Source: Bacteroidaceae bacterium (GTDB lineage Bacteria > Bacteroidota > Bacteroidia > Bacteroidales > Bacteroidaceae). From it: a DNA stretch of 64,000 nucleotides. Position 1 is the stretch's first letter, and the number at the start of each line of letters is the position of its first letter. Location of the stretch: contig JAGCDE010000030.1 in the NCBI GenBank assembly GCA_017651315.1, forward strand, positions 94,360 to 158,359, written 5' to 3'. Positions 1-64,000 of the stretch are shown piece by piece. The notes beneath the pieces are model-generated. The model searched no databases. It was not told the origin of the DNA and saw nothing but the letters and a program-made list of their open reading frames with translations. A program made the position numbers and the translations under genes.

Positions 1-428
1 GGAGCTGCGGCTTTATGACCTGTAAGAATATTTCCCCAGTTTCCCTGGCATTCGATCAGAAGGTTCTTCTGTCCCATCTGAACCAATGCGTCGCCTATTG
101 ACACATCTCCATGGGGGTGAAATTGCATCGTATGTCCCACAATATTCGCCACCTTGTTGAAGCGCCCGTCATCAAGGCGTTTCATGGAGTGAAGGATACG
201 CCTCTGCACAGGTTTGAGACCATCTACGAAATGAGGGACAGCACGGTCAAGAATCGTTGAAGAGGCATAATCCAGGAACCAGCCCTGGTACATGCCGGAG
301 AGCTGATGCCGGATCATCCCCGTATCATCCTTCAACGGAGTGTAAGCGGAATGGGCGATAGTCTGTCCGCTTTCCGTTTCAATTCCGGATTCAAGACCTT
401 CGCCGGAAAACCCGTTGTCATCGTCCAT
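1..428 (-). CDS. parC: DNA topoisomerase IV subunit A, N-terminal part
   Basis: The first 142 codons of a type IIA topoisomerase breakage-reunion subunit; the gene runs off the left edge. The ATG at 428 is followed by an acidic N-terminal tail, then the typical segment with DGLKPVQRRIL, GRFNKVANIVGHTM, FHPHGD and QGNWGN, which belongs to the winged-helix DNA-binding domain shared by ParC and GyrA. The spacing and the MYQGWFLDYAS start suit the ParC-like protein that Bacteroidetes carry next to glyS. It would pair with a ParE subunit to decatenate chromosomes. It is divergent from glyS. GyrA is the alternative name, because the paralogues cannot be separated on the N-terminus alone. Confidence 0.85.
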   Translation of the reverse strand, partial: MDDDNGFSGEGLESGIETESGQTIAHSAYTPLKDDTGMIRHQLSGMYQGWFLDYASSTILDRAVPHFVDGLKPVQRRILHSMKRLDDGRFNKVANIVGHTMQFHPHGDVSIGDALVQMGQKNLLIECQGNWGNILTGHKAAA

Positions 429-453
429 ATTCTGTCCTTTGTTTTTCCCGATG

Positions 454-461
454 CGAAATTA
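454..461 (-). promoter_or_regulatory. Candidate -7 element for parC
   Basis: Reads TAATTTCG on the minus strand, one base from the Bacteroidetes -7 consensus TAnnTTTG, about 25 bases before the parC ATG. No clear -33 TTG lies at the usual 19-21 base spacing, so this is weak. Confidence 0.25.
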
Positions 462-545
462 ATGCTTTTCAACGGATTTTCCCAGTACGTGACATTCTGA
501 ATTGGGCTGAATCCCACAAGACTTTTCAACAATCCCGGTTTCTGG

Positions 546-594
546 GAATCCGTTTTGATTATCACGGAACAAATCAAAACATATCAAAACATAT
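546..594. repeat. Palindromic GTTTTGATTTGTTCC repeat, copy 1
   Basis: An imperfect inverted repeat in the parC-glyS gap. On the minus strand it reads GTTTTGATTTGTTCCGTGA, matching copies near 16.7, 37.7 and 47.7 kb. The plus strand carries the opposing half, CCGTTTTGATTATCACGG. A second partial unit, ATCAAAACAT, follows at 583-592. It sits about 66 bases upstream of the glyS -7 element. Confidence 0.6.
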
Positions 595-660
595 TCTTAA
601 TTATTACAAACACACGACCGTTATTTCAGGTCAGTTGCCACCTTTATGAAATAAAAGGAT

Positions 661-668
661 TACCTTTG
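661..668 (+). promoter_or_regulatory. glyS promoter, -7 element
   Basis: TACCTTTG matches the Bacteroidetes -7 consensus TAnnTTTG exactly and lies 27 bases before the chosen glyS ATG at 696. A GTTG at 634-637 could be the -33 element, although the 23-base spacing is slightly long. This element supports starting glyS at 696 and not at an in-frame upstream ATG, which would lie upstream of the promoter. Confidence 0.6.
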
Positions 669-695
669 CGGAAATTTTTCCGGAACAATTTACAA

Positions 696-2234
696 ATGGC
701 ACAAGAAGACATTTTCAAAAAGATTGTTGCACACTGCAAAGAGTACGGGTTCGTTTTCCCGTCAAGTGAGATTTACGACGGACTCGGTGCTGTCTATGAC
801 TACGGACAGCTGGGAGTCGAGATGAAAAACAACATCAAGAACTACTGGTGGCAGAGCATGGTCCTGTTGCATGACAACATAGTGGGTATAGATTCCGCCA
901 TTTTCATGCATCCTACCATCTGGAAGGCCTCAGGTCATGTGGATGCCTTCAATGACCCTCTGATCGACAACCGCGACTCCAAGAAGCGTTACCGTGCAGA
1001 CGTGCTGATTGAGGACCAGATCGCCAAGTATGACGAAAAGATAGAGAAAGAGGTTGCCAAGGCCCGCAAACGTTTCGGAGACTCTTTCGATGAGGCCAAG
1101 TATCGCGCCACATCAGCCAACGTGCTGGAGCATGCAGCAAAACGCGAGGCTTTGCATGAGCGTTACAGGAAGGCCATGAACGACGGCAATCTTGACGAGC
1201 TCAAGCAGATAATCCTGGACGAAGGCATTGTCTGTCCCATAAGCGGCACCCGCAACTGGACCGATGTCCGCCAGTTCAACCTTATGTTCCAGACCGAAAT
1301 GGGTTCTACTGCCGACGGTGCCATGAAGATATACCTGCGGCCTGAAACTGCACAAGGCATATTCGTGAACTATCTGAATGTCCAGAAAACCGGCCGCATG
1401 AAGATACCATTCGGAATAGCCCAGATTGGTAAGGCCTTCCGTAACGAGATAGTGGCCCGACAGTTCATCTTCCGCATGCGTGAGTTCGAGCAGATGGAGA
1501 TGCAGTTCTTCATCAAGCCCGGCACCGAGCTTGACTGGTTTGCCAAGTGGAAGGAGACCCGTATGAAATGGCACCAGGCACTTGGATTCGGCGCAGACCA
1601 CTACCGTTTCCATGACCACGACAAACTGGCCCACTACGCCAACGCCGCAACCGACATAGAGTTCCTCATGCCTTTCGGATTCAAGGAGGTGGAGGGTATC
1701 CACAGTCGCACCAACTTTGACCTCTCACAGCATGAAAAGTTCAGCGGCAAGAGCATCAAGTACTTCGATCCCGAAACAAACGAAAGCTATACTCCGTTCG
1801 TGATTGAAACATCAATAGGAGTTGACCGCATGTTCCTGAGCGTGATGTGTGCCTCATACGAGGAGCAGGCCCTTGAGAACGGCGAGACCCGCACAGTGCT
1901 TCATCTGCCTGCACCGCTTGCCCCGATCAAACTGGCCATACTGCCGCTCGTAAAGAAAGACGGACTTCCCGAACTGGCACGCACCATCCAGAACGACCTC
2001 AAGTTCCACTTCAACTGCCAGTATGACGAAAAGGATTCCATCGGCAAGCGCTACCGCCGCCAGGATGCCATAGGCACACCGTTCTGCGTTACCGTCGATC
2101 ACCAGTCCCTTGAGGACAGGACAGTAACCCTGCGTAACCGCGACACAATGGAGCAGCAGAGAGTGAACATTGCAGACCTTTGCAACATCCTTTCCGACAC
2201 GGTTTCGATAACGAGCGTGCTCAAAACCCTTTGA
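696..2234 (+). CDS. glyS: Glycine--tRNA ligase
   Basis: Class II aminoacyl-tRNA synthetase that charges tRNA-Gly in the cytoplasm, 512 residues, the length expected for the single-chain (alpha2) glycyl-tRNA synthetase of Bacteroidetes. Visible features: the N-terminal catalytic start with SSEIYDGLGAVYDYGQLG, the RPETAQGIF stretch at about residue 215, motif 2 with FRNEI and FRMREFEQME at about 248-268, motif 3 with ETSIGVDRMFL near 370, and a C-terminal anticodon-binding domain from about 400. The reading frame stays open upstream to 555, but the TAnnTTTG element at 661 and family alignment favour the ATG at 696 (MAQEDIFKK). The next gene starts 2 bases after its stop, so they are probably cotranscribed. 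Confidence 0.95.
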   Translation: MAQEDIFKKIVAHCKEYGFVFPSSEIYDGLGAVYDYGQLGVEMKNNIKNYWWQSMVLLHDNIVGIDSAIFMHPTIWKASGHVDAFNDPLIDNRDSKKRYRADVLIEDQIAKYDEKIEKEVAKARKRFGDSFDEAKYRATSANVLEHAAKREALHERYRKAMNDGNLDELKQIILDEGIVCPISGTRNWTDVRQFNLMFQTEMGSTADGAMKIYLRPETAQGIFVNYLNVQKTGRMKIPFGIAQIGKAFRNEIVARQFIFRMREFEQMEMQFFIKPGTELDWFAKWKETRMKWHQALGFGADHYRFHDHDKLAHYANAATDIEFLMPFGFKEVEGIHSRTNFDLSQHEKFSGKSIKYFDPETNESYTPFVIETSIGVDRMFLSVMCASYEEQALENGETRTVLHLPAPLAPIKLAILPLVKKDGLPELARTIQNDLKFHFNCQYDEKDSIGKRYRRQDAIGTPFCVTVDHQSLEDRTVTLRNRDTMEQQRVNIADLCNILSDTVSITSVLKTL

Positions 2235-2236
2235 CC

Positions 2237-2857
2237 ATGAAGAGAGTCCCGGTAATATGCCTTGCACTCGCACTTGCATCTGTCTGTCTCAGTTCATGCA
2301 AGGAGTCGGAGGAATATGACGACCACCACGATTGGAAAGAGCGAAACCTTGCCTATATCGATGATATGGCGGCAAGGTGTGACAACAAGCTTACAGAGAA
2401 GGATGCCGGTCCCGGCAAAATCTTCAGACTTGCCTCTTACAGGCTGGATCCCAAAGCTGAAAAAGGGAACACTGACTTCATATACTGTCAGATACTCTCC
2501 AAGAGTGACGGTAACGGCTCCCCGCTCTATACGGACAGCATAAGGATTAACTATCGTCTCCGTCTTATTCCTACAGACAATTACCCGAACGGCCAGGTAT
2601 TGGACCAGTCCTACACCACTCCAGATCTTGAACCGGAGGTGAACAAACCGTCCTCCTTCGTCGTTTCAGGACTTGTTGACGGTGTCGTCACGGCACTCCA
2701 GCACATGCATGTGGGTGACAGATGGAGGATATGCATACCCTATACTCTCGGCTACGGCAAGTCTGACGTCAACAAGGTACCCGGCTACTCCACCCTGATT
2801 TTCGATATAAATCTGGTAGAATACGCACGTACCGGAAACAAGTTGTCACCAAAGTAA
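2237..2857 (+). CDS. FKBP-type peptidyl-prolyl cis-trans isomerase lipoprotein
   Basis: A 206-residue exported protein. The N-terminus is a signal peptide ending in a lipobox LSSC with the acylated cysteine at residue 21, so it should be anchored in the outer or inner membrane facing the periplasm. The second half has FKBP features: YRLRLIPT, a VVSGLVDGVVTALQHMHVGDRW stretch in which the second arm of the fold begins, then IPYTLGYGK and a final IFDINLVEY strand. FKBPs catalyse proline isomerisation and act as chaperones. It starts 2 bases after the glyS stop, an arrangement also typical of Bacteroides genomes. The stretch between the lipobox and the FKBP fold is charged and probably flexible. 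Confidence 0.85.
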   Translation: MKRVPVICLALALASVCLSSCKESEEYDDHHDWKERNLAYIDDMAARCDNKLTEKDAGPGKIFRLASYRLDPKAEKGNTDFIYCQILSKSDGNGSPLYTDSIRINYRLRLIPTDNYPNGQVLDQSYTTPDLEPEVNKPSSFVVSGLVDGVVTALQHMHVGDRWRICIPYTLGYGKSDVNKVPGYSTLIFDINLVEYARTGNKLSPK

Positions 2858-2896
2858 TCGCGATACCCCGAACATACCAAAACAATCAATATTATC

Positions 2897-3127
2897 ATGG
2901 CTAGAATCCAAGGTGCTATCACAGTTGACAGTGAAAGATGCAAGGGTTGCGAACTGTGTGTACATACCTGTGACAAGGGAGTCATAGGCATGTCAACAGC
3001 AGTGAACAGCAAGGGTTACCACTACGCATATATGGTGAATCCCGAATCATGCATAGGTTGTACCAACTGTGGCATTATCTGCCCTGACGGAGTTATCTCC
3101 GTCTATAGGGTAAAAGTAGAGGAGTAA
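2897..3127 (+). CDS. 2-oxoacid:ferredoxin oxidoreductase, ferredoxin-like (delta) subunit
   Basis: A 76-residue protein with two 4Fe-4S binding motifs: cysteines 15, 18, 21 and 25 (CKGCELCVHTC) and cysteines 52, 55, 58 and 62 (CIGCTNCGIICP). The first motif lacks the usual proline after its last cysteine. It is the first of four tightly packed genes (next start 3130, two bases after its stop) that together form a 2-oxoacid oxidoreductase of the VOR/KOR type. The subunit should pass electrons from the thiamine-diphosphate site to soluble ferredoxin. In this family the small ferredoxin subunit often comes first, as here. Confidence 0.88.
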   Translation: MARIQGAITVDSERCKGCELCVHTCDKGVIGMSTAVNSKGYHYAYMVNPESCIGCTNCGIICPDGVISVYRVKVEE

Positions 3128-3129
3128 TT

Positions 3130-4209
3130 ATGAAAGAAAGAGAAATGAGACTTATGAAAGGCAACGAGGCGATTGCCGAGGCTGCTATACGCGCCGGTGC
3201 CGATGCCTTTTACGGATATCCCATCACGCCCCAGACAGAGGTGATGGAATATCTCATGGAGACCGATGCCACAGCCCGCACAGGCATGGCTGTCCTCCAG
3301 GCTGAGAGTGAAGTCTCCGCCATCAATATGGTCTATGGCGGAGCATCGACAGGACACAGGGTCATGACATCATCGTCAAGTCCCGGTATAAGCCTTATGA
3401 GTGAAGGCATTTCATTCATTGCCGGTGCTGAACTGCCCTGCCTCCTCATAAACGTGTCACGTGGAGGCCCCGGATTAGGCACTATCCAGCCCAGTCAGGC
3501 CGACTATTTCCAGACCGTCAAGGGCGGTGGTCACGGAGACTACAAACTTCTTACCCTTGCCCCTTCATCCGTTCAGGAACTTGCCGATTTCATAGCACTC
3601 GGCTTTGACCTCGCTTTCAAATACCGTAACCCCACCATGATCCTGGCAGACGGTGCCCTTGGACAGATGATGGAGAAAATATACCTTCCGGAACAGCGTC
3701 CCCGTCTTACCGAGTATCCAGAATGGGCGACCAACGGCACTCCCGAAGGAAAGGAACGCCGCTTCGTTACATCTCTCAACCTGCTTCCCCAGGAACATGA
3801 ACTGGTGAATATCCGTCTCCAGAAGAAGTACCGCGAAATGGAGAAGAACGAGGTTCGCTACGAGATGATCCAGTGCGACGATGCCGAGTATGTGATTGTG
3901 GCATTCGGCATAATTGCCCGCATTGCACAGAAGAGCATAGAGCTTGCCCGCGCCAAAGGTCATAAGATAGGCCTTTTCCGCCCCATAACCCTCTATCCCT
4001 TCCCTTACGGTGAGATACGCGCTCTTGCCGATGAGAAGCGTGTCAAGGGTCTCATGTCAGTGGAGCTCAGCGCCGGACAGATGATTGAGGATATACGCCT
4101 CGCAGTGGAAGGCCGCAAGCCTGTAGGTTTCTTCGGCCGTCTTGGCGGTATGGTTCCCACTCCGGAGGAGATAGAGAACGCACTCTATGATTATTTTAAT
4201 ATCAAATAA
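3130..4209 (+). CDS. vorB: 2-oxoacid:ferredoxin oxidoreductase alpha subunit (VorB type)
   Basis: A 359-residue subunit with the pyrimidine-binding fold of pyruvate:ferredoxin oxidoreductases. The N-terminus has GNEAIAEAAIRAGADAFYGYPITPQTE, followed by LQAESEVSAINMVYGG and the STGHRVMTSSSSPG loop. The C-terminal half carries the transketolase-C-like domain (VIVAFGIIARIA, FRPITLYPFP). In Bacteroidetes this family is commonly annotated as 3-methyl-2-oxobutanoate dehydrogenase subunit VorB. The substrate (2-oxoglutarate or branched-chain 2-oxoacid) cannot be told from sequence alone. The complex makes acyl-CoA, CO2 and reduced ferredoxin, and runs reversibly in anaerobes. Confidence 0.9.
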   Translation: MKEREMRLMKGNEAIAEAAIRAGADAFYGYPITPQTEVMEYLMETDATARTGMAVLQAESEVSAINMVYGGASTGHRVMTSSSSPGISLMSEGISFIAGAELPCLLINVSRGGPGLGTIQPSQADYFQTVKGGGHGDYKLLTLAPSSVQELADFIALGFDLAFKYRNPTMILADGALGQMMEKIYLPEQRPRLTEYPEWATNGTPEGKERRFVTSLNLLPQEHELVNIRLQKKYREMEKNEVRYEMIQCDDAEYVIVAFGIIARIAQKSIELARAKGHKIGLFRPITLYPFPYGEIRALADEKRVKGLMSVELSAGQMIEDIRLAVEGRKPVGFFGRLGGMVPTPEEIENALYDYFNIK

Positions 4210-4217
4210 ACACGGTA

Positions 4218-5012
4218 ATGGAAGTAAAAGATATAATCAAACCTGAGAATCTGGTATATCAGAAAAGCCGTCTCATGGCCGAAAAGCAGTTCAACTTCTG
4301 CCCCGGATGCGGTCACGGTGTTGTCGTACGCACCATTGCCGAAGTAATTGAAGAGATGGGAATAGAGCATGATGTAATCGGTATCTCACCTGTAGGATGC
4401 TCTGTATTCCTCTATGACTTCTATAAGTTCGACGTCGTGGAGGCAGCCCACGGACGCGCCTGTGCCGTAGCTACCGGCATCAAGCGTGTCCAGCCGGACA
4501 AATATGTGTTCACCTATCAGGGTGACGGTGACCTGGCGGCCATCGGAACCGGAGAGACCATCCATGCCTGCAACCGTGGCGAGAACATAGTGATTGTTTT
4601 CATCAACAACGGCATATACGGTATGACCGGAGGTCAGATGGCCCCTACCACACTTGAGGGGATGAAGACCACCACATGCCCGCGCGGACGTGATGTGAAG
4701 ACAATGGGGTACCCACTCAATATAACCCCTTTGCTGGCTCAGCTTGACGGAGTATGCTATGTGACGCGCCACTCTGTCCACACTCCGGCCAATGTACGTA
4801 AGCTCAAGAAAGCTCTGCGTACGGCTTTCGAGAACCAGCGTGACAAGAAAGGCACCTCAGTTGTGGAAGTCGTGTCAAACTGCAATTCCGGCTGGGGTCT
4901 GACACCGAAGGCTGCAAATGACTGGATGGTGGAAAACATGTTCAAGAAATATCCTCTCGGTGACATGAAAGTCGATGGCAGGCTTGTCATGGACATGAAC
5001 GCACCGAGATAA
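4218..5012 (+). CDS. 2-oxoacid:ferredoxin oxidoreductase beta subunit, thiamine diphosphate-binding
   Basis: A 264-residue subunit that carries thiamine diphosphate. Visible marks are the N-terminal CPGCGHG (cysteines 28 and 31), ISPVGCSVF, the HGRACAVATGIK stretch, and the diphosphate/magnesium motif beginning YQGDGDLAAIG near residue 100 and continuing to FINNGIYGMTGGQ. It has the short form of the subunit without the extra ferredoxin domain, which fits with the separate ferredoxin-like subunit encoded first in this operon. It follows the alpha gene by 8 bases and precedes the gamma gene by 14. korB or vorA would be common names; I leave the symbol blank because the substrate is unknown. 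Confidence 0.9.
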   Translation: MEVKDIIKPENLVYQKSRLMAEKQFNFCPGCGHGVVVRTIAEVIEEMGIEHDVIGISPVGCSVFLYDFYKFDVVEAAHGRACAVATGIKRVQPDKYVFTYQGDGDLAAIGTGETIHACNRGENIVIVFINNGIYGMTGGQMAPTTLEGMKTTTCPRGRDVKTMGYPLNITPLLAQLDGVCYVTRHSVHTPANVRKLKKALRTAFENQRDKKGTSVVEVVSNCNSGWGLTPKAANDWMVENMFKKYPLGDMKVDGRLVMDMNAPR

Positions 5013-5026
5013 ACAAGGGCAATATC

Positions 5027-5563
5027 ATGACAGAAGAGATAATAATAGCAGGTTTCGGAGGACAGGGTGTCCTCTCCATGGGAAAAATAATCGCCTATTC
5101 CGGTCTCATGCAAGGACTGGAAGTATCCTGGATGCCGTCATACGGTCCTGAAATCCGCGGTGGTACAGCCAATGTCACGGTCATCCTTAGCGACAGCCGC
5201 ATAAGCTCCCCTATCCTGCAGAAGTTCAGCACCGCAATCATCCTGAATCAGCAGTCTATGGACAAGTTCGAGCCTATGGTAAAACCGGGTGGAGTACTTA
5301 TCTACACACCCAGTACCATCACCCGCAAGCCTGTCCGTACCGATATCACCATTTACCCGATAAAGGCCATAGAGGAAGCCGCCAAGATCAACGCCACCAA
5401 GGTTGCCAATATGTTCCTTCTTGGCGCCTTCATGAAAATCCGTCCCATTCTGGATGTGGAATATGTCATGGAGGGCATCAAGCACTCAGTATCAGAGCGT
5501 AACTGGAAATACCTTCCCCTTAATGAAAAAGCCATCAAAGCGGGAATGGAACTTGTCAAATAA
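5027..5563 (+). CDS. 2-oxoacid:ferredoxin oxidoreductase gamma subunit
   Basis: A 178-residue catalytic-domain gamma subunit. It opens with the family signature IIAGFGGQGVLSMGKIIA and has the paired motif PSYGPEIRGGTANVTV. The domain closes over the CoA-binding side of the 2-oxoacid oxidoreductase. It is the last subunit of the four-gene set delta-alpha-beta-gamma, so this operon encodes a complete enzyme. The next gene, an exported protein, starts only 7 bases after its stop and is probably on the same transcript although functionally unrelated by sequence. Confidence 0.9.
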   Translation: MTEEIIIAGFGGQGVLSMGKIIAYSGLMQGLEVSWMPSYGPEIRGGTANVTVILSDSRISSPILQKFSTAIILNQQSMDKFEPMVKPGGVLIYTPSTITRKPVRTDITIYPIKAIEEAAKINATKVANMFLLGAFMKIRPILDVEYVMEGIKHSVSERNWKYLPLNEKAIKAGMELVK

Positions 5564-5570
5564 CAACAGA

Positions 5571-6587
5571 ATGAAATATTCCAGACTTATATCAGCAGTT
5601 CTGGCAGCGGTACTTGTCTCAGGCAGAGCCGCCGCCGGACCTTTTGATTTTGTCAAGAACCTGGATTTCAAAAGTTTCTTTCAGGATATTAACCCGAACC
5701 TGAATCCTGACCTTAATCTGTCGGTCGAGACCGGCTCCACAGGATTAGGATTCGGAGTGGAATCACGGCTTAATCACCAGTTCAGGGTTCGCACGGGATT
5801 CGACTGGATACCCCGTTTCCGGAAGACCCTCCATTTTGAAATCCAGGTCGGCGAGGATGGTGATCCGGGCTATGACAGCGAAGGCAGATCACATTTTGAC
5901 CGCATGGCGGACTATCTCTATGAGATGACAGGATTCGGGATTGACCAGAACGTGGATATGTTTGCTGAGCCCCGTTTCCACAATTTCAGGATGCTTGTCG
6001 ATGTCTTTCCCTTTCGCGATGACCGATGGTATTTCACAGCCGGTTTCTATACAGGGCCGTCAACAGTCGGTATAGCCTATAACAAGACAGAAGAGATGAC
6101 CACACTCATCTCCGTCTCGATGTACAACAACATCTATGAGAAGGTTTACGACATCGAGTACAACGATGAAAGCGAACTTGACGGAGTTTTCATGGGATTG
6201 GAGCTGCCACCGTTTGTAAATGAAAAGATTCTTGAAGCCGGCCGCATGGGTATGCATATCGGAGACTTCAAGGATGGCACTCCATACATTATGGAACCGG
6301 ATGCCGACAATATGGTCAAGGCCAGGATGAAAGTGAACGCCTTCCGTCCCTATATCGGGGCTGGATATGAAGGGGTGCTTGACCCGCGCAATGACCGTCT
6401 GCATTTCAACGCATACTGCGGGATGATGTTCTGGGGAGGCACTCCAAGAGTCTATACCCATGATGGCACAGAGATTGTCCGCGGACTGGACAACGTCATG
6501 GGTCAGGTAGGACATTACGTGGACCTTGTCAAACCACTCAAAGTTTACCCGGTCATCAACATAAGCATTTCCTACCGGTTGTTCTGA
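5571..6587 (+). CDS. Exported protein, probable outer-membrane beta-barrel
   Basis: A 338-residue protein with a clear signal peptide (cleavage likely after GRAAA, about residue 22). The rest is rich in aromatic residues with alternating polar/hydrophobic segments (TGLGFGVES, FRVRTGFDWIP, WYFTAGFYTG, YIGAGYEG, LHFNAYCGMMFW) and ends in YPVINISISYRLF, a terminal aromatic residue typical of outer-membrane barrels recognised by BamA. I do not recognise the family. The ATG at 5571 is chosen because it begins the signal peptide; an in-frame upstream ATG lies inside the preceding gene. It is followed directly by a strong terminator. Confidence 0.7.
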   Translation: MKYSRLISAVLAAVLVSGRAAAGPFDFVKNLDFKSFFQDINPNLNPDLNLSVETGSTGLGFGVESRLNHQFRVRTGFDWIPRFRKTLHFEIQVGEDGDPGYDSEGRSHFDRMADYLYEMTGFGIDQNVDMFAEPRFHNFRMLVDVFPFRDDRWYFTAGFYTGPSTVGIAYNKTEEMTTLISVSMYNNIYEKVYDIEYNDESELDGVFMGLELPPFVNEKILEAGRMGMHIGDFKDGTPYIMEPDADNMVKARMKVNAFRPYIGAGYEGVLDPRNDRLHFNAYCGMMFWGGTPRVYTHDGTEIVRGLDNVMGQVGHYVDLVKPLKVYPVINISISYRLF

Positions 6588-6593
6588 CCACAC

Positions 6594-6636
6594 AAAAAAA
6601 TCAAAGGGAGCCGCAAAGCTCCCTTTGATTATATAT
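6594..6636. terminator. Bidirectional rho-independent terminator
   Basis: A perfect 11-bp stem (6601-6611 with 6618-6628, TCAAAGGGAGC and its complement) around a 6-base loop. The left side is preceded by seven A residues, and the right side is followed by TTATATAT. It lies between the convergent genes ending at 6587 and 6651 and can serve both. Confidence 0.85.
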
Positions 6637-6650
6637 CGGGGAAGTTACTC

Positions 6651-7814
6651 TTATCTTCCCACAACGAATTTCCTGTTATTGACGATATAGATACCATCAG
6701 GCAGGGCATTAAGCTGTTTCTCGTCAAGCTCTCCCACCTTGCGTCCTGAAATCATATATACGGTGTATTTCATGTCATCTGCCGTCTTCCTTGCCGAAGC
6801 TATAACACGCTCCTGCAGAATCAGTTCATACTCCTCTTCAGTCACTATAGGCAGTTCCTCTGCCATATTCTCACCCACGACAAGATAAGACTGGTTAGCC
6901 TCCAGATACTGCTTACCGTTCTTTTTGTCTGGTTTTACAGTGGAGAGGATATAACCCAGCTTGCCTTCGGCTGTTATACCAAGCACACGCATAGTAGCAG
7001 GATCAAACTCCGTTCGGGAATCTTTTGACTTCGGCCTGTCAGGGTTATTGAAATAGACACCCTTAAGCCGGTTGTCTGCAGGACCCGACGCATACGAATA
7101 TTTCAGGTCAAGCCTGTTGTTCGTAGGATATTTGGAGGAACACTCAATAATGACAGGAGTCCTTGCCGGAATGACCTTACTCTTCAGTTCGCTGATAACC
7201 ACACATTCAGGATCGGTTTTCGAGATATACCACACCTTGATTCCCTCCGAATACGGCGTGAAACCGAAATCGGCATAGAAAGGATGGTAGTATCTGCTGC
7301 CGGATTTTACAGAGGGGGAAATTCCGAAATACTCATCACCTGTAACATCAACGTAGGTAGCAACCCAACGGCGGTAATCACCTGAACGGTCCATACCTAA
7401 CCAACCCTGCTCTATCTCTGTAGTCTCATTGTCACAAAGATATTTACCCTCGGCATAAAGCTGATAAGTACCTTTGGATTCATGCAGATAAACATAATAG
7501 TTTATTATATCATGGACTCCGGTACTCTGACACTTGAGGTCATAATATTTTCCTCCGGAACCCTCTCCCTTATACTGGAGATAAATCACCGATGCCGGAT
7601 CCGAAATGGTCCTGTCATGATTCTTCCACAACTGTATGGCTTTCATATCAGCATCCATAGCCTGGTAGTTTATCCTTCCGGTATTGTCTGTTACATAGAC
7701 ATACCTTTCAGTCTTAAGGTTGTGTACCCTGTAATAGCCATCAACAGGATCCGCAGAATAGACTGCTGTCCATGCTGACAGGAAGAATGAGACAATAAGT
7801 AGTAGTTTCCTCAT
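6651..7814 (-). CDS. Secreted protein with a sorting-like C-terminal segment
   Basis: A 387-residue protein with an N-terminal signal peptide (about residues 1-21, ending VYSA). The mature part starts DGYYRVHNLKTERYVYV, a fold fragment common in Bacteroidales secreted proteins. The last ~35 residues (YTVYMISGRKVG, then LPDGIYIVNNRKFVV) resemble the short T9SS-type or T9SS-like sorting domains that end with a GxYxV-like turn and basic residues. The ATG at 7814 is chosen because it begins the signal peptide; an in-frame upstream ATG exists at 7874. It lies downstream of the ompA-like gene behind a hairpin. Function unknown; a surface-attached or secreted role is an inference. Confidence 0.65.
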   Translation of the reverse strand: MRKLLLIVSFFLSAWTAVYSADPVDGYYRVHNLKTERYVYVTDNTGRINYQAMDADMKAIQLWKNHDRTISDPASVIYLQYKGEGSGGKYYDLKCQSTGVHDIINYYVYLHESKGTYQLYAEGKYLCDNETTEIEQGWLGMDRSGDYRRWVATYVDVTGDEYFGISPSVKSGSRYYHPFYADFGFTPYSEGIKVWYISKTDPECVVISELKSKVIPARTPVIIECSSKYPTNNRLDLKYSYASGPADNRLKGVYFNNPDRPKSKDSRTEFDPATMRVLGITAEGKLGYILSTVKPDKKNGKQYLEANQSYLVVGENMAEELPIVTEEEYELILQERVIASARKTADDMKYTVYMISGRKVGELDEKQLNALPDGIYIVNNRKFVVGR

Positions 7815-7828
7815 AAAGTGTTTTAAGA

Positions 7829-7871
7829 AATCATGCCTGTTGCCTGACAATACCAGGTAACAGGCATGATT
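7829..7871 (-). terminator. Hairpin after the OmpA-domain gene
   Basis: A perfect 13-bp stem (7829-7841 with 7859-7871, AATCATGCCTGTT and its complement) with an inner CCTG/CAGG pairing. On the minus strand it is followed by TTTCTTAAAA, a weak T tract. It lies 21 bases after the stop of the OmpA-domain gene and 15 bases before the start of the secreted-protein gene, so it may end or attenuate the operon. Confidence 0.6.
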
Positions 7872-7892
7872 CAATGAATAAGTAGTATCAAA

Positions 7893-9092
7893 TTACTTAC
7901 CTATGCAGACGCATACACGGTTCAGCTCATAGTTGCTGCCGCTGTAGAAGTTAGCGGTGTCACCCTTGGCATCGGTAGAGATGCGTGAGCTGCTGATTCC
8001 GTACTGCTCGGTAAGAACCTTGGCCACCTCAGCGGCACGCTTCTCTGACAGAGTCTGGTTGATTGACTTTGTACCGGTGTTGCTGTCAGCATGACCAGTG
8101 ATTGAAACCTTTGCGTCAGGATTCTGCTTCAGGAAGTCAGCGATGTGACGGACCTTGTATTCCTCACTCTTGTTGATGTTGTACTTGTTGATTGTGAAGT
8201 AGATCTCCTCATAGAGATAAGGAACCTCCTTCTCAATGGTCTTCTCAATGATTCTCTCAACAGGCTGCTGAGGAGCAACATTCTGGGCAGCGGCTACTGC
8301 GGCAAGAGCAGCTGCAAGAGGATCGCTGGCAGGCCTCTTTGAATAGGTCTGGCCGAAGCAGTACTTTACACCACCAAGGATATTGAAATACCAGTCGGCA
8401 TTGGCAGCCTTCTTTGAGTTGTAGTGGTCGTTCACGATGTTGGCATTGGCCTCAAGACCGATTGACCAGTTGTCGTTCAGATGATAGTCGAAGTCACCTC
8501 CGAAACGTACCAGACCGGACCAGCCCTTCTCACCGAGAGGACCTTCCTCAAAAGGACCCTCCCAAAGGAGCTGGAGCTGAGTGTCTGTACGACCATAGCG
8601 GGTCTTCAGTTCAGCATCGGCATCCTTTGCTTCATCATTAGCAAACGGGAAGTTGGCACCTATACCGCCGAAAACGCTTACTGAAAGTTTACGCTCGGGA
8701 TTGAAACCACCAAGGAAGTTGGTCATGTCAAACATCACATCGATTGATGGAGCCACATAGTTCCATTTCCACTTCAGTTCCTGACCGACATTACCAAGAT
8801 CAGCCCACTTTCCGGCTATACCGGCCTTACTCTGCCAAGCATCAACTGACAGACGGGCAGCTACCACGGGAGTGAACTCATAACCTAATGATAACTGAAC
8901 GTTAGGTGAAAGCAGTTTCTTCAATTCAATCTCGCCCAAAGTGTATTGTCCACCGCCCTGGAGCTGAATGAACCAATGGGGATTGAAATCATAATCATAC
9001 TTCTGACTACCGGCATTCTGAGCCTTGGTAGGCAAAACAGCACATACAGACATCAGCAGTATGGCCGAGACAAATTTTGATATTCTTTTCAT
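7893..9092 (-). CDS. OmpA-family outer-membrane protein
   Basis: A 399-residue protein with a signal peptide ending LPTKA, an N-terminal beta-barrel-like region (HWFIQLQGGGQYTLGEI, LSLGYEF, WSGLVRFGGDFDYHLND, WSIGLEANANIV, YFNILGGVKYCFG), an Ala/Pro-rich linker near residue 255, and a C-terminal OmpA domain from about residue 285. The OmpA domain shows FTINKYNIN, the peptidoglycan-binding helix motif region ITGHADSNTGTKSINQTLSEKRA and a closing NRVCVCIGK. OmpA domains bind meso-diaminopimelate in peptidoglycan. The ATG at 9092 is preferred to the TTG at 9101. The coiled-coil lipoprotein gene ends 22 bases upstream, suggesting an operon and possibly a shared envelope role. Confidence 0.88.
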   Translation of the reverse strand: MKRISKFVSAILLMSVCAVLPTKAQNAGSQKYDYDFNPHWFIQLQGGGQYTLGEIELKKLLSPNVQLSLGYEFTPVVAARLSVDAWQSKAGIAGKWADLGNVGQELKWKWNYVAPSIDVMFDMTNFLGGFNPERKLSVSVFGGIGANFPFANDEAKDADAELKTRYGRTDTQLQLLWEGPFEEGPLGEKGWSGLVRFGGDFDYHLNDNWSIGLEANANIVNDHYNSKKAANADWYFNILGGVKYCFGQTYSKRPASDPLAAALAAVAAAQNVAPQQPVERIIEKTIEKEVPYLYEEIYFTINKYNINKSEEYKVRHIADFLKQNPDAKVSITGHADSNTGTKSINQTLSEKRAAEVAKVLTEQYGISSSRISTDAKGDTANFYSGSNYELNRVCVCIGK

Positions 9093-9114
9093 ATTGTTCA
9101 ATTGTTTTACAAGG

Positions 9115-11805
9115 TTACTTTACGGTTACATAGAACCTGCGTGTTGAAATCTTGCCATGATAGTCAAGAGCAGAATAAACTATCTCATAGGTGTAACCGA
9201 TGTTCTGCGGATGGAATGTAACAGATGCAACATTTCCCTCAAGGACTTTGATGAAGCCTTCGCTGTTGCTGTTGGTCAGGTTCATCACAGACTTGGCTGC
9301 CGTGTCGCCACCCTTTGCACTTATTGAAGGATCGTCTGTCTTATAGACATTTGTCACAGCAATGTACTTCTTGAAGGCAGGAGTAAGCAGTTCCGCATTG
9401 TAGCTGGTAGGATAGATCGTGTAGTCACCCAGGCCGTTGAACAATGAAGGAACAGCCTTGCTGGCACTTGCCGGGTGGAACTCGTCATCAGCACCATTAT
9501 ATAATAAGGTAATGTCAAACAGGTTGTCGGCATTGTCAACGAACCTGTTGACTCGTTTGAGAACCTTGTTGATCCTCTTTGTCAAATCGCTGGAACCTAC
9601 CTCAGTAAGCACCTTGTTGACGATCTTGTCAATCTCTCTCTCAACCTCGGCCTCGATAGTAGCAAGGCGTGCATTCACCTGAGACTCGATTTTTGCCACA
9701 GTCGCCTTAATATCATCATTGTATTTATCGTTTGCACCGTTTATGTTGGCTGCCAGTGAAGCGATTTCAGCCTGCATGCTGGCATAGGGAACGGTTGCTG
9801 TGCCAGTGACGTTGCCGAGTAGATCCCTGGTCTCAACCACGACGGAAGAAACACCCTTGTCGTATGTGACGGCAGGGAAATTGAGTGAAGCGTCACCGAG
9901 ATTGATAGGAGAAACTTCAATATCCACAGCAGAGATATTCAGAGATGCAAGCATGTCACCTATAGGATCGACAGGAAGTTTGCGTGAGCTCAGACCGCTG
10001 AGTGAAGTGTGGAATGAGAGAGGCTGTACAGCAGCCACAGCCACATCATAACCGGACCTGACCTTGTGTTCACCAAGGCTGTCCTCCCATGTAACCAGTA
10101 CAGCGTTTGCCTCAAGCAGACCGTCCAATGACTCAAGGAGAGACCTTGTGACATCGGTCAGGTTGACCTTGGTCTTGTCTTCGATGATTTTCTTTGCAAT
10201 TGACTTGAGTTCATCGGTATTGGGCTCCAGAGCCTTGACATCCTCCTTGTTGATCTTCACGTCGGCCTCATAGAAACCGTTCTCAGTGTCAGCTGCATCG
10301 ACAGTAGCCCTGGTGTAACCGAATGTGAGAAGGTCGGTAGAAGGCCTCAGGTTACCAAGGACAGCCTTGTTTTCAACACCCTTGCTGTTCACGAGAGTGA
10401 ATTCGTATGTATTGTCAAGAGCCACATTGTTGGGGTTCACCGTCAGATAGAGCTTACCGGCATTGTCATCGGCATCAGCCACGTTATAGCCGGCCTCGAA
10501 ACTCTGGGCGATTCTATTGAACCTGAGAGCATCGGCCTCATCACTCTGGAACTGGTCAGCAACGTTACCCACGAAGTTGGCGGTAGCGGTGGTCGGGAAC
10601 TCAACTGTACTGCCGAATTCGCCGAAGTAAGCCATGAGGATATTTGACCTGATGCCTACGGGCAGAGAGAATGAACCGAAGGCAGGAGTCTTGGCACCCT
10701 GGACGAGCAGGCTGACGATACGCTTCTCCTCAGCATTCTTGAGTTTCTCCACATCCTTGATCTTATCTTCAAGGTCAGAAACCCTTTTGTCAAGTTTCTC
10801 TATATCCTCAATGTTCTTCTGTACCTTCTCATTGAGATCCTTGAGATTCTCCCTGATGGGCTTGAGTTTCTCCTCCATCATATCCTTGAGTTCCTTGCTC
10901 AGGTCCTTAATCATCTTCTTGTACTCCTTCTTCATGTCCTTGAGCACATCGGCAAGAGAATCAGCCAGCTGATCCGTATATGCCTTTGCCTCGGCAAGGT
11001 TCTTCTCAGCGATTGCCTTTACGGTATCAATGGTAGCGTACTTGGCAAGCGAATCAGAAAGGGCGTCGATTCTTATGGAATCCCTCTTGGCCAAAGCCAA
11101 AGCGTATTCCGCATTTGAATAGGCAGTGGTAATCTGGTCACCCCAACCGAGGATTGCACCCCTGATGCTGTCGGCCAGTTCCCATGCAGAATCTGTAGCC
11201 TGGACGTTTCCGGCAGCGGCAGCAATCTTCTGGTTGACCCTGTTCATGAGGGCAGCCAGTGAATCGGCGAACTCATCCCTCAGATTATCCAGACTGTCAG
11301 CAAGTGCGTTCTCAAGGTCATTGTTGGCACTCTGCAATGCGCGGATGGCCTTCCAGAGCTGTGCTGTGTCAGCCTTGTGCTTTCCCTCGTCAACACGGAT
11401 CTGGGCCCAGATGGCAGCGGTGTCATTCTGGAGAGCTTTCATGATAGTGGCGGAGTCAGCCTTCTCCTTACCCTGGAGAGCGGTCATCTGACCCTCAAGC
11501 TTCTTGATACGGGCCACGTAGTCATTAAGCTCTTTCCACTGATTGACTGAATCAGCCTTGTACCTCTTTTCAAGGTTGCTGAGTTTTTTGTCCAATTCGG
11601 CCTTATTAGCCTTAATCTGGTCTCTGTTAGCCTTAATAGCGTTCCTGAGGCTCTTCAAACTGTCATTGAAGTCCTTACTGTTCTTGTCCTGTGTAAGCTC
11701 CAGGTCACGAACCATGTCATCTGCATAGTCCTTGCAGGAGCCAACCAAACCTATGCTCACTATTGCACAGGCCAGAATCAGAAAACTGACAAATTTCTTT
11801 TTCAT
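9115..11805 (-). CDS. Large coiled-coil surface lipoprotein
   Basis: A 896-residue protein. Signal peptide with lipobox GSC puts a lipid-anchored cysteine at residue 24. About residues 25-360 are almost entirely helical with heptad-like spacing and repeated ADS/DSL segments (long parallel coiled coil). A beta-rich central part follows, then a second helical stretch at about 690-760 (IASLAANINGAND, then VEREIDKIVNKVL) and a C-terminal Ig-like ending (VTFHPQNIGYTYEIVYSA, RRFYVTV). The long coil would hold the C-terminal domains away from the membrane. Similar N-termini occur in Bacteroidales proteins labelled as PL29-lyase-N-terminal-like; I do not see a lyase domain. It is transcribed before the OmpA-domain gene. 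Function unknown. Confidence 0.75.
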   Translation of the reverse strand: MKKKFVSFLILACAIVSIGLVGSCKDYADDMVRDLELTQDKNSKDFNDSLKSLRNAIKANRDQIKANKAELDKKLSNLEKRYKADSVNQWKELNDYVARIKKLEGQMTALQGKEKADSATIMKALQNDTAAIWAQIRVDEGKHKADTAQLWKAIRALQSANNDLENALADSLDNLRDEFADSLAALMNRVNQKIAAAAGNVQATDSAWELADSIRGAILGWGDQITTAYSNAEYALALAKRDSIRIDALSDSLAKYATIDTVKAIAEKNLAEAKAYTDQLADSLADVLKDMKKEYKKMIKDLSKELKDMMEEKLKPIRENLKDLNEKVQKNIEDIEKLDKRVSDLEDKIKDVEKLKNAEEKRIVSLLVQGAKTPAFGSFSLPVGIRSNILMAYFGEFGSTVEFPTTATANFVGNVADQFQSDEADALRFNRIAQSFEAGYNVADADDNAGKLYLTVNPNNVALDNTYEFTLVNSKGVENKAVLGNLRPSTDLLTFGYTRATVDAADTENGFYEADVKINKEDVKALEPNTDELKSIAKKIIEDKTKVNLTDVTRSLLESLDGLLEANAVLVTWEDSLGEHKVRSGYDVAVAAVQPLSFHTSLSGLSSRKLPVDPIGDMLASLNISAVDIEVSPINLGDASLNFPAVTYDKGVSSVVVETRDLLGNVTGTATVPYASMQAEIASLAANINGANDKYNDDIKATVAKIESQVNARLATIEAEVEREIDKIVNKVLTEVGSSDLTKRINKVLKRVNRFVDNADNLFDITLLYNGADDEFHPASASKAVPSLFNGLGDYTIYPTSYNAELLTPAFKKYIAVTNVYKTDDPSISAKGGDTAAKSVMNLTNSNSEGFIKVLEGNVASVTFHPQNIGYTYEIVYSALDYHGKISTRRFYVTVK

Positions 11806-11930
11806 TTGTTGTTCAATTAGTTAATATAAAGATTAAAAACTCATTCTCCACTTGGAATTACTTCTGTTTTCCGACTTTCGCATCACGAGGATCTGAAAAA
11901 AACCGAAAAAGGATAGTACAATCCAGTCCG

Positions 11931-11938
11931 CAAATTTA
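11931..11938 (-). promoter_or_regulatory. Candidate -7 element for the lipoprotein-ompA operon
   Basis: TAAATTTG on the minus strand fits TAnnTTTG exactly. It would give an untranslated leader of about 120 bases. No TTG at the usual -33 distance. Confidence 0.35.
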
Positions 11939-12014
11939 TCACCTTTTTTGATACGCGCGCACATTTTTTCAAAAAAAAACCATAAAAAAGCTATTTTTAG
12001 GGCACTTAGCGCAG

Positions 12015-12061
12015 TTTTTCACCCCGAATCGGCCCGATTTCGCCATAGTCGGTGTGAAAAA
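12015..12061. repeat. Imperfect palindrome
   Basis: TTTTTCACCCCGAATCGG on the left is nearly the reverse complement of CCATAGTCGGTGTGAAAAA on the right, with TTTTTCAC and CCGA arms conserved. T and A tracts lie outside the stem in the wrong order for a terminator in either direction, so an operator or structural site is as likely. Confidence 0.4.
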
Positions 12062-12121
12062 ATGTCAAAAAAGCATTAACCAGAGCGGAAAAAAGGAAAA
12101 AGGCCCGTTTACATAGCCCCA

Positions 12122-13783
12122 TCACTTAGCCGCGTCCCTGTCCCTTATCTCTACGCGCCTTATCTTGCCGCTGATAGTCTTGGGCAGTTCATCCACGAAC
12201 TCAATCACCCTCGGGTATTTGTACGGAGCGGACACCTTTTTTACATGGTTCTGGATTTCCTTCACGAGAGCCTCCTTGTCCGGAAAGTCCCTGTACTCTG
12301 CGGACAGGATGATGGTGGCCTTCACTATCTGTCCCCTCACCTCGTCGGGAACTCCTGTCACGGCGCACTCCACAACGGCAGGATGCGTCATGAGCGCGCT
12401 CTCCACCTCGAACGGCCCTATCCTGTATCCGGAACTCTTTATCACGTCATCCGTCCTGCCCACGAACCAGAAATACCCGTCGCTGTCGCGCCAGGCCACG
12501 TCGCCGGTATGGTATATCCCGTCATAATGGACTGTCCTGGTCAACTCCGGATCATGGTAGTACTCCTCAAAGAGACCCAATGGTCTGCGGACGTCTGTAT
12601 GTAAAATTATTTCACCACTTTCACCATCCTCTGCAGAGCGGCCGTCATTGGTCAGCAGATCCATGTCATAAGCCGGATTGGGAACACCGAGGGAACCCGG
12701 TTTCGGCTTCATCCAGGGGAATGTTCCGATTGTCATGGTGGTCTCGGTCTGGCCGAACCCCTCATGTATGTCAAGCCCCGTATGCTGTTTCCAGAATTCG
12801 AAGACACTGGGATTCAGAGGTTCACCGGCTGTAGTGCAGTATTCCAGTGCACTCAGGTCATATCGGGAAAGGTCCTCGCGGATGAGATAACGGTATATTG
12901 TGGGAGGTGCGCAGAACGATGTCACACGGTATCTGGACATTGCTTCCAATATATCCGACGGAGTGAATTTCTCATGGTCATACACGAAGACTGCGGCACC
13001 GCAGAGCCACTGTCCGTACAGTTTGCCCCACACAGCCTTTCCCCATCCTGTGTCAGCTACTGTCAGATGGAGGCTCCTCTCATTAAGGTTATGCCAGTAT
13101 TTCGCCGTCACGATATGTCCCAAAGGGTACAGGAAATTATGAGCCACCATCTTGGGATTCCCCGACGACCCGGATGTGAAATAGAGGAGTGATATATCCC
13201 TGTTGGTGTTCACCTCCGCCGGCCTCACGAAGTCAGGCGCCGATGCCATCCCCTTGTCCAGACTCAGCCATCCGTCCTCATTGTAGGAGCCTGTTGCCAC
13301 TAAACGGCAGACTGTAGGTGAATGCGGCAAGGCCTCGTTCACATGTTGGATCATAACCGGCTCGCTTGCGCACACTATCATCTTGATCCTGGCGGAATTG
13401 GCTCTGTATATTATATCCTTTGCGGTAAGAAGATGTGTTGCAGGGATGGCTACCGCACCGATTTTATGGAGAGCTATTATGGAGAACCAGAACTCTATGC
13501 GACGTTTAAGCATCATCATCACGGTGTCGCCGCGACCTATCCCCAATGAAAGGAAGAACGAGGCCACACGGTCGGACATACGCTTCATGTCGGCAAAAGT
13601 ATAACGATGTTCCTCACCCTGGTCATTTGTCCAGAGCAAAGCCAGTTTATCCGGGGCCGAAGCGGCCCATTCATCCACGACATCATACCCGAAATTGAAA
13701 TTCCCGGGTACCTTTATCTTGAAATTCCGTTGGAAATCCTCAAGGGAGTCAAACTCTACCTTTTGTAAGTATTTTTCTAACAT
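12122..13783 (-). CDS. AMP-forming acyl-CoA synthetase (medium-chain/acetyl type)
   Basis: A 553-residue adenylate-forming enzyme. Marks in order: the ATP-binding loop YFTSGSSGNPKMV near residue 205, GFGQTETTMTIG near 340, the hinge region YHTGDVAWRDSDGYFWFVGRTDDVIKSSGYRIGPFEVE near 420-460, and the C-terminal catalytic lysine in SGKIRRVEIR. The length and the GYRIGPFEVES segment suit the acetyl/medium-chain acyl-CoA synthetases. It activates a carboxylic acid to acyl-AMP and then to acyl-CoA; the acid is unknown. It is the last gene of a four-gene set, starting 6 bases after the stop of its neighbouring XRE-cupin regulator. No convincing terminator is visible after it. Confidence 0.88.
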   Translation of the reverse strand: MLEKYLQKVEFDSLEDFQRNFKIKVPGNFNFGYDVVDEWAASAPDKLALLWTNDQGEEHRYTFADMKRMSDRVASFFLSLGIGRGDTVMMMLKRRIEFWFSIIALHKIGAVAIPATHLLTAKDIIYRANSARIKMIVCASEPVMIQHVNEALPHSPTVCRLVATGSYNEDGWLSLDKGMASAPDFVRPAEVNTNRDISLLYFTSGSSGNPKMVAHNFLYPLGHIVTAKYWHNLNERSLHLTVADTGWGKAVWGKLYGQWLCGAAVFVYDHEKFTPSDILEAMSRYRVTSFCAPPTIYRYLIREDLSRYDLSALEYCTTAGEPLNPSVFEFWKQHTGLDIHEGFGQTETTMTIGTFPWMKPKPGSLGVPNPAYDMDLLTNDGRSAEDGESGEIILHTDVRRPLGLFEEYYHDPELTRTVHYDGIYHTGDVAWRDSDGYFWFVGRTDDVIKSSGYRIGPFEVESALMTHPAVVECAVTGVPDEVRGQIVKATIILSAEYRDFPDKEALVKEIQNHVKKVSAPYKYPRVIEFVDELPKTISGKIRRVEIRDRDAAK

Positions 13784-13789
13784 TTATCC

Positions 13790-14347
13790 CTAAATGATTA
13801 TTGCAAGGAAACGAGCCGGCTCACCATTTAAAGCCTTCATTCCATGAGGCTGGGTAGAGTCAAAATAGATACTGTCTCCGGGGTTAAGCACCAGCTCCTT
13901 GCCCCCGATGCTCAACAGCAGTGTCCCTTTGAGCACCAGGTTGAACTCCTGGCCTTCATGTGAGTTAAGATGCATGTGCTCCTCCATCTTGGGATCGACC
14001 GTCACAATGAAAGGGGAAGCCTTGGCATGCTTGAACCCCATGGCAAGGGCCTGATACTTGTATGCCTTCTGTCTCTCGATGACCGGTCCTTTGCCTTTGC
14101 GCACCAGCCAGTAGCTGCTCATGGTAGGAGCATCGCCTGCAAACAGTTCCAAGGGTTCCACGCCAAGGACGTTTGCAGCGTTGCATAGGAAGTTCATCGG
14201 GATGTCCGATTCTCCGGATTCGTACCGGACCAACTCCTCAGGAGTGACACCGCACCTGGATGCCACCTCCCCGACAGTCATTTCCAGGTCTTCGCGGAGT
14301 CCGCGCAGGCGCATGGCCATCTGTTTTATCTGTTCATTAATTTCCAT
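13790..14347 (-). CDS. XRE-family regulator with cupin sensor domain (second copy)
   Basis: A 185-residue protein: an N-terminal helix-turn-helix of the XRE/Cro type (about residues 10-65, with MTVGEVASRCGVTPEELVRYESGE) and a C-terminal cupin_2 domain (about 105-185) with the metal-site motif HMHLNSHEGQEFNLVLKG and GDSIYFDSTQPHG. Regulators of this type sense small molecules through the cupin barrel and usually control a neighbouring metabolic operon. It lies between two acyl-CoA ligase genes (1 base after one stop, 6 before the next), so it probably responds to an acid or acyl-CoA. A non-regulatory cupin role is less likely given the intact HTH. Confidence 0.85.
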   Translation of the reverse strand: MEINEQIKQMAMRLRGLREDLEMTVGEVASRCGVTPEELVRYESGESDIPMNFLCNAANVLGVEPLELFAGDAPTMSSYWLVRKGKGPVIERQKAYKYQALAMGFKHAKASPFIVTVDPKMEEHMHLNSHEGQEFNLVLKGTLLLSIGGKELVLNPGDSIYFDSTQPHGMKALNGEPARFLAIII

Positions 14348-14348
14348 A

Positions 14349-16001
14349 TCAAATCACTTCTATCCCTTTTTCCTCACATAATTTAAGACTCAGCTCACGG
14401 AGCTTGAATTTCTGTATTTTGCCGCTCCCGGTGAGCGGATATTCCTTCACAAAGAACACATACTTGGGTATCTTGTAGCGGGCAATCTTGCCGCGGCACC
14501 AGTCACGCACCTCCTCCTCGGTCAGGCTTGCACCCTCATCCAGTATGATGAATGCGCCGACCTCCTCACCGTATTTCCTGGATGGAACGCCTGCCACCTG
14601 AACGTCACGTACGCCGGGCAGATGGTAGAGGAACTCCTCTATCTCACGCGGATAGATGTTCTCGCCGCCGCGTATGATCATATCCTTGATACGGCCGGTG
14701 ATACGGTAATTGCCGTTCTCGTCCTTAACTCCCAGGTCACCTGAGTGCAGATAACCGTTCTCGTCAATCACCTCGGCTGTCGCCTCAGGATTCTTGTAGT
14801 AACCCTTCATCACATTGAACCCCTTGCAGCACATCTCGCCCTGGACACCTACCGGAACCTCCTTGTTTGTCTCGGGATCCAGCACCTTGACATCCACGAA
14901 CTCATAGTCCCTGCCAACGGTTGTGTAACGGACCTCATCTGGATCGTCTATACGGGTCTGGCTCATACCGGGAGAAGACTCAGTCAGACCATAGACACTT
15001 GTCACATGCAGATACATCTTCTCTTCCACCCTGCGCATCAGTTCTATCGGGCAAAGGGAACCTGCCATAATTCCGGTACGCAGGCAGGAAAGGTCAAACA
15101 TATCGAACATGGGATGGTTCAGTTCGGCTATGAACATGGTTGGCACGCCGTATAGAGCGGTACAGCGTTCCCTATGTACGGATGCGAGCGTGACCAACGG
15201 ATCAAAACGCTCCACCACGACTTCGGTACATCCGTGCGTGAGACAGTTCATAGTGGCCAGCACCACACCGAAGCAGTGGAACAGCGGAACGCATACACAG
15301 AGTTTGTCCTCCTGGGTGAATTTCATGTGCTCTCCGGTCAGGAAGCCGTCATTGGCAATGTTGTAGTGGGTAAGCATCACCCCCTTGGGGAATCCCGTGG
15401 TACCCGAAGTATATTGCATATTCACCACGTCATGACAATTCACCGATCTGCGCAGGCGCAGGAACTCGTCATCGTCGGTATTCTCCCCGAGAAGCAGTAT
15501 CTCAGCAGTGTTGTACATGCCGCGGTATTTCTCCTGGCCGATATACACCACGTTCTTGAGCATCGGGAAACGACTGCTCTCAAGGTGTCCGCGCTGACAC
15601 TGGCGCAACTCCGGCAGCATGGTATATGTCATATCCACATAATTACTCTCCCATGTGCCGTCAGTAAGGCAAAGGGTATGCATGTCGGAATCCTTGACAA
15701 GGTACTCCAGCTCATTCTGCTTGTAGTTGGTATTGACAGTTATGCACACAGCCCCTATCTTGGCGCAGGCATACAGGAAGGTGAGCCAGTCAGGCACGTT
15801 CTGCGCCCAGAGCCCCACATGCGTACCTTTAGTAACCCCTATAGCTATCAGTCCACGGGCCATATCGTCCACCCTCTCGTTGAAGCGTTTCCAGGTAAAC
15901 CTCAGGTCGCGGTCCGAATAAACTATATATTCGCGGTCAGGAGAGACCTCAGCCCAATGCTCGAGCCAGTCTCCCAGCGTTCTTTCAGATAACTGGTACA
16001 T
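14349..16001 (-). CDS. AMP-forming acyl-CoA ligase (long/medium-chain type)
   Basis: A 550-residue adenylate-forming enzyme. Motifs: [18 protein letters not shown] near residue 200, [11 protein letters not shown] near 335, [39 protein letters not shown] near 430-465 and the C-terminal catalytic lysine in [13 protein letters not shown]. The [15 protein letters not shown] form is typical of fatty-acid and related aryl/acyl-CoA ligases, a different subfamily from the synthetase encoded at 12122. It probably activates a fatty acid or another carboxylate. It starts 8 bases after the stop of the first XRE-cupin gene and its stop is 1 base before the second, so the four genes read as one operon. Confidence 0.88.
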
Positions 16002-16009
16002 AAGTTATG

Positions 16010-16585
16010 TCAGATAGGAGTATATACAACCGCAAGGATGCGGGCTTTCTGGCCGTTGTAGCCGTGAACATGATGCTTGACTATGGAATCGTAGTATATG
16101 CTGTCACCCTTCTCCAGGACATAGCTTTTCTTGCCATAGTTGATCTCCACTTCACCGTCAAGGACATAAATGAACTCCTCTCCTTCATGGGTAGAAAGAT
16201 CGAACCTTGGGTCCTGCTGAGGCAGTATGTCTATTACGAAGGGTTCGAGATGGCGGTTATCCTTTCCCTCGGACAAGGAATGGTAAATCATGTTCTCATG
16301 ACCCTCGGAGCCGTGGTTGGAGAACCTTACGCTCTCACGCTCCTCTTCATGGCGGCTGACCACCGCCCCCACACTCTGCTGGTCATCAAGGAATGTACCC
16401 AAACGTACACCTAAGACACGTGCAATCTTGATAAGAGGGGCCAGACCCGGCAGGGGGCCATCGTCCTCAATTGATTTCACCTGCTCCAAAGGAAGCTGGG
16501 CACGTTCGGCCAGCACCTCAATCTCCATCATTTTCGACTCTCTAAGGGAACGGATTTTCTTCCCCACAGAAATATTGGTATCCAT
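16010..16585 (-). CDS. XRE-family regulator with cupin sensor domain (first copy)
   Basis: A 191-residue protein with the same plan as the protein encoded at 13790: HTH of the XRE type (about residues 7-60, VGKKIRSLRESKMMEIEVLAERAQLPLEQV) and a C-terminal cupin_2 domain (FDLSTHEGEEFIYVLDGEVEINYG, then GDSIYYDSIVKHHV). The ATG at 16585 is chosen because the in-frame extension to 16693 is not conserved-looking and passes through the promoter candidate at 16627. It is the first gene of the regulator-ligase-regulator-ligase set and is divergent from gyrB. It probably regulates its own operon. Confidence 0.85.
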   Translation of the reverse strand: MDTNISVGKKIRSLRESKMMEIEVLAERAQLPLEQVKSIEDDGPLPGLAPLIKIARVLGVRLGTFLDDQQSVGAVVSRHEEERESVRFSNHGSEGHENMIYHSLSEGKDNRHLEPFVIDILPQQDPRFDLSTHEGEEFIYVLDGEVEINYGKKSYVLEKGDSIYYDSIVKHHVHGYNGQKARILAVVYTPI

Positions 16586-16626
16586 AAAAAATGTATAAAT
16601 ATACTGGAACAAGGCCTGTTCCGGCA

Positions 16627-16634
16627 CAAAATTA
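16627..16634 (-). promoter_or_regulatory. Candidate -7 element for the XRE-cupin/ligase operon
   Basis: TAATTTTG on the minus strand matches TAnnTTTG, 42 bases before the ATG. The -33 TTG is not obvious. A palindromic repeat starts 37 bases further upstream. Confidence 0.45.
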
Positions 16635-16670
16635 CAAAAAAAAGGCATTAGAATCCGTATTGGACTCCTG

Positions 16671-16775
16671 GAATCTGTTTTGATTTGTTCCATGAAATTT
16701 ATTATGGTCTCTCATTAAGAATCTGTTTTGGATACAGGCAGCAGGAAAAACATGGAAACAATCAAAAGAATCTTA
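16671..16775. repeat. Palindromic GTTTTGATTTGTTCC repeat, copy 2
   Basis: Left arm GAATCTGTTTTGATTTGTTC followed by CATGAAATTTATTATGGTCT; it is nearly identical over about 40 bases with the left arm of the copy at 47664. A partial direct copy AGAATCTGTTTTGG occurs at about 16720. The right arm at about 16751-16775 reads CATGGAAACAATCAAAAG, the reverse complement of the left-arm core with one base missing. The element fills the gap between the XRE-cupin promoter and the gyrB promoter. Confidence 0.65.
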
Positions 16776-16786
16776 TTTTTAAATAA

Positions 16787-18826
<2,040 letters not shown>

Positions 18827-18900
18827 AATCTCATTATAGAGCTCTACAGAACTATTATTACCGGCGCAAAAAATCGGCAGGATTCTGCCGTTCGCCTTAT

Positions 18901-18932
18901 GCAAGAACTCCGGCAGTTGCCGGAGTTCTTGC
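18901..18932. terminator. Perfect 14-bp hairpin after gyrB
   Basis: GCAAGAACTCCGGC (18901-18914) pairs perfectly with GCCGGAGTTCTTGC (18919-18932) around a 4-base loop AGTT. No T tract follows, so it may act as a transcript-stabilising or weak terminator structure between the convergent gyrB and rpsT. A smaller CGGCAG/CTGCCG hairpin lies just before it. Confidence 0.55.
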
Positions 18933-18970
18933 CTTACCCTATGATGGAAACACTGTCTGTATGCCGGAAC

Positions 18971-18997
18971 AAAAAAAGGTCGGAAATACTTCCAACC
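18971..18997 (-). terminator. rpsT terminator
   Basis: On the minus strand an 8-bp stem GGTTGGAA/TTCCGACC (one T-G wobble) with a 4-base loop is followed by seven T residues. It lies 31 bases after the rpsT stop codon. Confidence 0.75.
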
Positions 18998-19027
18998 TGT
19001 AAATGATTCGAACCTCAAAGGGAATCC

Positions 19028-19282
19028 TTACGCCAATTTTGCGATGTGGGCGCAGAGCTTTGACTTGAGGTTAGCTGCCTTATTCTTGTGGATAAGCTTA
19101 GTCTTGGCAAGCTTGTCAAGAAGCTTCTGTACCTTAGGATAGTTAGCAAGAGCCTCCTCCTTGTCAGTCATTGCACGAAGATTACGGACAGCATTACGCA
19201 TGGTTTTCGCATAGTAACGGTTGTGCAGTCTTCTCTTCTCGCTCTTTCTGATAGCCTTCAGTGCTGATTTGTGGTTTGCCAT
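19028..19282 (-). CDS. rpsT: 30S ribosomal protein S20
   Basis: An 84-residue basic, helical protein starting [18 protein letters not shown], followed by the conserved [15 protein letters not shown] segment and a lysine-rich C-terminal helix with [13 protein letters not shown]. It binds 16S rRNA in the 30S body. The tRNA-Glu gene lies 29 bases upstream on the same strand, so the two are probably transcribed together from the promoter at 19427-19457; a terminator follows. The length is normal for the family. Confidence 0.97.
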
Positions 19283-19311
19283 TATAAATCAATTATTTAT
19301 TGTTTAATTTG

Positions 19312-19383
19312 TAGCGCGTATGAGAGTCGAACTCATCTTGCAAGAATGAAAATCTTGAGTACTAGCCGATATACGAACGCGCC
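19312..19383 (-). tRNA. tRNA-Glu (anticodon TTC)
   Basis: Minus-strand cloverleaf: acceptor GGCGCGT pairs with ACGCGCT (G-T at the end), anticodon stem CAAGA/TCTTG with loop TTTTCAT giving anticodon TTC, T loop TTCGACT. CCA is not encoded in full (ACA follows). Confidence 0.95.
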
Positions 19384-19426
19384 TTCCTTCCCGGTATGGC
19401 CCGGGTTGCCGCCTATAAAGCGGATG

Positions 19427-19457
19427 CAAAAGTAGCCACATTTTCCCAAACAGCAAA
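19427..19457 (-). promoter_or_regulatory. Promoter of tRNA-Glu and rpsT
   Basis: On the minus strand -33 TTTG (19454-19457) and -7 TACTTTTG (19427-19434) are 19 bases apart, an exact match to the Bacteroidetes vegetative promoter. The tRNA starts about 43 bases downstream of the -7 element. Confidence 0.75.
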
Positions 19458-19517
19458 AAATCTTGGAAAAAATTTTCTATCTTGACCAAAACCAACCGAA
19501 TGTATCAGGAAACTGAT

Positions 19518-19525
19518 TACTTTTG
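19518..19525 (+). promoter_or_regulatory. Candidate -7 element for recO
   Basis: TACTTTTG fits TAnnTTTG on the plus strand, 137 bases before the recO ATG; the -33 element is not clear. Confidence 0.35.
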
Positions 19526-19662
19526 CTCCACGAAAAAACATGGTCTGTTCTCCCTTGGCATGGCAGTCAGATAATAGTTGGTATTCAATTATTACTGAAA
19601 GGCAGAGGAAGCAGAAACAGGCAGCAAACAATTCACGGCAACATTACAAACAGGTTCTGAGA

Positions 19663-20391
19663 ATGTGGCGTTCTGAAAAAGGGATAGTGACCGGAGCCGT
19701 AAGGCACAATGACGGGACATCCGTCGTGAAGGTGTTTACGGAATCACACGGAATGATACCGTTTATCTTCCACCTGTCAAAGACCGGGAAGAAAGCATCA
19801 CGGAATACACTGATCCAACCTCTCACCCAGATAGAGTTCCAGACTGACTATGTCCCTACGGCCACATTCATGCATTTGAAGGAACCTAAGAACGCATTTC
19901 CCTACAGGAGTATCCCCTTCAATGTGACAAAAAGCGCAATCGCTATCTTCATGGGGGAGTTCCTTACCCACGCCCTCGGACAGGAGCAGGCGAACCCCGG
20001 GCTATACAGGTATATTACTGACTCTATCAGCTGGTTAGATGGCGCAGATAGCGGACAATGCGCTAATTTTCACATACTTTTCGTGTTGGGGATAACATCC
20101 CATATCGGTATCTGCCCCAACAAGGACAACTATTCGCCCGGAAGCTGTCTTGACCTGAGGGAAGGGACTTTCACAGCCCTGACTCCTGAACATCAGGAAT
20201 TCTCCGATGCGCAGACCTCATACAAGATCGCCTCACTGATGGAGTGCGGCTTCGATGACATGTCCGGCGTACCGTTAACCGGTACGGAGAGAAGGGCTAT
20301 CCTGAACGACCTTAATCTCTACTTCAGGCTGCATATCCCCCTGTTCCCTCAGCTGAAATCAATCGAAGTCCTACAAGCCATTTTCTGCTGA
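19663..20391 (+). CDS. recO: DNA repair protein RecO
   Basis: A 242-residue protein with the RecO plan: an N-terminal OB fold (about residues 1-80, starting MWRSEKGIVTGAVRHNDGTSVVKVF with the ESHGMIPFI strand) and a helical C-terminal domain. RecO loads RecA on SSB-coated single strands in the RecFOR pathway. The Bacteroidetes form lacks the zinc-binding cysteines in the usual places, and no zinc cluster is obvious here. The start at 19663 is chosen because the upstream extension (to 19540) has no OB-fold character. Its last 21 bases overlap the end of the convergent ftsZ. Confidence 0.85.
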   Translation: MWRSEKGIVTGAVRHNDGTSVVKVFTESHGMIPFIFHLSKTGKKASRNTLIQPLTQIEFQTDYVPTATFMHLKEPKNAFPYRSIPFNVTKSAIAIFMGEFLTHALGQEQANPGLYRYITDSISWLDGADSGQCANFHILFVLGITSHIGICPNKDNYSPGSCLDLREGTFTALTPEHQEFSDAQTSYKIASLMECGFDDMSGVPLTGTERRAILNDLNLYFRLHIPLFPQLKSIEVLQAIFC

Positions 20392-21636
20392 CACATGGTC
20401 AGGACTGCCTGTGGAAGCATCTTTCCTTAACGCCTTTATTGCAGAAAGATCCTCTCTGGTCCTCTGACATGCCGGTGAGGACTCAATCGCGTCTATCAGT
20501 GCGTCATTGTCCAGATCCTCATCGGTAAGTTCGAACAGGCACAGGAATTTCTTGTTGACACCCCCACCGTATATCTTCTGTATTACAGTGTCTGTATTCT
20601 CGTCAGAATCATCTTCCATCAGCGGCACACTCTCCATACCGAATCCGGTGGCAAGGACAGTGATCTTGACTTCATCCTCAAGGGTATCGTCATTGGCCAG
20701 TCCCCATATAACCTCTATGTTCTTATCCTCGAACTTGTCCATGAAATGCCTGATCTCATTCATCTCGTCGAGAATGAGCTGTTTTCCGGGCTTGGAGCTC
20801 TGATATATGTTGAAGAGCAGTTTCTTGGACTTGTAAATGTCATTGTTGTAAAGCAATGGAGAATTGAGAGCCGATTCGAACGCCTTGTTGACACGGCTCT
20901 CGCCTTTAGAGGTACCGGTACTCATGATCGCCACACCTCCGTTGCTGAGAATCTTCTTCACATCCCTGAAGTCAAGGTTGATTATTCCCCGGCATGTAAT
21001 CAGTTCGGCAATACTTTTAGTGGCCGTGGTAAGAGTCTCGTCGGCCCTTTTGAAACCGTCCGACACATTCCAGTCCGGATATATCTCAAGCAGCTTCTCG
21101 TTGCTTATGACAAGCAGGGCATCGACATACTGCGACATCTCCCTGACACCTTTCAAGGCCTGCTTGATTTTGGGCCTCATCTCAAACTTGAAGGGAATTG
21201 TGACAATGCCCACAGTCAGCATTCCCATTTCACGGGCACAGCGTGCTATCACAGGAGCGGCACCGGTTCCTGTACCGCCACCCATGCCCGCTGTTATGAA
21301 AACCATCTTGGTTTCATCCTTGAACTGGGCTTTGATCTCCTCTATGCTCTCTTCGGCAGCCTTACGCGCAACTTCGGGATCATTACCGGCTCCGAGACCG
21401 TTCGTCGTCTGCCGCCCCAACTGGAGTTTAATGGGGATTTCCGAGTTCATCAAAGCCTGCTGATCAGTGTTGGCTATAACGAAAACGACATCATGAATAC
21501 CTTCGCGGTACATGTTCCTGACGGCATTACCGCCTCCACCGCCTACGCCTATAACCTTGATAATCTTCCTGGACTCGGTAGGAAACTCGAAAGGAAGGAC
21601 CTCTGTCTCTTCGAATGCTTTTATCTCTTCGTTCAT
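20371..21636 (-). CDS. ftsZ: Cell division protein FtsZ
   Basis: A 421-residue tubulin-like GTPase that builds the division ring at midcell. The nucleotide-binding region starts IKVIGVGGGGGNAVRNM (residues 27-42) and the tubulin signature GGGTGTG is at 119-125. Other marks: NTDQQAL, MFITAGMGG and the synergy residues in SNEKLLEIYPDWNVSDGF. The C-terminal end (FLCLFELTDEDLDNDALIDAIESSP) resembles the Bacteroidetes FtsZ tail and differs from the proteobacterial conserved C-terminal peptide. It is the last gene of the dcw cluster, 18 bases after ftsA. Its 3' end overlaps recO by 21 bases on the opposite strand. Confidence 0.96.
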   Translation of the reverse strand: MNEEIKAFEETEVLPFEFPTESRKIIKVIGVGGGGGNAVRNMYREGIHDVVFVIANTDQQALMNSEIPIKLQLGRQTTNGLGAGNDPEVARKAAEESIEEIKAQFKDETKMVFITAGMGGGTGTGAAPVIARCAREMGMLTVGIVTIPFKFEMRPKIKQALKGVREMSQYVDALLVISNEKLLEIYPDWNVSDGFKRADETLTTATKSIAELITCRGIINLDFRDVKKILSNGGVAIMSTGTSKGESRVNKAFESALNSPLLYNNDIYKSKKLLFNIYQSSKPGKQLILDEMNEIRHFMDKFEDKNIEVIWGLANDDTLEDEVKITVLATGFGMESVPLMEDDSDENTDTVIQKIYGGGVNKKFLCLFELTDEDLDNDALIDAIESSPACQRTREDLSAIKALRKDASTGSPDHVSAENGL

Positions 21637-21654
21637 AGTTCCGTAGTTTTAAGG

Positions 21655-23100
21655 TTAAGACTTGAAATCCTGATCGCTGTCAAAGAACTTTTCGCCGGTA
21701 TTCAATATGTTGTCGAATATCCTCTTGAAATAATTCTTCCGCTTTTTGCCGCCCGGTTCCTTTACTTCGGTTCCATCGTTGCCGGACGGAACTGTCTTGC
21801 CGCTTTCCGGCGTGTCTGCCCTGAGCAACTGTTCCCTGTCTCTGTCCGCCTGGGCACTCTCTCCATAGGAATTGAATAACGGATTCATTTCCATCTTGTC
21901 AAAATCAGCTGTAGAGACACCTTCTATCTCATCCATTTTAGGTACCTCACAGCAATTCTCCGTTCCTTTGGACATGACGGAAAGCAACGATACCTGCGAA
22001 CCGTCACCCTTCTTCCACAGAGGTTCGTTCCATATAACCCCGCAAGATGGCTCAACCACAAAACGCGGACTCCTGAGATCCGGCATGACGGAATAGAACA
22101 CCTGGTCAAGCTGGCGCAGTTTGGAGCCACCGCCTGTGACTATCAGTCCCGAATAGAGCAGGTCATAATAGCCGGAGGCCTTTATCACGGCAGCCACGTT
22201 CTTGACAATCTCCTCATTACGCGCCTCTATGATATCCCCTATCTCCTTGAGAGTGATATTATGTCCGCCTGCAATAACAGTCTCCTCCATATCCTGGCCT
22301 CCGATCAGAGTGCAGAGTCCGTATGTACACTTCAGTTTCTCCGCCTGTTCCTCGTCAATCTTGAGAACCGCTGCCAGATCCCTTGTAATCAGATTACTGC
22401 CAAGGGGTATTACTCTAAGATAACGAAGAAGGCCGTTTTTATAGACCGAGACAGTGGTGGTGTCGGCACCATAGTCAACAAAAGCGCATCCCTGATGCTT
22501 CTCCTCTTCGGTCAGGATGGCGTCGGCCTCCACTACCGGAGTCACGAAACCATCAAGTATGGTTATGCCCGCCATCGAGAAGCACTGGGCCATATAGTCC
22601 GAAATCTGCTTTTTGAGAAGTATGCTCAGATAATTGCCCGACAGGGAAGTGCAGGCCACACCCATCGGGTCGGTCTCTGTACCCCGTTTATGGTCAACGA
22701 CATACTCCAGGGATTCCTGCATCAGAATCTGGAATCCGGTATGTTCCTTGCTCTCGCACTCCCCGAACATACTGTCAATTATCTCCTGGTTGATTACCGT
22801 TTCAACAGTGAACGACCTCTCAACAGTGTTGATTTCAGAGCGCAGACTCTTGCTGTTGTACCCGATATAGACTTTGGTAATCTTGGCAGACAGCATAGCA
22901 TCCAGACGGCTTATCACCTCCGCTATCGCGTTGGCAGTCTTGTCAAGGTTATAGACTGCACCATGCCTTATGCACGATGACGAAGGCCTGAAGGCGTAAG
23001 CCATTACCTTGAGCGTGCCGTCATAGAGGATCTGTCCGGCTACGCCCGAAATCTTGGACGAGCCAAGTTCAATTGCGACAATCAGTTTTTCGGTTTCCAT
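21655..23100 (-). CDS. ftsA: Cell division protein FtsA
   Basis: A 481-residue actin-like ATPase that links FtsZ to the membrane. N-terminal phosphate loop VAIELGSSKISGVAGQ (residues 9-24), the SHS2/1C domain with YIGYNSKSLRSE, phosphate-2 motif AFVDYGADTTTVSVYKNG, and adenosine motif IVTGGGSKLRQLD. The C-terminal ~100 residues form a charged linker ending in a basic, amphipathic segment (KNYFKRIFDNILN) that is the likely membrane-targeting helix. It starts 6 bases after the ftsQ stop and 18 bases precede ftsZ. Confidence 0.94.
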   Translation of the reverse strand: METEKLIVAIELGSSKISGVAGQILYDGTLKVMAYAFRPSSSCIRHGAVYNLDKTANAIAEVISRLDAMLSAKITKVYIGYNSKSLRSEINTVERSFTVETVINQEIIDSMFGECESKEHTGFQILMQESLEYVVDHKRGTETDPMGVACTSLSGNYLSILLKKQISDYMAQCFSMAGITILDGFVTPVVEADAILTEEEKHQGCAFVDYGADTTTVSVYKNGLLRYLRVIPLGSNLITRDLAAVLKIDEEQAEKLKCTYGLCTLIGGQDMEETVIAGGHNITLKEIGDIIEARNEEIVKNVAAVIKASGYYDLLYSGLIVTGGGSKLRQLDQVFYSVMPDLRSPRFVVEPSCGVIWNEPLWKKGDGSQVSLLSVMSKGTENCCEVPKMDEIEGVSTADFDKMEMNPLFNSYGESAQADRDREQLLRADTPESGKTVPSGNDGTEVKEPGGKKRKNYFKRIFDNILNTGEKFFDSDQDFKS

Positions 23101-23106
23101 ATATTG

Positions 23107-23838
23107 TTATCGTTTCTTGCATACTACCTGATTCTCATAAGCCACACTGACAGAGCTATATTTGTTCCACCCTATCCTGGACAGTCCTGTCTCATAGAAA
23201 GAGTATAGCCTTTCGAGTTTGGTATCCGCATTCTCAGCCGAACCGAGTATCAGAAGATGTCCGCCTACACGCGGGACCAGTTCTATCTGACGGTCCTTGT
23301 TCACATTAATCTGGACTACCTGCGCCCTCCAGAAATCGGAACGGTCAATAGCCAGAACCACCCTTCTCAGGTCATCGGCGGCAAACTTGCGGTCTATATA
23401 CCCTGTAGCCACCGGCAGATGAAGTGACAGCATCCTGTTAGTCAGGATATCACCTTTGCTATCCACATAGTAGTCCTCCCCACTGTTGCTGCGCACCCTG
23501 AGCAGAGGAGTCTTGCCATATACAATTATCTTCACCTTGCCGCCCGAAGTCTTGTAACATTGGGCAGACTCTATCAGCGGATAGTGTGAAAGCATCTCCT
23601 CCATGGCCTTTGTATCGACCGATGCCAACGCCACCCCTTCCGGATCCATGCCTTCAGAGTCGAGCAAGCCAAGGATCATTTCACTGTCAACCAGCGAAAT
23701 GTCCGAGCTGTCCTTCAAAACGATCTCAACCCCTTTGCACAGACGGGTATCCTCATGGCTTCCTGACATGAACATCATGGAGAAAACCAGATAACCTGTC
23801 AGTATCAGAACGGCTGTTATGGAGAGAATCTTCTTCAT
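23107..23838 (-). CDS. ftsQ: Cell division protein FtsQ
   Basis: A 243-residue bitopic membrane protein: a basic N-terminus and one transmembrane segment (ILSITAVLILTGYLVFSMMFM), then a periplasmic POTRA domain (about residues 35-110, with VEIVLKDSSDISLVDSEMI) and a beta domain. It connects early and late divisome proteins. The ATG at 23838 overlaps the preceding stop by one base (TGATG), a coupling arrangement, so I prefer it to the GTG at 23841. Confidence 0.88.
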   Translation of the reverse strand: MKKILSITAVLILTGYLVFSMMFMSGSHEDTRLCKGVEIVLKDSSDISLVDSEMILGLLDSEGMDPEGVALASVDTKAMEEMLSHYPLIESAQCYKTSGGKVKIIVYGKTPLLRVRSNSGEDYYVDSKGDILTNRMLSLHLPVATGYIDRKFAADDLRRVVLAIDRSDFWRAQVVQINVNKDRQIELVPRVGGHLLILGSAENADTKLERLYSFYETGLSRIGWNKYSSVSVAYENQVVCKKR

Positions 23839-26360
23839 CACTTTGTCTCGAGTATTGCGGTTATCCTGTCAGCATAATCCTCCAGGTCGCCCGCTCCGAC
23901 AGTCACAAGCACCTGGATATCGTCCTTCATGGAACGGACAAGTTCCTCCACACGGTCCTTGGCGACAATCCCCTTGCAGACTCCAGGTTTCATATTGTCG
24001 GCTATCAGGCTGCTTGATACGCCAGGCAAAGGTTCCTCGCGTGCGGGATATATTTCAGTGAGCCACACCTCATCGAAAAGCGACAGGCTCTCTGCAAACT
24101 CGTTGTAGAAATCCCTTGTCCTGGAGTAGAGATGCGGCTGGAATATTGCGGTAATCCGGCGGCCATCATACAGTTTCCGGAGTGAAAGCGCACACTGTCT
24201 GAGCTCTGCCGGATGATGCGCATAGTCTGTCAGGAAGACCTTTTCGCCCTTGAGCCTGAAGTCGAATCTGCGGTCACACCCCCTGAAACTCTTCATTGCC
24301 TCACGAATCACCTTGTCTTCGGCACCGCTCAGCTGGGCCAATGCAATCGCGGCCACAGCATTCTCCACATTCACGGGAACAGGCACTCCAAGCTCTATGT
24401 CCGATATACACCCTAACGGTGAAATAAGGTCGAATCTGAGCTCCCCATCCTTTATCTTAATACCGGAAGCATGGAAGTCGCCCTTCTCAACTCCGTATGT
24501 ATAGAGCGACACCCCATCCTGCAGGTCGGGCTTGAATGTCTCCTCAAGCGAGCTGTTCAACACCAATGCGCCACCCGGTTTTATCAGTGAGGTATATTTC
24601 CTGAAACTCTCCACATAATTCCCATAAGTACCGTAAATGTCCAGATGGTCTGCGTCAATGGCCGTAATCACACTCCTCAATGGCCTCAAATGGTGGAAAG
24701 AACGGTCATATTCATCGGCTTCTATGACCACATACCTGCTGGCGGGACTCGTCAGGAGGTTACTGTTGTAGTTCTTGAGGATACCGCCAAGAAAAGCATT
24801 GCAGCCATCTGGCATCCCATGCATAATATGTGCGGTCATGGCCGATGTCGTGGTCTTTCCGTGGGTTCCCGCCACACACAGTCCGTCTAAGCTGCGTGTC
24901 AGCGTCCCGAGGACCTGTGCACGTTTCTGCACGTCAAAACCGTTGCTCCGGAACCACCTGAGTTCCCTGTTGTCCGATGGTTTTATGGCCGGGGTATAGA
25001 CAACGAGTGTCTTTTCCCTCTCCTTGAATCCTTCAGGAATCAGATTCAGGTTATCCTCAAAATGAATCAAGGCCCCTTCGGTCATCAGTTCCGATGTCAG
25101 CTCCGTGGGAGTACGGTCATAGCCTGCTACCGCACATCCGCGCGAAAGGAAATAACGCTCAAGCGCACTCATCCCTATCCCTCCGGCACCTATGAAATAG
25201 ACAGACTTTATATCCTGCAGGTCCACCTTTCCGGTTTTGAAACCTGCCAGGTCAAGCACTTCACGGGCGATAGTCACTGCCGAATCGTCAATTCCAAGTT
25301 TGAGAATATTCTCCCTGAGCGACTTAAGCCTGTCCTTGTCCTTCACCAGATCCACGGCGGCAGGAATCAGTTCCTTTCCGGCATCTGCATCGGCTATATG
25401 GACTGCGGCATTCTTGTCGGCAAGTGCCATGGCGTTCCTGGTCTGATGGTCCTCAGCCACATTAGGTGAGGGCACCAGTATCACCGCCTTGCCCAACAGA
25501 CAGAGTTCAGAGATGGTTCCTGCACCGGCACGTGAAATCACCAGGTCTGCGGCAGCATACGCCACATCCATGTCCTGGACGAAATCCGTCGGAAACAGGT
25601 TGCGGACAGGAACCGTACCGGACAGCCGCTTCTTCATCTCGTCGAAATAGTACTTGCCTGTCTGCCAAACGAACTGGATATCATCTGACATGCGTATCAG
25701 TTCCAGATTGCCCATAACGCTCTCGTTCAAAGAGCGCGCTCCCAGACTTCCGCCGATAATAAGTATTATCCGCTTGGCGGGATCAAGTCCCATACTGCGT
25801 GCAGCCTGATCCCTGTCTGTCATGTTTTCCGTCAGGCTGGGACGCACGGGATTACCCGTCAGCAGAATCTTGTCCGCAGGAAAGAACCGCTCCATTCCAT
25901 CGTACGCCACACAAATCCTGCGTGCTTTCTTCGCCAGTATCTTGTTAGTTACACCGGCGTATGAGTTCTGTTCCTGGAGCAGGGTGGGCACCCCCATCCT
26001 TCCGGCCATCCTCAAGGTCGGTCCGCTTGCATATCCGCCCACGCCCACAGCAACCATAGGCTTGAACTCCCTTATAATCCTGCGGGCCATCCTCTGGCTG
26101 TGCATTATCTTGAAGAGCACCGATATATTCTTCAGAGGATTCTTCCTGTCAAAACCGCATATAGGCAGTCCTTTTATTTCAAACCCGGCAGCAGGAACAC
26201 GCTGCATCTCCATCCTGCCTTCCGCACCCACAAACAGGATTTCAGCTTCCGGACAGAGAGATTTCACAGCGAGGGCTATCGAAACAGCGGGAAAGATATG
26301 TCCCCCCGTTCCTCCTCCGCTGATAATTATACGCGGTCTCTTATCATTCTCCTTATCCAT
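23838..26360 (-). CDS. murG-murC: MurG-MurC fusion: lipid II synthase plus UDP-MurNAc--L-alanine ligase
   Basis: One continuous 840-residue reading frame. Residues 1-371 are a complete MurG (GGGTGGH at 15-21, GGSLGAR near 203, SRAGAGTISEL near 276), which adds GlcNAc to lipid I at the inner membrane face. Residues about 384-840 are a complete MurC (SVYFIGAGGIGMSAL near 387, ATP-binding GTHGKTTT at 498-505, EADEYDRSF near 547, TDYAHHP), which adds L-alanine to UDP-MurNAc in the cytosol. The roughly 12-residue linker (AGFKTGKVDLQD) has no stop codon, though GTG at residue 379 could start MurC separately. Bacteroidetes normally encode them as adjacent genes. The frame has a 1-base overlap with ftsQ. 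Confidence 0.9.
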   Translation of the reverse strand: MDKENDKRPRIIISGGGTGGHIFPAVSIALAVKSLCPEAEILFVGAEGRMEMQRVPAAGFEIKGLPICGFDRKNPLKNISVLFKIMHSQRMARRIIREFKPMVAVGVGGYASGPTLRMAGRMGVPTLLQEQNSYAGVTNKILAKKARRICVAYDGMERFFPADKILLTGNPVRPSLTENMTDRDQAARSMGLDPAKRIILIIGGSLGARSLNESVMGNLELIRMSDDIQFVWQTGKYYFDEMKKRLSGTVPVRNLFPTDFVQDMDVAYAAADLVISRAGAGTISELCLLGKAVILVPSPNVAEDHQTRNAMALADKNAAVHIADADAGKELIPAAVDLVKDKDRLKSLRENILKLGIDDSAVTIAREVLDLAGFKTGKVDLQDIKSVYFIGAGGIGMSALERYFLSRGCAVAGYDRTPTELTSELMTEGALIHFEDNLNLIPEGFKEREKTLVVYTPAIKPSDNRELRWFRSNGFDVQKRAQVLGTLTRSLDGLCVAGTHGKTTTSAMTAHIMHGMPDGCNAFLGGILKNYNSNLLTSPASRYVVIEADEYDRSFHHLRPLRSVITAIDADHLDIYGTYGNYVESFRKYTSLIKPGGALVLNSSLEETFKPDLQDGVSLYTYGVEKGDFHASGIKIKDGELRFDLISPLGCISDIELGVPVPVNVENAVAAIALAQLSGAEDKVIREAMKSFRGCDRRFDFRLKGEKVFLTDYAHHPAELRQCALSLRKLYDGRRITAIFQPHLYSRTRDFYNEFAESLSLFDEVWLTEIYPAREEPLPGVSSSLIADNMKPGVCKGIVAKDRVEELVRSMKDDIQVLVTVGAGDLEDYADRITAILETK

Positions 26361-26374
26361 TGTCTAATATAGGA

Positions 26375-27664
26375 TTAAATATCATCAACCATTTCATTCC
26401 CCGTATCTCCATCCACCTCTTCCATCCTGACAGGTTCATCGGCAGGCAGATGGTTCTCCTCCGCGGCCTCCCTGTCAAGCGTATTGCTTATGCCAATAAG
26501 CATCCCTATCGAGAAGCTTGCCATAAGTACCGATGTGCCGCCCTTACTGATAAGAGGCAACGGCTGTCCCGTTACCGGAAAAAGCCCTACAGCCACGGAC
26601 ATGTTTATGAAAGCCTGCAACCCCAGCATCATCCCGAGCCCCATGGCGAGGAATGCCGGATACTTGTCGGTACACCTCATGGCAATCTTCCCTATCCTGA
26701 ACAGCAGGACTATATAGACAATAAGGACAAATATGGCACCCACCATACCCAGTTCCTCTATAATGATGGCATATATGAAGTCACAGCTGGCCTCCTGAAG
26801 ATAATCGCGCTCATAGGAATTTCCAGGCCCCTTGCCAAGAAAATGGCTGGATGCTATCGCTATATTGGCATGGGTCTCCTGAGGCTTCTCAGGAGCTGTG
26901 TTCCTCGCATACTCGTAGGCCGTCTCCTTGGATTCAGAGCCTGAGTTAGTAAAATCCAGTATCCTCGCCTGCCAAGTCAGAGCTCTCTCGGGAATGAAAC
27001 GTGAATCACCCAGAGTCTTGGGCGGCACAAGTACCAGGAGCAGCACCGCAGTCAGGCCTATAGCAAACAGCACCCCGGTGAGCCCCAGCATCCTGCGCCA
27101 AGAGATTCCACCCAGAATCATCATTATATAGACCACAGCGCCAAGCAATATGGCTGTGGAAAGGTTCTCCGTGAATATAAGCATACAGAAAGCTCCTGTC
27201 ACCACAAGAATCTTCATGAAGACATTGGACTGGCTCTGCTCATCGTCTGGCTTGAGTTTGGCCAGCAAGGCTGCGACAGTCATCACGGCTGCCACCTTGC
27301 CGAGCTCCGAAGGCTGAAGCTTGAAGAAACCCAGGTCAATCCACCGTTCGGCTCCCGCCGACTGTTTGCTCAGGAATGAGAGGTAAGCCAGAAGAGCCAG
27401 AGAAACAGGCACCAGCAGAACCGGGAACAACTTATACCATCTGTAATGGAGAAGATGAAGCACATACATCACCACTATACCCATACCGAGATGTATCACA
27501 TGCGACAGTATGGGAGTAAGAAAACTGCTCTTACCGAACGTGAGGCGGCTGCTTGCGCTGAACACCTCCACAAGGGATATACTGCAGAGAAGAAGCACTG
27601 ATATCCATATATATATGTCACCCCTGAATAGAGGCCCCTTAATCTTGTCTTTTGCTGGTTCCAT
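26375..27664 (-). CDS. ftsW: Cell division protein FtsW (SEDS glycosyltransferase)
   Basis: A 429-residue polytopic membrane protein with about ten hydrophobic segments and typical SEDS signatures: GAERWIDLGFFKLQPSE near 105 and SHFLGKGPGNS, YLQEASCDFIYAIIIEELGM and the final ATGQPLPLISKGGTS near 365. It polymerises lipid II into septal glycan with the class B penicillin-binding protein encoded in the same cluster. It is 14 bases after murG-murC's upstream neighbour on the operon order (murD first, then ftsW) and precedes the fused gene by 14 bases. An extra acidic C-terminal tail follows the last membrane segment. Confidence 0.93.
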   Translation of the reverse strand: MEPAKDKIKGPLFRGDIYIWISVLLLCSISLVEVFSASSRLTFGKSSFLTPILSHVIHLGMGIVVMYVLHLLHYRWYKLFPVLLVPVSLALLAYLSFLSKQSAGAERWIDLGFFKLQPSELGKVAAVMTVAALLAKLKPDDEQSQSNVFMKILVVTGAFCMLIFTENLSTAILLGAVVYIMMILGGISWRRMLGLTGVLFAIGLTAVLLLVLVPPKTLGDSRFIPERALTWQARILDFTNSGSESKETAYEYARNTAPEKPQETHANIAIASSHFLGKGPGNSYERDYLQEASCDFIYAIIIEELGMVGAIFVLIVYIVLLFRIGKIAMRCTDKYPAFLAMGLGMMLGLQAFINMSVAVGLFPVTGQPLPLISKGGTSVLMASFSIGMLIGISNTLDREAAEENHLPADEPVRMEEVDGDTGNEMVDDI

Positions 27665-27679
27665 AATCCGTTCCTTTCG

Positions 27680-29026
27680 TTAAAGCGCTTTGACACATGC
27701 CTTGAACTGGTCACCACGGTCCTCATAGCTCCTGAAGAGATCGAAACTCGCGCAGCACGGACTCAGCAGTACGATCTCGCCCTTCTTTGCCATTCGATAG
27801 GCAGCATCCACGGCATCCTTCATTGACTGCACATCGGCTACCGGAAGGCCGAAACCGTCAAAGAAGCCATGCAGTTTCTCATTATGCAGGCCAAGATAGA
27901 CCAGTCCGCAACACTTCTCCTTCACCAGATCCGCTATCTCGCTGTAGTCATTTCCCTTATCCTTGCCACCCAGGATCAGTACGCACTTGACAGGCATACT
28001 CTGGAGAGCGTACCAGCAACTGTTCACATTGGTAGCCTTGGAGTCGTTGATGAAATCAATTCCGTTCACCCTGGCCACACGTTCCAGCCTGTGTTCCACA
28101 CCCTGGAAACTCTGCAAGGCCTTGCGTATTGTCTCGGACTTGATGCCGGCTATGTTAGCCGATATACCGGCGGCCATGGAGTTGTACAGATTATGCTTTC
28201 CTCTCAGAGCCAGGGACTCCTGCTCCATGTTGAACGCATACGGCTTGTTGAAATAGAGCGTGCCATCCTCCACGTATGCGGCCAGATCCTCTCTCTTAGC
28301 CTCGGCAAATGGATATAGAGTCGCCTTGAGACCGTATCTCTTCAGTTCCCGGGTTATTATCGGGTCATCGCTCCAATATACGAAAGCGTCATCACTCGTC
28401 TGGTTTCTGATAACCCTCATCTTGGCATCCACATAATTCTGCATCTCATGGTCATAACGGTCCAGATGGTCTGGTGTTATGTTCATCAGGATGGCTATGT
28501 CGGCTTTGAAATCATACATGTTGTCTAACTGGAAACTGCTCAGTTCGATCACATAATAATCATAATTCTTCTCTGCAACCTGCCATGCCAGACTGCTGCC
28601 GATGTTTCCGGCCAGTCCCACATTCATTCCGGCCATCCTGAAAATATGGTAAATAAGCGACGTGGTGGTGGTCTTGCCGTTCGATCCTGTTATACATATC
28701 ATCTTTGCATTGGTATAACGTCCGGCGAACTCTATCTCGGAGATTATAGGCGTACCCTGTGCCATCAGTTTCTGTATTATCGGAGCCTCCTTAGGTATTC
28801 CGGGACTCTTGATAACCTCATCCGCCTCGAGGATACGCTCTTCAGTATGATGCCCCTGTTCCCACTCTATCCTACGGGCATCCAGCGCATTACGGTAGTA
28901 ATCCTTTATCGCCGAAAGGTCCGAGACAAAGACATCGAAACCTTTTGCCTTGGCCAATATGGCGGCACCCGTACCACTCTCTCCGGCCCCTAAAACGACA
29001 ATTTTCTTCTGTGACATAGCATTCAT
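27680..29026 (-). CDS. murD: UDP-N-acetylmuramoyl-L-alanine--D-glutamate ligase
   Basis: A 448-residue Mur ligase that adds D-glutamate to UDP-MurNAc-L-Ala in the cytosol. Marks: the N-terminal IVVLGAGESGTGAAILA, the ATP-binding GSNGKTTTT at 114-122, ITPDHLDRYDH near 203 and NDSKATNVNS near 330. The ATG at 29026 overlaps the mraY stop by four bases (ATGA), which supports this start over the ATG three codons later. It lies between mraY and ftsW. Confidence 0.95.
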   Translation of the reverse strand: MNAMSQKKIVVLGAGESGTGAAILAKAKGFDVFVSDLSAIKDYYRNALDARRIEWEQGHHTEERILEADEVIKSPGIPKEAPIIQKLMAQGTPIISEIEFAGRYTNAKMICITGSNGKTTTTSLIYHIFRMAGMNVGLAGNIGSSLAWQVAEKNYDYYVIELSSFQLDNMYDFKADIAILMNITPDHLDRYDHEMQNYVDAKMRVIRNQTSDDAFVYWSDDPIITRELKRYGLKATLYPFAEAKREDLAAYVEDGTLYFNKPYAFNMEQESLALRGKHNLYNSMAAGISANIAGIKSETIRKALQSFQGVEHRLERVARVNGIDFINDSKATNVNSCWYALQSMPVKCVLILGGKDKGNDYSEIADLVKEKCCGLVYLGLHNEKLHGFFDGFGLPVADVQSMKDAVDAAYRMAKKGEIVLLSPCCASFDLFRSYEDRGDQFKACVKAL

Positions 29027-30309
29027 CTGATTTTCAAGGTCAATATTGTTAATGCTGCAAGACCTATGCTTATGATCCAGGTCCTGAGTGTTATTTTAGT
29101 CTCGAACTGAAGTTTGGAATCATTGCCAGCAAACCTGACGGTACTGCCCGGGTCACACTTCTGCACCTGTTCCATGCTGGTGCGGAAATGGTCATGGATG
29201 GGAGTACGTTTCCATAGCCGGCGGTGCACTCCTTTCTTCTTACCGCTCTTGTAATACATTCTCTGGCAGATTACAGACAGGCTCTCCACGAGGAACACAC
29301 CACATAATATGGGCAGCAGGAGCTCCTTGTGGATACACAGGGCGGCGACAGCTATTATGCCTCCTATGGTAAGGCTTCCCGTATCACCCATGAAAATCTG
29401 GGCCGGGTATGAGTTGTACCACAGGAATCCCACCAGAGCACCCACAAAGGCGCTAAGATAGACCACCACCTCCTGGCTGCCCGGAATATACATCAGGTCA
29501 AAATGGCTTGCGGCAATCACGTTGCTGGATACATAAGCCAACACCCCCAATGTTATACCAACGATTGCAGAATTACCCGCCGCCATACCGTCCATACCGT
29601 CATTCAGGTTTGAGCCATTGGATACCGCAGTCACAATGAACAGCGTGAGGAGCACGAAAAAGATCCATCCCGCCTTGTATTTGTTGTTCTCCCCTAACCA
29701 ACCGAAAGCATCGGCATAGTTCAGGTTATGGTTCTTCAGGAAAGGGATGGTGGTACGGGTCGATTTCACATCAGGAGTCTTGATCACCATCTCAGTATTG
29801 TTCTCTATCCGGATATCCACTTTCTCGTTGATCACCACCTGGGGGCTGTAACGCAAAGTGAGGCCGACTATCAGGCCGAGAGCGAGCTGTCCCGCCACCT
29901 TGATCCATCCGTTCAAGCCATCCTTGTTACCTCGGAAGGTCTTGATATAGTCATCGGCAAAACCTATTGTACCAAGTAAAAGAGTGGTGACAAGCATGAG
30001 CAGCATATAGACATTACGGAGATCGCCTATCAGAATACATGGTACCAGTATGGCCACTATTATGATGACTCCACCCATTGTAGGCACCCCTTTCTTCCCC
30101 ACTCCGAACGGATCCAGCTTGGGATCCCGCTGGGTTTCGGAGATGTTACGCCTCTTCAGCATGTCTATGAAATGGCTGCCGAACCAGCTTGCCATGAATA
30201 TCGACACTACAAGCGCGAATATCGACCTGAAGGTAATGTACTGGAACATTCCTCCGCCGGGAATGTCTATCCCCCTGCTCCTGATATAATCTATCAGACC
30301 GTAAAGCAT
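29023..30309 (-). CDS. mraY: Phospho-N-acetylmuramoyl-pentapeptide-transferase
   Basis: A 428-residue integral membrane enzyme that makes lipid I from UDP-MurNAc-pentapeptide and undecaprenyl phosphate. Catalytic motifs: GFADDYIK near 115, NLNDGMDGMAAG near 240, MGDTGSLTIGG near 305 and the final RRLWKRTPIHDHF near 360. A periplasmic/extra segment with IRIENNTEMVIKTPDV near 170 makes it longer than proteobacterial MraY, as is usual for Bacteroidetes. It follows murE by 7 bases and overlaps murD by four. Confidence 0.95.
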   Translation of the reverse strand: MLYGLIDYIRSRGIDIPGGGMFQYITFRSIFALVVSIFMASWFGSHFIDMLKRRNISETQRDPKLDPFGVGKKGVPTMGGVIIIVAILVPCILIGDLRNVYMLLMLVTTLLLGTIGFADDYIKTFRGNKDGLNGWIKVAGQLALGLIVGLTLRYSPQVVINEKVDIRIENNTEMVIKTPDVKSTRTTIPFLKNHNLNYADAFGWLGENNKYKAGWIFFVLLTLFIVTAVSNGSNLNDGMDGMAAGNSAIVGITLGVLAYVSSNVIAASHFDLMYIPGSQEVVVYLSAFVGALVGFLWYNSYPAQIFMGDTGSLTIGGIIAVAALCIHKELLLPILCGVFLVESLSVICQRMYYKSGKKKGVHRRLWKRTPIHDHFRTSMEQVQKCDPGSTVRFAGNDSKLQFETKITLRTWIISIGLAALTILTLKIR

Positions 30310-30316
30310 ATCTGTT

Positions 30317-31771
30317 TCAGTTCAAAAAAGATTCCCTGACAACCTCATGGTCGTCAAAATGATGTTTTACTCCCTTTATCTCCTGATAATCCTCATGTCC
30401 CTTTCCCGCAATGAGAACCACATCGCCGGCCTCGGCCATCATGCAGGCTGTACGTATGGCCTCACGGCGATCCACGATGGTTATCACCTTCTGCATATCC
30501 TCCCTTGTAAGACCTGCAAGCATGTCATTGATTATGTCACCCGGCTCCTCAAACCTCGGGTTGTCCGATGTTATTATCACCTTGTCACTGTATTTCACAC
30601 ACTCCTGCGCCATCAGCGGACGCTTCCCTTTGTCACGGTTACCTCCGGCACCGGCGACCGTGATTATCCGCCCCTTGCCTCCCGACACATCCGCTATGGT
30701 GGTAAGCACGTTCGCAAGGGCATCGGGAGTGTGGGCATAATCCACGATGGCGGTGAATCCCTTAGGGGAACGGATGGCATCGAAACGCCCGTTCACCGGA
30801 GTAAGGGTACTCATGACAGTCAGCACCTCCATCGGGTCACGCCCCAGCATACATGCAGTCCCATATACCGCCAGCAAGTTGCTCGCGTTGAACCTACCTA
30901 TGAAACGGAAGAAAGCTTCGCGGCCGTTTATCTCAAGCAGCATACCATCAAACCCGGATTCCATAAGCCTGCCCTTGAAATCGCTCATGCTCCTTAGTGA
31001 GTATGTCATCACCTTGGCCTTAGTGTTCTGGGCCATGACAAGTCCGTTGCGGTCATCAAGATTGGTCACCATGAAAGCATCCTTCCCGAGAGAGTCGAAG
31101 AACATCTTCTTTGCCTTGAGATAGTTTTCAAAGGTCTTATGGTAATCCATGTGGTCACGGGTAAGGTTCGTGAAAACCCCTCCGGCAAACTTGAGTCCGC
31201 CTATGCGTTTCTGCACAATAGCGTGGGAGCTGCACTCCATGAATACATATTTGCATCCCTCATCGGCCATGCGTCCCAACAGCCTGTTGAGTGTCACTGC
31301 ATCGGGAGTGGTATGGTCGGCAGGTACCGGCTCACCGTCTATGTAGTTGCAAACCGTGGAGAGCAGGCCGCATTTGTATCCCATCTTGCGGAACATATCA
31401 TACAGTAAAGTGGCAGTCGTGGTCTTTCCGTTCGTTCCGGTAACACCAACCAGCCTGACCTTGTCAGTCGGGTTTCCGAAGAAACGTGTCGATACCGGCC
31501 CCACTGCATCCTCGCAGTCCGGTACCTGGATAAATGTCACGCCCTCTGCCGGCTCCTCCGGCAGTTGCTCGCAAAGGATAGCCACAGCGCCGGCATTCAC
31601 AGCCTTGGGAATAAACTGATGCCCGTCAACCGTGTTTCCCCTGATAGCCACAAACAGACAACCCTGCACGACCCTTCTTGAGTCAAGCTGGATATCAGTG
31701 ACAAGGACACCGGCATCGCCTGTCACCCTGACACCCTTCAAATCCCGGACAAGTTCATCAACTCTCATCAT
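30317..31771 (-). CDS. murE: UDP-MurNAc-L-Ala-D-Glu--2,6-diaminopimelate ligase
   Basis: A 484-residue Mur ligase. The ATP loop GTNGKTT is near residue 112 and the amino-acid selectivity motif DNPR near 403, which in this family marks meso-diaminopimelate as substrate, so the peptidoglycan should be of the meso-DAP type. [19 protein letters not shown] and GKGHEDYQ are also present. I choose the ATG at 31771 (MMRVDELV); a GTG at 31780 would overlap the ftsI stop by four bases and is an alternative. mraY follows 7 bases after the stop. Confidence 0.93.
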
Positions 31772-31776
31772 ATACG

Positions 31777-33957
31777 TCACATTGACAACGATAAATATAT
31801 TCTGTCACCCTTGCGGAAAGGAGCCCGCCCGGGCAGACTCTGGCTTCTCACCCGGCCGACGCCCTGCAGTTCCACCCTCAATCCCGCATTCTCAAGTATG
31901 TACAAGGCATCCTGTGCACCCATTCCTATCACATTGGGCACCACATTTTCCCTCTCCGTAATCCTGGTCATGCGGTATGCCGCCGAATCCAATGCATACG
32001 ACCCCCATACGATGGAGTCCTTCTCCTTCCACTCAGCATTCATGCCGAGCCCCCTGAGTACAGTACGGGTGCTGTTCATATCACCGGAAAGCACTCTGGG
32101 CATGAACTCGTGAACTGAATCGGCCGCCTCTGCCACACTGCGCAGGTTCCGACTTGCCATAACCTTCTCCGAAATCTCGTGGAACACCGGGGCAGCCATG
32201 GTTCCGCCACCGGCGGCTCCGCCCGAAGTCCTTATAGACACAATGCAGGTATATTGCGGATCATCGGCCGGGAAATATCCGCAGAACGACACCATGTGGG
32301 TTTTCGTCCCGCTCTTGTAACCTGCCGCACCCTGAGACAGCTGGGCGGTTCCGGTCTTGCCGGCCACCTTGAAGTGGGCTGAGGCAGCCCTGCGTCCGGA
32401 ACCTCCATTGACCACACCCTCAAGCATGAACTTGATCTCCTCCAGTGTCTTGGGCTTGCACATCTGCTCCCGCACTACATTCACAGGGAAACTCTGCACT
32501 GTCTCTCCCTCATGCCTCACCTCGGTAACAAGCCTCGGTGCAACCATTTTTCCTCCATTGGCTATTCCGTTGTAGAAAGCCAGGGTGTTGATTACAGGCA
32601 ACTGGGTGTTGTATCCTATGGACATCCATGGAAGTCTGGTTGCGTCCCAATAACCGTCCCTGCGTATGACAGGTGCACCGGTTCCTATAAGCTGCAAGTC
32701 GAAATGGGTATTGATCCCTGTCCTGTAAATACCGTCCACGAATGACTCCGGATTGTTCTTGTAAGCCGCGGTAATCAGTTTGGAGGTACCTATATTGCAG
32801 GAGTTCTTGATTATCCCGGGCACGTCAAGCCATCCGTATCCGTGTCCGGCATCGGTCATCACCGCACCGCCACCGAATCCTGTATATCTTCCCCACTCGC
32901 AGAACACGCTGTCTGTCAGTGATATCTTCCCGTCATCAAGCGCTACCATCATTGATACGGGCTTGAAAGTGGAACCCGGTTCGAATATATCCTTGACGGC
33001 ATTGTTCTGTATCTCCTGATAGCCGTTCTCAGTCTTGCTCATGCTTGCGATTGCCTTGATGTCACCCGTCTTCACCTCCATCAGGACAGCTATACCTGAA
33101 ACGGCATTCACCTGTTCCAGTTCCTTGCGCAGCGCCACCTCAGTGAAATCCTGCATATCCACATTTATTGTGGTCACAATGTCACATCCGTCAATCTGAG
33201 GGATATCGGCCACAACATGGGAGACATTCTGCACCTTCTCTATATGACCCACTCCCGGAGTTCCCCTCAACAGAGAATCGAACGACAGCTCCAGCCCGTA
33301 ACGTGCGGAATCCTTTCCCGCAAACATATCGCCCAATGTACGGGAGGCAAGAGCCCCAAAAGGCTTCTGTCTGGAAATCTTGGACTCTGCACTGAAGAAC
33401 CACCCTTCGTTTCTGGGTCTGAGCCACACGAATCCCGCCAGAGTCTTGTACTGGTTATATGATATCGGATATGAATTGCGGGATACTCCGGGCAGAAGTG
33501 GCCAGGAATGCCGTGTCCTGGATGACCGTCCGCTCATGTAATGTTGCCTGAACTGTGAAACCGAATACTGCGGGAACACCTCATGCATCTGTTGGCAGAA
33601 CTCGTCGATATGCCTCTCGAAAAGCGTGTCTTTCCTGTACTGGTCAGACTGGGCACGTTTCTCGTTCTTCTCCTTCTCGGATGTGGCGAAATCCAGAAAC
33701 ACGCGATACTGCTTCATGCTGCTCGCCAGCAGCAGCCCCTCATCACTCAGGATGTTGCCACGACGTGGGTCTATCACGCGGTTTGCAGGAACAAGGTTAT
33801 CCTTCACATCATTCCAGTATGTCCGCTCACCGAACATGACTATAGCCATCTTGACAATAATCAGGATGCCCCAGAACATCACGAACAGGAACATGGTCAG
33901 GTATCTGCGTGACACTCTTCTCTTCTCTGAATTCTTCTCTTTTACTCTTGCGGACAT
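31777..33957 (-). CDS. ftsI: Class B penicillin-binding protein FtsI with PASTA domain
   Basis: A 726-residue septal transpeptidase. One N-terminal transmembrane segment ([20 protein letters not shown]), a pedestal domain, and the transpeptidase domain with active-site motifs STFK near residue 329, SCN near 386 and KTGT near 532. A C-terminal PASTA domain (about 672-726, beginning [20 protein letters not shown]) is unusual for Gram-negative FtsI in general but common in Bacteroidetes. It cross-links septal peptidoglycan together with FtsW. It is 4 bases after the ftsL stop. Confidence 0.93.
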
Positions 33958-33961
33958 TTTT

Positions 33962-34291
33962 CTACTCTCCCAAATCGTATGCCGGTTCAGTGGCGATAAC
34001 CAATCCCGAACCGTTGGTGGTGACTATCTTCTCTATGTACGACGGCTTGCTTTTGGCCGAAACGTCGCTGGTGGTGTTCAGGGTCTGGTACTCGAGATCC
34101 ACAAGCTCCCTGCGCAATCTCTCGGCCATGACCTGGTCACGCTGATATCCGTACCTGTTGCCGATATATATCACAATGCAGAGCAGTATCTCAGCGACAA
34201 GCAGCAGATTCCTTCTCACGAAATCCGATATCCTGTCGCTTGTAAGCGATTCCAACCGCATCATCCTCTCTTTTTTCCTATCCACGCTCAT
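33962..34291 (-). CDS. ftsL: FtsL-like divisome protein
   Basis: A 109-residue protein with a basic N-terminal part, one transmembrane segment (NLLLVAEILLCIVIYIGNRY, about residues 28-47) and a helical stretch with AERLRRELVDLEYQTLNTTSDV, the plan of FtsL. Sequence identity in this family is very low, so the call rests on position (between rsmH and ftsI), size and topology. It overlaps the rsmH stop by four bases (ATGA) and precedes ftsI by 4 bases. Confidence 0.8.
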   Translation of the reverse strand: MSVDRKKERMMRLESLTSDRISDFVRRNLLLVAEILLCIVIYIGNRYGYQRDQVMAERLRRELVDLEYQTLNTTSDVSAKSKPSYIEKIVTTNGSGLVIATEPAYDLGE

Positions 34292-35196
34292 ACTCTCTCT
34301 GCAATTCTGAGTTTTGCACTCCGGGAACGGGGGTTGTCAGCCTGCTCTCCGGCATCGGGTGTCACGGGCTTCCCTATACAACGGAACGGCACCTCCCTGT
34401 TTCCATAGAAATCCGTCTTGACCTCGCCCTCTATATTACCGCTCTTCATAAGGTTCTTCACCATGCGGTCCTCTATGGAATGATAGGTTATAACCACAAG
34501 CCTTCCGCCCTTTTCAAGCAGCCCGACCGAAGAGCAGAGCATCTCCCTCAGCGCGTCAACCTCATGGTTCACCTCCATCCTGATTGCCTGGAACACTTTG
34601 GCCAGGTCCTTTTTCTCACGCTCACGTCCTATCTCCGGCCGGACAGCCTCCACCAGACCGGTAACAGTCTCTATACGTCTGTTTGTACGGTATCTCACCA
34701 CCGCCCTCGCCAACTGACGGCCGTTGTAAAGCTCTCCGTAAAGCCGGAACAGTCTCGCCAGGTTTTCCTCCGTATAGTCATTCAGCACATCGGCTGCCCT
34801 CAATCCCTCCTTCTGGTTCATACGCATATCCGCAGGACCGTCAAAACGGAACGAGAAACCACGTGAACTGTCATCAAAATGATGCCATGAAACCCCCAGG
34901 TCGGCAAGTATCCCGGTCAGACGTTCATGACCGTACCATCGCATGAAATTGCGCATGTAGCGGAAATTGCCATATACGAATGTGAAGCGGGAATCCCCGG
35001 GTATGTTATTCCGGGCATCGGCATCCTGGTCGAATCCGTAAAGGAGCCCTTTCGGACTCAGTCGTGACAATATTTCGCGGGAATGGCCGCCACCGCCGAA
35101 CGTGGCATCGGCATAGACCCCGTCAGGGTCGGTAACGAGTCCATCTACACTCTGTTTAAGAAGGACCGGTACGTGATATGTCCCTTTAATGTCCAA
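34288..35196 (-). CDS. rsmH: 16S rRNA (cytosine1402-N4)-methyltransferase
   Basis: A 302-residue SAM-dependent methyltransferase that modifies C1402 in the 30S P site. It starts YHVPVLLKQSVDGL, has the SAM motif DATFGGGGHSREIL near 30, GFDQDADA, ILADLGVSWHHFDD near 94 and the closing SRSAKLRIAERV. No ATG or GTG is in frame between the upstream stop and YHVPV, so translation must start at the TTG at 35196. It is the second gene of the dcw cluster, 25 bases after mraZ, and overlaps ftsL by four bases. Confidence 0.93.
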   Translation of the reverse strand: MDIKGTYHVPVLLKQSVDGLVTDPDGVYADATFGGGGHSREILSRLSPKGLLYGFDQDADARNNIPGDSRFTFVYGNFRYMRNFMRWYGHERLTGILADLGVSWHHFDDSSRGFSFRFDGPADMRMNQKEGLRAADVLNDYTEENLARLFRLYGELYNGRQLARAVVRYRTNRRIETVTGLVEAVRPEIGREREKKDLAKVFQAIRMEVNHEVDALREMLCSSVGLLEKGGRLVVITYHSIEDRMVKNLMKSGNIEGEVKTDFYGNREVPFRCIGKPVTPDAGEQADNPRSRSAKLRIAERV

Positions 35197-35221
35197 AGTT
35201 CCCGTATGTATTTTGATAGTG

Positions 35222-35677
35222 TCACTCTGTCATAAACCTTTTAAGACTCTCGGCAAACTCATCATCATTCAGGAAAGCCTCGCCGTTCTCCTGTCCGGCG
35301 GTCTTCGAAGCCCATATCTCTATGGTCTGCTCCATGCCCACAAACAGGACATCCTGATCTATCCCCACCCTTTCAAGCATCTGTTTGGGCAGAAGGATAC
35401 GGCCGCTGCCGTCAAGCTGCACCTCCTGAGCCTCAGACACCAGTTTCCTATAGACCATCTGCTGGTTCCCGTCAAAACGGTTCAGACGGGCACGCACACT
35501 GGCAACCTCCTCCTCCCAGCGGGATGAAGGATAGACCACAAGACAGTCCTCAAAATAATCTTTGCGGACCACCAGTGTCTGCTGACCGGACTGCTGCAGA
35601 ATGCGGCGGAACCCGGCCGGCATAAACACCCTGTTCTTGGAATCCAGACGTGCCGGAAACTGGCCTATGAAACTCAT
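35222..35677 (-). CDS. mraZ: Transcriptional regulator MraZ
   Basis: A 151-residue protein with two AbrB-like SpoVT domains: residues about 5-50 (FPARLDSKNRVFMPAGFRRIL) and about 80-125 (VQLDGSGRILLPKQMLERVG), each carrying the DxxGRxxxP-like motif that contacts DNA; in the first copy DSKNRVFMP is the equivalent. MraZ binds repeated GTGGG boxes in front of its own operon and represses the dcw cluster. Three such boxes lie upstream (35724-35748). The ATG at 35677 is fixed by the family start MSFIGQF. The C-terminus is acidic. Confidence 0.93.
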   Translation of the reverse strand: MSFIGQFPARLDSKNRVFMPAGFRRILQQSGQQTLVVRKDYFEDCLVVYPSSRWEEEVASVRARLNRFDGNQQMVYRKLVSEAQEVQLDGSGRILLPKQMLERVGIDQDVLFVGMEQTIEIWASKTAGQENGEAFLNDDEFAESLKRFMTE

Positions 35678-35704
35678 ATTTTGCCGATAATCAATAATCG
35701 GTTT

Positions 35705-35712
35705 CAAAGTTA
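35705..35712 (-). promoter_or_regulatory. dcw operon promoter, -7 element
   Basis: TAACTTTG on the minus strand matches TAnnTTTG, 27 bases before the mraZ ATG. The region where a -33 element would lie is occupied by the MraZ boxes. Confidence 0.6.
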
Positions 35713-35723
35713 TACAAAATCCA

Positions 35724-35748
35724 CCCACTTTCACCCACTTTTCCCCAC
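35724..35748 (-). promoter_or_regulatory. MraZ operator: three GTGGG boxes at 10-base spacing
   Basis: On the minus strand GTGGG occurs at 35744-35748, 35734-35738 and 35724-35728, exactly 10 bases (one helical turn) apart. This is the known MraZ binding pattern in other bacteria. The boxes cover the position upstream of the -7 element, so bound MraZ would block RNA polymerase. Confidence 0.85.
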
Positions 35749-35808
35749 TTTTTAAATAAAAAAGTTTTAAACAGTCTGTTGAAAACCCAGCCGACTGTCT
35801 ATCAGACA

Positions 35809-35846
35809 ATTGGCCTGAGCCAGTCAAATCACCGGTTCAGGCCAAT
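35809..35846. repeat. 10-bp inverted repeat between the SulP gene and mraZ
   Basis: ATTGGCCTGA (35809-35818) pairs perfectly with TCAGGCCAAT (35837-35846) over an 18-base loop. It may be the end of the SulP transcript; no T tract follows on that strand. Confidence 0.4.
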
Positions 35847-35913
35847 AACAACCTGTTCATAACACAGAGATACGGGTGACGTGCCTTCGCCTGTCGGCAC
35901 TTCCGCAATCCCG

Positions 35914-37617
35914 TTACTCGGAAAGGATCTCCTCCGCCCGTTTAAGGGCGATGTTTATGTGACTGCAAATATTCTCCTTACCCACAATCTCATCCATCCC
36001 TGCATCCCGGATAACCTTCATGACCTGGGGGTTGACTCCGGACAGGACCACCTTGACGCCCATCTGCGAACACATGCGGCACATGTTGGAAAGGTTGTGC
36101 ACACCTGTTGAATCAATGAACGGCACCTTTCGCATACGGATTATGCGCACCTTGGCCCGGCCGCCCATATCGCCCATCATCTCTTCGAACTTGTTGCCTA
36201 TCCCGAAGAAATACGGACCGTTTATCTCATAGACCTTCACACCTTCCGGAATTATCAGGTGATCCAGATTACCCTGAACGTCCGAATCGGCAATCGGGTC
36301 AATCTCATCGCTCAATACGGACACATTGGTAGTCTCGGCCATACGCCTCATGCAGAGCAGGCAGGCAATCAGCACACCCACCTCGATAGCTACGGTCAGA
36401 TCGAATATCACAGTCAGGAAGAACGTGACCAGCAGTACGATGATATCGGACTTGGGGTTCTTGAATATGGCCCTGAAACTGCGCCATTCACTCATGTTGT
36501 AAGATACCACAACCAGTATTCCCGCCAGACAGGCCATCGGGATGAACTTGACTAACGGCATAAGGAACAGATATATGAGAGCAAGCACAATTGCATGGGC
36601 AATGCCGGCTACAGGGGTGCGCCCGCCATTGTTTATGTTCGTCATTGTACGTGCAATCGCACCGGTGGCGGGAATTCCGCCTATCAGCGGTGAAACCATA
36701 TTGGCTATCCCCTGGGCCACAAGTTCCTGGTTGCTGTCATGACGGTCACCTATCACACCATCGGCCACAGCAGCCGAGAGCAATGACTCTATGGCTCCCA
36801 GCATAGCAATCACAATGGCCGGCTGGGCAAGATGCCGTACATTATCCCAGGTAAGGGAGGGGACCTCGGCCTGAGGCAACCGGGTGTTTATGGAAAAACG
36901 GTCACCTATGGTCTCTATCCCATTAACGCCCAAACTTTTAAGCGCCAGACACAGAATAGTCATCAGGATTATGGCCACAAGCGAACCCGGCAGTTTCCTG
37001 TTAATCCTCGGGGTGAACATTATTGTCAGTATGCTCAGCACCCCTATGAACAGCGACCACCAGCTCATCGTGTCCCAATGCCGGAAATATACCACCCATT
37101 TATCGATGAATCCGGCCGGAACACTCTCCACCTGAAGCCCGAAAAGGTCCTTGACCTGTGTGGCGAATATCGTCAGCGCAATACCGCTCGTGAAACCCAC
37201 AATAATAGGATAAGGTATATACTTTATGATTGTACCTAACTTCAGCACTCCCATCAGGATAAGGAAAGCACCCGCCATGAAAGTGGCCACAAACAGCCCG
37301 TTCATGCCATAGTCCTGGATGATACCATATACAATGACTATGAAAGCACCGGTAGGTCCGCCTATCTGAACCTTGCTCCCGCCAAAGAACGATATAATGA
37401 AGCCTGCCACGATAGCAGTGAGAATACCCGCCTCCGGAGTTGCTCCGGAGGCAATGCCGAACGCAATGGCAAGCGGCAGAGCCACAATACCTACAATTAC
37501 ACCTGCAAGCAGGTCCTGTACTAAAGTCTGTTTGTCATAGCCGTTCTTCAGAGTTGAGAACAGTTTAGGCTGGAAACCTCTGGGATTCATAATGTTAACA
37601 TCATTTTTGCCGGCCAT
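35914..37617 (-). CDS. SulP-family anion transporter with STAS domain
   Basis: A 567-residue polytopic inner-membrane protein. The N-terminal ~420 residues hold the SulP/SLC26 core with repeated hydrophobic helices and the conserved VGIVALPLAIAFGIASGATPEAGI start, GGSKVQIGGPTGAFIV, and the IGGIPATGAIARTMTNINNGGRTP motif near 335. The C-terminal STAS domain (about 455-560) has VYEINGPYFFGIGNKF and the DSTGVHNL motif. SulP proteins carry sulfate, bicarbonate or dicarboxylates; the substrate cannot be read here. It stands alone between the dcw cluster and a BlaI operon. A candidate -7 element lies 38 bases upstream. Confidence 0.9.
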   Translation of the reverse strand: MAGKNDVNIMNPRGFQPKLFSTLKNGYDKQTLVQDLLAGVIVGIVALPLAIAFGIASGATPEAGILTAIVAGFIISFFGGSKVQIGGPTGAFIVIVYGIIQDYGMNGLFVATFMAGAFLILMGVLKLGTIIKYIPYPIIVGFTSGIALTIFATQVKDLFGLQVESVPAGFIDKWVVYFRHWDTMSWWSLFIGVLSILTIMFTPRINRKLPGSLVAIILMTILCLALKSLGVNGIETIGDRFSINTRLPQAEVPSLTWDNVRHLAQPAIVIAMLGAIESLLSAAVADGVIGDRHDSNQELVAQGIANMVSPLIGGIPATGAIARTMTNINNGGRTPVAGIAHAIVLALIYLFLMPLVKFIPMACLAGILVVVSYNMSEWRSFRAIFKNPKSDIIVLLVTFFLTVIFDLTVAIEVGVLIACLLCMRRMAETTNVSVLSDEIDPIADSDVQGNLDHLIIPEGVKVYEINGPYFFGIGNKFEEMMGDMGGRAKVRIIRMRKVPFIDSTGVHNLSNMCRMCSQMGVKVVLSGVNPQVMKVIRDAGMDEIVGKENICSHINIALKRAEEILSE

Positions 37618-37654
37618 TTACCGGCATTATTCCAATACTTTCCTATTTCGGCCG

Positions 37655-37662
37655 CAAAATTA
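37655..37662 (-). promoter_or_regulatory. Candidate -7 element for the SulP gene
   Basis: TAATTTTG on the minus strand matches TAnnTTTG, 38 bases before the ATG. A palindromic repeat begins 29 bases further upstream; no clear -33 TTG. Confidence 0.45.
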
Positions 37663-37690
37663 CAGAATTTCGGGCTTCATTTTAAGGATA

Positions 37691-37734
37691 TGTGTTGATT
37701 TGTTCCGTGAATATGGTCAAATCAGAACAGATTC
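37691..37734. repeat. Palindromic GATTTGTTCC repeat, copy 3
   Basis: Left half TGTGTTGATTTGTTCCGTGA followed by ATATGGTC; right half AAATCAGAACAGATTCC is the reverse complement of the GAATCTGTTCTGATTT form. This is a short version of the palindrome seen at 546, 16671 and 47664, lying in the gap between the divergent SulP and BlaI genes. Confidence 0.55.
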
Positions 37735-37781
37735 CGCCCGGCAACCGTTAACATAAGTTAAATAACAACGGAGCGAATTAG

Positions 37782-37807
37782 ACTATTCAATATAGTTGTT
37801 ATATTTG
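37782..37807 (+). promoter_or_regulatory. BlaI operon promoter with candidate operator
   Basis: The -7 element TATATTTG (37800-37807) matches TAnnTTTG, 65 bases before the ATG. Directly upstream ACTAT-TCAAT-ATAGT (37782-37796) is a perfect 5-bp inverted repeat, well placed to be the BlaI dimer site. Operator identity is inferred from position only. Confidence 0.4.
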
Positions 37808-37872
37808 TCGCGTCAAGAAGAACGTGACACAAAATCTTCAGGTAACATAAACATTAACATAACTGAAACAAT

Positions 37873-38232
37873 ATGAAACGATTAAGCAAGAGAGAAGAAG
37901 AGATTATGGAAATTTTCTGGCAGAAAGGAGCAATGACCGTCAATGAACTGCGTAAACTGTTACCCAACCCCAACCTGCATCAGAATACAGTCTCCACCCA
38001 GGTGCGCATACTTGAGTCAAACGGATTCCTGGCTCATGAGAAAGAGGGGATGGGATACAGATACCACGCAGCTGTCAGCCAGGATGAATACAGCAACAAT
38101 GCCATTGGCAGAATAGTCATGCACTGTTTTGAGAGTTCATACATTGATGCCGTATCAGCCCTTGTCAAGGACGACAAGATAACCGTCGATGAACTCAAGG
38201 CGTTGATTAAACGCATTGAGAAAGAAAAATGA
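37873..38232 (+). CDS. BlaI/MecI/CopY-family transcriptional repressor
   Basis: A 119-residue winged-helix repressor. The N-terminus LSKREEEIMEIFWQKGAMTVNELRKLLP is the family helix-turn-helix start, HQNTVSTQVRILESNGFLAHEKEGMGYRYHAAV is the recognition helix and wing, and the C-terminal helices (FESSYIDAVSALVKDDKITVDELKALI) form the dimer domain. In this family a membrane-bound M56 peptidase senses a signal and causes cleavage of the repressor; the M56 gene follows 52 bases downstream. Here the operon is not next to a recognisable beta-lactamase, so the signal is probably an envelope stress and not necessarily a drug. Confidence 0.92.
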   Translation: MKRLSKREEEIMEIFWQKGAMTVNELRKLLPNPNLHQNTVSTQVRILESNGFLAHEKEGMGYRYHAAVSQDEYSNNAIGRIVMHCFESSYIDAVSALVKDDKITVDELKALIKRIEKEK

Positions 38233-38284
38233 CGATTCTTCCTGATTCCCGATAAATCCTATCCATATAAGTCAAGACATAATA

Positions 38285-41269
38285 ATGACAACTTTTCTTT
38301 TATATCAGTTTAAGGTAGCGGTATTACTGGCTGCGCTCTTTCTGTCCTACCGCCTGCTGCTGAGCCGTGAAACGTTCCACCGGTTCAACCGTGCAGTGCT
38401 CATTACCATATCCCTGCTGTCCTTCATACTGCCGCTGATACATGTCACACGATACTCGTACAGGCCGCACGAATCCACTGAAGGTAAAGAATCACCCAAG
38501 GCGGAACAGGTATCTGAACAATACGTACAGCTGGAATCTCCCGCCATACAATTAGCGGAAGCCCAAGCCACGGAAAGAGTATCACAAGCCCAAGCCTATA
38601 ACCCACCAGATGCAGGAAAGACAAAAACAACGACCAACAGCTCAATACAGCAGGACGGCAATAACAGGGAAGAGACTGCTGTAGAAGCTGAGCAGCCTGT
38701 CAGACACAGTCTCGCCGGAAAAATGTTATTGACACTGTCTCTTATATACTGGACAGGTTTTATTGTAATAATTGTAAGCAAGGTCATGAAGATCCTGTCA
38801 ATGGGCAGGATAATAAATAAAGGCCGTTATGCCGACCGTACTGAAGGTTTTGATCTGATAGAATCGGACCAGGTTCCCCAGCCTCTGAACTGGATGCGGT
38901 ATATCGTAATGCCCAAGGAATGGTTAGAGAACCTTAACGCCTCGGTCTGGAAACACGAGACCGAACACGGACGCAAACGGCACTCACTGGACCTTCTCAT
39001 GGCGGATATAATGAATGCGTTCCAGTGGTTCAATCCTGTCGTGTATATCCTGAGGAAGGATTTTGAGCTGATCCATGAGTTCGAGGCTGACCATGCAGTC
39101 ATTGAGACCGGAGCCGATGCCCATGAATACAAGCTGATGCTCGTGGAGGCAGTTGCATCAAGCCGGGGCATCAGTCTCACCAACTGGCTCAGGCAGTCCA
39201 GCCTCAAGGAGAGGATTGACATGATGGACAAAAAGCCCTCAAAAGTCTGGAACAGGTTCAAAGCCCTTTTCGTACCGGCGATAGCGACGTTATTCCTTTT
39301 CCTCAATGCCGATGTCGTCAATGGCAAAAAGAACAACCCGGATTCCCGGGATTTAGAGAACAATGTGGTCTGGGTATTCAAAGGTGGCACCGCCAAGGTG
39401 AAGACAGGCGAATCCGAAACCGCGGACATGACAGTCGATGAGGTTCCAGGCTACCTGAAAAGGAGAAGGAGGAAAGGAGTGTCCCGCGTCACCCTGATGT
39501 ATATGTATGGCATTGCCGGACTTGAGGAAGTCCAGCCACTGGCAGAAAGGATCAGCGAATCCGGAATCAGGATTTCGGTCGCCAACAATGACGAAATGCT
39601 GGACAGAATCTATATGCCGCAATACCGTTGCGCCAGGATATTTGACGAAGGGAACGGCCGGTACTGTTTCGAACTGAACACCCGCACGACATACGAGAAC
39701 AGGAAAATCAGGCGTGAAGAAGGAATGGTAACCGGAAGCATATCCAATACCGCACAGAAATACGAACCTCCTGTCGAAACGCTGAAGATAACAGGCGACA
39801 TAGAGCTGATGAAAAAATGGATTGAAATGTTTGACGGTCATGGAGTGGCCATCTATCCTGAAGAGATGCCATACTCCGATGCCGAAGAGATAGCACAGAC
39901 TGCCTGGAAACGAGGCATCAACCAGGTGTCTATGGTTTCTAAGGCCGGACATATTGTCCTCATTCCCGAGGACAGCAGATGGACGGAACTCTATCCGGAC
40001 TGGAAGGCTGCCGACGTGAGTAATGAAAGGGAAAATATCATCAGGCGATATGTAAACCAGGGAAAGACCATATCAAACCCTAAAATCTTCTTCAATTCAA
40101 ATCCGAGAGACTTCAGAGTCACCCACGTAGTCAGGAAACCCGATGAACTTATAGTAATCTACTTTACACAGCAGAACGCTGACCTGTGGCTCACCGGATT
40201 CAACTCAATGGAACTGATCGCAGGAGACAGGAGATACAGGCAGACCGGCAACGAAGGTCTTACAGGTTTCGAGAAAGAGTACTTCTGGAGCCCCGATAAC
40301 GGCATATATTTGCAGACAATGCACTTTGAACCGATACCCGATGATGTCAAGGTCGTGAACATATTCAACAAGGATGTCAACGCTACGGTAATCAAGGGAC
40401 TCCAGGTTTCCGATGACCTTACATATTATGACAATATCAGGACAATCCGGGTTTTCGGATATGATGAGCTCAAGACCACACATTTAAATGAAAGCCAGAA
40501 AGACAATGTCAGGATAGACAGGATTGACCTCTCCGATGACGAGACCACAGTTTACCTGAGGATGGCCATATATCAGCCCCGCTCCTTCATGGGTTACGTG
40601 GGCAGTGACTTTACCCTCACGCTTCATGACGGTCAACAGGTCAAGCCCGTCCGCTTTGAAGGCGTGCCTGTTGACAGGGAGTTCGACCGTAACGGGGACC
40701 GTGTGGAAACGCCATTCCAGATTATCTTTCCACCTCTGCCCGATGACGCGTTCAACTATGAAAACGTCACGCTTACAGGAACAGTCTGCCATGAGCCCCT
40801 GAGGTTTGCACATCTGCAGGACAGCGAGATCTCTGACCTGAAATCCAATCTGCCGGAATTGCTGGAAGGTGACATGGAACAACTACTGCCATTTATTATG
40901 GCTTCTCTAAAGACACTCCTGCCCAATATAAACAAAAGCTATATGTTCGGTGACAATCCATCCGCTGTCTTCACGATGGAGCAGAGGGCTAAGCTCCTTC
41001 GCAGGCTTTCCATTCAGGAACAGGACCTGGACAGATATATCTCAGCCCAGGGTTATATAATCATCTACAGGGACCGGAACGTTTACATCTCAGACAAGGA
41101 ACATGCCATAATCGATACGGGCGGTTATCAGTTCATGCGGAGTGCCGGAGGGATTGCAGTCCCGGATAATCCCTATGAATACCTCAGGACGAAACCATTC
41201 ATCACTGTTGACGATGAGGGCAACTGGTACGTTTACGGCAGGAAAGCCGTATTGTGGGAAATCAACTGA
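38285..41269 (+). CDS. M56-family (BlaR1-like) membrane sensor metallopeptidase with long C-terminus
   Basis: A 994-residue protein. Four hydrophobic segments are visible, near residues 3-25, 33-53, 145-170 and 322-342. The zinc motif HETEH is at about 224-228, followed by the third-ligand region HEFEADHAV near 262, as in BlaR1/MecR1. Between membrane segments 2 and 3 lies a charged, Gln/Glu-rich loop. Beyond residue ~345 about 650 residues are predicted outside the membrane and match neither a penicillin-binding sensor domain nor a TonB C-terminal domain that I can recognise. With the BlaI-type repressor upstream it forms a two-gene signalling unit. The signal is unknown. Confidence 0.82.
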   Translation: MTTFLLYQFKVAVLLAALFLSYRLLLSRETFHRFNRAVLITISLLSFILPLIHVTRYSYRPHESTEGKESPKAEQVSEQYVQLESPAIQLAEAQATERVSQAQAYNPPDAGKTKTTTNSSIQQDGNNREETAVEAEQPVRHSLAGKMLLTLSLIYWTGFIVIIVSKVMKILSMGRIINKGRYADRTEGFDLIESDQVPQPLNWMRYIVMPKEWLENLNASVWKHETEHGRKRHSLDLLMADIMNAFQWFNPVVYILRKDFELIHEFEADHAVIETGADAHEYKLMLVEAVASSRGISLTNWLRQSSLKERIDMMDKKPSKVWNRFKALFVPAIATLFLFLNADVVNGKKNNPDSRDLENNVVWVFKGGTAKVKTGESETADMTVDEVPGYLKRRRRKGVSRVTLMYMYGIAGLEEVQPLAERISESGIRISVANNDEMLDRIYMPQYRCARIFDEGNGRYCFELNTRTTYENRKIRREEGMVTGSISNTAQKYEPPVETLKITGDIELMKKWIEMFDGHGVAIYPEEMPYSDAEEIAQTAWKRGINQVSMVSKAGHIVLIPEDSRWTELYPDWKAADVSNERENIIRRYVNQGKTISNPKIFFNSNPRDFRVTHVVRKPDELIVIYFTQQNADLWLTGFNSMELIAGDRRYRQTGNEGLTGFEKEYFWSPDNGIYLQTMHFEPIPDDVKVVNIFNKDVNATVIKGLQVSDDLTYYDNIRTIRVFGYDELKTTHLNESQKDNVRIDRIDLSDDETTVYLRMAIYQPRSFMGYVGSDFTLTLHDGQQVKPVRFEGVPVDREFDRNGDRVETPFQIIFPPLPDDAFNYENVTLTGTVCHEPLRFAHLQDSEISDLKSNLPELLEGDMEQLLPFIMASLKTLLPNINKSYMFGDNPSAVFTMEQRAKLLRRLSIQEQDLDRYISAQGYIIIYRDRNVYISDKEHAIIDTGGYQFMRSAGGIAVPDNPYEYLRTKPFITVDDEGNWYVYGRKAVLWEIN

Positions 41270-41286
41270 TGAAGTTCCGGAAAGGA

Positions 41287-41325
41287 AAAGAGAGCCGCAA
41301 CCCTTCACAAATTGCGGCTCTCTTT
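41287..41325. terminator. Bidirectional terminator between convergent genes
   Basis: A perfect 14-bp stem AAAGAGAGCCGCAA (41287-41300) with TTGCGGCTCTCTTT (41312-41325), loop 11 bases, with A-rich and T-rich ends. It separates the M56 gene and the esterase gene. Confidence 0.85.
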
Positions 41326-41346
41326 AATAGATGATAGTATCGAACG

Positions 41347-42405
41347 CTATTTCCTGGCCTTGGCGCGCTGGGCGTTCAGGAAGTCGGTCATCTTCTTGAG
41401 GTTCTCCTCGGAGTACATGCCCATTCCATGGCCCCCCTGCGGCTCGCGCACGATGTAGCTCTCCACTCCAGCCTTCTGCATCTGGTCATACAGATACTGG
41501 CTTACGCATGAGGCCACTACGAAGTCGGCATCGCCGTGGAAAATGTAACCGGCCACATCATCCTTATCTAAGAAACCGGATGCGCTCAGCAGCATGAACT
41601 TGTCCTCGTTGCCCTCTTTGGGTGCGCCGATGAGCTGCTCCTCGGGAGTGTTACCCTTGCCACCGAACACCATTGCGTTGCCGCACTCCATCTGCAGGAG
41701 TTCTGTCGGACCTGACCAGTCGCAGAACGCATTCACATAACTGGACTCCTTGGTGTAGGGGCCGACGCTTCCTTCAATATCATACTCGGCTTTTCCGTAC
41801 TTACCTGTCTTCACACCGTTGGACAGTGCCGTAACAGCCGACAGATGACCGCCTGACGAGAAACCGGAGGTGGCTATGAATGATGTGTCGAACTTATACT
41901 TGGCTGCGTTGGCACGGATGAAGCGGATAACAGCCTTAATGTCGTTCACCTGAGCTGGCCACTTGGCATCGGCTATTGAACGGTGGTTAGGGCAGACCAC
42001 TGCATAACCGGCATTGAGCAGAGCTGCGACAATGGTGCCTATGTCGGCAGAACCCTTTGAACTGTTGCTGCCCCATGCACTTCCATAGATATGTACGACA
42101 ACGGGATATTTGTCCTTCACCTCCTTGGGCAGGTATATGTCAAGAGTATGATAAACCTGACCGTCATCGCCTGCATAGTTGATGTCGGAGAATTTCTCTG
42201 AATACTCGGCCTGGGCTCCGCTCTGGGCGCCACCGAATCCGCCGAAACCGCCCATAGGCATACCGCCGCCGGGAAATCCTCCGCCACCACCGGGCATACC
42301 GCCACCGGGAAAACCACCGCCGGGGAATCCACCACCACCCGGGAACTGGGCAAAACATGTGAGCGACATCACTACAGCCGCCACAATAAGAATCTGTCTT
42401 TTCAT
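41347..42405 (-). CDS. Secreted alpha/beta-hydrolase esterase with Gly/Pro-rich linker
   Basis: A 352-residue protein: signal peptide (residues 1-19, ending FA), then a low-complexity stretch of about 40 residues made of PGGG, FPGG and GMPGG units, then an alpha/beta hydrolase domain (about residues 65-352). The domain shows the oxyanion loop HIYGSAWGSNSSKGSA, nucleophile elbow GFSSGGHLS, a FHGDADFVV acid region and a final histidine in QGGHGMGM. It resembles BD-FAE-like carbohydrate esterases, so plant-polysaccharide or acyl-ester hydrolysis is likely. A -7 candidate lies at 42468. The linker may tether it to the surface; there is no lipobox. Confidence 0.82.
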   Translation of the reverse strand: MKRQILIVAAVVMSLTCFAQFPGGGGFPGGGFPGGGMPGGGGGFPGGGMPMGGFGGFGGAQSGAQAEYSEKFSDINYAGDDGQVYHTLDIYLPKEVKDKYPVVVHIYGSAWGSNSSKGSADIGTIVAALLNAGYAVVCPNHRSIADAKWPAQVNDIKAVIRFIRANAAKYKFDTSFIATSGFSSGGHLSAVTALSNGVKTGKYGKAEYDIEGSVGPYTKESSYVNAFCDWSGPTELLQMECGNAMVFGGKGNTPEEQLIGAPKEGNEDKFMLLSASGFLDKDDVAGYIFHGDADFVVASCVSQYLYDQMQKAGVESYIVREPQGGHGMGMYSEENLKKMTDFLNAQRAKARK

Positions 42406-42467
42406 TTCTTTATTAATTAGTTTGAATGATTATAGTCCTTTTACCGTATAATACCTTATTAACAGCA

Positions 42468-42475
42468 CAAAGTTA
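42468..42475 (-). promoter_or_regulatory. Candidate -7 element for the esterase gene
   Basis: TAACTTTG on the minus strand matches TAnnTTTG, 63 bases before the ATG; a TTTA at 42497-42500 could be a weak -33 element at 21 bases. Confidence 0.45.
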
Positions 42476-42504
42476 AAAGCAAAAACTCCTTTACTGTAAA
42501 TTTT

Positions 42505-42987
42505 TCAGAAAATAATGTAGAACATCATGGTGACTGTCGTGATGAGCTTGATTCCGGTGCCGGCCATCACTCCCGCAAAAGCACCCAGCGCTGACTTGAA
42601 TGACGACCCTACCTCCTTCTTGCCGAAAGCGAGTTCGCCTATGAGTGCCCCGAAGAAACAACCTGCAATCATTCCTATAGCCTGGAATATTATTCCTGCC
42701 AGCAGACCGATCATCGCCCCCCAGCTGCCCGCTTTCGAACCTCCGGCCAGACGGGTGAACTTGGCTGGAATCAGATAATCAAGAACGGTCACGACTATGG
42801 TGATGGCCAGCCAAACCATCAGGCAGGTAAGCGTAATCTCATTGTCACTCTCAGCAATCCTCCGCCCGAAGAAAGCCAGCAACAGCCCTATCCAGCTAAT
42901 GGGAGGACCTGGCAGTCCGGGAACGATGCTTCCTATAATCCCCACTATTCCAAGTATTATGGCGAATACGATGAATGCCGTTGACAT
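42505..42987 (-). CDS. DUF456 family membrane protein
   Basis: A 160-residue hydrophobic protein with about four transmembrane segments and glycine-rich helices (VFAIILGIVGIIGSIVPGLPGPPISWIGLLL, then AGGSKAGSWGAMIGLLAGIIF). This is the DUF456 pattern, with the conserved VPGLPGP turn near residue 25 and the C-terminal ALGAFAGVMAGTGIKL segment. The family has no assigned function. It stands alone, upstream of the esterase gene and divergent from the DUF3109 gene. Confidence 0.85.
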   Translation of the reverse strand: MSTAFIVFAIILGIVGIIGSIVPGLPGPPISWIGLLLAFFGRRIAESDNEITLTCLMVWLAITIVVTVLDYLIPAKFTRLAGGSKAGSWGAMIGLLAGIIFQAIGMIAGCFFGALIGELAFGKKEVGSSFKSALGAFAGVMAGTGIKLITTVTMMFYIIF

Positions 42988-43028
42988 AGTACTACAGTTT
43001 TTGCTCCGCTAAGATAGACAAAAATGAT

Positions 43029-43036
43029 TATTTTTG
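43029..43036 (+). promoter_or_regulatory. Candidate -7 element for the DUF3109 gene
   Basis: TATTTTTG fits TAnnTTTG, 28 bases before the ATG. TTTG at 43000-43003 is 25 bases upstream, longer than usual. Confidence 0.5.
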
Positions 43037-43064
43037 CGCATTGAAAGAATCTTGATTGTCAGCT

Positions 43065-43646
43065 ATGGTTCAGATTCAGGATACTATAGTGTCATTCGAC
43101 GTGATTACCAAGGAGTTCTGCTGTGACCTCAGGAAATGTCACGGAGCCTGCTGCGTGGAAGGCGATGCCGGCGCACCCGTTACCGTGGAGGAGATAGCAC
43201 AGATTGAGGAACTGCTTCCGGTAATCAGGGATTCGCTTTCGGCCGATGCGCTCAAGGCGATAGAGGAGAAAGGCATAGCCTGTCCCGACCCTGAAGGAGA
43301 GCTGGTGACTCAGATCGTGAACGGCAAGGACTGCGTCTTCACCTGCCATGATGAGAACGGGTGCTGCCACTGCGCCATAGAAAAGGCTTACCATGAGGGA
43401 AAAGTGAGTTTCATGAAGCCCGTTTCCTGTCACCTCTACCCTATCCGCGTCAGGAAGCTTGGCGAGTACTGGGGACTCAACTATGACCGCTGGGATGTAT
43501 GCAGTGCCGCCCGGATAAAGGGACAGCGTGAACACATTCCGGTTTACCGTTACCTCAAGGAACCTCTTGTACGCCGATTCGGGAAGGAATGGTACGATGA
43601 GCTTGAGCTTACAGTGGAGGAAATGAAGAGACAGAACATTATTTGA
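43065..43646 (+). CDS. DUF3109 family cysteine-rich protein
   Basis: A 193-residue protein with many cysteines in paired motifs: FCCDLRKCHGACC near residue 18, then VFTCHDENGCCHCAIEKAYHEG near 100, VSCHLYPIRV and WDVCSAARIKG. The pattern is that of the DUF3109 / YkgJ-like metal-binding proteins, which probably hold an Fe-S cluster or zinc. Function unknown. The ATG at 43065 matches the family start MVQIQDTIVSFDV. A lipoprotein gene follows 24 bases after its stop. Confidence 0.85.
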   Translation: MVQIQDTIVSFDVITKEFCCDLRKCHGACCVEGDAGAPVTVEEIAQIEELLPVIRDSLSADALKAIEEKGIACPDPEGELVTQIVNGKDCVFTCHDENGCCHCAIEKAYHEGKVSFMKPVSCHLYPIRVRKLGEYWGLNYDRWDVCSAARIKGQREHIPVYRYLKEPLVRRFGKEWYDELELTVEEMKRQNII

Positions 43647-43670
43647 GACCATATAATGCAATCACCGCGT

Positions 43671-44408
43671 ATGAAAAAGAGTCTGATATATACCTTACTG
43701 CTTTCCCTTGCAGTGTCGGGGTGCACACCTAAGAAATATCACGAGCCTGCCTTCGGCGGGATGAAGGGACAGGTGGAGAGTGTCAAGAGTTGGTATCTGA
43801 TGCCGGATGTCTGGCGAGCGGGGACAAACAAGTCCCAGATAGAGCATATTACAGTGGCGGCATACGACCCTTCCGGTCAGGAGATATGCTCCGCCCTGCT
43901 TGACAGCCTTGAGAACATCCAGTCCGAGGCGGTGAACATATTCGACAACGGCATCTGCATACGCAGCACTGAAAAATCATACGGACTGCTTGTGGGAGAA
44001 CTGTCAATAGTCTCAGTCAAAGGCAGCACAGTCGAATATGACTATATGGCGGCCAACAAGACCATCCGTATGACCATAAAGGAACGATACAGGTTCAACA
44101 CGAGCCGTACCGTAATATACGAGGACGGGGTTGCAGTAAGCAAGCGTGTGATACGTACAGACCGTGACGGATACCCGGTGGATATTATTGTCAAGGACCT
44201 GATACATGGCACTGAAACACGGGATTTGAACACCTACGATGACAACCACAACATAGTGGAGAAACACTCTGTCTCCCCCGATGGAGAAGAGGTGCTGTTC
44301 ACATCCTATACGGAATTCGATGAAAAGGGCAACTGGACCGAAGCTTCTGTGGTGAATAAATACAACCTGCCGGTAAATGTTATCCGTCGTGAAATCAAAT
44401 ACTGGTAA
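43671..44408 (+). CDS. Hypothetical lipoprotein
   Basis: A 245-residue protein with a signal peptide ending in the lipobox VSGC (cysteine at about residue 18), so lipid-anchored in the envelope. The mature part begins TPKKYHEPAFGG and contains repeated beta-strand-like segments (VESVKSWYLMPDVW, TRTVIYEDGVAVSKR, TDRDGYPVDIIVKD, TEFDEKGNWTEASVVNKY) that resemble the RHS/YD-like or DUF4595-type repeat units common in Bacteroidetes. I do not recognise the family firmly. It is probably cotranscribed with the DUF3109 gene. Confidence 0.65.
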   Translation: MKKSLIYTLLLSLAVSGCTPKKYHEPAFGGMKGQVESVKSWYLMPDVWRAGTNKSQIEHITVAAYDPSGQEICSALLDSLENIQSEAVNIFDNGICIRSTEKSYGLLVGELSIVSVKGSTVEYDYMAANKTIRMTIKERYRFNTSRTVIYEDGVAVSKRVIRTDRDGYPVDIIVKDLIHGTETRDLNTYDDNHNIVEKHSVSPDGEEVLFTSYTEFDEKGNWTEASVVNKYNLPVNVIRREIKYW

Positions 44409-44415
44409 GAAACTG

Positions 44416-44445
44416 TTTGTATTTTAAAAAAAAGTAGTACCTTCG
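44416..44445 (+). promoter_or_regulatory. tRNA-Val promoter
   Basis: -33 TTTG (44416-44419) and -7 TACCTTCG (44438-44445) are 18 bases apart; the -7 element differs from TAnnTTTG by one base. The same TAGTACCTTCGC string precedes tRNA-Leu. Confidence 0.6.
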
Positions 44446-44472
44446 CATCCGCGTTCCGGAAGGACATTGCGG

Positions 44473-44547
44473 GTTTCGTTAGCTCAGCCGGTTCAGAGCG
44501 CTTGCTTCACACGCAAGAGGTCCGCGGTTCGAATCCGCGACGAAACA
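44473..44547 (+). tRNA. tRNA-Val (anticodon CAC)
   Basis: Acceptor GTTTCGT/ACGAAAC, D stem GCTC/GAGC, anticodon stem CTTGC/GCAAG with loop TTCACAC, T stem CGCGG/CCGCG. CCA is not encoded (ACAA follows). Confidence 0.95.
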
Positions 44548-44556
44548 CAAGCGATT

Positions 44557-44631
44557 GATCCTTTAGCTCAGTTGGTTTAGAGCGCTTGCTTGACAGGCAA
44601 GAGGTCAGCAGTTCAAATCTGCTAAGGATCA
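44557..44631 (+). tRNA. tRNA-Val (anticodon GAC)
   Basis: Acceptor GATCCTT/AAGGATC, anticodon stem CTTGC/GCAAG with loop TTGACAG, T stem AGCAG/CTGCT. It lies 9 bases after the first tRNA-Val and shares the same anticodon-stem sequence, so the two look like a tandem duplication. Confidence 0.95.
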
Positions 44632-44632
44632 C

Positions 44633-44668
44633 AACAAAAAAAACGGTCGTCTGACCGTTTTTTTTGTT
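44633..44668. terminator. Terminator after the tRNA-Val pair
   Basis: A perfect long stem with AAACGGTC and GACCGTTT around loop GTCT, flanked by A8 and T8 tracts that extend the pairing. It ends the tRNA transcript and can also end gpmI from the other strand. Confidence 0.85.
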
Positions 44669-44694
44669 GTAAACACCGTTGCTGCATCCCATGT

Positions 44695-46197
44695 TTATGA
44701 CACCAGCACCTTGCCTGTCATCTCCTCAGGTATGGGCAGGCCCATGATGGTGAGGATTGATGGAGCCACATCGGCCAGGATACCGGACTGCACCTTGGCA
44801 TCCTTGCGCGGGGTCACGTAGATGACCGGAACAGGATTCAGCGAGTGGGCGGTATTCGGCGTACCGTCGGGGTTGACGGCATTGTCGGCATTGCCGTGGT
44901 CGGCAATGATGATAGCCTCATAACCGTGCGCCTTTGCGGCCTCAATCACGTCATGCACACATGCATCGACAGCCACAACGGCCTTCTCTATAGCCTCATA
45001 CACACCGGTATGACCCACCATGTCACCATTGGCAAAGTTCACCACAATGAAATCATACTTGTCGGTGCCGATGGCCTCCACCAGACGGTCGCGTACAAGG
45101 TAGGCGCTCATCTCGGGCTGCAGGTCGTATGTGGCCACCTTGGGCGAAGGCACCAGGATACGGTCCTCGCCCTCGAACGGAAGCTCGCGCCCGCCGTTCA
45201 GGAAGAATGTCACGTGTGCGTATTTCTCAGTCTCGGCTATATGGAGCTGCTTCAGACCCTTGGAAGAGACATACTCACCAAGGGTGTTGTTCACGTTCTC
45301 CTTGTCAAACAGGATGTGCACTCCCGTGAACGAAGCGTCATACGGGGTCAGGCAGTAGTACTGCAGGCCGGGAATGGTGTGCATCCCCTCAGCATCCATG
45401 TCCTTCTGGGTGAGGACTATGGTCAGCTCCTTGGCACGGTCATTACGGAAGTTGAAGAAGATAACTGCATCGCCATCCTCTATACGGCTGTCATACGCCT
45501 CGTTCACGATAGGCTTCATGAACTCGTCGGTCACGCCCTCGGAGTAGGATTCCTCCACAGCCTTGACCATGTCGGAGGCTTTGCGTCCCTCACCGCCCAC
45601 AAGCTGGTCGTACGCTATCTTGACACGCTCCCAGCGCTTGTCACGGTCCATTGCATAGTAGCGGCCTATTATGGAGGCCACCTTGTCACCGCGCTTCACG
45701 AGCTGGTCAATGAATCCCTTGCCGCTCTTGGGGTCGGTGTCACGGCCATCCATGAAACAGTGAACGTATGCCTTGTCAATGCCGTACTCGCGTGCAATGT
45801 CGGTCAGGCAGAACAGATGCTCCAATGAGCTGTGGACACCTCCGTCCGACACCAGTCCCATCAGGTGCAGTTTCTTGCCGCTCTCCTTGGCATAGCTGTA
45901 AGCCGAGATAATCTCCTTGTTCTGACGGATGCTGCCGTCGGCAATGGCACGGTTCACCTTCACAAGGTCCTGATACACCACACGGCCGGCACCAATGTTG
46001 AGGTGACCCACCTCCGAGTTACCCATCTGGCCGTCAGGAAGGCCCACGTTCTCGCCGCTTGCCAAAAGCTGCGAATGCGGGTAATTGGCATTCAGGTAAT
46101 CCATATAAGGAGTCGGGGTGTTGAAAATCACATCGGCCTTGGAGCGGTTACCAATACCCCAGCCGTCAAGAATCATAAGAAGTGCTTTCTGTTTCAT
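44695..46197 (-). CDS. gpmI: 2,3-bisphosphoglycerate-independent phosphoglycerate mutase
   Basis: A 500-residue glycolytic enzyme of the alkaline-phosphatase superfamily that interconverts 3- and 2-phosphoglycerate using two manganese ions. The N-terminus [10 protein letters not shown] holds the first metal aspartate, [15 protein letters not shown] near residue 61 holds the phospho-serine, SLEHLFCL and [13 protein letters not shown] line the substrate domain, and [28 protein letters not shown] holds the remaining metal ligands. Length and motifs are normal. It lies downstream of a lipoprotein gene terminator; no clear promoter of its own is visible in the 68-base gap. Confidence 0.97.
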
Positions 46198-46216
46198 TTA
46201 TCTGTGTTTGTTTTTT

Positions 46217-46244
46217 AAAAAGAGGTCACCGACTGGCGACCTCT
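46217..46244 (-). terminator. Terminator of the gene at 46266
   Basis: On the minus strand a 10-bp stem (AGAGGTCGCC with GGTGACCTCT, one G-T pair, loop AGTC) is followed by TTTTT. It lies about 20 bases after the stop of the lipoprotein gene and 24 bases before gpmI. Confidence 0.75.
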
Positions 46245-46265
46245 CCTGTTAATGCAGTGTATTTG

Positions 46266-47615
46266 TCATTTTTCATTGGACTGGAACATCCCGATAATCG
46301 GAAGAACCTTCTGAACGATGATGTTTAATGACTCATTGAACTTATCGGTCATAAGGAAATCCGTCCACGTCATGGACTCCTCGGATTTGGGGTCACAGGA
46401 TACTATCTTGACGTCAATGGAACTACTCCCGTCAACTTTGACGACTGCCTTTGACTGGGCCTTGTCATATCCCTTGAAATATATTCCGTTGTCAAAATAG
46501 GGCAATATCTGGCTAATCAGCCTGTTGCGCACATCCTTCGGCATCTTCTCATCGCTGTCGAGATAATTCATGTACTCTACGCGGTCCTGAGCGGGGATAC
46601 CGTCGAACGGATTGTCAAGGGTCATCTTGACAGCAGCCTCGCCTGAGAGGAGCGAAACATCGGCCCATACCTTGCGGCAGCTTCTGGAATTCATCATCCA
46701 GGCCATGATGGTAGCATCATCCAGCATCATTTCCTTCTGGAGGGTACCGTCAAGTCCTGCATCGATTTTGAGAAACTCAGTCTTGGCGGAAGCGTCAGCA
46801 AGTGTTGCCGAAAGCTTGAAACCGGACTCCGGCACATAATTCAATGCAAAGTCAAGGGCGTACTGGGCAGCGTTCAGTGTGGCAGCCACATTGAACTTGC
46901 CACATTCAATCGAGTATTCTGATTCCGATTCCTCTTGCCAATCTCCAACAAGCTCGCCCTTGGCAATATTACTGGAATAACGTTTCAGCTTGACATCCGA
47001 GTCAAAGTCAGCCATCAGGCCGAACACGCTTGAACCATCAAGATCCAGACCTAACCTTATGACTTTCGGGATGGAGATGAAATGTTTCTCGCCGCGGTTA
47101 TCATATTCCAGCAAGGTAGTCATGCTACCCTCGCCCTTAAGCCATACGGAGACATTGTGCCCCCCACCATAATTCATGTCAACCTGGAAACGGTCATGGT
47201 TGGAACTGACAAGCGTAAACTTGGGGGCAACTGCCATATACTCGCCTACACCATCACCACTGGGTACGAATTCGAGCTTGAAACGGTATTTTATCCTGGA
47301 CAGGTCCAGCACTACGTTGCCGTTTTCATCCTCCATACCTTCAAGTATCTGTCCGAGAACCACGTCCTCACTCGCTGCCTCAAGAATATCGTCAAAAGGC
47401 AGTTCCTTGAGCGGTGAGAGCACGGAAAGGGCATTCTGAAGCTGAGTCATGTCAATCCTGTCAGCCACTTGCTGCACAACCTTGGCTATGGTTTCCTGCT
47501 GCTCGGGGAGAGTCAGATAGACTTCCTCGTCCTCATTCTTCTTATCCTTGTCACATGACAACGTGGCGAATGCGCAGAACACAAGCGCCAACAAACCAAA
47601 AAGACTTTTCTTCAT
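46266..47615 (-). CDS. Hypothetical lipoprotein
   Basis: A 449-residue protein with a signal peptide ending in lipobox TLSC (cysteine near residue 21), followed by a short acidic linker rich in D, K and E, and then a mixed alpha/beta body (DLSRIKYRFKLEFVPS, FQVDMNYGGGHNVSVWLKG, FGLMADFDSDVKLKRY, CGKFNVAATLNAAQYALDFALNY). I do not recognise the family; it has the look of the large uncharacterised Bacteroidales lipoproteins. Promoter and terminator flank it closely, so it is a single-gene transcript. The palindromic repeat at 47664 lies directly upstream of its promoter element. Confidence 0.7.
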   Translation of the reverse strand: MKKSLFGLLALVFCAFATLSCDKDKKNEDEEVYLTLPEQQETIAKVVQQVADRIDMTQLQNALSVLSPLKELPFDDILEAASEDVVLGQILEGMEDENGNVVLDLSRIKYRFKLEFVPSGDGVGEYMAVAPKFTLVSSNHDRFQVDMNYGGGHNVSVWLKGEGSMTTLLEYDNRGEKHFISIPKVIRLGLDLDGSSVFGLMADFDSDVKLKRYSSNIAKGELVGDWQEESESEYSIECGKFNVAATLNAAQYALDFALNYVPESGFKLSATLADASAKTEFLKIDAGLDGTLQKEMMLDDATIMAWMMNSRSCRKVWADVSLLSGEAAVKMTLDNPFDGIPAQDRVEYMNYLDSDEKMPKDVRNRLISQILPYFDNGIYFKGYDKAQSKAVVKVDGSSSIDVKIVSCDPKSEESMTWTDFLMTDKFNESLNIIVQKVLPIIGMFQSNEK

Positions 47616-47638
47616 AACAGTGTATTTTAAAGACGTTG

Positions 47639-47646
47639 CAAAATTA
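47639..47646 (-). promoter_or_regulatory. Candidate -7 element for the lipoprotein gene at 46266
   Basis: TAATTTTG on the minus strand matches TAnnTTTG, 24 bases before the ATG. The -33 position falls within the left arm of the palindromic repeat. Confidence 0.5.
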
Positions 47647-47663
47647 AGAATTTATTCAATATG

Positions 47664-47827
47664 AGAATCTGTTTTGATTTGTTCCGTGAAAATTATTATG
47701 GTCTGTTTTTTCCTCTGTTTTCGCCGGTTTGAGGGCGTAATGGAGGTCCATTATAACCGATGACCGGTGGAAACAGAGGGAAAAAGAGGACGTAAGAAAT
47801 TCATGGAAACAAATCAAAACAGATTCT
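47664..47827. repeat. 164-bp palindromic element, copy 4 (fullest form)
   Basis: The left arm reads GAATCTGTTTTGATTTGTTC and the right arm ends AAACAAATCAAAACAGATTC. The two arms agree over about 70 bases with small gaps, including a C-rich stretch (CCTCTG with CAGAGG) and CCGGT-type inner arms, around a central hairpin AATGGA-GG-TCCATT. The size and terminal inverted arms are like a MITE or a large repeat-hairpin element. It separates the suf operon end from the next gene's promoter. Confidence 0.7.
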
Positions 47828-47835
47828 GATAATAA

Positions 47836-49050
47836 TCAGAACATACCAATTATACGCTCCAGTCCGCTCACAAGAGCGTCAACCTCGGCACGGGTGTTGT
47901 AGAACGCAAACGACGCCCGCACCGTGCCGGGAATCCCGAACCTGTCCATAAGCGGCTCCGCACAGTGGTGTCCCGTCCGGACAGCTATCCCGAGCCTGTC
48001 CAGGAGAGTCCCGATGTCCGACGGATGGATACTGCCTGCCAGGAATGACACCACTGCGCTGCGGTGCGGTGCATTACCGATGAAACGTATTCCCGGAATC
48101 CCGCCGAGACGGTCCACGGCGTATGAACAGAGCCCTGACTCGTATTCGGCGATACGGTCCATCCCTATCTCCCTTACATAGTCCAAGGCACGGCCCAGAG
48201 CTATCGAGCCCACCCAGTCAGGCGTGCCGGCCTCGAACTTGTAGGGCAGGTCATTGTAAGTGGTTCCGCTGAAAGTCACCTTCCTTATCATCTCGCCGCC
48301 GCCCTGATAGGGAGGCATCTTCCCAAGCAGTTCCTTTCGCCCGTAGAGCACGCCTATCCCTGTGGGACCATATATCTTGTGTCCGCTGAAAGCGTAGAAA
48401 TCGGCTCCGAGCTGCCGGACATCCACCTTGACATGAGGGACAGACTGAGCTCCGTCAACAGCCACGGGGATTCCGCGCGAATGGGCCTCACGGATAACTT
48501 CGGCAACCGGATTGACCGTACCCAGCACATTGGAAACATGAGTAACGCTCACAAGCCTTGTCCTGGGGGAAAGGATATTCCGGAAAGCCTCCATATCCAG
48601 TTCACCGGAAACAGTCACAGGTATAACCTTGAGCACGAAACCGTATCTAAGGGCCTGTATCTGCCAGGGCACGATGTTGCTGTGGTGCTCCATGCCCGAT
48701 ATGACCACCTCGTCGCCCTCCTTCAGGAAAGCCGCGGCAAACGAACTGGCCAGCAGGTTGATGCTCTCGGTCGTTCCCCGTGTGAAAATAATCTCCTCAG
48801 TGCTCCCGGCCCCGATGAAACCGCGCACATTCTCACGGGCTTTCTCCATCATGTCCGTGGCCTCCTGCGAAAGGAAGTGTATGCCGCGGTGGACATTGGC
48901 ATTGACATTACGGTAAGCGTCACTGATGCAGTCAATCACGCACTGCGGTTTCTGGGTGGTGGCGGCATTGTCCAGATAGACCAGCGGCCTGCCATACACC
49001 TCACGTCCCAGTATGGGGAAATCCTTGCGAATACTCTCTACGTCAATCAT
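47836..49050 (-). CDS. sufS: Cysteine desulfurase SufS
   Basis: A 404-residue PLP enzyme that takes sulfur from cysteine for iron-sulfur cluster assembly. The Schiff-base lysine is K225 in FSGHKIYGPTG, the substrate-binding STxxxN-like region is TTESINLL near 93, HHSNIVPW near 122 and the catalytic loop cysteine is C363 in TGHHCAEP. The start matches the group II desulfurase pattern (VESIRKDFPIL). It is the last gene of the sufBCDS set, 12 bases after sufD. No SufU or SufE is encoded in this window. Confidence 0.95.
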   Translation of the reverse strand: MIDVESIRKDFPILGREVYGRPLVYLDNAATTQKPQCVIDCISDAYRNVNANVHRGIHFLSQEATDMMEKARENVRGFIGAGSTEEIIFTRGTTESINLLASSFAAAFLKEGDEVVISGMEHHSNIVPWQIQALRYGFVLKVIPVTVSGELDMEAFRNILSPRTRLVSVTHVSNVLGTVNPVAEVIREAHSRGIPVAVDGAQSVPHVKVDVRQLGADFYAFSGHKIYGPTGIGVLYGRKELLGKMPPYQGGGEMIRKVTFSGTTYNDLPYKFEAGTPDWVGSIALGRALDYVREIGMDRIAEYESGLCSYAVDRLGGIPGIRFIGNAPHRSAVVSFLAGSIHPSDIGTLLDRLGIAVRTGHHCAEPLMDRFGIPGTVRASFAFYNTRAEVDALVSGLERIIGMF

Positions 49051-49062
49051 AATCCTCGGCTT

Positions 49063-50409
49063 TTATCTGCATGCACGGCAGCCCTCGCACTGTGACAGCT
49101 CACCCCGGAAACGTTTCTCCACCAGCCTGTTCAGGCGGTCACGGAGCGGTTCAAGAGCCACTCGGCCTATCACCTCGCCCACAAAGGCCTGCATCAGCAT
49201 CATGCGGGCCTCCTGCTCAGGGATGCCGCGCTGACGCATATAGAACATCGCCCTCTCATCAAGCTGTCCTACCGTAGCGCCGTGACTGCACTTGACATCA
49301 TCGGCATATATCTCTAACTGCGGCTGCGTGAACATGCGGGAACTGCGTGTAAGGCATATATTGCGGTTGGTCTGCTCCGATGACGTGCGCTGAGCATCCT
49401 TCCGAACCAGGACCTTCCCTGCGAAAGCACCTGTAGCGCTGTCATCCAGCACATATTTGAACAGTTCATTACTCGTGCAGTCCGGAACCCTGTGATCTAC
49501 AAATGTCATTATGTCTAAATGCTGCTCCCTGTCTATGGTACCGATACCGTTGAGTGACAGCTGTGCCCCGCGTCCCTTCAGCATGACGGACACTGTGTTA
49601 CGGGTACGTCCGTTGTGAAGTGTCATATAGTCAGCCTCCACACTGCTGTCCTGTTCCTGGGAGAGATACAGTTCCGATACCCGGAGGTTAGCATTGTGAG
49701 TCTCCTCAAGGTCATACAGTTCCAGCCTGGATCCCGGACCGGCATAGGCCTCTGTCACCTGAGTCGTGAGGAATCCGTTCGCCGACAAGGCATGGTCACA
49801 CATCAGCAGCCTCAGCTGTGCGCCCCGACCCACGATGACCAGAACCCTCCGGTTCACCATCATATCCACGGGAGACTGTAACAGCGTGACAAGCTGCAGC
49901 GGCTTGTCCATAACCACACCGTCCGGCACATATATCATCATCCCATCCTGGGCGAACATGCTGTTCAGGGCAGCAATACCCGGACGGTCCATGTCCGCCA
50001 GTCGTCCGTAGTATTTCCCGACAATCTCCGGACGGCTCTCCGCCGCCTCACGCAGACTGCCCACAAACACCCCTTCGGGAAGGGAAGTCCTGGAGGCCGT
50101 CTGTGAGCATGCAAACTCATCGTTTGCCAGGAAATACAGCAGCGTGCTCAGGTTGGGGACATTGCACCTGAAAGCCTGCGCCTTGTCCACACGCATGTCC
50201 AAACGACCCAGATTCATGCCCCAGTCGGGCAGGAACCATTCCCTCACATCGGTATGCAGATACTCTTCAAGTCCTTTGTGAGGCAGGCCATAAAGCTTCA
50301 GACACTCTGATGCCCTCTCGCGCAAGCCATTCATGACTCTGGCAGACCCGCTGTCAATCAGAGCCCTGTTCCTGTCGAACAACTCTATGTAATTCTGTTC
50401 AGGCTTCAT
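49063..50409 (-). CDS. sufD: Fe-S cluster assembly protein SufD
   Basis: A 448-residue scaffold subunit of SufBC2D. It has a helical N-terminus and a right-handed beta-helix core (VFVGSLREAAES, MIYVPDGVVMDKPLQL, RVLVIVGRGAQLRLL, YDLEETHNANLRVSELYL), then KCSHGATVGQLDERAMFYMRQRGI near 375 with the SufB/D C-terminal conserved motif. It overlaps sufC by four bases (ATGA at 50406-50409). The C-terminal tail ends in CEGCRACR, a cysteine cluster not typical of SufD and worth noticing. Confidence 0.92.
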   Translation of the reverse strand: MKPEQNYIELFDRNRALIDSGSARVMNGLRERASECLKLYGLPHKGLEEYLHTDVREWFLPDWGMNLGRLDMRVDKAQAFRCNVPNLSTLLYFLANDEFACSQTASRTSLPEGVFVGSLREAAESRPEIVGKYYGRLADMDRPGIAALNSMFAQDGMMIYVPDGVVMDKPLQLVTLLQSPVDMMVNRRVLVIVGRGAQLRLLMCDHALSANGFLTTQVTEAYAGPGSRLELYDLEETHNANLRVSELYLSQEQDSSVEADYMTLHNGRTRNTVSVMLKGRGAQLSLNGIGTIDREQHLDIMTFVDHRVPDCTSNELFKYVLDDSATGAFAGKVLVRKDAQRTSSEQTNRNICLTRSSRMFTQPQLEIYADDVKCSHGATVGQLDERAMFYMRQRGIPEQEARMMLMQAFVGEVIGRVALEPLRDRLNRLVEKRFRGELSQCEGCRACR

Positions 50410-51170
50410 CCTACAGAACCCTCAAACTCCCTTATAACCCAGTCATATCCACGCTCTTCAAGCTCAAGGGCCAGCTCAGGGCCGGCAGTCTTGATAATGC
50501 GTCCCTGATACAGCACATGCACCACATCAGGCTTGATGTAATCCAGCAGACGCTGGTAGTGGGTAATTACAATCACCGAAGTCTCGGCACTCCTGAGGCG
50601 GTTGACCCCATCGGCCACAATCCGCAGCGCATCTATGTCAAGACCCGAATCAGTCTCGTCAAGTATGCTCAGCGACGGTTCAAGCATGGCCATCTGGAAA
50701 ATCTCGTTGCGTTTCTTCTCGCCGCCGCTGAAGCCCTCGTTCACCGAGCGGTTCATAAACTTGGCGTCCAGCTTGACCAGATCACGTTTCGCCTTCACAA
50801 GCTTAAGGAAATCTGCCGGTGGAAGGGGATTCTCCCCCAACGCCTTGCGTTTCTCGTTTATGGCGGTGCGCATGAAATTGGTCATGCTCACCCCCGGTAT
50901 CTCTACAGGGTACTGGAAAGACATGAAAAGACCTTCGTGACTGCGTTCCTCGGCATTCATGGACAGCAGGTCCCTGCCCTTGAAGGTCACGCTGCCTCCT
51001 GTCACCCGGTACGCTGGATGGCCCGCAAGCACATTGCTCATGGTGCTCTTGCCGGATCCGTTGGGACCCATTATGGCATGGACCTCGCCTGCATTCACCT
51101 CAAGGTCAATGCCTTTCAATATCTCTCTGCCGTCAATCCCGGCATGAAGGTTCTCTATCTTTAACATCAT
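50406..51170 (-). CDS. sufC: Fe-S cluster assembly ATPase SufC
   Basis: A 254-residue ABC-type ATPase that powers the SufBCD scaffold. Walker A GPNGSGKS at 35-42, ABC signature FSGGEKKRNEIFQ near 145, Walker B with SILDETDSGLDID near 165 and the H-loop VITHYQRL near 200. It has no membrane domain. Two ATGs are possible (51170 and 51167); the first is used here. It starts 5 bases after the sufB stop and overlaps sufD. Confidence 0.95.
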   Translation of the reverse strand: MMLKIENLHAGIDGREILKGIDLEVNAGEVHAIMGPNGSGKSTMSNVLAGHPAYRVTGGSVTFKGRDLLSMNAEERSHEGLFMSFQYPVEIPGVSMTNFMRTAINEKRKALGENPLPPADFLKLVKAKRDLVKLDAKFMNRSVNEGFSGGEKKRNEIFQMAMLEPSLSILDETDSGLDIDALRIVADGVNRLRSAETSVIVITHYQRLLDYIKPDVVHVLYQGRIIKTAGPELALELEERGYDWVIREFEGSVG

Positions 51171-51175
51171 ACTCC

Positions 51176-52639
51176 TTAACCCACTGTGTTCTCTAATGAA
51201 ACCGAAAGAAGCCGCTGAGCCTCCACGGCAAACTCCATAGGCAGTTTGTTCAGGACCTCCTTGGCATACCCGTTCACAATCAGGCCGATGGCCTGTTCCA
51301 TCGGTATGCCGCGTTGGTTGCAGTAGAACAACTGGTCCTCAGATATCTTGGAAGTGGTCGCCTCATGCTCCACTATAGCCGTCTCATTCCTTACATCCAT
51401 ATAAGGGAAGGTGTGCGCACCGCATTTGTCGCCAAGCAGAAGCGAGTCACACTGGCTGTAGTTTCGTGCACCGTCAGCATGTTCACCCACCTTTATCAGC
51501 CCACGGTAGGAGTTCTGGCTGTATCCTGCCGAAATACCCTTGCTTATGACCGTGCTCTTCGTGTTACGGCCTATGTGAATCATCTTGGTGCCGGTATCGG
51601 CCTGCTGACGGTTATTGGTCAGGGCCACCGAATAGAACTCGCCCTGTGAACCGTCACCTTGCAGCACGCAGCTCGGATACTTCCAGGTTATTGCCGATCC
51701 CGTCTCCACCTGAGTCCAGGAGAGCCTGCTGTCAACTCCCTTGAGAAGGCCGCGCTTGGTCACAAAGTTATACACCCCGCCACGGCCGTTCTCATCGCCG
51801 GGGTACCAGTTCTGTACCGTGCTGTACTTTACCTCTGCACGGTCCAGCACCACAATCTCCACGATTGCGGCATGAAGCTGGTTCTCATCGCGCATAGGCG
51901 CAGTGCAACCCTCTAAATAGGACACATAGCTATCATCGTCGGCCACAATCAGAGTACGTTCAAACTGGCCGGTCCCGGCCGCGTTGATACGGAAATAGGT
52001 GGATAGTTCCATAGGGCAGCGCACACCCTTGGGTATATAGACGAACGACCCGTCACTGAATACGGCACTGTTGAGTGCCGCAAAGAAATTGTCACGGTAA
52101 CTGACCACGCTGCCTAAATAGCGGCGTACCAGATCCGGATGATTCCTCACGGCCTCGCCCATCGGGCAGAATATGATGCCTTTCTCAGCCAGAGTCTGCT
52201 TGAAAGTGGTCTTTACCGATACCGAGTCCATGACGGCATCCACCGCCACGCCCCCGCTCAGCGCTAAACGCTCCTCAAGGGGAATACCCAACTTGTCGAA
52301 AGTCTTCATCACCTGAGGGTCGATTTCATCAAGCGATCCGGGCCCCTTCCTCTTGCCGGCAGTCGGGTCGGCGTAATATGAAATGCCCTGATAGTCTATC
52401 TCGGGAATCTCCAGATGTGCCCAACGGGGCATCTCCATAGTCAGCCAGTGCCGGTATGCCTTCAGACGGAACTCCAGCAGCCACTCGGGTTCACCCTTGC
52501 GCTCCGAGACAAGGCGGACAGTATCCTCGGTCAGGCCACGGTCTATTATATCTGTATGGACATCGGTTGTAAACCCATACCTGTATTTCTCAGCCGAAAT
52601 CTCCCTGACAAGACTGTTGTCCGAACTGTTCCCTTTCAC
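51176..52639 (-). CDS. sufB: Fe-S cluster assembly protein SufB
   Basis: A 487-residue scaffold subunit with the SufB N-terminus ([19 protein letters not shown]), a beta-helix core and the C-terminal region [30 protein letters not shown] in which the cluster ligands lie. It has the segment [26 protein letters not shown] near 240. There is no in-frame ATG before the conserved start; translation should begin at GTG 52639, 2 bases before the cvpA stop end. It is the first of the suf genes but follows infB and cvpA closely. Confidence 0.94.
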
Positions 52640-52641
52640 CT

Positions 52642-53196
52642 TCAGATTGCCTTAGTATCGTTGTTTTCCTCCTTTTCATCCCCCTGGAAATCTGGCATCG
52701 GGACATCATCCCTGACCTTGTTCCACACCCATTGCATACAAAAATCTGAGCCGTCGCGTACAACGGGATATAATCCCTTCTCCTGATCCTCACGGTTCTT
52801 CATCACCTTCTCTGTCAGACCTGCCATATCCATCAGATGGAACAGGAGCCCAAGCATTATAAACCATTTCAAGGTACCGAACAGACCTCCCAGCAACCTG
52901 TCAATGAAACCCAGGTCGGCCACATGGACAAGTCTGGAAAAAATCCTGCCAATCAGTCCGAACAGAATAGGCACCAGCAACAGTATGACTATGAAGGAGA
53001 GCACCTGGGCTACCTTCTCCGTCATGTTCAGCCCATTCAGCAGAAACCCTGCGAAAGGCTTGTAGAGGAACGCGCCGCATATAACGCCCGCTATGATGCC
53101 TCCGAGACTGAACGCCTGTCTTATCAGGCCACGGACAATCCCGGCTATGAATCCCAATGCCAGGACAACAACTATTATCCAGTCAATCGTTTCCAT
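52642..53196 (-). CDS. cvpA: CvpA family membrane protein
   Basis: A 184-residue membrane protein with four hydrophobic segments ([22 protein letters not shown] near residues 4-25, then [36 protein letters not shown] and [17 protein letters not shown]). The N-terminal pattern [20 protein letters not shown] is that of CvpA. Members affect envelope integrity and colicin production in E. coli; function in Bacteroidetes is unproven. The tail is acidic and variable. It is linked to infB upstream (26 bases) and sufB downstream (2 bases). Confidence 0.85.
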
Positions 53197-53222
53197 TTCA
53201 GAATAAATCCGGCTGTCGCAGT

Positions 53223-56200
53223 CTAAAGGGTCTGCTTGACCTCTATCTGGGTGAATGTCTCAATCATGTCACCCTCCTTTATGTCATTGTACGAGACAAG
53301 GCTCAAACCGCACTCCATTCCTGTCTGAACCTCCTTGACATCGTCCTTGAAGCGCTTCAGGGCCAGGATATCGCCTGTGTGGATTACAATACCGTCACGA
53401 ATCACGCGGGCCTTGTCATTACGTGACACCTTACCGTCACGCACACGGCATCCTGCCACCATACCGACCTTGGAAATATGGAACACCTCCATAACCTCGA
53501 TGGTCGATGTGACCTCCTCCTTGACCTTGGGTGCAAGCAGACCCTCCATGGCCGACTTGACCTCGTCAATGGCATCATATATGATAGAGTATATACGGAT
53601 ATCCACATCATTCTGCTCAGCCAGACGCTTGGCGGCACCTGACGGACGCACATCGAAACCGATGATGATGGCGTTCGAAGCGGCGGCCAGGCTGACATCG
53701 CTCTCGGATATGGCACCCACAGCCTTGTGAATCACATTCACCTGGACGTTCGGTGTGGAAAGCTTTATCAGTGAGTCGCTCAGAGCCTCGACTGATCCGT
53801 CCACATCGGCCTTCACGATAAGGTTCAGTTCGTGGAAATCGCCCATCTTGATACGGCGGCCAAGCTCGTCCAGGGTGAGGGTCTGCGTTGTACGCACACC
53901 CTGTTCACGCTGCAGCTGTTCACGCTTGCCTGTAATCTCACGTGCTTCACGCTCGCTGTCCACCACATGGAAGCTCACACCTGCCTGCGGAGCTCCGTTC
54001 AGGCCCAGGATCAGCACAGGCTCTGCGGGAGCGGCCGATTTCATTTTCTGGTTACGCTCGTTGAACATAGCCTTCACCTTACCCCAGGAGGTACCGGCAA
54101 TCACTATGTCACCCATCTTAAGGGTTCCGTTGGATACAAGTACCGTTGCCACATAACCGCGGCCCTTATCCAGCGATGACTCTATTATTGTTCCGGTAGC
54201 CTTACGGTTCGGGTTAGCCTTGAGGTCAAGCATCTCGGCCTCGAGCAGAACCTTCTCCATAAGTTCGTTCACCCCGATTCCCTTCTTGGCCGATATGTCC
54301 TGTGACTGGTACTTGCCGCCCCAGTCCTCCACCAGGAAGTTCATCTGCGCCAGCTCCTGCTTGATACGCTCCGGGTCGGCAGCGGGTTTATCCACCTTGT
54401 TTATTGCGAATACGATTGGCACACCGGCTGCCGTGGCGTGTGCGATAGCCTCCTTGGTCTGGGGCATCACGTTGTCATCGGCCGCCACTATGATGATGGC
54501 AATATCGGTCACCTGGGCACCGCGGGCACGCATGGCCGTGAAAGCCTCATGGCCAGGAGTGTCAAGGAACGTGATATGACGTCCGTCGTCCAGTTTCACG
54601 TTATAGGCACCTATGTGCTGCGTGATACCTCCGGCCTCGCCCGCAATCACGTTCGACTTGCGGATGTAGTCAAGCAGAGAGGTCTTACCGTGATCCACAT
54701 GGCCCATCACAGTGACTATAGGTGCACGCGGTACCAGATCCTCCTCCCTGTCGGCCTCCTCACTGATCTGCTGCGCCACCTCGGCACTTACGAAATCGGT
54801 GGTGAAACCGTACTCCTCGGCCACTATGTTGATGGTCTCGGCATCCAGACGCTGGTTGATGGAGACCATTATACCCACGCTCATACATGTGCTGATCACC
54901 TGTGTCACAGGAATATTCATCATTGTGGCAAGCTCGTTAGCGGTCACGAACTCGGTCAGCTTGAGCACCTTGCTCTCAGCCATCTCCTGTTCCATAGCCT
55001 CCTGCTGGCGCATCTGCACCTGCTCGCGCTTGTCCTTGCGGTATTTTGACGATTTCGTCTTGCCCTTCTGGAACGATGAGAAGGTATCCCTTATCTGACG
55101 GTTCACATCCTCATTGGAGAACTCGCTCTTCTCGTTCTTGTTATGACGACGGTCCTTGTTATTGCGTCCGCTTCCGCCCTTCTGTGAATCCTTGCCGCGG
55201 TTGTCGGAGGAGCCGTGACCCTGGCCATAGTTCTCCGCCTTGCTGATGTCAACCTTCTCTCCACCGATACGGATACGGTTCTTCTTTCTCGGTCCGCCCG
55301 ATTTGTCACCGGACTTCTCACCCTGTTTTTCACCACCTGCTGCCGCCGGTTTGATCTCCTTCATGAGTGAGTCCTTGAACTGCTGACGCTGTTTCTGGCG
55401 TAACTGCTCCTTCTCCTCACGCTCTTTCCGTTTCTCCTCCTTGGATTTCTTCTTGGGACGGGTTGACTGATTGATGGCTGTCAGGTCAATCTTTCCCACG
55501 GTCTTGAGTTTGAGTCCGCCGTCCTTGGGTGCCTCAATCTTGAATATGGACTCCCCGGCGGGCTCCTCAGACTTCTGCGAGGCCTCTTCGGCTTTTGGTT
55601 CAGGCTCCCCGGGAGCCTCTGGCAGAGCAGTTTCCACAGCAGGTTCCTCCTCCTTTGCGACCACCGGTGCCGGTTCTGGTTCCGCTACACTCTTCACCTC
55701 CTCATGAGCCGGTTCCTCCTGCTTCACGGGCGCAGTGGCCACTGTCGGCTGCGGTTCAGCCTTGGGCTCATCTGCCGGTAACTTTGACAAAGGCTTCACC
55801 GGCACCTCATCCACCTTCTTCTCCTCTACAGGTTCCGGTTCCTTTGCGGGTTCCGTCTTCTTTTGAGTAGCAGGTTTCACGGCTTCGGGCCGTTTGGGTG
55901 TCTCGGCAACCTTTGCGGACTTGGCGGCACCCTTTACGGAAGCCTTTCCGGGTTTTCCTAAATCTATCTTACCCACCGTCTTGAACTTGGGAACCATATC
56001 TTGAGGTATCTCCGTTCCCAGTGTCTCCACCGTCATGACAGGTTCGGGCTGAGCAGGTTTCTCCTCCTTCTCCTCAGCCTTGGGACGCTTTGAAAGACGG
56101 TCCTGAAGGAAACGGTTAGCAGCCTCCCTCAGGGACTTGTCACGGCTGAACTCGGCCACAAGCAGCTGGTACTGCTCTTCGGTAAGTTTCTCGTTCAGGT

Positions 56201-56300
56201 CATCATTCACATCGGGAAAACCTTTCTTGTGCAGGAACTCCACCAGCGTGGTAGAACCCACATTCAACTCCCTTGTAACTTTACTTATTCTTATCGCCAT
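53223..56300 (-). CDS. infB: Translation initiation factor IF-2
   Basis: A 1025-residue GTPase that brings fMet-tRNA to the 30S subunit. The N-terminal IF2_N-type domain (residues about 1-60, [21 protein letters not shown]) is followed by a very long linker of about 330 residues that is rich in Glu, Pro, Lys and Ala and then Gly/Asp/Asn, probably disordered. A second IF2_N domain follows and the G domain starts near 532 with [17 protein letters not shown] and NKVDKP. C-terminal domains bind the initiator tRNA. Its length beyond the E. coli form is due to the N-terminal expansion, normal in Bacteroidetes. It lies 73 bases after nusA. Confidence 0.95.
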
Positions 56301-56373
56301 CTATAAAAACACTTTGGATTTATATCCCAACTTTTCCCCTTGTAAATTATCTTTCCTCAGATACCGTCCGCTC

Positions 56374-57657
56374 TTATTTCAGGAATCTGCGGAACTCCTC
56401 CTCATCCTGGAACTCGATTGCCAGAATGTTCAGGATATCGTCAACCTGTTCCTCCTCAAGGTCGGCCGTCTCAACGAGTACCGAGCGGTCGGCACGGAGC
56501 ACAGACTTGGCAGTCTCGAACCCTGCATCATGCAGAGCATCGATGACCCAGTCCTCTATATCGCCACGGAAATCGTCCAGATAGACATCCTCCTCGGCTG
56601 TATCGTCCTCTATCTCGCGATATACATCGATAGTATATTCGGTAAGCATACTGGCCAGCTTTATGTTCAGGCCGCTCTTGCCTATAGCGAGCGACACCTG
56701 GTCCTGCTTCAGATAGACCTCCGCACGACGGTTCTCGGGATCAAGCTTGAGTTCCGACACCTTGGCGGGACTGAGGGCACGTTTGATGAAGAGCTCAATA
56801 TTCGATGTGTAGTTGATAACGTCAATATTCTCATTCCTCAGTTCCCTCACGATACCGTGTATGCGCGACCCCTTCACACCTACACATGCGCCCACAGGGT
56901 CGATGCGGTCATCGTATGATTCCACCGCGATCTTGGCCCTTTCACCGGGAATACGGGCAATCTTCTTGATAGTGATGAGGCCGTCGCCTATCTCCGGCAC
57001 CTCCTGCTCGAACAGGCGCTGCAGGAACACCGGTGATGTACGGCTCAGGATGATCTTCGGGTTGTTTACGTTCTCCACGCGATCCACCACGGCACGGACG
57101 CTCTCGCCCTTGCGGAAGAAATCGCTCGGAATCTGCTCGGTCTTGGGAAGCAGCAGTTCATTGCCGTCCTCGTCAAGCAGCAGGATCTCCTTTTTCCAGA
57201 TCTGATAGACCTCGGCCGACACCACAGTCCCAACCATACCCATGTACTTGTTGTAGAGGCTGTCCTTCTCAAGCTCAAGTATCTTGGAAGCCAGTGTCTG
57301 ACGCAGGTTCAGTATGGCGCGACGGCCGAACTTGGAGAAATCCACCATCTCGGAGACCTCCTCGCCCACCTCGAAGTCTTCGTCTATCTGACGGGCCTCC
57401 GAGAGCGAAATCTGCGTATTGGCATCCTCCACCTCCTGGTCATTGACAACTGTCCTGAAACGCTGTATCTCACAGTCACCCTTGTCCGGGTTGACGATAA
57501 CCGAATAGTTCTCGTCCGTTCCGAACATCTTTGAAATAACACTGCGGAAGCTCTCCTCCAGGACACTCACCAGCGTCATGCGGTCTATGTTCTTGAGATC
57601 CTTGAACTCCTGAAAGGTTTCGATCAATGTGACCGCCTCTTCTTTCCTAGTAGCCAT
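56374..57657 (-). CDS. nusA: Transcription termination/antitermination factor NusA
   Basis: A 427-residue RNA-polymerase-binding factor. N-terminal domain to about 125, S1 domain near 130-200 (GTVVSAEVYQIWKKEIL), KH domains with ERAKIAVESYDDRIDPVGACVGVKGSRIHGIVRELRNENIDVI near 230-270 and ALGKSGLNIKLA-type stretch (LAIGKSGLNIKLASML) near 325. A helical, acidic C-terminal region (about 350-427) replaces the E. coli repeats. It starts 1 base after the rimP stop codon. Confidence 0.94.
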   Translation of the reverse strand: MATRKEEAVTLIETFQEFKDLKNIDRMTLVSVLEESFRSVISKMFGTDENYSVIVNPDKGDCEIQRFRTVVNDQEVEDANTQISLSEARQIDEDFEVGEEVSEMVDFSKFGRRAILNLRQTLASKILELEKDSLYNKYMGMVGTVVSAEVYQIWKKEILLLDEDGNELLLPKTEQIPSDFFRKGESVRAVVDRVENVNNPKIILSRTSPVFLQRLFEQEVPEIGDGLITIKKIARIPGERAKIAVESYDDRIDPVGACVGVKGSRIHGIVRELRNENIDVINYTSNIELFIKRALSPAKVSELKLDPENRRAEVYLKQDQVSLAIGKSGLNIKLASMLTEYTIDVYREIEDDTAEEDVYLDDFRGDIEDWVIDALHDAGFETAKSVLRADRSVLVETADLEEEQVDDILNILAIEFQDEEEFRRFLK

Positions 57658-57658
57658 T

Positions 57659-58129
57659 TTACTTTAAACTTATTACATATTTTACATATTTCACCTCATC
57701 GTGGCCGAATGGAATCTCCACCCCGACCTTTTTGGGACGCTTGCTGCCCTCGACCTGCTGTTTCTGCTCTGTCCTGAGCACAAACCCCTTTTCATCGGCC
57801 GACACAAGAATCCCCCTGAGTCTGGAGCCGCTCTTAGGGAGCACCTCCACCTCCTGTCCTATATGATTGATATACTGCTGAAGCACCTTGAAAGGCTGAC
57901 CAATTCCGGCAGAACCCACCTCAAGCTCATAATCCTCCACGTCACGGTCCAAAGATGACTCAATGAAACGGCTCAGATCCACACAATCGTCAATCCAGAC
58001 ACCCTCAGCCTGGTCTATCTCAACCGTGACCCTGTTGTCATCCGTCACCTCCACATCCACGAGGAAATAGTCCTTCTTACCTTCAAGCCACTTTTTGGCA
58101 ATGTCAATAACTTGCTGTTTGTCAATCAT
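57659..58129 (-). CDS. rimP: Ribosome maturation factor RimP
   Basis: A 156-residue protein with the RimP plan: an N-terminal KH-like domain (EGKKDYFLVDVEVTDDNRVTVEIDQAEGVWIDDCVDLSRFIE) and a C-terminal Sm-like domain with EVGSAGIGQPFKVLQQY and VEIPFGHDEVKYVKYVI. It helps 30S assembly. The ATG at 58129 is chosen because the frame upstream reads low-complexity sequence and crosses the hairpin at 58175. It is the first gene of the rimP-nusA-infB-cvpA-suf operon. Confidence 0.92.
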   Translation of the reverse strand: MIDKQQVIDIAKKWLEGKKDYFLVDVEVTDDNRVTVEIDQAEGVWIDDCVDLSRFIESSLDRDVEDYELEVGSAGIGQPFKVLQQYINHIGQEVEVLPKSGSRLRGILVSADEKGFVLRTEQKQQVEGSKRPKKVGVEIPFGHDEVKYVKYVISLK

Positions 58130-58170
58130 ATAATGATATTTGAATATAACTGTCGGACCACATGCAAAAG

Positions 58171-58192
58171 AAAAAGAGGCCTCAGGGCCTCT
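58171..58192 (-). terminator. Terminator-like hairpin in the rimP leader
   Basis: On the minus strand a 7-bp stem AGAGGCC with GGCCTCT (loop CTGA) is followed by TTTTTCTTTT. It lies between the promoter at 58215-58246 and the rimP ATG, so most transcripts must read through it; a possible attenuator. Confidence 0.55.
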
Positions 58193-58214
58193 CCACACAT
58201 CATCCTAACGGGTG

Positions 58215-58246
58215 CAAAGATACTGTTTCCTCTTTACCCGACCAAA
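58215..58246 (-). promoter_or_regulatory. Promoter of the rimP-nusA-infB-suf operon
   Basis: -33 TTTG (58243-58246) and -7 TATCTTTG (58215-58222) are 20 bases apart on the minus strand, an exact Bacteroidetes promoter, 86 bases before rimP. Confidence 0.75.
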
Positions 58247-58255
58247 AATATTCAA

Positions 58256-58290
58256 TAAAAAAACACAACCTCAGCCCGGCAAGGTTGTGT
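58256..58290 (-). terminator. Terminator of the esterase gene at 58332
   Basis: On the minus strand the stem ACACAACCT/AGGTTGTGT (58263-58271 with 58282-58290) over a 10-base loop is followed by seven T residues. It lies 41 bases after the stop codon, before the rimP promoter. Confidence 0.8.
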
Positions 58291-58331
58291 CCTTTTCCTG
58301 GAATCTGTCTTGTGCAGACAGATATCTATGT

Positions 58332-59655
<1,324 letters not shown>

Positions 59656-59664
59656 CTGCCACAG

Positions 59665-61323
59665 TCACTTGTCCGGTCCCCGGAGCAGCGACGCATAACG
59701 TTTCCCGTCATCCAGGAGCCGTACCGCCTCCGCAAGCGGTTTGTCCCCCTTCATGCTCTGTATCACCGCACCCTTCTGATAGTAGTATCTGGAAGCTATC
59801 TCCATGCCCACCAGCCTTTTTATGTCATCCCTGAACAGGTCCAGGTCATGTTTCAGGTCATAATCCAGCTTTGCCTCCAGGGCATCGAATTCACCGGCGG
59901 CCTTCTGTGCCAGCCCCTCCGTCTGGGCAATCTTCTTAAGCGCCTTCAGAGCCTTGCTGCTGTTGGATGTGAACACGAATTCCGAGTTGGACACAAAATC
60001 CATGAACTCACTGTAATCGGAATCGGTGAACTCGTACTCCTCCATAGGTCCTATCGACGCATGCTTCAGGCAGAACTCATTTGCATAATCGAACAGGACC
60101 ACATCCTGGGAAATGCTGTACAGTATATCAGGCATGGTGTCGGGGTTGCATATCACATCCGGAGTTATTCCGCCCCCATCCTTTACAGGTCTGCCCGATG
60201 CCGTATGGAACAGGTGCACCAGACTGTCCGGAATATGTTCCGCCTGACCCTTCTCATCACGCTTGGAATAATCTATCTCCTGGATGCAGCGCCCGCTCGG
60301 AATATAGTATTTGGCGGTCGTGACCTTGAGCACCCCGTTGTAAGGCAGCGGCCTGGTACTCTGCACCAGCCCCTTGCCGAAGGTACGGGCTCCCACGATA
60401 ACCGCACGGTCCAGGTCCTGGAACGCACCCGAGACTATCTCCGATGCCGAAGCCGACTGACCATCCGTCAGCACAACGAGAGGAATCTCCGCATCGAAAG
60501 GATTACGTTCGGTCACGAATGTCTTCTCGGACTGAGGTATCTTCCCGCGCGTCTCAAGAACCTTGGTTCCTTTGGGCACGAACATACCCACTATGTCAAT
60601 GGCTTCACTCAGCAATCCTCCCCCATTACCCCTCAGATCCAGAATGATTCCCTTGGCTCCCTTCTCCTTGAGAGCCACCAAGGCTGCGAGAACCTCCTTT
60701 GAACAATTCTCAGTGAACTGGTCCAGAAGTATGTATCCATAACCCTTCCACATTCCATAGTACGGGACTGCAGGCAAGGTTATCACGCTGCGGACAATCT
60801 CCACATCGACCGAATCCATCACTCCGGGACGACGCACGGTTACCGTCAGTCTGGTGTCAGTCTCACCCCTCAACCTGTCACTCACGTATGAAGAGGGCTT
60901 GCCCTTCATGCTCTCCCCGTCTATCCTCAGGATCTGGTCACCGGCACGCAGGCCATAACGTGCCGCGGGCATATTCTCGTAAGGCTCCTCTATGCAGATC
61001 CAGTCACGGCCGTTGTACTGGCGGATAATGGCGCCTATCCCGGCATACTTGCCGGTGGTCATCATCTTAAGGTCGTTCTGGTCACTCTCGGGAAAATACT
61101 GGGTGTAGGGGTCTATCCCGCTCAGCATGGAACTGATACCTCTGTTTATCAGTTTCTGGGGATTTATCGTATCCACATAGAACAAATCCAGTTCCCTGAC
61201 TATGTCATGGAAAGTCTCCAGGTTCCTCGACAGCTCGAAATCATGCCCCTGAGCCATAACCTGCGCCGGGGTTCCTGCGAGCAGAGCCGATATGATGACA
61301 AAAACTTGTATTACTCTTTTCAT
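59665..61323 (-). CDS. S41 family C-terminal processing protease
   Basis: A 552-residue exported serine protease. Signal peptide about residues 1-24 (ending VMAQ), an N-terminal helical part (LFYVDTINPQKLINRGISSMLSGIDPYTQYFPES), a PDZ domain near 95-165 (IGAIIRQYNGRDWICIEEPYENMPAARYGLRAGDQILRIDGE) and the peptidase domain with the catalytic serine in GQSASASE near 290 and lysine in FGKGLV near 317. C-terminal processing proteases trim periplasmic proteins. The ATG at 61323 begins the signal peptide; 61419 is an unlikely longer start. The C-terminal ~120 residues are helical and charged. Confidence 0.9.
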   Translation of the reverse strand: MKRVIQVFVIISALLAGTPAQVMAQGHDFELSRNLETFHDIVRELDLFYVDTINPQKLINRGISSMLSGIDPYTQYFPESDQNDLKMMTTGKYAGIGAIIRQYNGRDWICIEEPYENMPAARYGLRAGDQILRIDGESMKGKPSSYVSDRLRGETDTRLTVTVRRPGVMDSVDVEIVRSVITLPAVPYYGMWKGYGYILLDQFTENCSKEVLAALVALKEKGAKGIILDLRGNGGGLLSEAIDIVGMFVPKGTKVLETRGKIPQSEKTFVTERNPFDAEIPLVVLTDGQSASASEIVSGAFQDLDRAVIVGARTFGKGLVQSTRPLPYNGVLKVTTAKYYIPSGRCIQEIDYSKRDEKGQAEHIPDSLVHLFHTASGRPVKDGGGITPDVICNPDTMPDILYSISQDVVLFDYANEFCLKHASIGPMEEYEFTDSDYSEFMDFVSNSEFVFTSNSSKALKALKKIAQTEGLAQKAAGEFDALEAKLDYDLKHDLDLFRDDIKRLVGMEIASRYYYQKGAVIQSMKGDKPLAEAVRLLDDGKRYASLLRGPDK

Positions 61324-61406
61324 ACTATAATCCGGTTGGAAACAGTGAACAAGCGCGAAGATAGAACAAAATTTGCCTGTCACCATGTTTTTTTTCCTTA
61401 AAGGAG

Positions 61407-61436
61407 TTGGATATTTCAAAAAAGGCGGTAAATTTG
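61407..61436 (+). promoter_or_regulatory. tRNA-Asn promoter
   Basis: -33 TTG (61407-61409) and -7 TAAATTTG (61429-61436) are 19 bases apart, a full match to the Bacteroidetes promoter, 41 bases before tRNA-Asn. Confidence 0.7.
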
Positions 61437-61477
61437 CACCGCGTTTGAGAGCAATAATGCTCCAATTGCGGAAAAAA

Positions 61478-61551
61478 GCTTCTTTAGCTCAGTTGGTTAG
61501 AGCATCTGACTGTTAATCAGGGGGTCCTAGGTTCAAGTCCTAGAAGGAGCG
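61478..61551 (+). tRNA. tRNA-Asn (anticodon GTT)
   Basis: Acceptor GCTTCTT/AAGGAGC (one wobble), anticodon stem TCTGA/TCAGG with loop CTGTTAA, T stem CTAGG/CCTAG, discriminator G followed by CA. Confidence 0.95.
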
Positions 61552-61555
61552 CAGG

Positions 61556-61587
61556 ACAGGAGTTTCGGGTGGAGCTCCTGTTTTTTT
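61556..61587. terminator. Terminator after tRNA-Asn
   Basis: ACAGGAG (61556-61562) pairs with CTCCTGT (61575-61581), then seven T residues. It can also act on the convergent guanylyltransferase gene, which ends at 61604. Confidence 0.7.
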
Positions 61588-61603
61588 GCTTCTTTATGCT
61601 TCG

Positions 61604-62695
61604 TCAGGTATATTTCTCGCCGTACTTGAGAATGGAGTCGTTTATGTATTTCTTAAAATCGGTCTCCTTGTCACGGCGGCATATAACCAGCACGTCATCG
61701 GTATCCACCACAAGGAAATCCGAGAGGTCATCAATTACCACAAGCTTCTTCTCCTTGTTGCACAGGAACATGCTGTTGTGGCAGTTGTAAACCTGGGAAT
61801 TGTACATACCCACCACATTGCCGTTCTCATCCTTGGAGCAGTAGTCATAAAGCAGGTCCCAGCTCTCAATATCATTCCACCTGAATGAACCCGGAGCCAT
61901 GAAAACCTTGTCCGTCTTCTCGAGCAATCCGTAATCGACCGAAATCCTGGGAAGGGCCTCATACACCGCATAGAGCAGGTTGCGGCGGGAGTCGCGGTTG
62001 TGGAGCGTGTCGAAAATCCTGTCAAACTGCGCCGATATCTCAGGCAGGCAGGTGCGGGTGATTCCGATGAACGAATTTACATTCCACATTAAGATCCCCG
62101 AATTCCAATAGAACTCCCCGCTGTCAACGAACAGCTTGGCGAATGAATCCTCAGGCTTTTCCGTGAAGGTACGTACCCCGTACATTCCGTCAATTACACG
62201 GTCATCGTCTATCTGGATGTAGCCGAAACGTGTCTCTGGACGGGTAGGCTTTATTCCCACCGTGAGGATTCCATCGTGGTTTTTCACAAACTCCAGCCCC
62301 CGACCGACCACTTCAGCAAAGGGAGCCTCATCCATGATTACCAGGTCCGACGGAACCACCACCACATTGGCCTCCGGATTCAGGTCGCGGATATGATATG
62401 CAGCCAAAGCAAGGCTGGGAGCAGTCCCCTTCATGACCGGCTCACGCAGGACCTGCGTAGGATTAAGGTCAGGAAGTTGCTTGCACACATCCTCGTAAAA
62501 GTCAAGATTTGTGGACACTATGATGTTCTCCTGCGGAACAATACCCTTCATTATCCCGACCGTTTTCGACAAAAGCGTTGAACCGTCGTTGTTAAAATCA
62601 AGAAACTGCTTGGGCATGCCCTTTCTGCTCAAGGGCCACAGGCGGGTACCGAAACCTCCGGCCAGCACCACACAATAGAAATCTTTTCCTGCCAT
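61604..62695 (-). CDS. manC: Mannose-1-phosphate guanylyltransferase
   Basis: A 363-residue nucleotidyltransferase that makes GDP-mannose from mannose-1-phosphate and GTP. The signature VVLAGGFGTRLWPLSRKGMPKQFL is at about residues 9-32, followed by NIIVSTNLDFYEDV, VVVPSDLVIMDE near 110, FGYIQIDDDRV and the ASVDYG-like segment RISVDYGLLEKTDKVF. The ATG at 62695 precedes the signature; the upstream ATG at 62725 is in a GC-rich stretch without coding character. GDP-mannose feeds fucose, capsule or lipopolysaccharide sugars. The C-terminal phosphomannose isomerase domain seen in some ManC proteins is absent. manC is a customary name; the fused paralogue cannot be excluded elsewhere. Confidence 0.9.
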   Translation of the reverse strand: MAGKDFYCVVLAGGFGTRLWPLSRKGMPKQFLDFNNDGSTLLSKTVGIMKGIVPQENIIVSTNLDFYEDVCKQLPDLNPTQVLREPVMKGTAPSLALAAYHIRDLNPEANVVVVPSDLVIMDEAPFAEVVGRGLEFVKNHDGILTVGIKPTRPETRFGYIQIDDDRVIDGMYGVRTFTEKPEDSFAKLFVDSGEFYWNSGILMWNVNSFIGITRTCLPEISAQFDRIFDTLHNRDSRRNLLYAVYEALPRISVDYGLLEKTDKVFMAPGSFRWNDIESWDLLYDYCSKDENGNVVGMYNSQVYNCHNSMFLCNKEKKLVVIDDLSDFLVVDTDDVLVICRRDKETDFKKYINDSILKYGEKYT

Positions 62696-62881
62696 ACCGT
62701 ATATATCTACGCGCGCCGCGCACACGCAGTCTGCGCATCACGCCCACGCACGCGAGGATTTGACAATAAACAATCTACGGGACGAAGTTATCAAAACATT
62801 TCAAACAGACAAATCCAAAACACTATTTTTAACCATAATTGAAAAAATATACCCCATCAACCGGTATTATCATCAAAAAAA

Positions 62882-62893
62882 TAGTACCTTCGC
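62882..62893 (+). promoter_or_regulatory. tRNA-Leu promoter, -7 element
   Basis: TAGTACCTTCGC, with -7 element TACCTTCG at 62885-62892, is identical to the element before tRNA-Val. No clear -33 TTG. Confidence 0.5.
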
Positions 62894-62910
62894 GCCCAGT
62901 TTCACACCAA

Positions 62911-62992
62911 GCCCAGATGGCGGAATCGGTAGACGCGCTGGTCTCAAACACCAGTGGGGCAACCCGTGCCGGTTCGACCCCGGCTCTGGGTA
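62911..62992 (+). tRNA. tRNA-Leu (anticodon CAA)
   Basis: Acceptor GCCCAGA/TCTGGGT (end pair G-T), anticodon stem CTGGT/ACCAG with loop CTCAAAC, a type II variable arm, T stem GCCGG/CCGGC. 82 bases, no encoded CCA (ACT follows). Confidence 0.95.
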
Positions 62993-62998
62993 CTAGGA

Positions 62999-63026
62999 AA
63001 GGGAGGTTTTTCGCCTCTCTTTTTTC
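62999..63026 (+). terminator. Terminator after tRNA-Leu
   Basis: GGGAGG pairs with CCTCTC (one G-T pair) over a 7-base loop and is followed by TTTTTT. It lies directly behind the tRNA. Confidence 0.65.
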
Positions 63027-63049
63027 GTACCCAGGCCGGGGCCGAACCC
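63027..63049 (-). repeat. Inverted partial copy of the tRNA-Leu 3' end
   Basis: On the minus strand it reads GGTTCGGCCCCGGCCTGGGT then AC. The tRNA-Leu 3' end at 62971-62993 matches it with one substitution and one missing T (about 21 of 23). The two copies face each other across the terminator. Confidence 0.6.
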
Positions 63050-63166
63050 ATTCCTTTTTTTAGTTCGCCACAGCGAACAGGGCGGCCTCCGGCCGCTCTC
63101 GCTCGAGGTCTCGCTCGCCCCAATACTAATAATCGTTTGTTTTCAAATACTTTCAATATTTATTAC

Positions 63167-63174
63167 TATCTTCG
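63167..63174 (+). promoter_or_regulatory. Candidate -7 element for the ORF6N gene
   Basis: TATCTTCG, the same one-base variant of TAnnTTTG seen at the tRNA-Val and tRNA-Leu promoters, 94 bases before the ATG. Confidence 0.4.
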
Positions 63175-63180
63175 CAATAT

Positions 63181-63236
63181 CTGATACCAAAGGGTATTCC
63201 ACAAGACAAATTGGTGTCAGATTGGGATACCCTTTG
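63181..63236 (+). repeat. Two interlocking inverted repeats in the ORF6N leader
   Basis: CTGATACCAA (63181-63190) pairs with TTGGTGTCAG (63211-63220), and CAAAGGGTATTCC (63188-63200) pairs with GGGATACCCTTTG (63224-63236), each with at most one mismatch. The arms alternate and share three bases, so the two stems compete or form a pseudoknot-like fold. Confidence 0.55.
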
Positions 63237-63267
63237 TTGTTTGCAACTAGTCATTAATTATTTCATT

Positions 63268-63849
63268 ATGAACAATTTAGAACCAATTAAAAGGAAAATT
63301 TTTGAGATCCGCGGCCGTAGAGTAATGCTGGATTCAGACCTCGCAGATCTGTACAATGTTGAGACCAAAAACCTAAAAAGAGCTGTTAGGGCCAATTTGG
63401 AAAGATTTCCGGAAGATTTCATGTTTGAACTGACCAAAGAGGAGTATGATTCTTTGAGGTGCAAAATTTTCACCTCAAACAAAAAAGGAGGAAATCGCTA
63501 TCTTCCTTTTGCTTTTACCCGTGAAGGAATTGCCATGCTATCAGGACTCTTGAGGTCTGAAATCGCTGTAAAAGCAAATATTAACATCATGCGTGCATTT
63601 TTTCAGTTGCAGGAGGCATTACTTATTGTCAGCAACACTCAGCTACAACTTGAACAAATCCGTTCTGAAATCAAACAATTAAGGACCGATATGAATGACA
63701 CATTGGCCGATCAAAACGAAATCAATGAGACAACCCGCGCTCAACTGGATGCCATCAGCGATGCACTAGCCGAACTTCAAAATGAACAATCTCATCAGAC
63801 AAAACGCCGTCCGATAGGATTCCGACAATTCAACGACGATAAGGAATAA
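63268..63849 (+). CDS. ORF6N domain-containing DNA-binding protein
   Basis: A 193-residue protein. Residues about 1-85 are the ORF6N domain (IFEIRGRRVMLDSDLADLYNVETKNLKRAVRANLERFPEDFMFELT, then YLPFAFTREGIAMLSGLL), a DNA-binding module found in phages, plasmids and many Bacteroidetes chromosomes. A coiled-coil helix follows (LQLEQIRSEIKQLRTDMNDTL to about 175) and a basic tail. Such proteins are often left over from mobile DNA or act as regulators, but the role is unproven. The base composition looks more AT-rich than the upstream genes, and a structured leader precedes it. The ATG at 63268 begins the domain. Its stop is next to the stop of the convergent gene. Confidence 0.85.
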   Translation: MNNLEPIKRKIFEIRGRRVMLDSDLADLYNVETKNLKRAVRANLERFPEDFMFELTKEEYDSLRCKIFTSNKKGGNRYLPFAFTREGIAMLSGLLRSEIAVKANINIMRAFFQLQEALLIVSNTQLQLEQIRSEIKQLRTDMNDTLADQNEINETTRAQLDAISDALAELQNEQSHQTKRRPIGFRQFNDDKE

Positions 63850-64000
63850 TTAGGGGCAAACGGGACGCACAGTCAGGCCTTCATAACGAAACCTGCCATT
63901 GGAACAGACAGGATTATCAGCATCCAGATCCCGCAACCAGTAACAACAGCATGAGTCCCTATCCTTATAATAAACTCCAGTGTCAAAAATGTCGTCACGA
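63850..64000 (-). CDS. C-terminal part of a cysteine-rich protein
   Basis: The last 49 codons and stop of a gene that runs off the right edge. The visible end reads YYKDRDSCCCYWLRDL, then GRFRYEGLTVRPVCP. The YWLR and final GLxVRPV pattern resembles the C-termini of Bacteroidetes surface proteins carrying FISUMP or DUF6273-like domains, in which a Trp-Leu-Arg core precedes a VRPV end. The three cysteines in a row are unusual. The identity is a guess from the ending. It is convergent with the ORF6N gene, with no gap between the two stops. Confidence 0.5.
   Translation of the reverse strand, partial: RDDIFDTGVYYKDRDSCCCYWLRDLDADNPVCSNGRFRYEGLTVRPVCP

Follow-up and report, generated by a model that had tools for sequence, protein, structure and literature searches.

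We identified a gene that joins murG and murC in one uninterrupted frame within a 64,000-nucleotide stretch of a Bacteroidaceae genome (hereafter the window, meaning the whole stretch analysed). The gene is very probably a genuine, vertically inherited fusion, and its product is predicted from sequence to be a bifunctional MurG-MurC polypeptide that serves as the sole source of MurG and MurC in an incomplete genome. A junction found in 31 of the 37 genus genomes examined, together with a linker under purifying selection, establishes that the fusion is genuine and not an assembly error.

The fusion gene and its two halves

In the list of open reading frames (ORFs), positions 23838-26360 of the minus strand form a single ATG-to-stop frame of 840 codons with zero internal stops. 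The predicted protein begins with a complete MurG, which is followed by a complete MurC. The gene, its parts and its immediate neighbours are arranged as follows.

23838..26360, minus strand: murG-murC fusion gene, 840 aa, ATG start, TGA stop
25263..26336, minus strand: MurG part (TIGR01133, residues 9-366), with two GT28 domains
25215..25247, minus strand: junction or linker, residues 372-382
25224..25226, minus strand: GTG codon at residue 379, the candidate internal MurC start of the initial annotation
23868..25202, minus strand: MurC part (TIGR01082, residues 387-831), with three Mur-ligase domains
26375..27664, minus strand: upstream neighbour of the ftsW/rodA type; best NCBIfam match ftsW, below cut-off
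23107..23841, minus strand: downstream neighbour, FtsQ-like to judge by its position, without an NCBIfam match

In the window, the FtsQ-like gene and the 3' end of the fusion gene share 4 bases.

The MurG half belongs to its family both by score and by architecture. It matches the NCBIfam model TIGR01133 (murG) over residues 9-366 with 271.8 bits, above the curated cut-off of 250.25, and spans nearly the whole profile (positions 6-351 of 353). The N- and C-terminal GT28 domains (Pfam accessions PF03033 and PF04101) exceed their gathering scores. The glycine-rich loops are likewise present, with GGGTGGH (residues 15-21), GVGGYASGP and GGSLGA aligned to the solved structures 3s2u, 7d1i and 1f0k.

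The MurC half matches TIGR01082 (murC) over residues 387-831 and profile positions 2-446 of 449, with a score of 325.2 bits (327.5 in the genome search) that lies about 10 bits below the curated cut-off of 335.1. Among 14 control genomes, 13 match this model and 10 score above the cut-off. Because the window protein falls below it, we base the MurC identity on the best-scoring family, full profile coverage and the lack of a better candidate; the next-ranking NCBIfam models for Mur ligases are MurC-Ddl (202.7 bits), mpl (95.1 bits) and murD (82.2 bits). Three Pfam domains (PF01225, PF08245 and PF02875) score above their gathering thresholds, and the expected motif stretches align to solved MurC chains: GAGGIGMS (residues 391-398), GTHGKT (498-503), EADE (547-550), DHLDIYG (571-577), RRFD (697-700) and DYAHHP (712-717). 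We take the aligned stretches of both halves to be active-site motifs.

The initial annotation had described MurG and MurC in one frame, full motif sets in both halves and a linker of about 12 residues. The first of these is borne out by a frame of 840 aa that lacks an internal stop and matches both families at full length, and the second by the stretches aligned to solved MurG and MurC chains. The linker estimate lies inside the measured range, which runs from 8 residues, if clear homology is taken to end at 372 and resume at 381, to about 20 between the profile ends. Both complete enzymes thus occupy an uninterrupted frame, as a bifunctional fusion should, in the window and in 31 of the 37 genus genomes. 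No model for a MurG-MurC fusion is among the best 25 of the 30 NCBIfam matches of the window protein.

The genome from which the window derives (2.69 Mb in 59 contigs, 83% complete) contains one match to the murG profile, which is the fusion, and five to the murC profile, namely the fusion and four far weaker matches. The latter were rejected as a second MurC, since they correspond to MurD, MurE, MurF and MurF-Alr. A search for other copies, which the initial annotation had proposed, thus found none of MurC or MurG grade in this genome, where 83% completeness makes a missing second copy possible. We also observe a second cell-wall fusion on the same contig, a MurF-alanine racemase of 822 aa (L006:40-2508, minus strand; NF008897 at 1240.5 bits), and a separate MurF (L005:1204-2574, minus strand; TIGR01143 at 381.7 bits).

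Distribution and origin within the genus

We asked how murG and murC are arranged across the genus, in a set of 37 genomes that includes the one holding the window; all 37 yielded matches. ORF checks identified the fusion in 31 (L007-L036 and L109), in which clear homology is broken by just 7-9 residues. In the other six (L110-L115), murG and murC are separate genes that abut or overlap, and the neighbours are unchanged. In these split genomes, no more than about 20 bases lie between the murG stop and the murC start, which may fall on either side of it, and murC is read in a different frame from murG (offset 2 in four genomes, offset 1 in two). In the translation of one split locus (L112), a Met lies one codon inside the homology.

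The gene order mraY-murD-ftsW-[murG/murC]-ftsQ-ftsA-ftsZ is found in all 37 genomes, fused or split, with ftsZ beyond the contig end in one (L139), for which it is absent from the flank tree described below. The genes murD, murE and ftsW were named by NCBIfam match; the neighbours that we take to be mraY, ftsQ, ftsA and ftsZ were named by position. In every one of the 37, ftsW and ftsQ each have a frame of their own. Apparent FtsW-MurG-MurC triple fusions at L012 (1336 aa) and L018 (1334 aa) were excluded, these lengths having been counted from the locus end. Flags of a 'TAA inside' in G026 and G028 were similarly rejected as signs of split genes, as ORF checks revealed no stop separating murG from murC there.

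The initial annotation had held that the same fusion should be sought in related genomes and that separate genes with identical flanks in close relatives would speak against it. Relatives of both kinds exist, 31 of the 37 with the fusion and six with separate genes and identical flanks. Since 31 genomes have the fusion, the six split relatives do not refute it.

Analyses of the linker provide a second line of evidence. None of the 31 fused frames contains a stop. Across 192 pairs of fused genes with more than 85% protein identity, which overlap and are not independent, third codon positions account for 64% of the changes in the linker and 77% of those in the cores of the two domains, and the non-synonymous share of changed codons is 34% in the linker and 20-22% in the cores. 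To judge from these codon patterns, the linker is coding sequence that is relaxed yet under purifying selection.

These observations bear on two alternative readings of the gene. A missed indel or stop near 25.2 kb could have merged two separate genes into an artefactual one, and both the state of the assembly (59 contigs, 83% complete) and the six genus members with separate genes and identical neighbours would be compatible with such an error. Nevertheless, 31 of 37 genus genomes have the same uninterrupted junction, among them named records from different series of isolate names (RGIG8382, UBA1192, UBA2559, RUG11955 and RUG10916), and the linker is under selection at the codon level. An artefact of assembly or base calling is therefore vanishingly improbable, and the junction common to 31 of 37 genomes rules it out for practical purposes. 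A second reading accepts the fusion and proposes that the gene also yields a stand-alone MurC, through internal initiation at GTG 379 or through proteolysis of the linker. It draws on the presence of that GTG in the window gene and on the linker being more variable than the domains. However, the GTG is common to only 3 of the 31; residues 370-392 hold no ATG, GTG or TTG in 12 of them and an ATG in only 3; and the next ATG, at residue 397, falls inside the GAGGIGMS motif in the four genes looked at. The 12 genes without a start codon in this interval led us to reject GTG 379 as a conserved internal MurC start, so the stand-alone MurC entertained by the initial annotation does not hold as a conserved feature. 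This start-codon evidence bears on conservation and is compatible with proteolysis or with use of the GTG in the window species alone; taken together, a stand-alone product seems quite improbable.

Whether the fusion arose once or twice was addressed with two data sets, whose best trees disagree: one places the fused genomes behind a single branch and the other requires two changes. The flank tree was built from six flanking proteins (37 rows, 2442 columns) of genus members only and rooted on G021/G023. In it, a branch with support of 99/96 separates all 31 fused genomes from the split ones and recurs in 98% of 200 bootstrap trees. The tree of murG and murC themselves (47 rows, linker left out, 200 bootstrap trees) separates the 31 into two groups, with the split genomes G011, G014, G015 and G016 between them; the 2 changes needed are forced by its starred branches, and one fused clade appears in 0% of its bootstrap trees. 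This topology, along with linkers in G008 and G013 that are unlike those of the other 29, fits a history in which the fusion arose twice (in the G008/G013 pair and in a clade of 29 species), or in which a single fusion was later split in G014 and in G011/G015/G016. Against such a history stand the position of all 31 fused genomes in the flank tree and an AU test on murG+murC, which does not reject a single fused clade (p 0.293). The flank tree has about three times as many columns and leaves out the fused gene itself, and for these reasons we favour a single fusion event with no later splitting, two changes of state being the main alternative but appearing unlikely. The fusion would then date back to a single event at the root of a clade of 31 species within the genus, and would never have re-split there. 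Its origin may lie in a small indel or stop loss at a tight gene junction. In the flank tree, G014 (L143), which has split genes, sits on a very long end branch of 0.67 changes per column.

Occurrence outside the genus

Samples at three taxonomic levels support the statement in the initial annotation that separate genes are the usual state, among the matches listed. The family sample comprised 251 genomes, with no match in three (G063, G069 and G189); the genus contributed 16, of which 13 are fused. Stop-free matches spanning both halves are confined to the genus among the matches listed, and all 30 ORF-checked loci from other genera of the family are split (L092-L108 and L116-L128). In the order sample (393 genomes, 207 genera), stop-free spans occur in at least six genomes, namely the window, G462, G466, G321, G356 and G457, each confirmed by ORF check. 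Among the 29 order loci L166-L194, 27 are split and the other two are G462 and G466; G361, which shares a genus code with G462, is split as well (L198). At L200, checked alongside these loci, one or both halves went unmatched; L199, only 10 bases long, was excluded. The phylum sample comprised 198 genomes, one without a match (G736). At least one of the 198, the window itself, is fused, as are none of the other 197 among the matches listed, and all 18 ORF-checked phylum loci are split (L203-L220).

Twelve candidate further fusions with a long open frame, from the family sample (G242, G158, G159, G198 and G100) and the phylum sample (G812, G730, G832, G796, G837, G809 and G693), all turned out to be split on ORF check. 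Open-frame length is thus not proof of fusion.

Named records contributed 55 loci, 52 of which could be assessed (L065, L079 and L091 were excluded), and seven of the 52 are fused. L037, L038, L039, L041 and L090 lie on the same contigs as G010, G005, G028, G004 and G027, respectively, and so are not independent of the genus count; two of the seven fused loci are from another lineage (L042 and L046). The L042 fusion protein (Alphaproteobacteria bacterium INTA.CYC.164) is 96.9% identical to that of L046 (Bacteroidales STF2_223), and the Alphaproteobacteria label is probably wrong.

Such a fusion is accordingly found in up to five further lineages, which are Bacteroidales where placed: G462; G466; G321; G356 with G457; and L042 with L046. 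These were grouped without a tree, and G462, G466 and G321 rest on one assembly each. Fusions with long linkers may show as two matches, and counts outside the genus are lower bounds. Both sampled genomes of genus f86 g115 (G356 at L196 and G457 at L197) carry fusions that are 57.6% identical and have unlike linkers; this genus is possibly a second case of a genus-wide fusion.

Related fusions and possible function

A comparison with published systems revealed that fusion of MurG and MurC is already in print, so the fusion is less novel than the initial annotation implied. The Figure 3 legend of a 2016 review mentions a murG/murC fusion in C. gilvus (PMC4929429), and passages of another paper place MurG and MurC among fused pairs while observing that their steps are not consecutive (PMC6420597). 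As far as that figure legend and a text description allow comparison, C. gilvus resembles the window in having a murG/murC fusion within its dcw cluster, and differs in being an actinomycete, from another phylum (PMC4929429). We found no paper on a MurG-MurC fusion in Bacteroidales among the matches listed from the open-access literature. An excerpt on Frankia describes murG-murC as an operon, not a fusion (PMC7231273).

Other fusions share parts of this architecture. MurE-MurF of Bordetella pertussis likewise combines two Mur enzymes in one polypeptide, but it joins consecutive ligation steps, and MurG is there a separate interaction partner, according to passages of PMC6420597. MurB-MurC of Verrucomicrobium spinosum has MurC as one half, as in the window, and MurB as its partner in the account given in part of PMC4803751. 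MurC-Ddl (NCBIfam NF011171) again pairs a MurC half with another partner, Ddl, and like MurG-MurC is presented in PMC6420597 passages as joining non-consecutive steps; the window protein matches NF011171 with its MurC half only, at 202.7 bits against a cut-off of 1015. The MurF-alanine racemase of the same genome similarly joins a peptidoglycan ligase to another cell-wall enzyme, and has its own curated NCBIfam model, NF008897. Passages in two of these papers treat Mur enzyme fusions as indirect support for a Mur complex in the cytoplasm (PMC6420597, PMC4929429). Because this type of fusion has already been mentioned in print, the sequence finding is modest.

MurG lies at the inner face of the membrane and its product is lipid II, while MurD, MurE, MurF and MraY act between the MurC and MurG steps. 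Each half of the fusion would perform its standard reaction, MurC adding L-Ala to UDP-MurNAc and MurG adding GlcNAc to lipid I. A fixed 1:1 ratio of MurG to MurC and recruitment of MurC to a membrane-associated MurG assembly are likely consequences. Membrane tethering of MurC is plausible, and we infer its membrane placement and coupling to MurG from the fusion; direct channelling is not expected, as the two steps are not consecutive.

Linkage might have been selected for its function, with MurC tethered to membrane-bound MurG so as to channel precursor or tune lipid II flux. Retention in 31 species without reversal in the flank tree would be consistent with such selection, as would the presence of the fusion in up to five other lineages and the proposal, in parts of PMC6420597, that MurG is an oligomeric scaffold for Mur enzymes. 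The non-consecutive steps argue against it, however, and with murG and murC side by side in a compact cluster, a small mutation suffices for fusion and neutral retention is possible. Fusion in at least 6 of 393 genomes of the order, and in none of 197 of the phylum besides the window among the matches listed, likewise indicates no broad trend. We thus consider functional selection possible but doubtful, and the fusion could be near-neutral.

Still more speculatively, and on balance improbably, MurC, which opens the stem-peptide pathway, may be permanently tethered to MurG in a Bacteroidales clade, so that the first ligation would take place at the MurG/MraY site with fixed stoichiometry. If this were true, the repeated fusions would reflect selection for a membrane-bound Mur assembly. 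The genus-level MurG-MurC fusion is real and probably of single origin, and it is useful mainly for comparing fused and split sister species. With identical neighbours in both, the genus offers a natural comparison for flux, localisation and inhibitor sensitivity.
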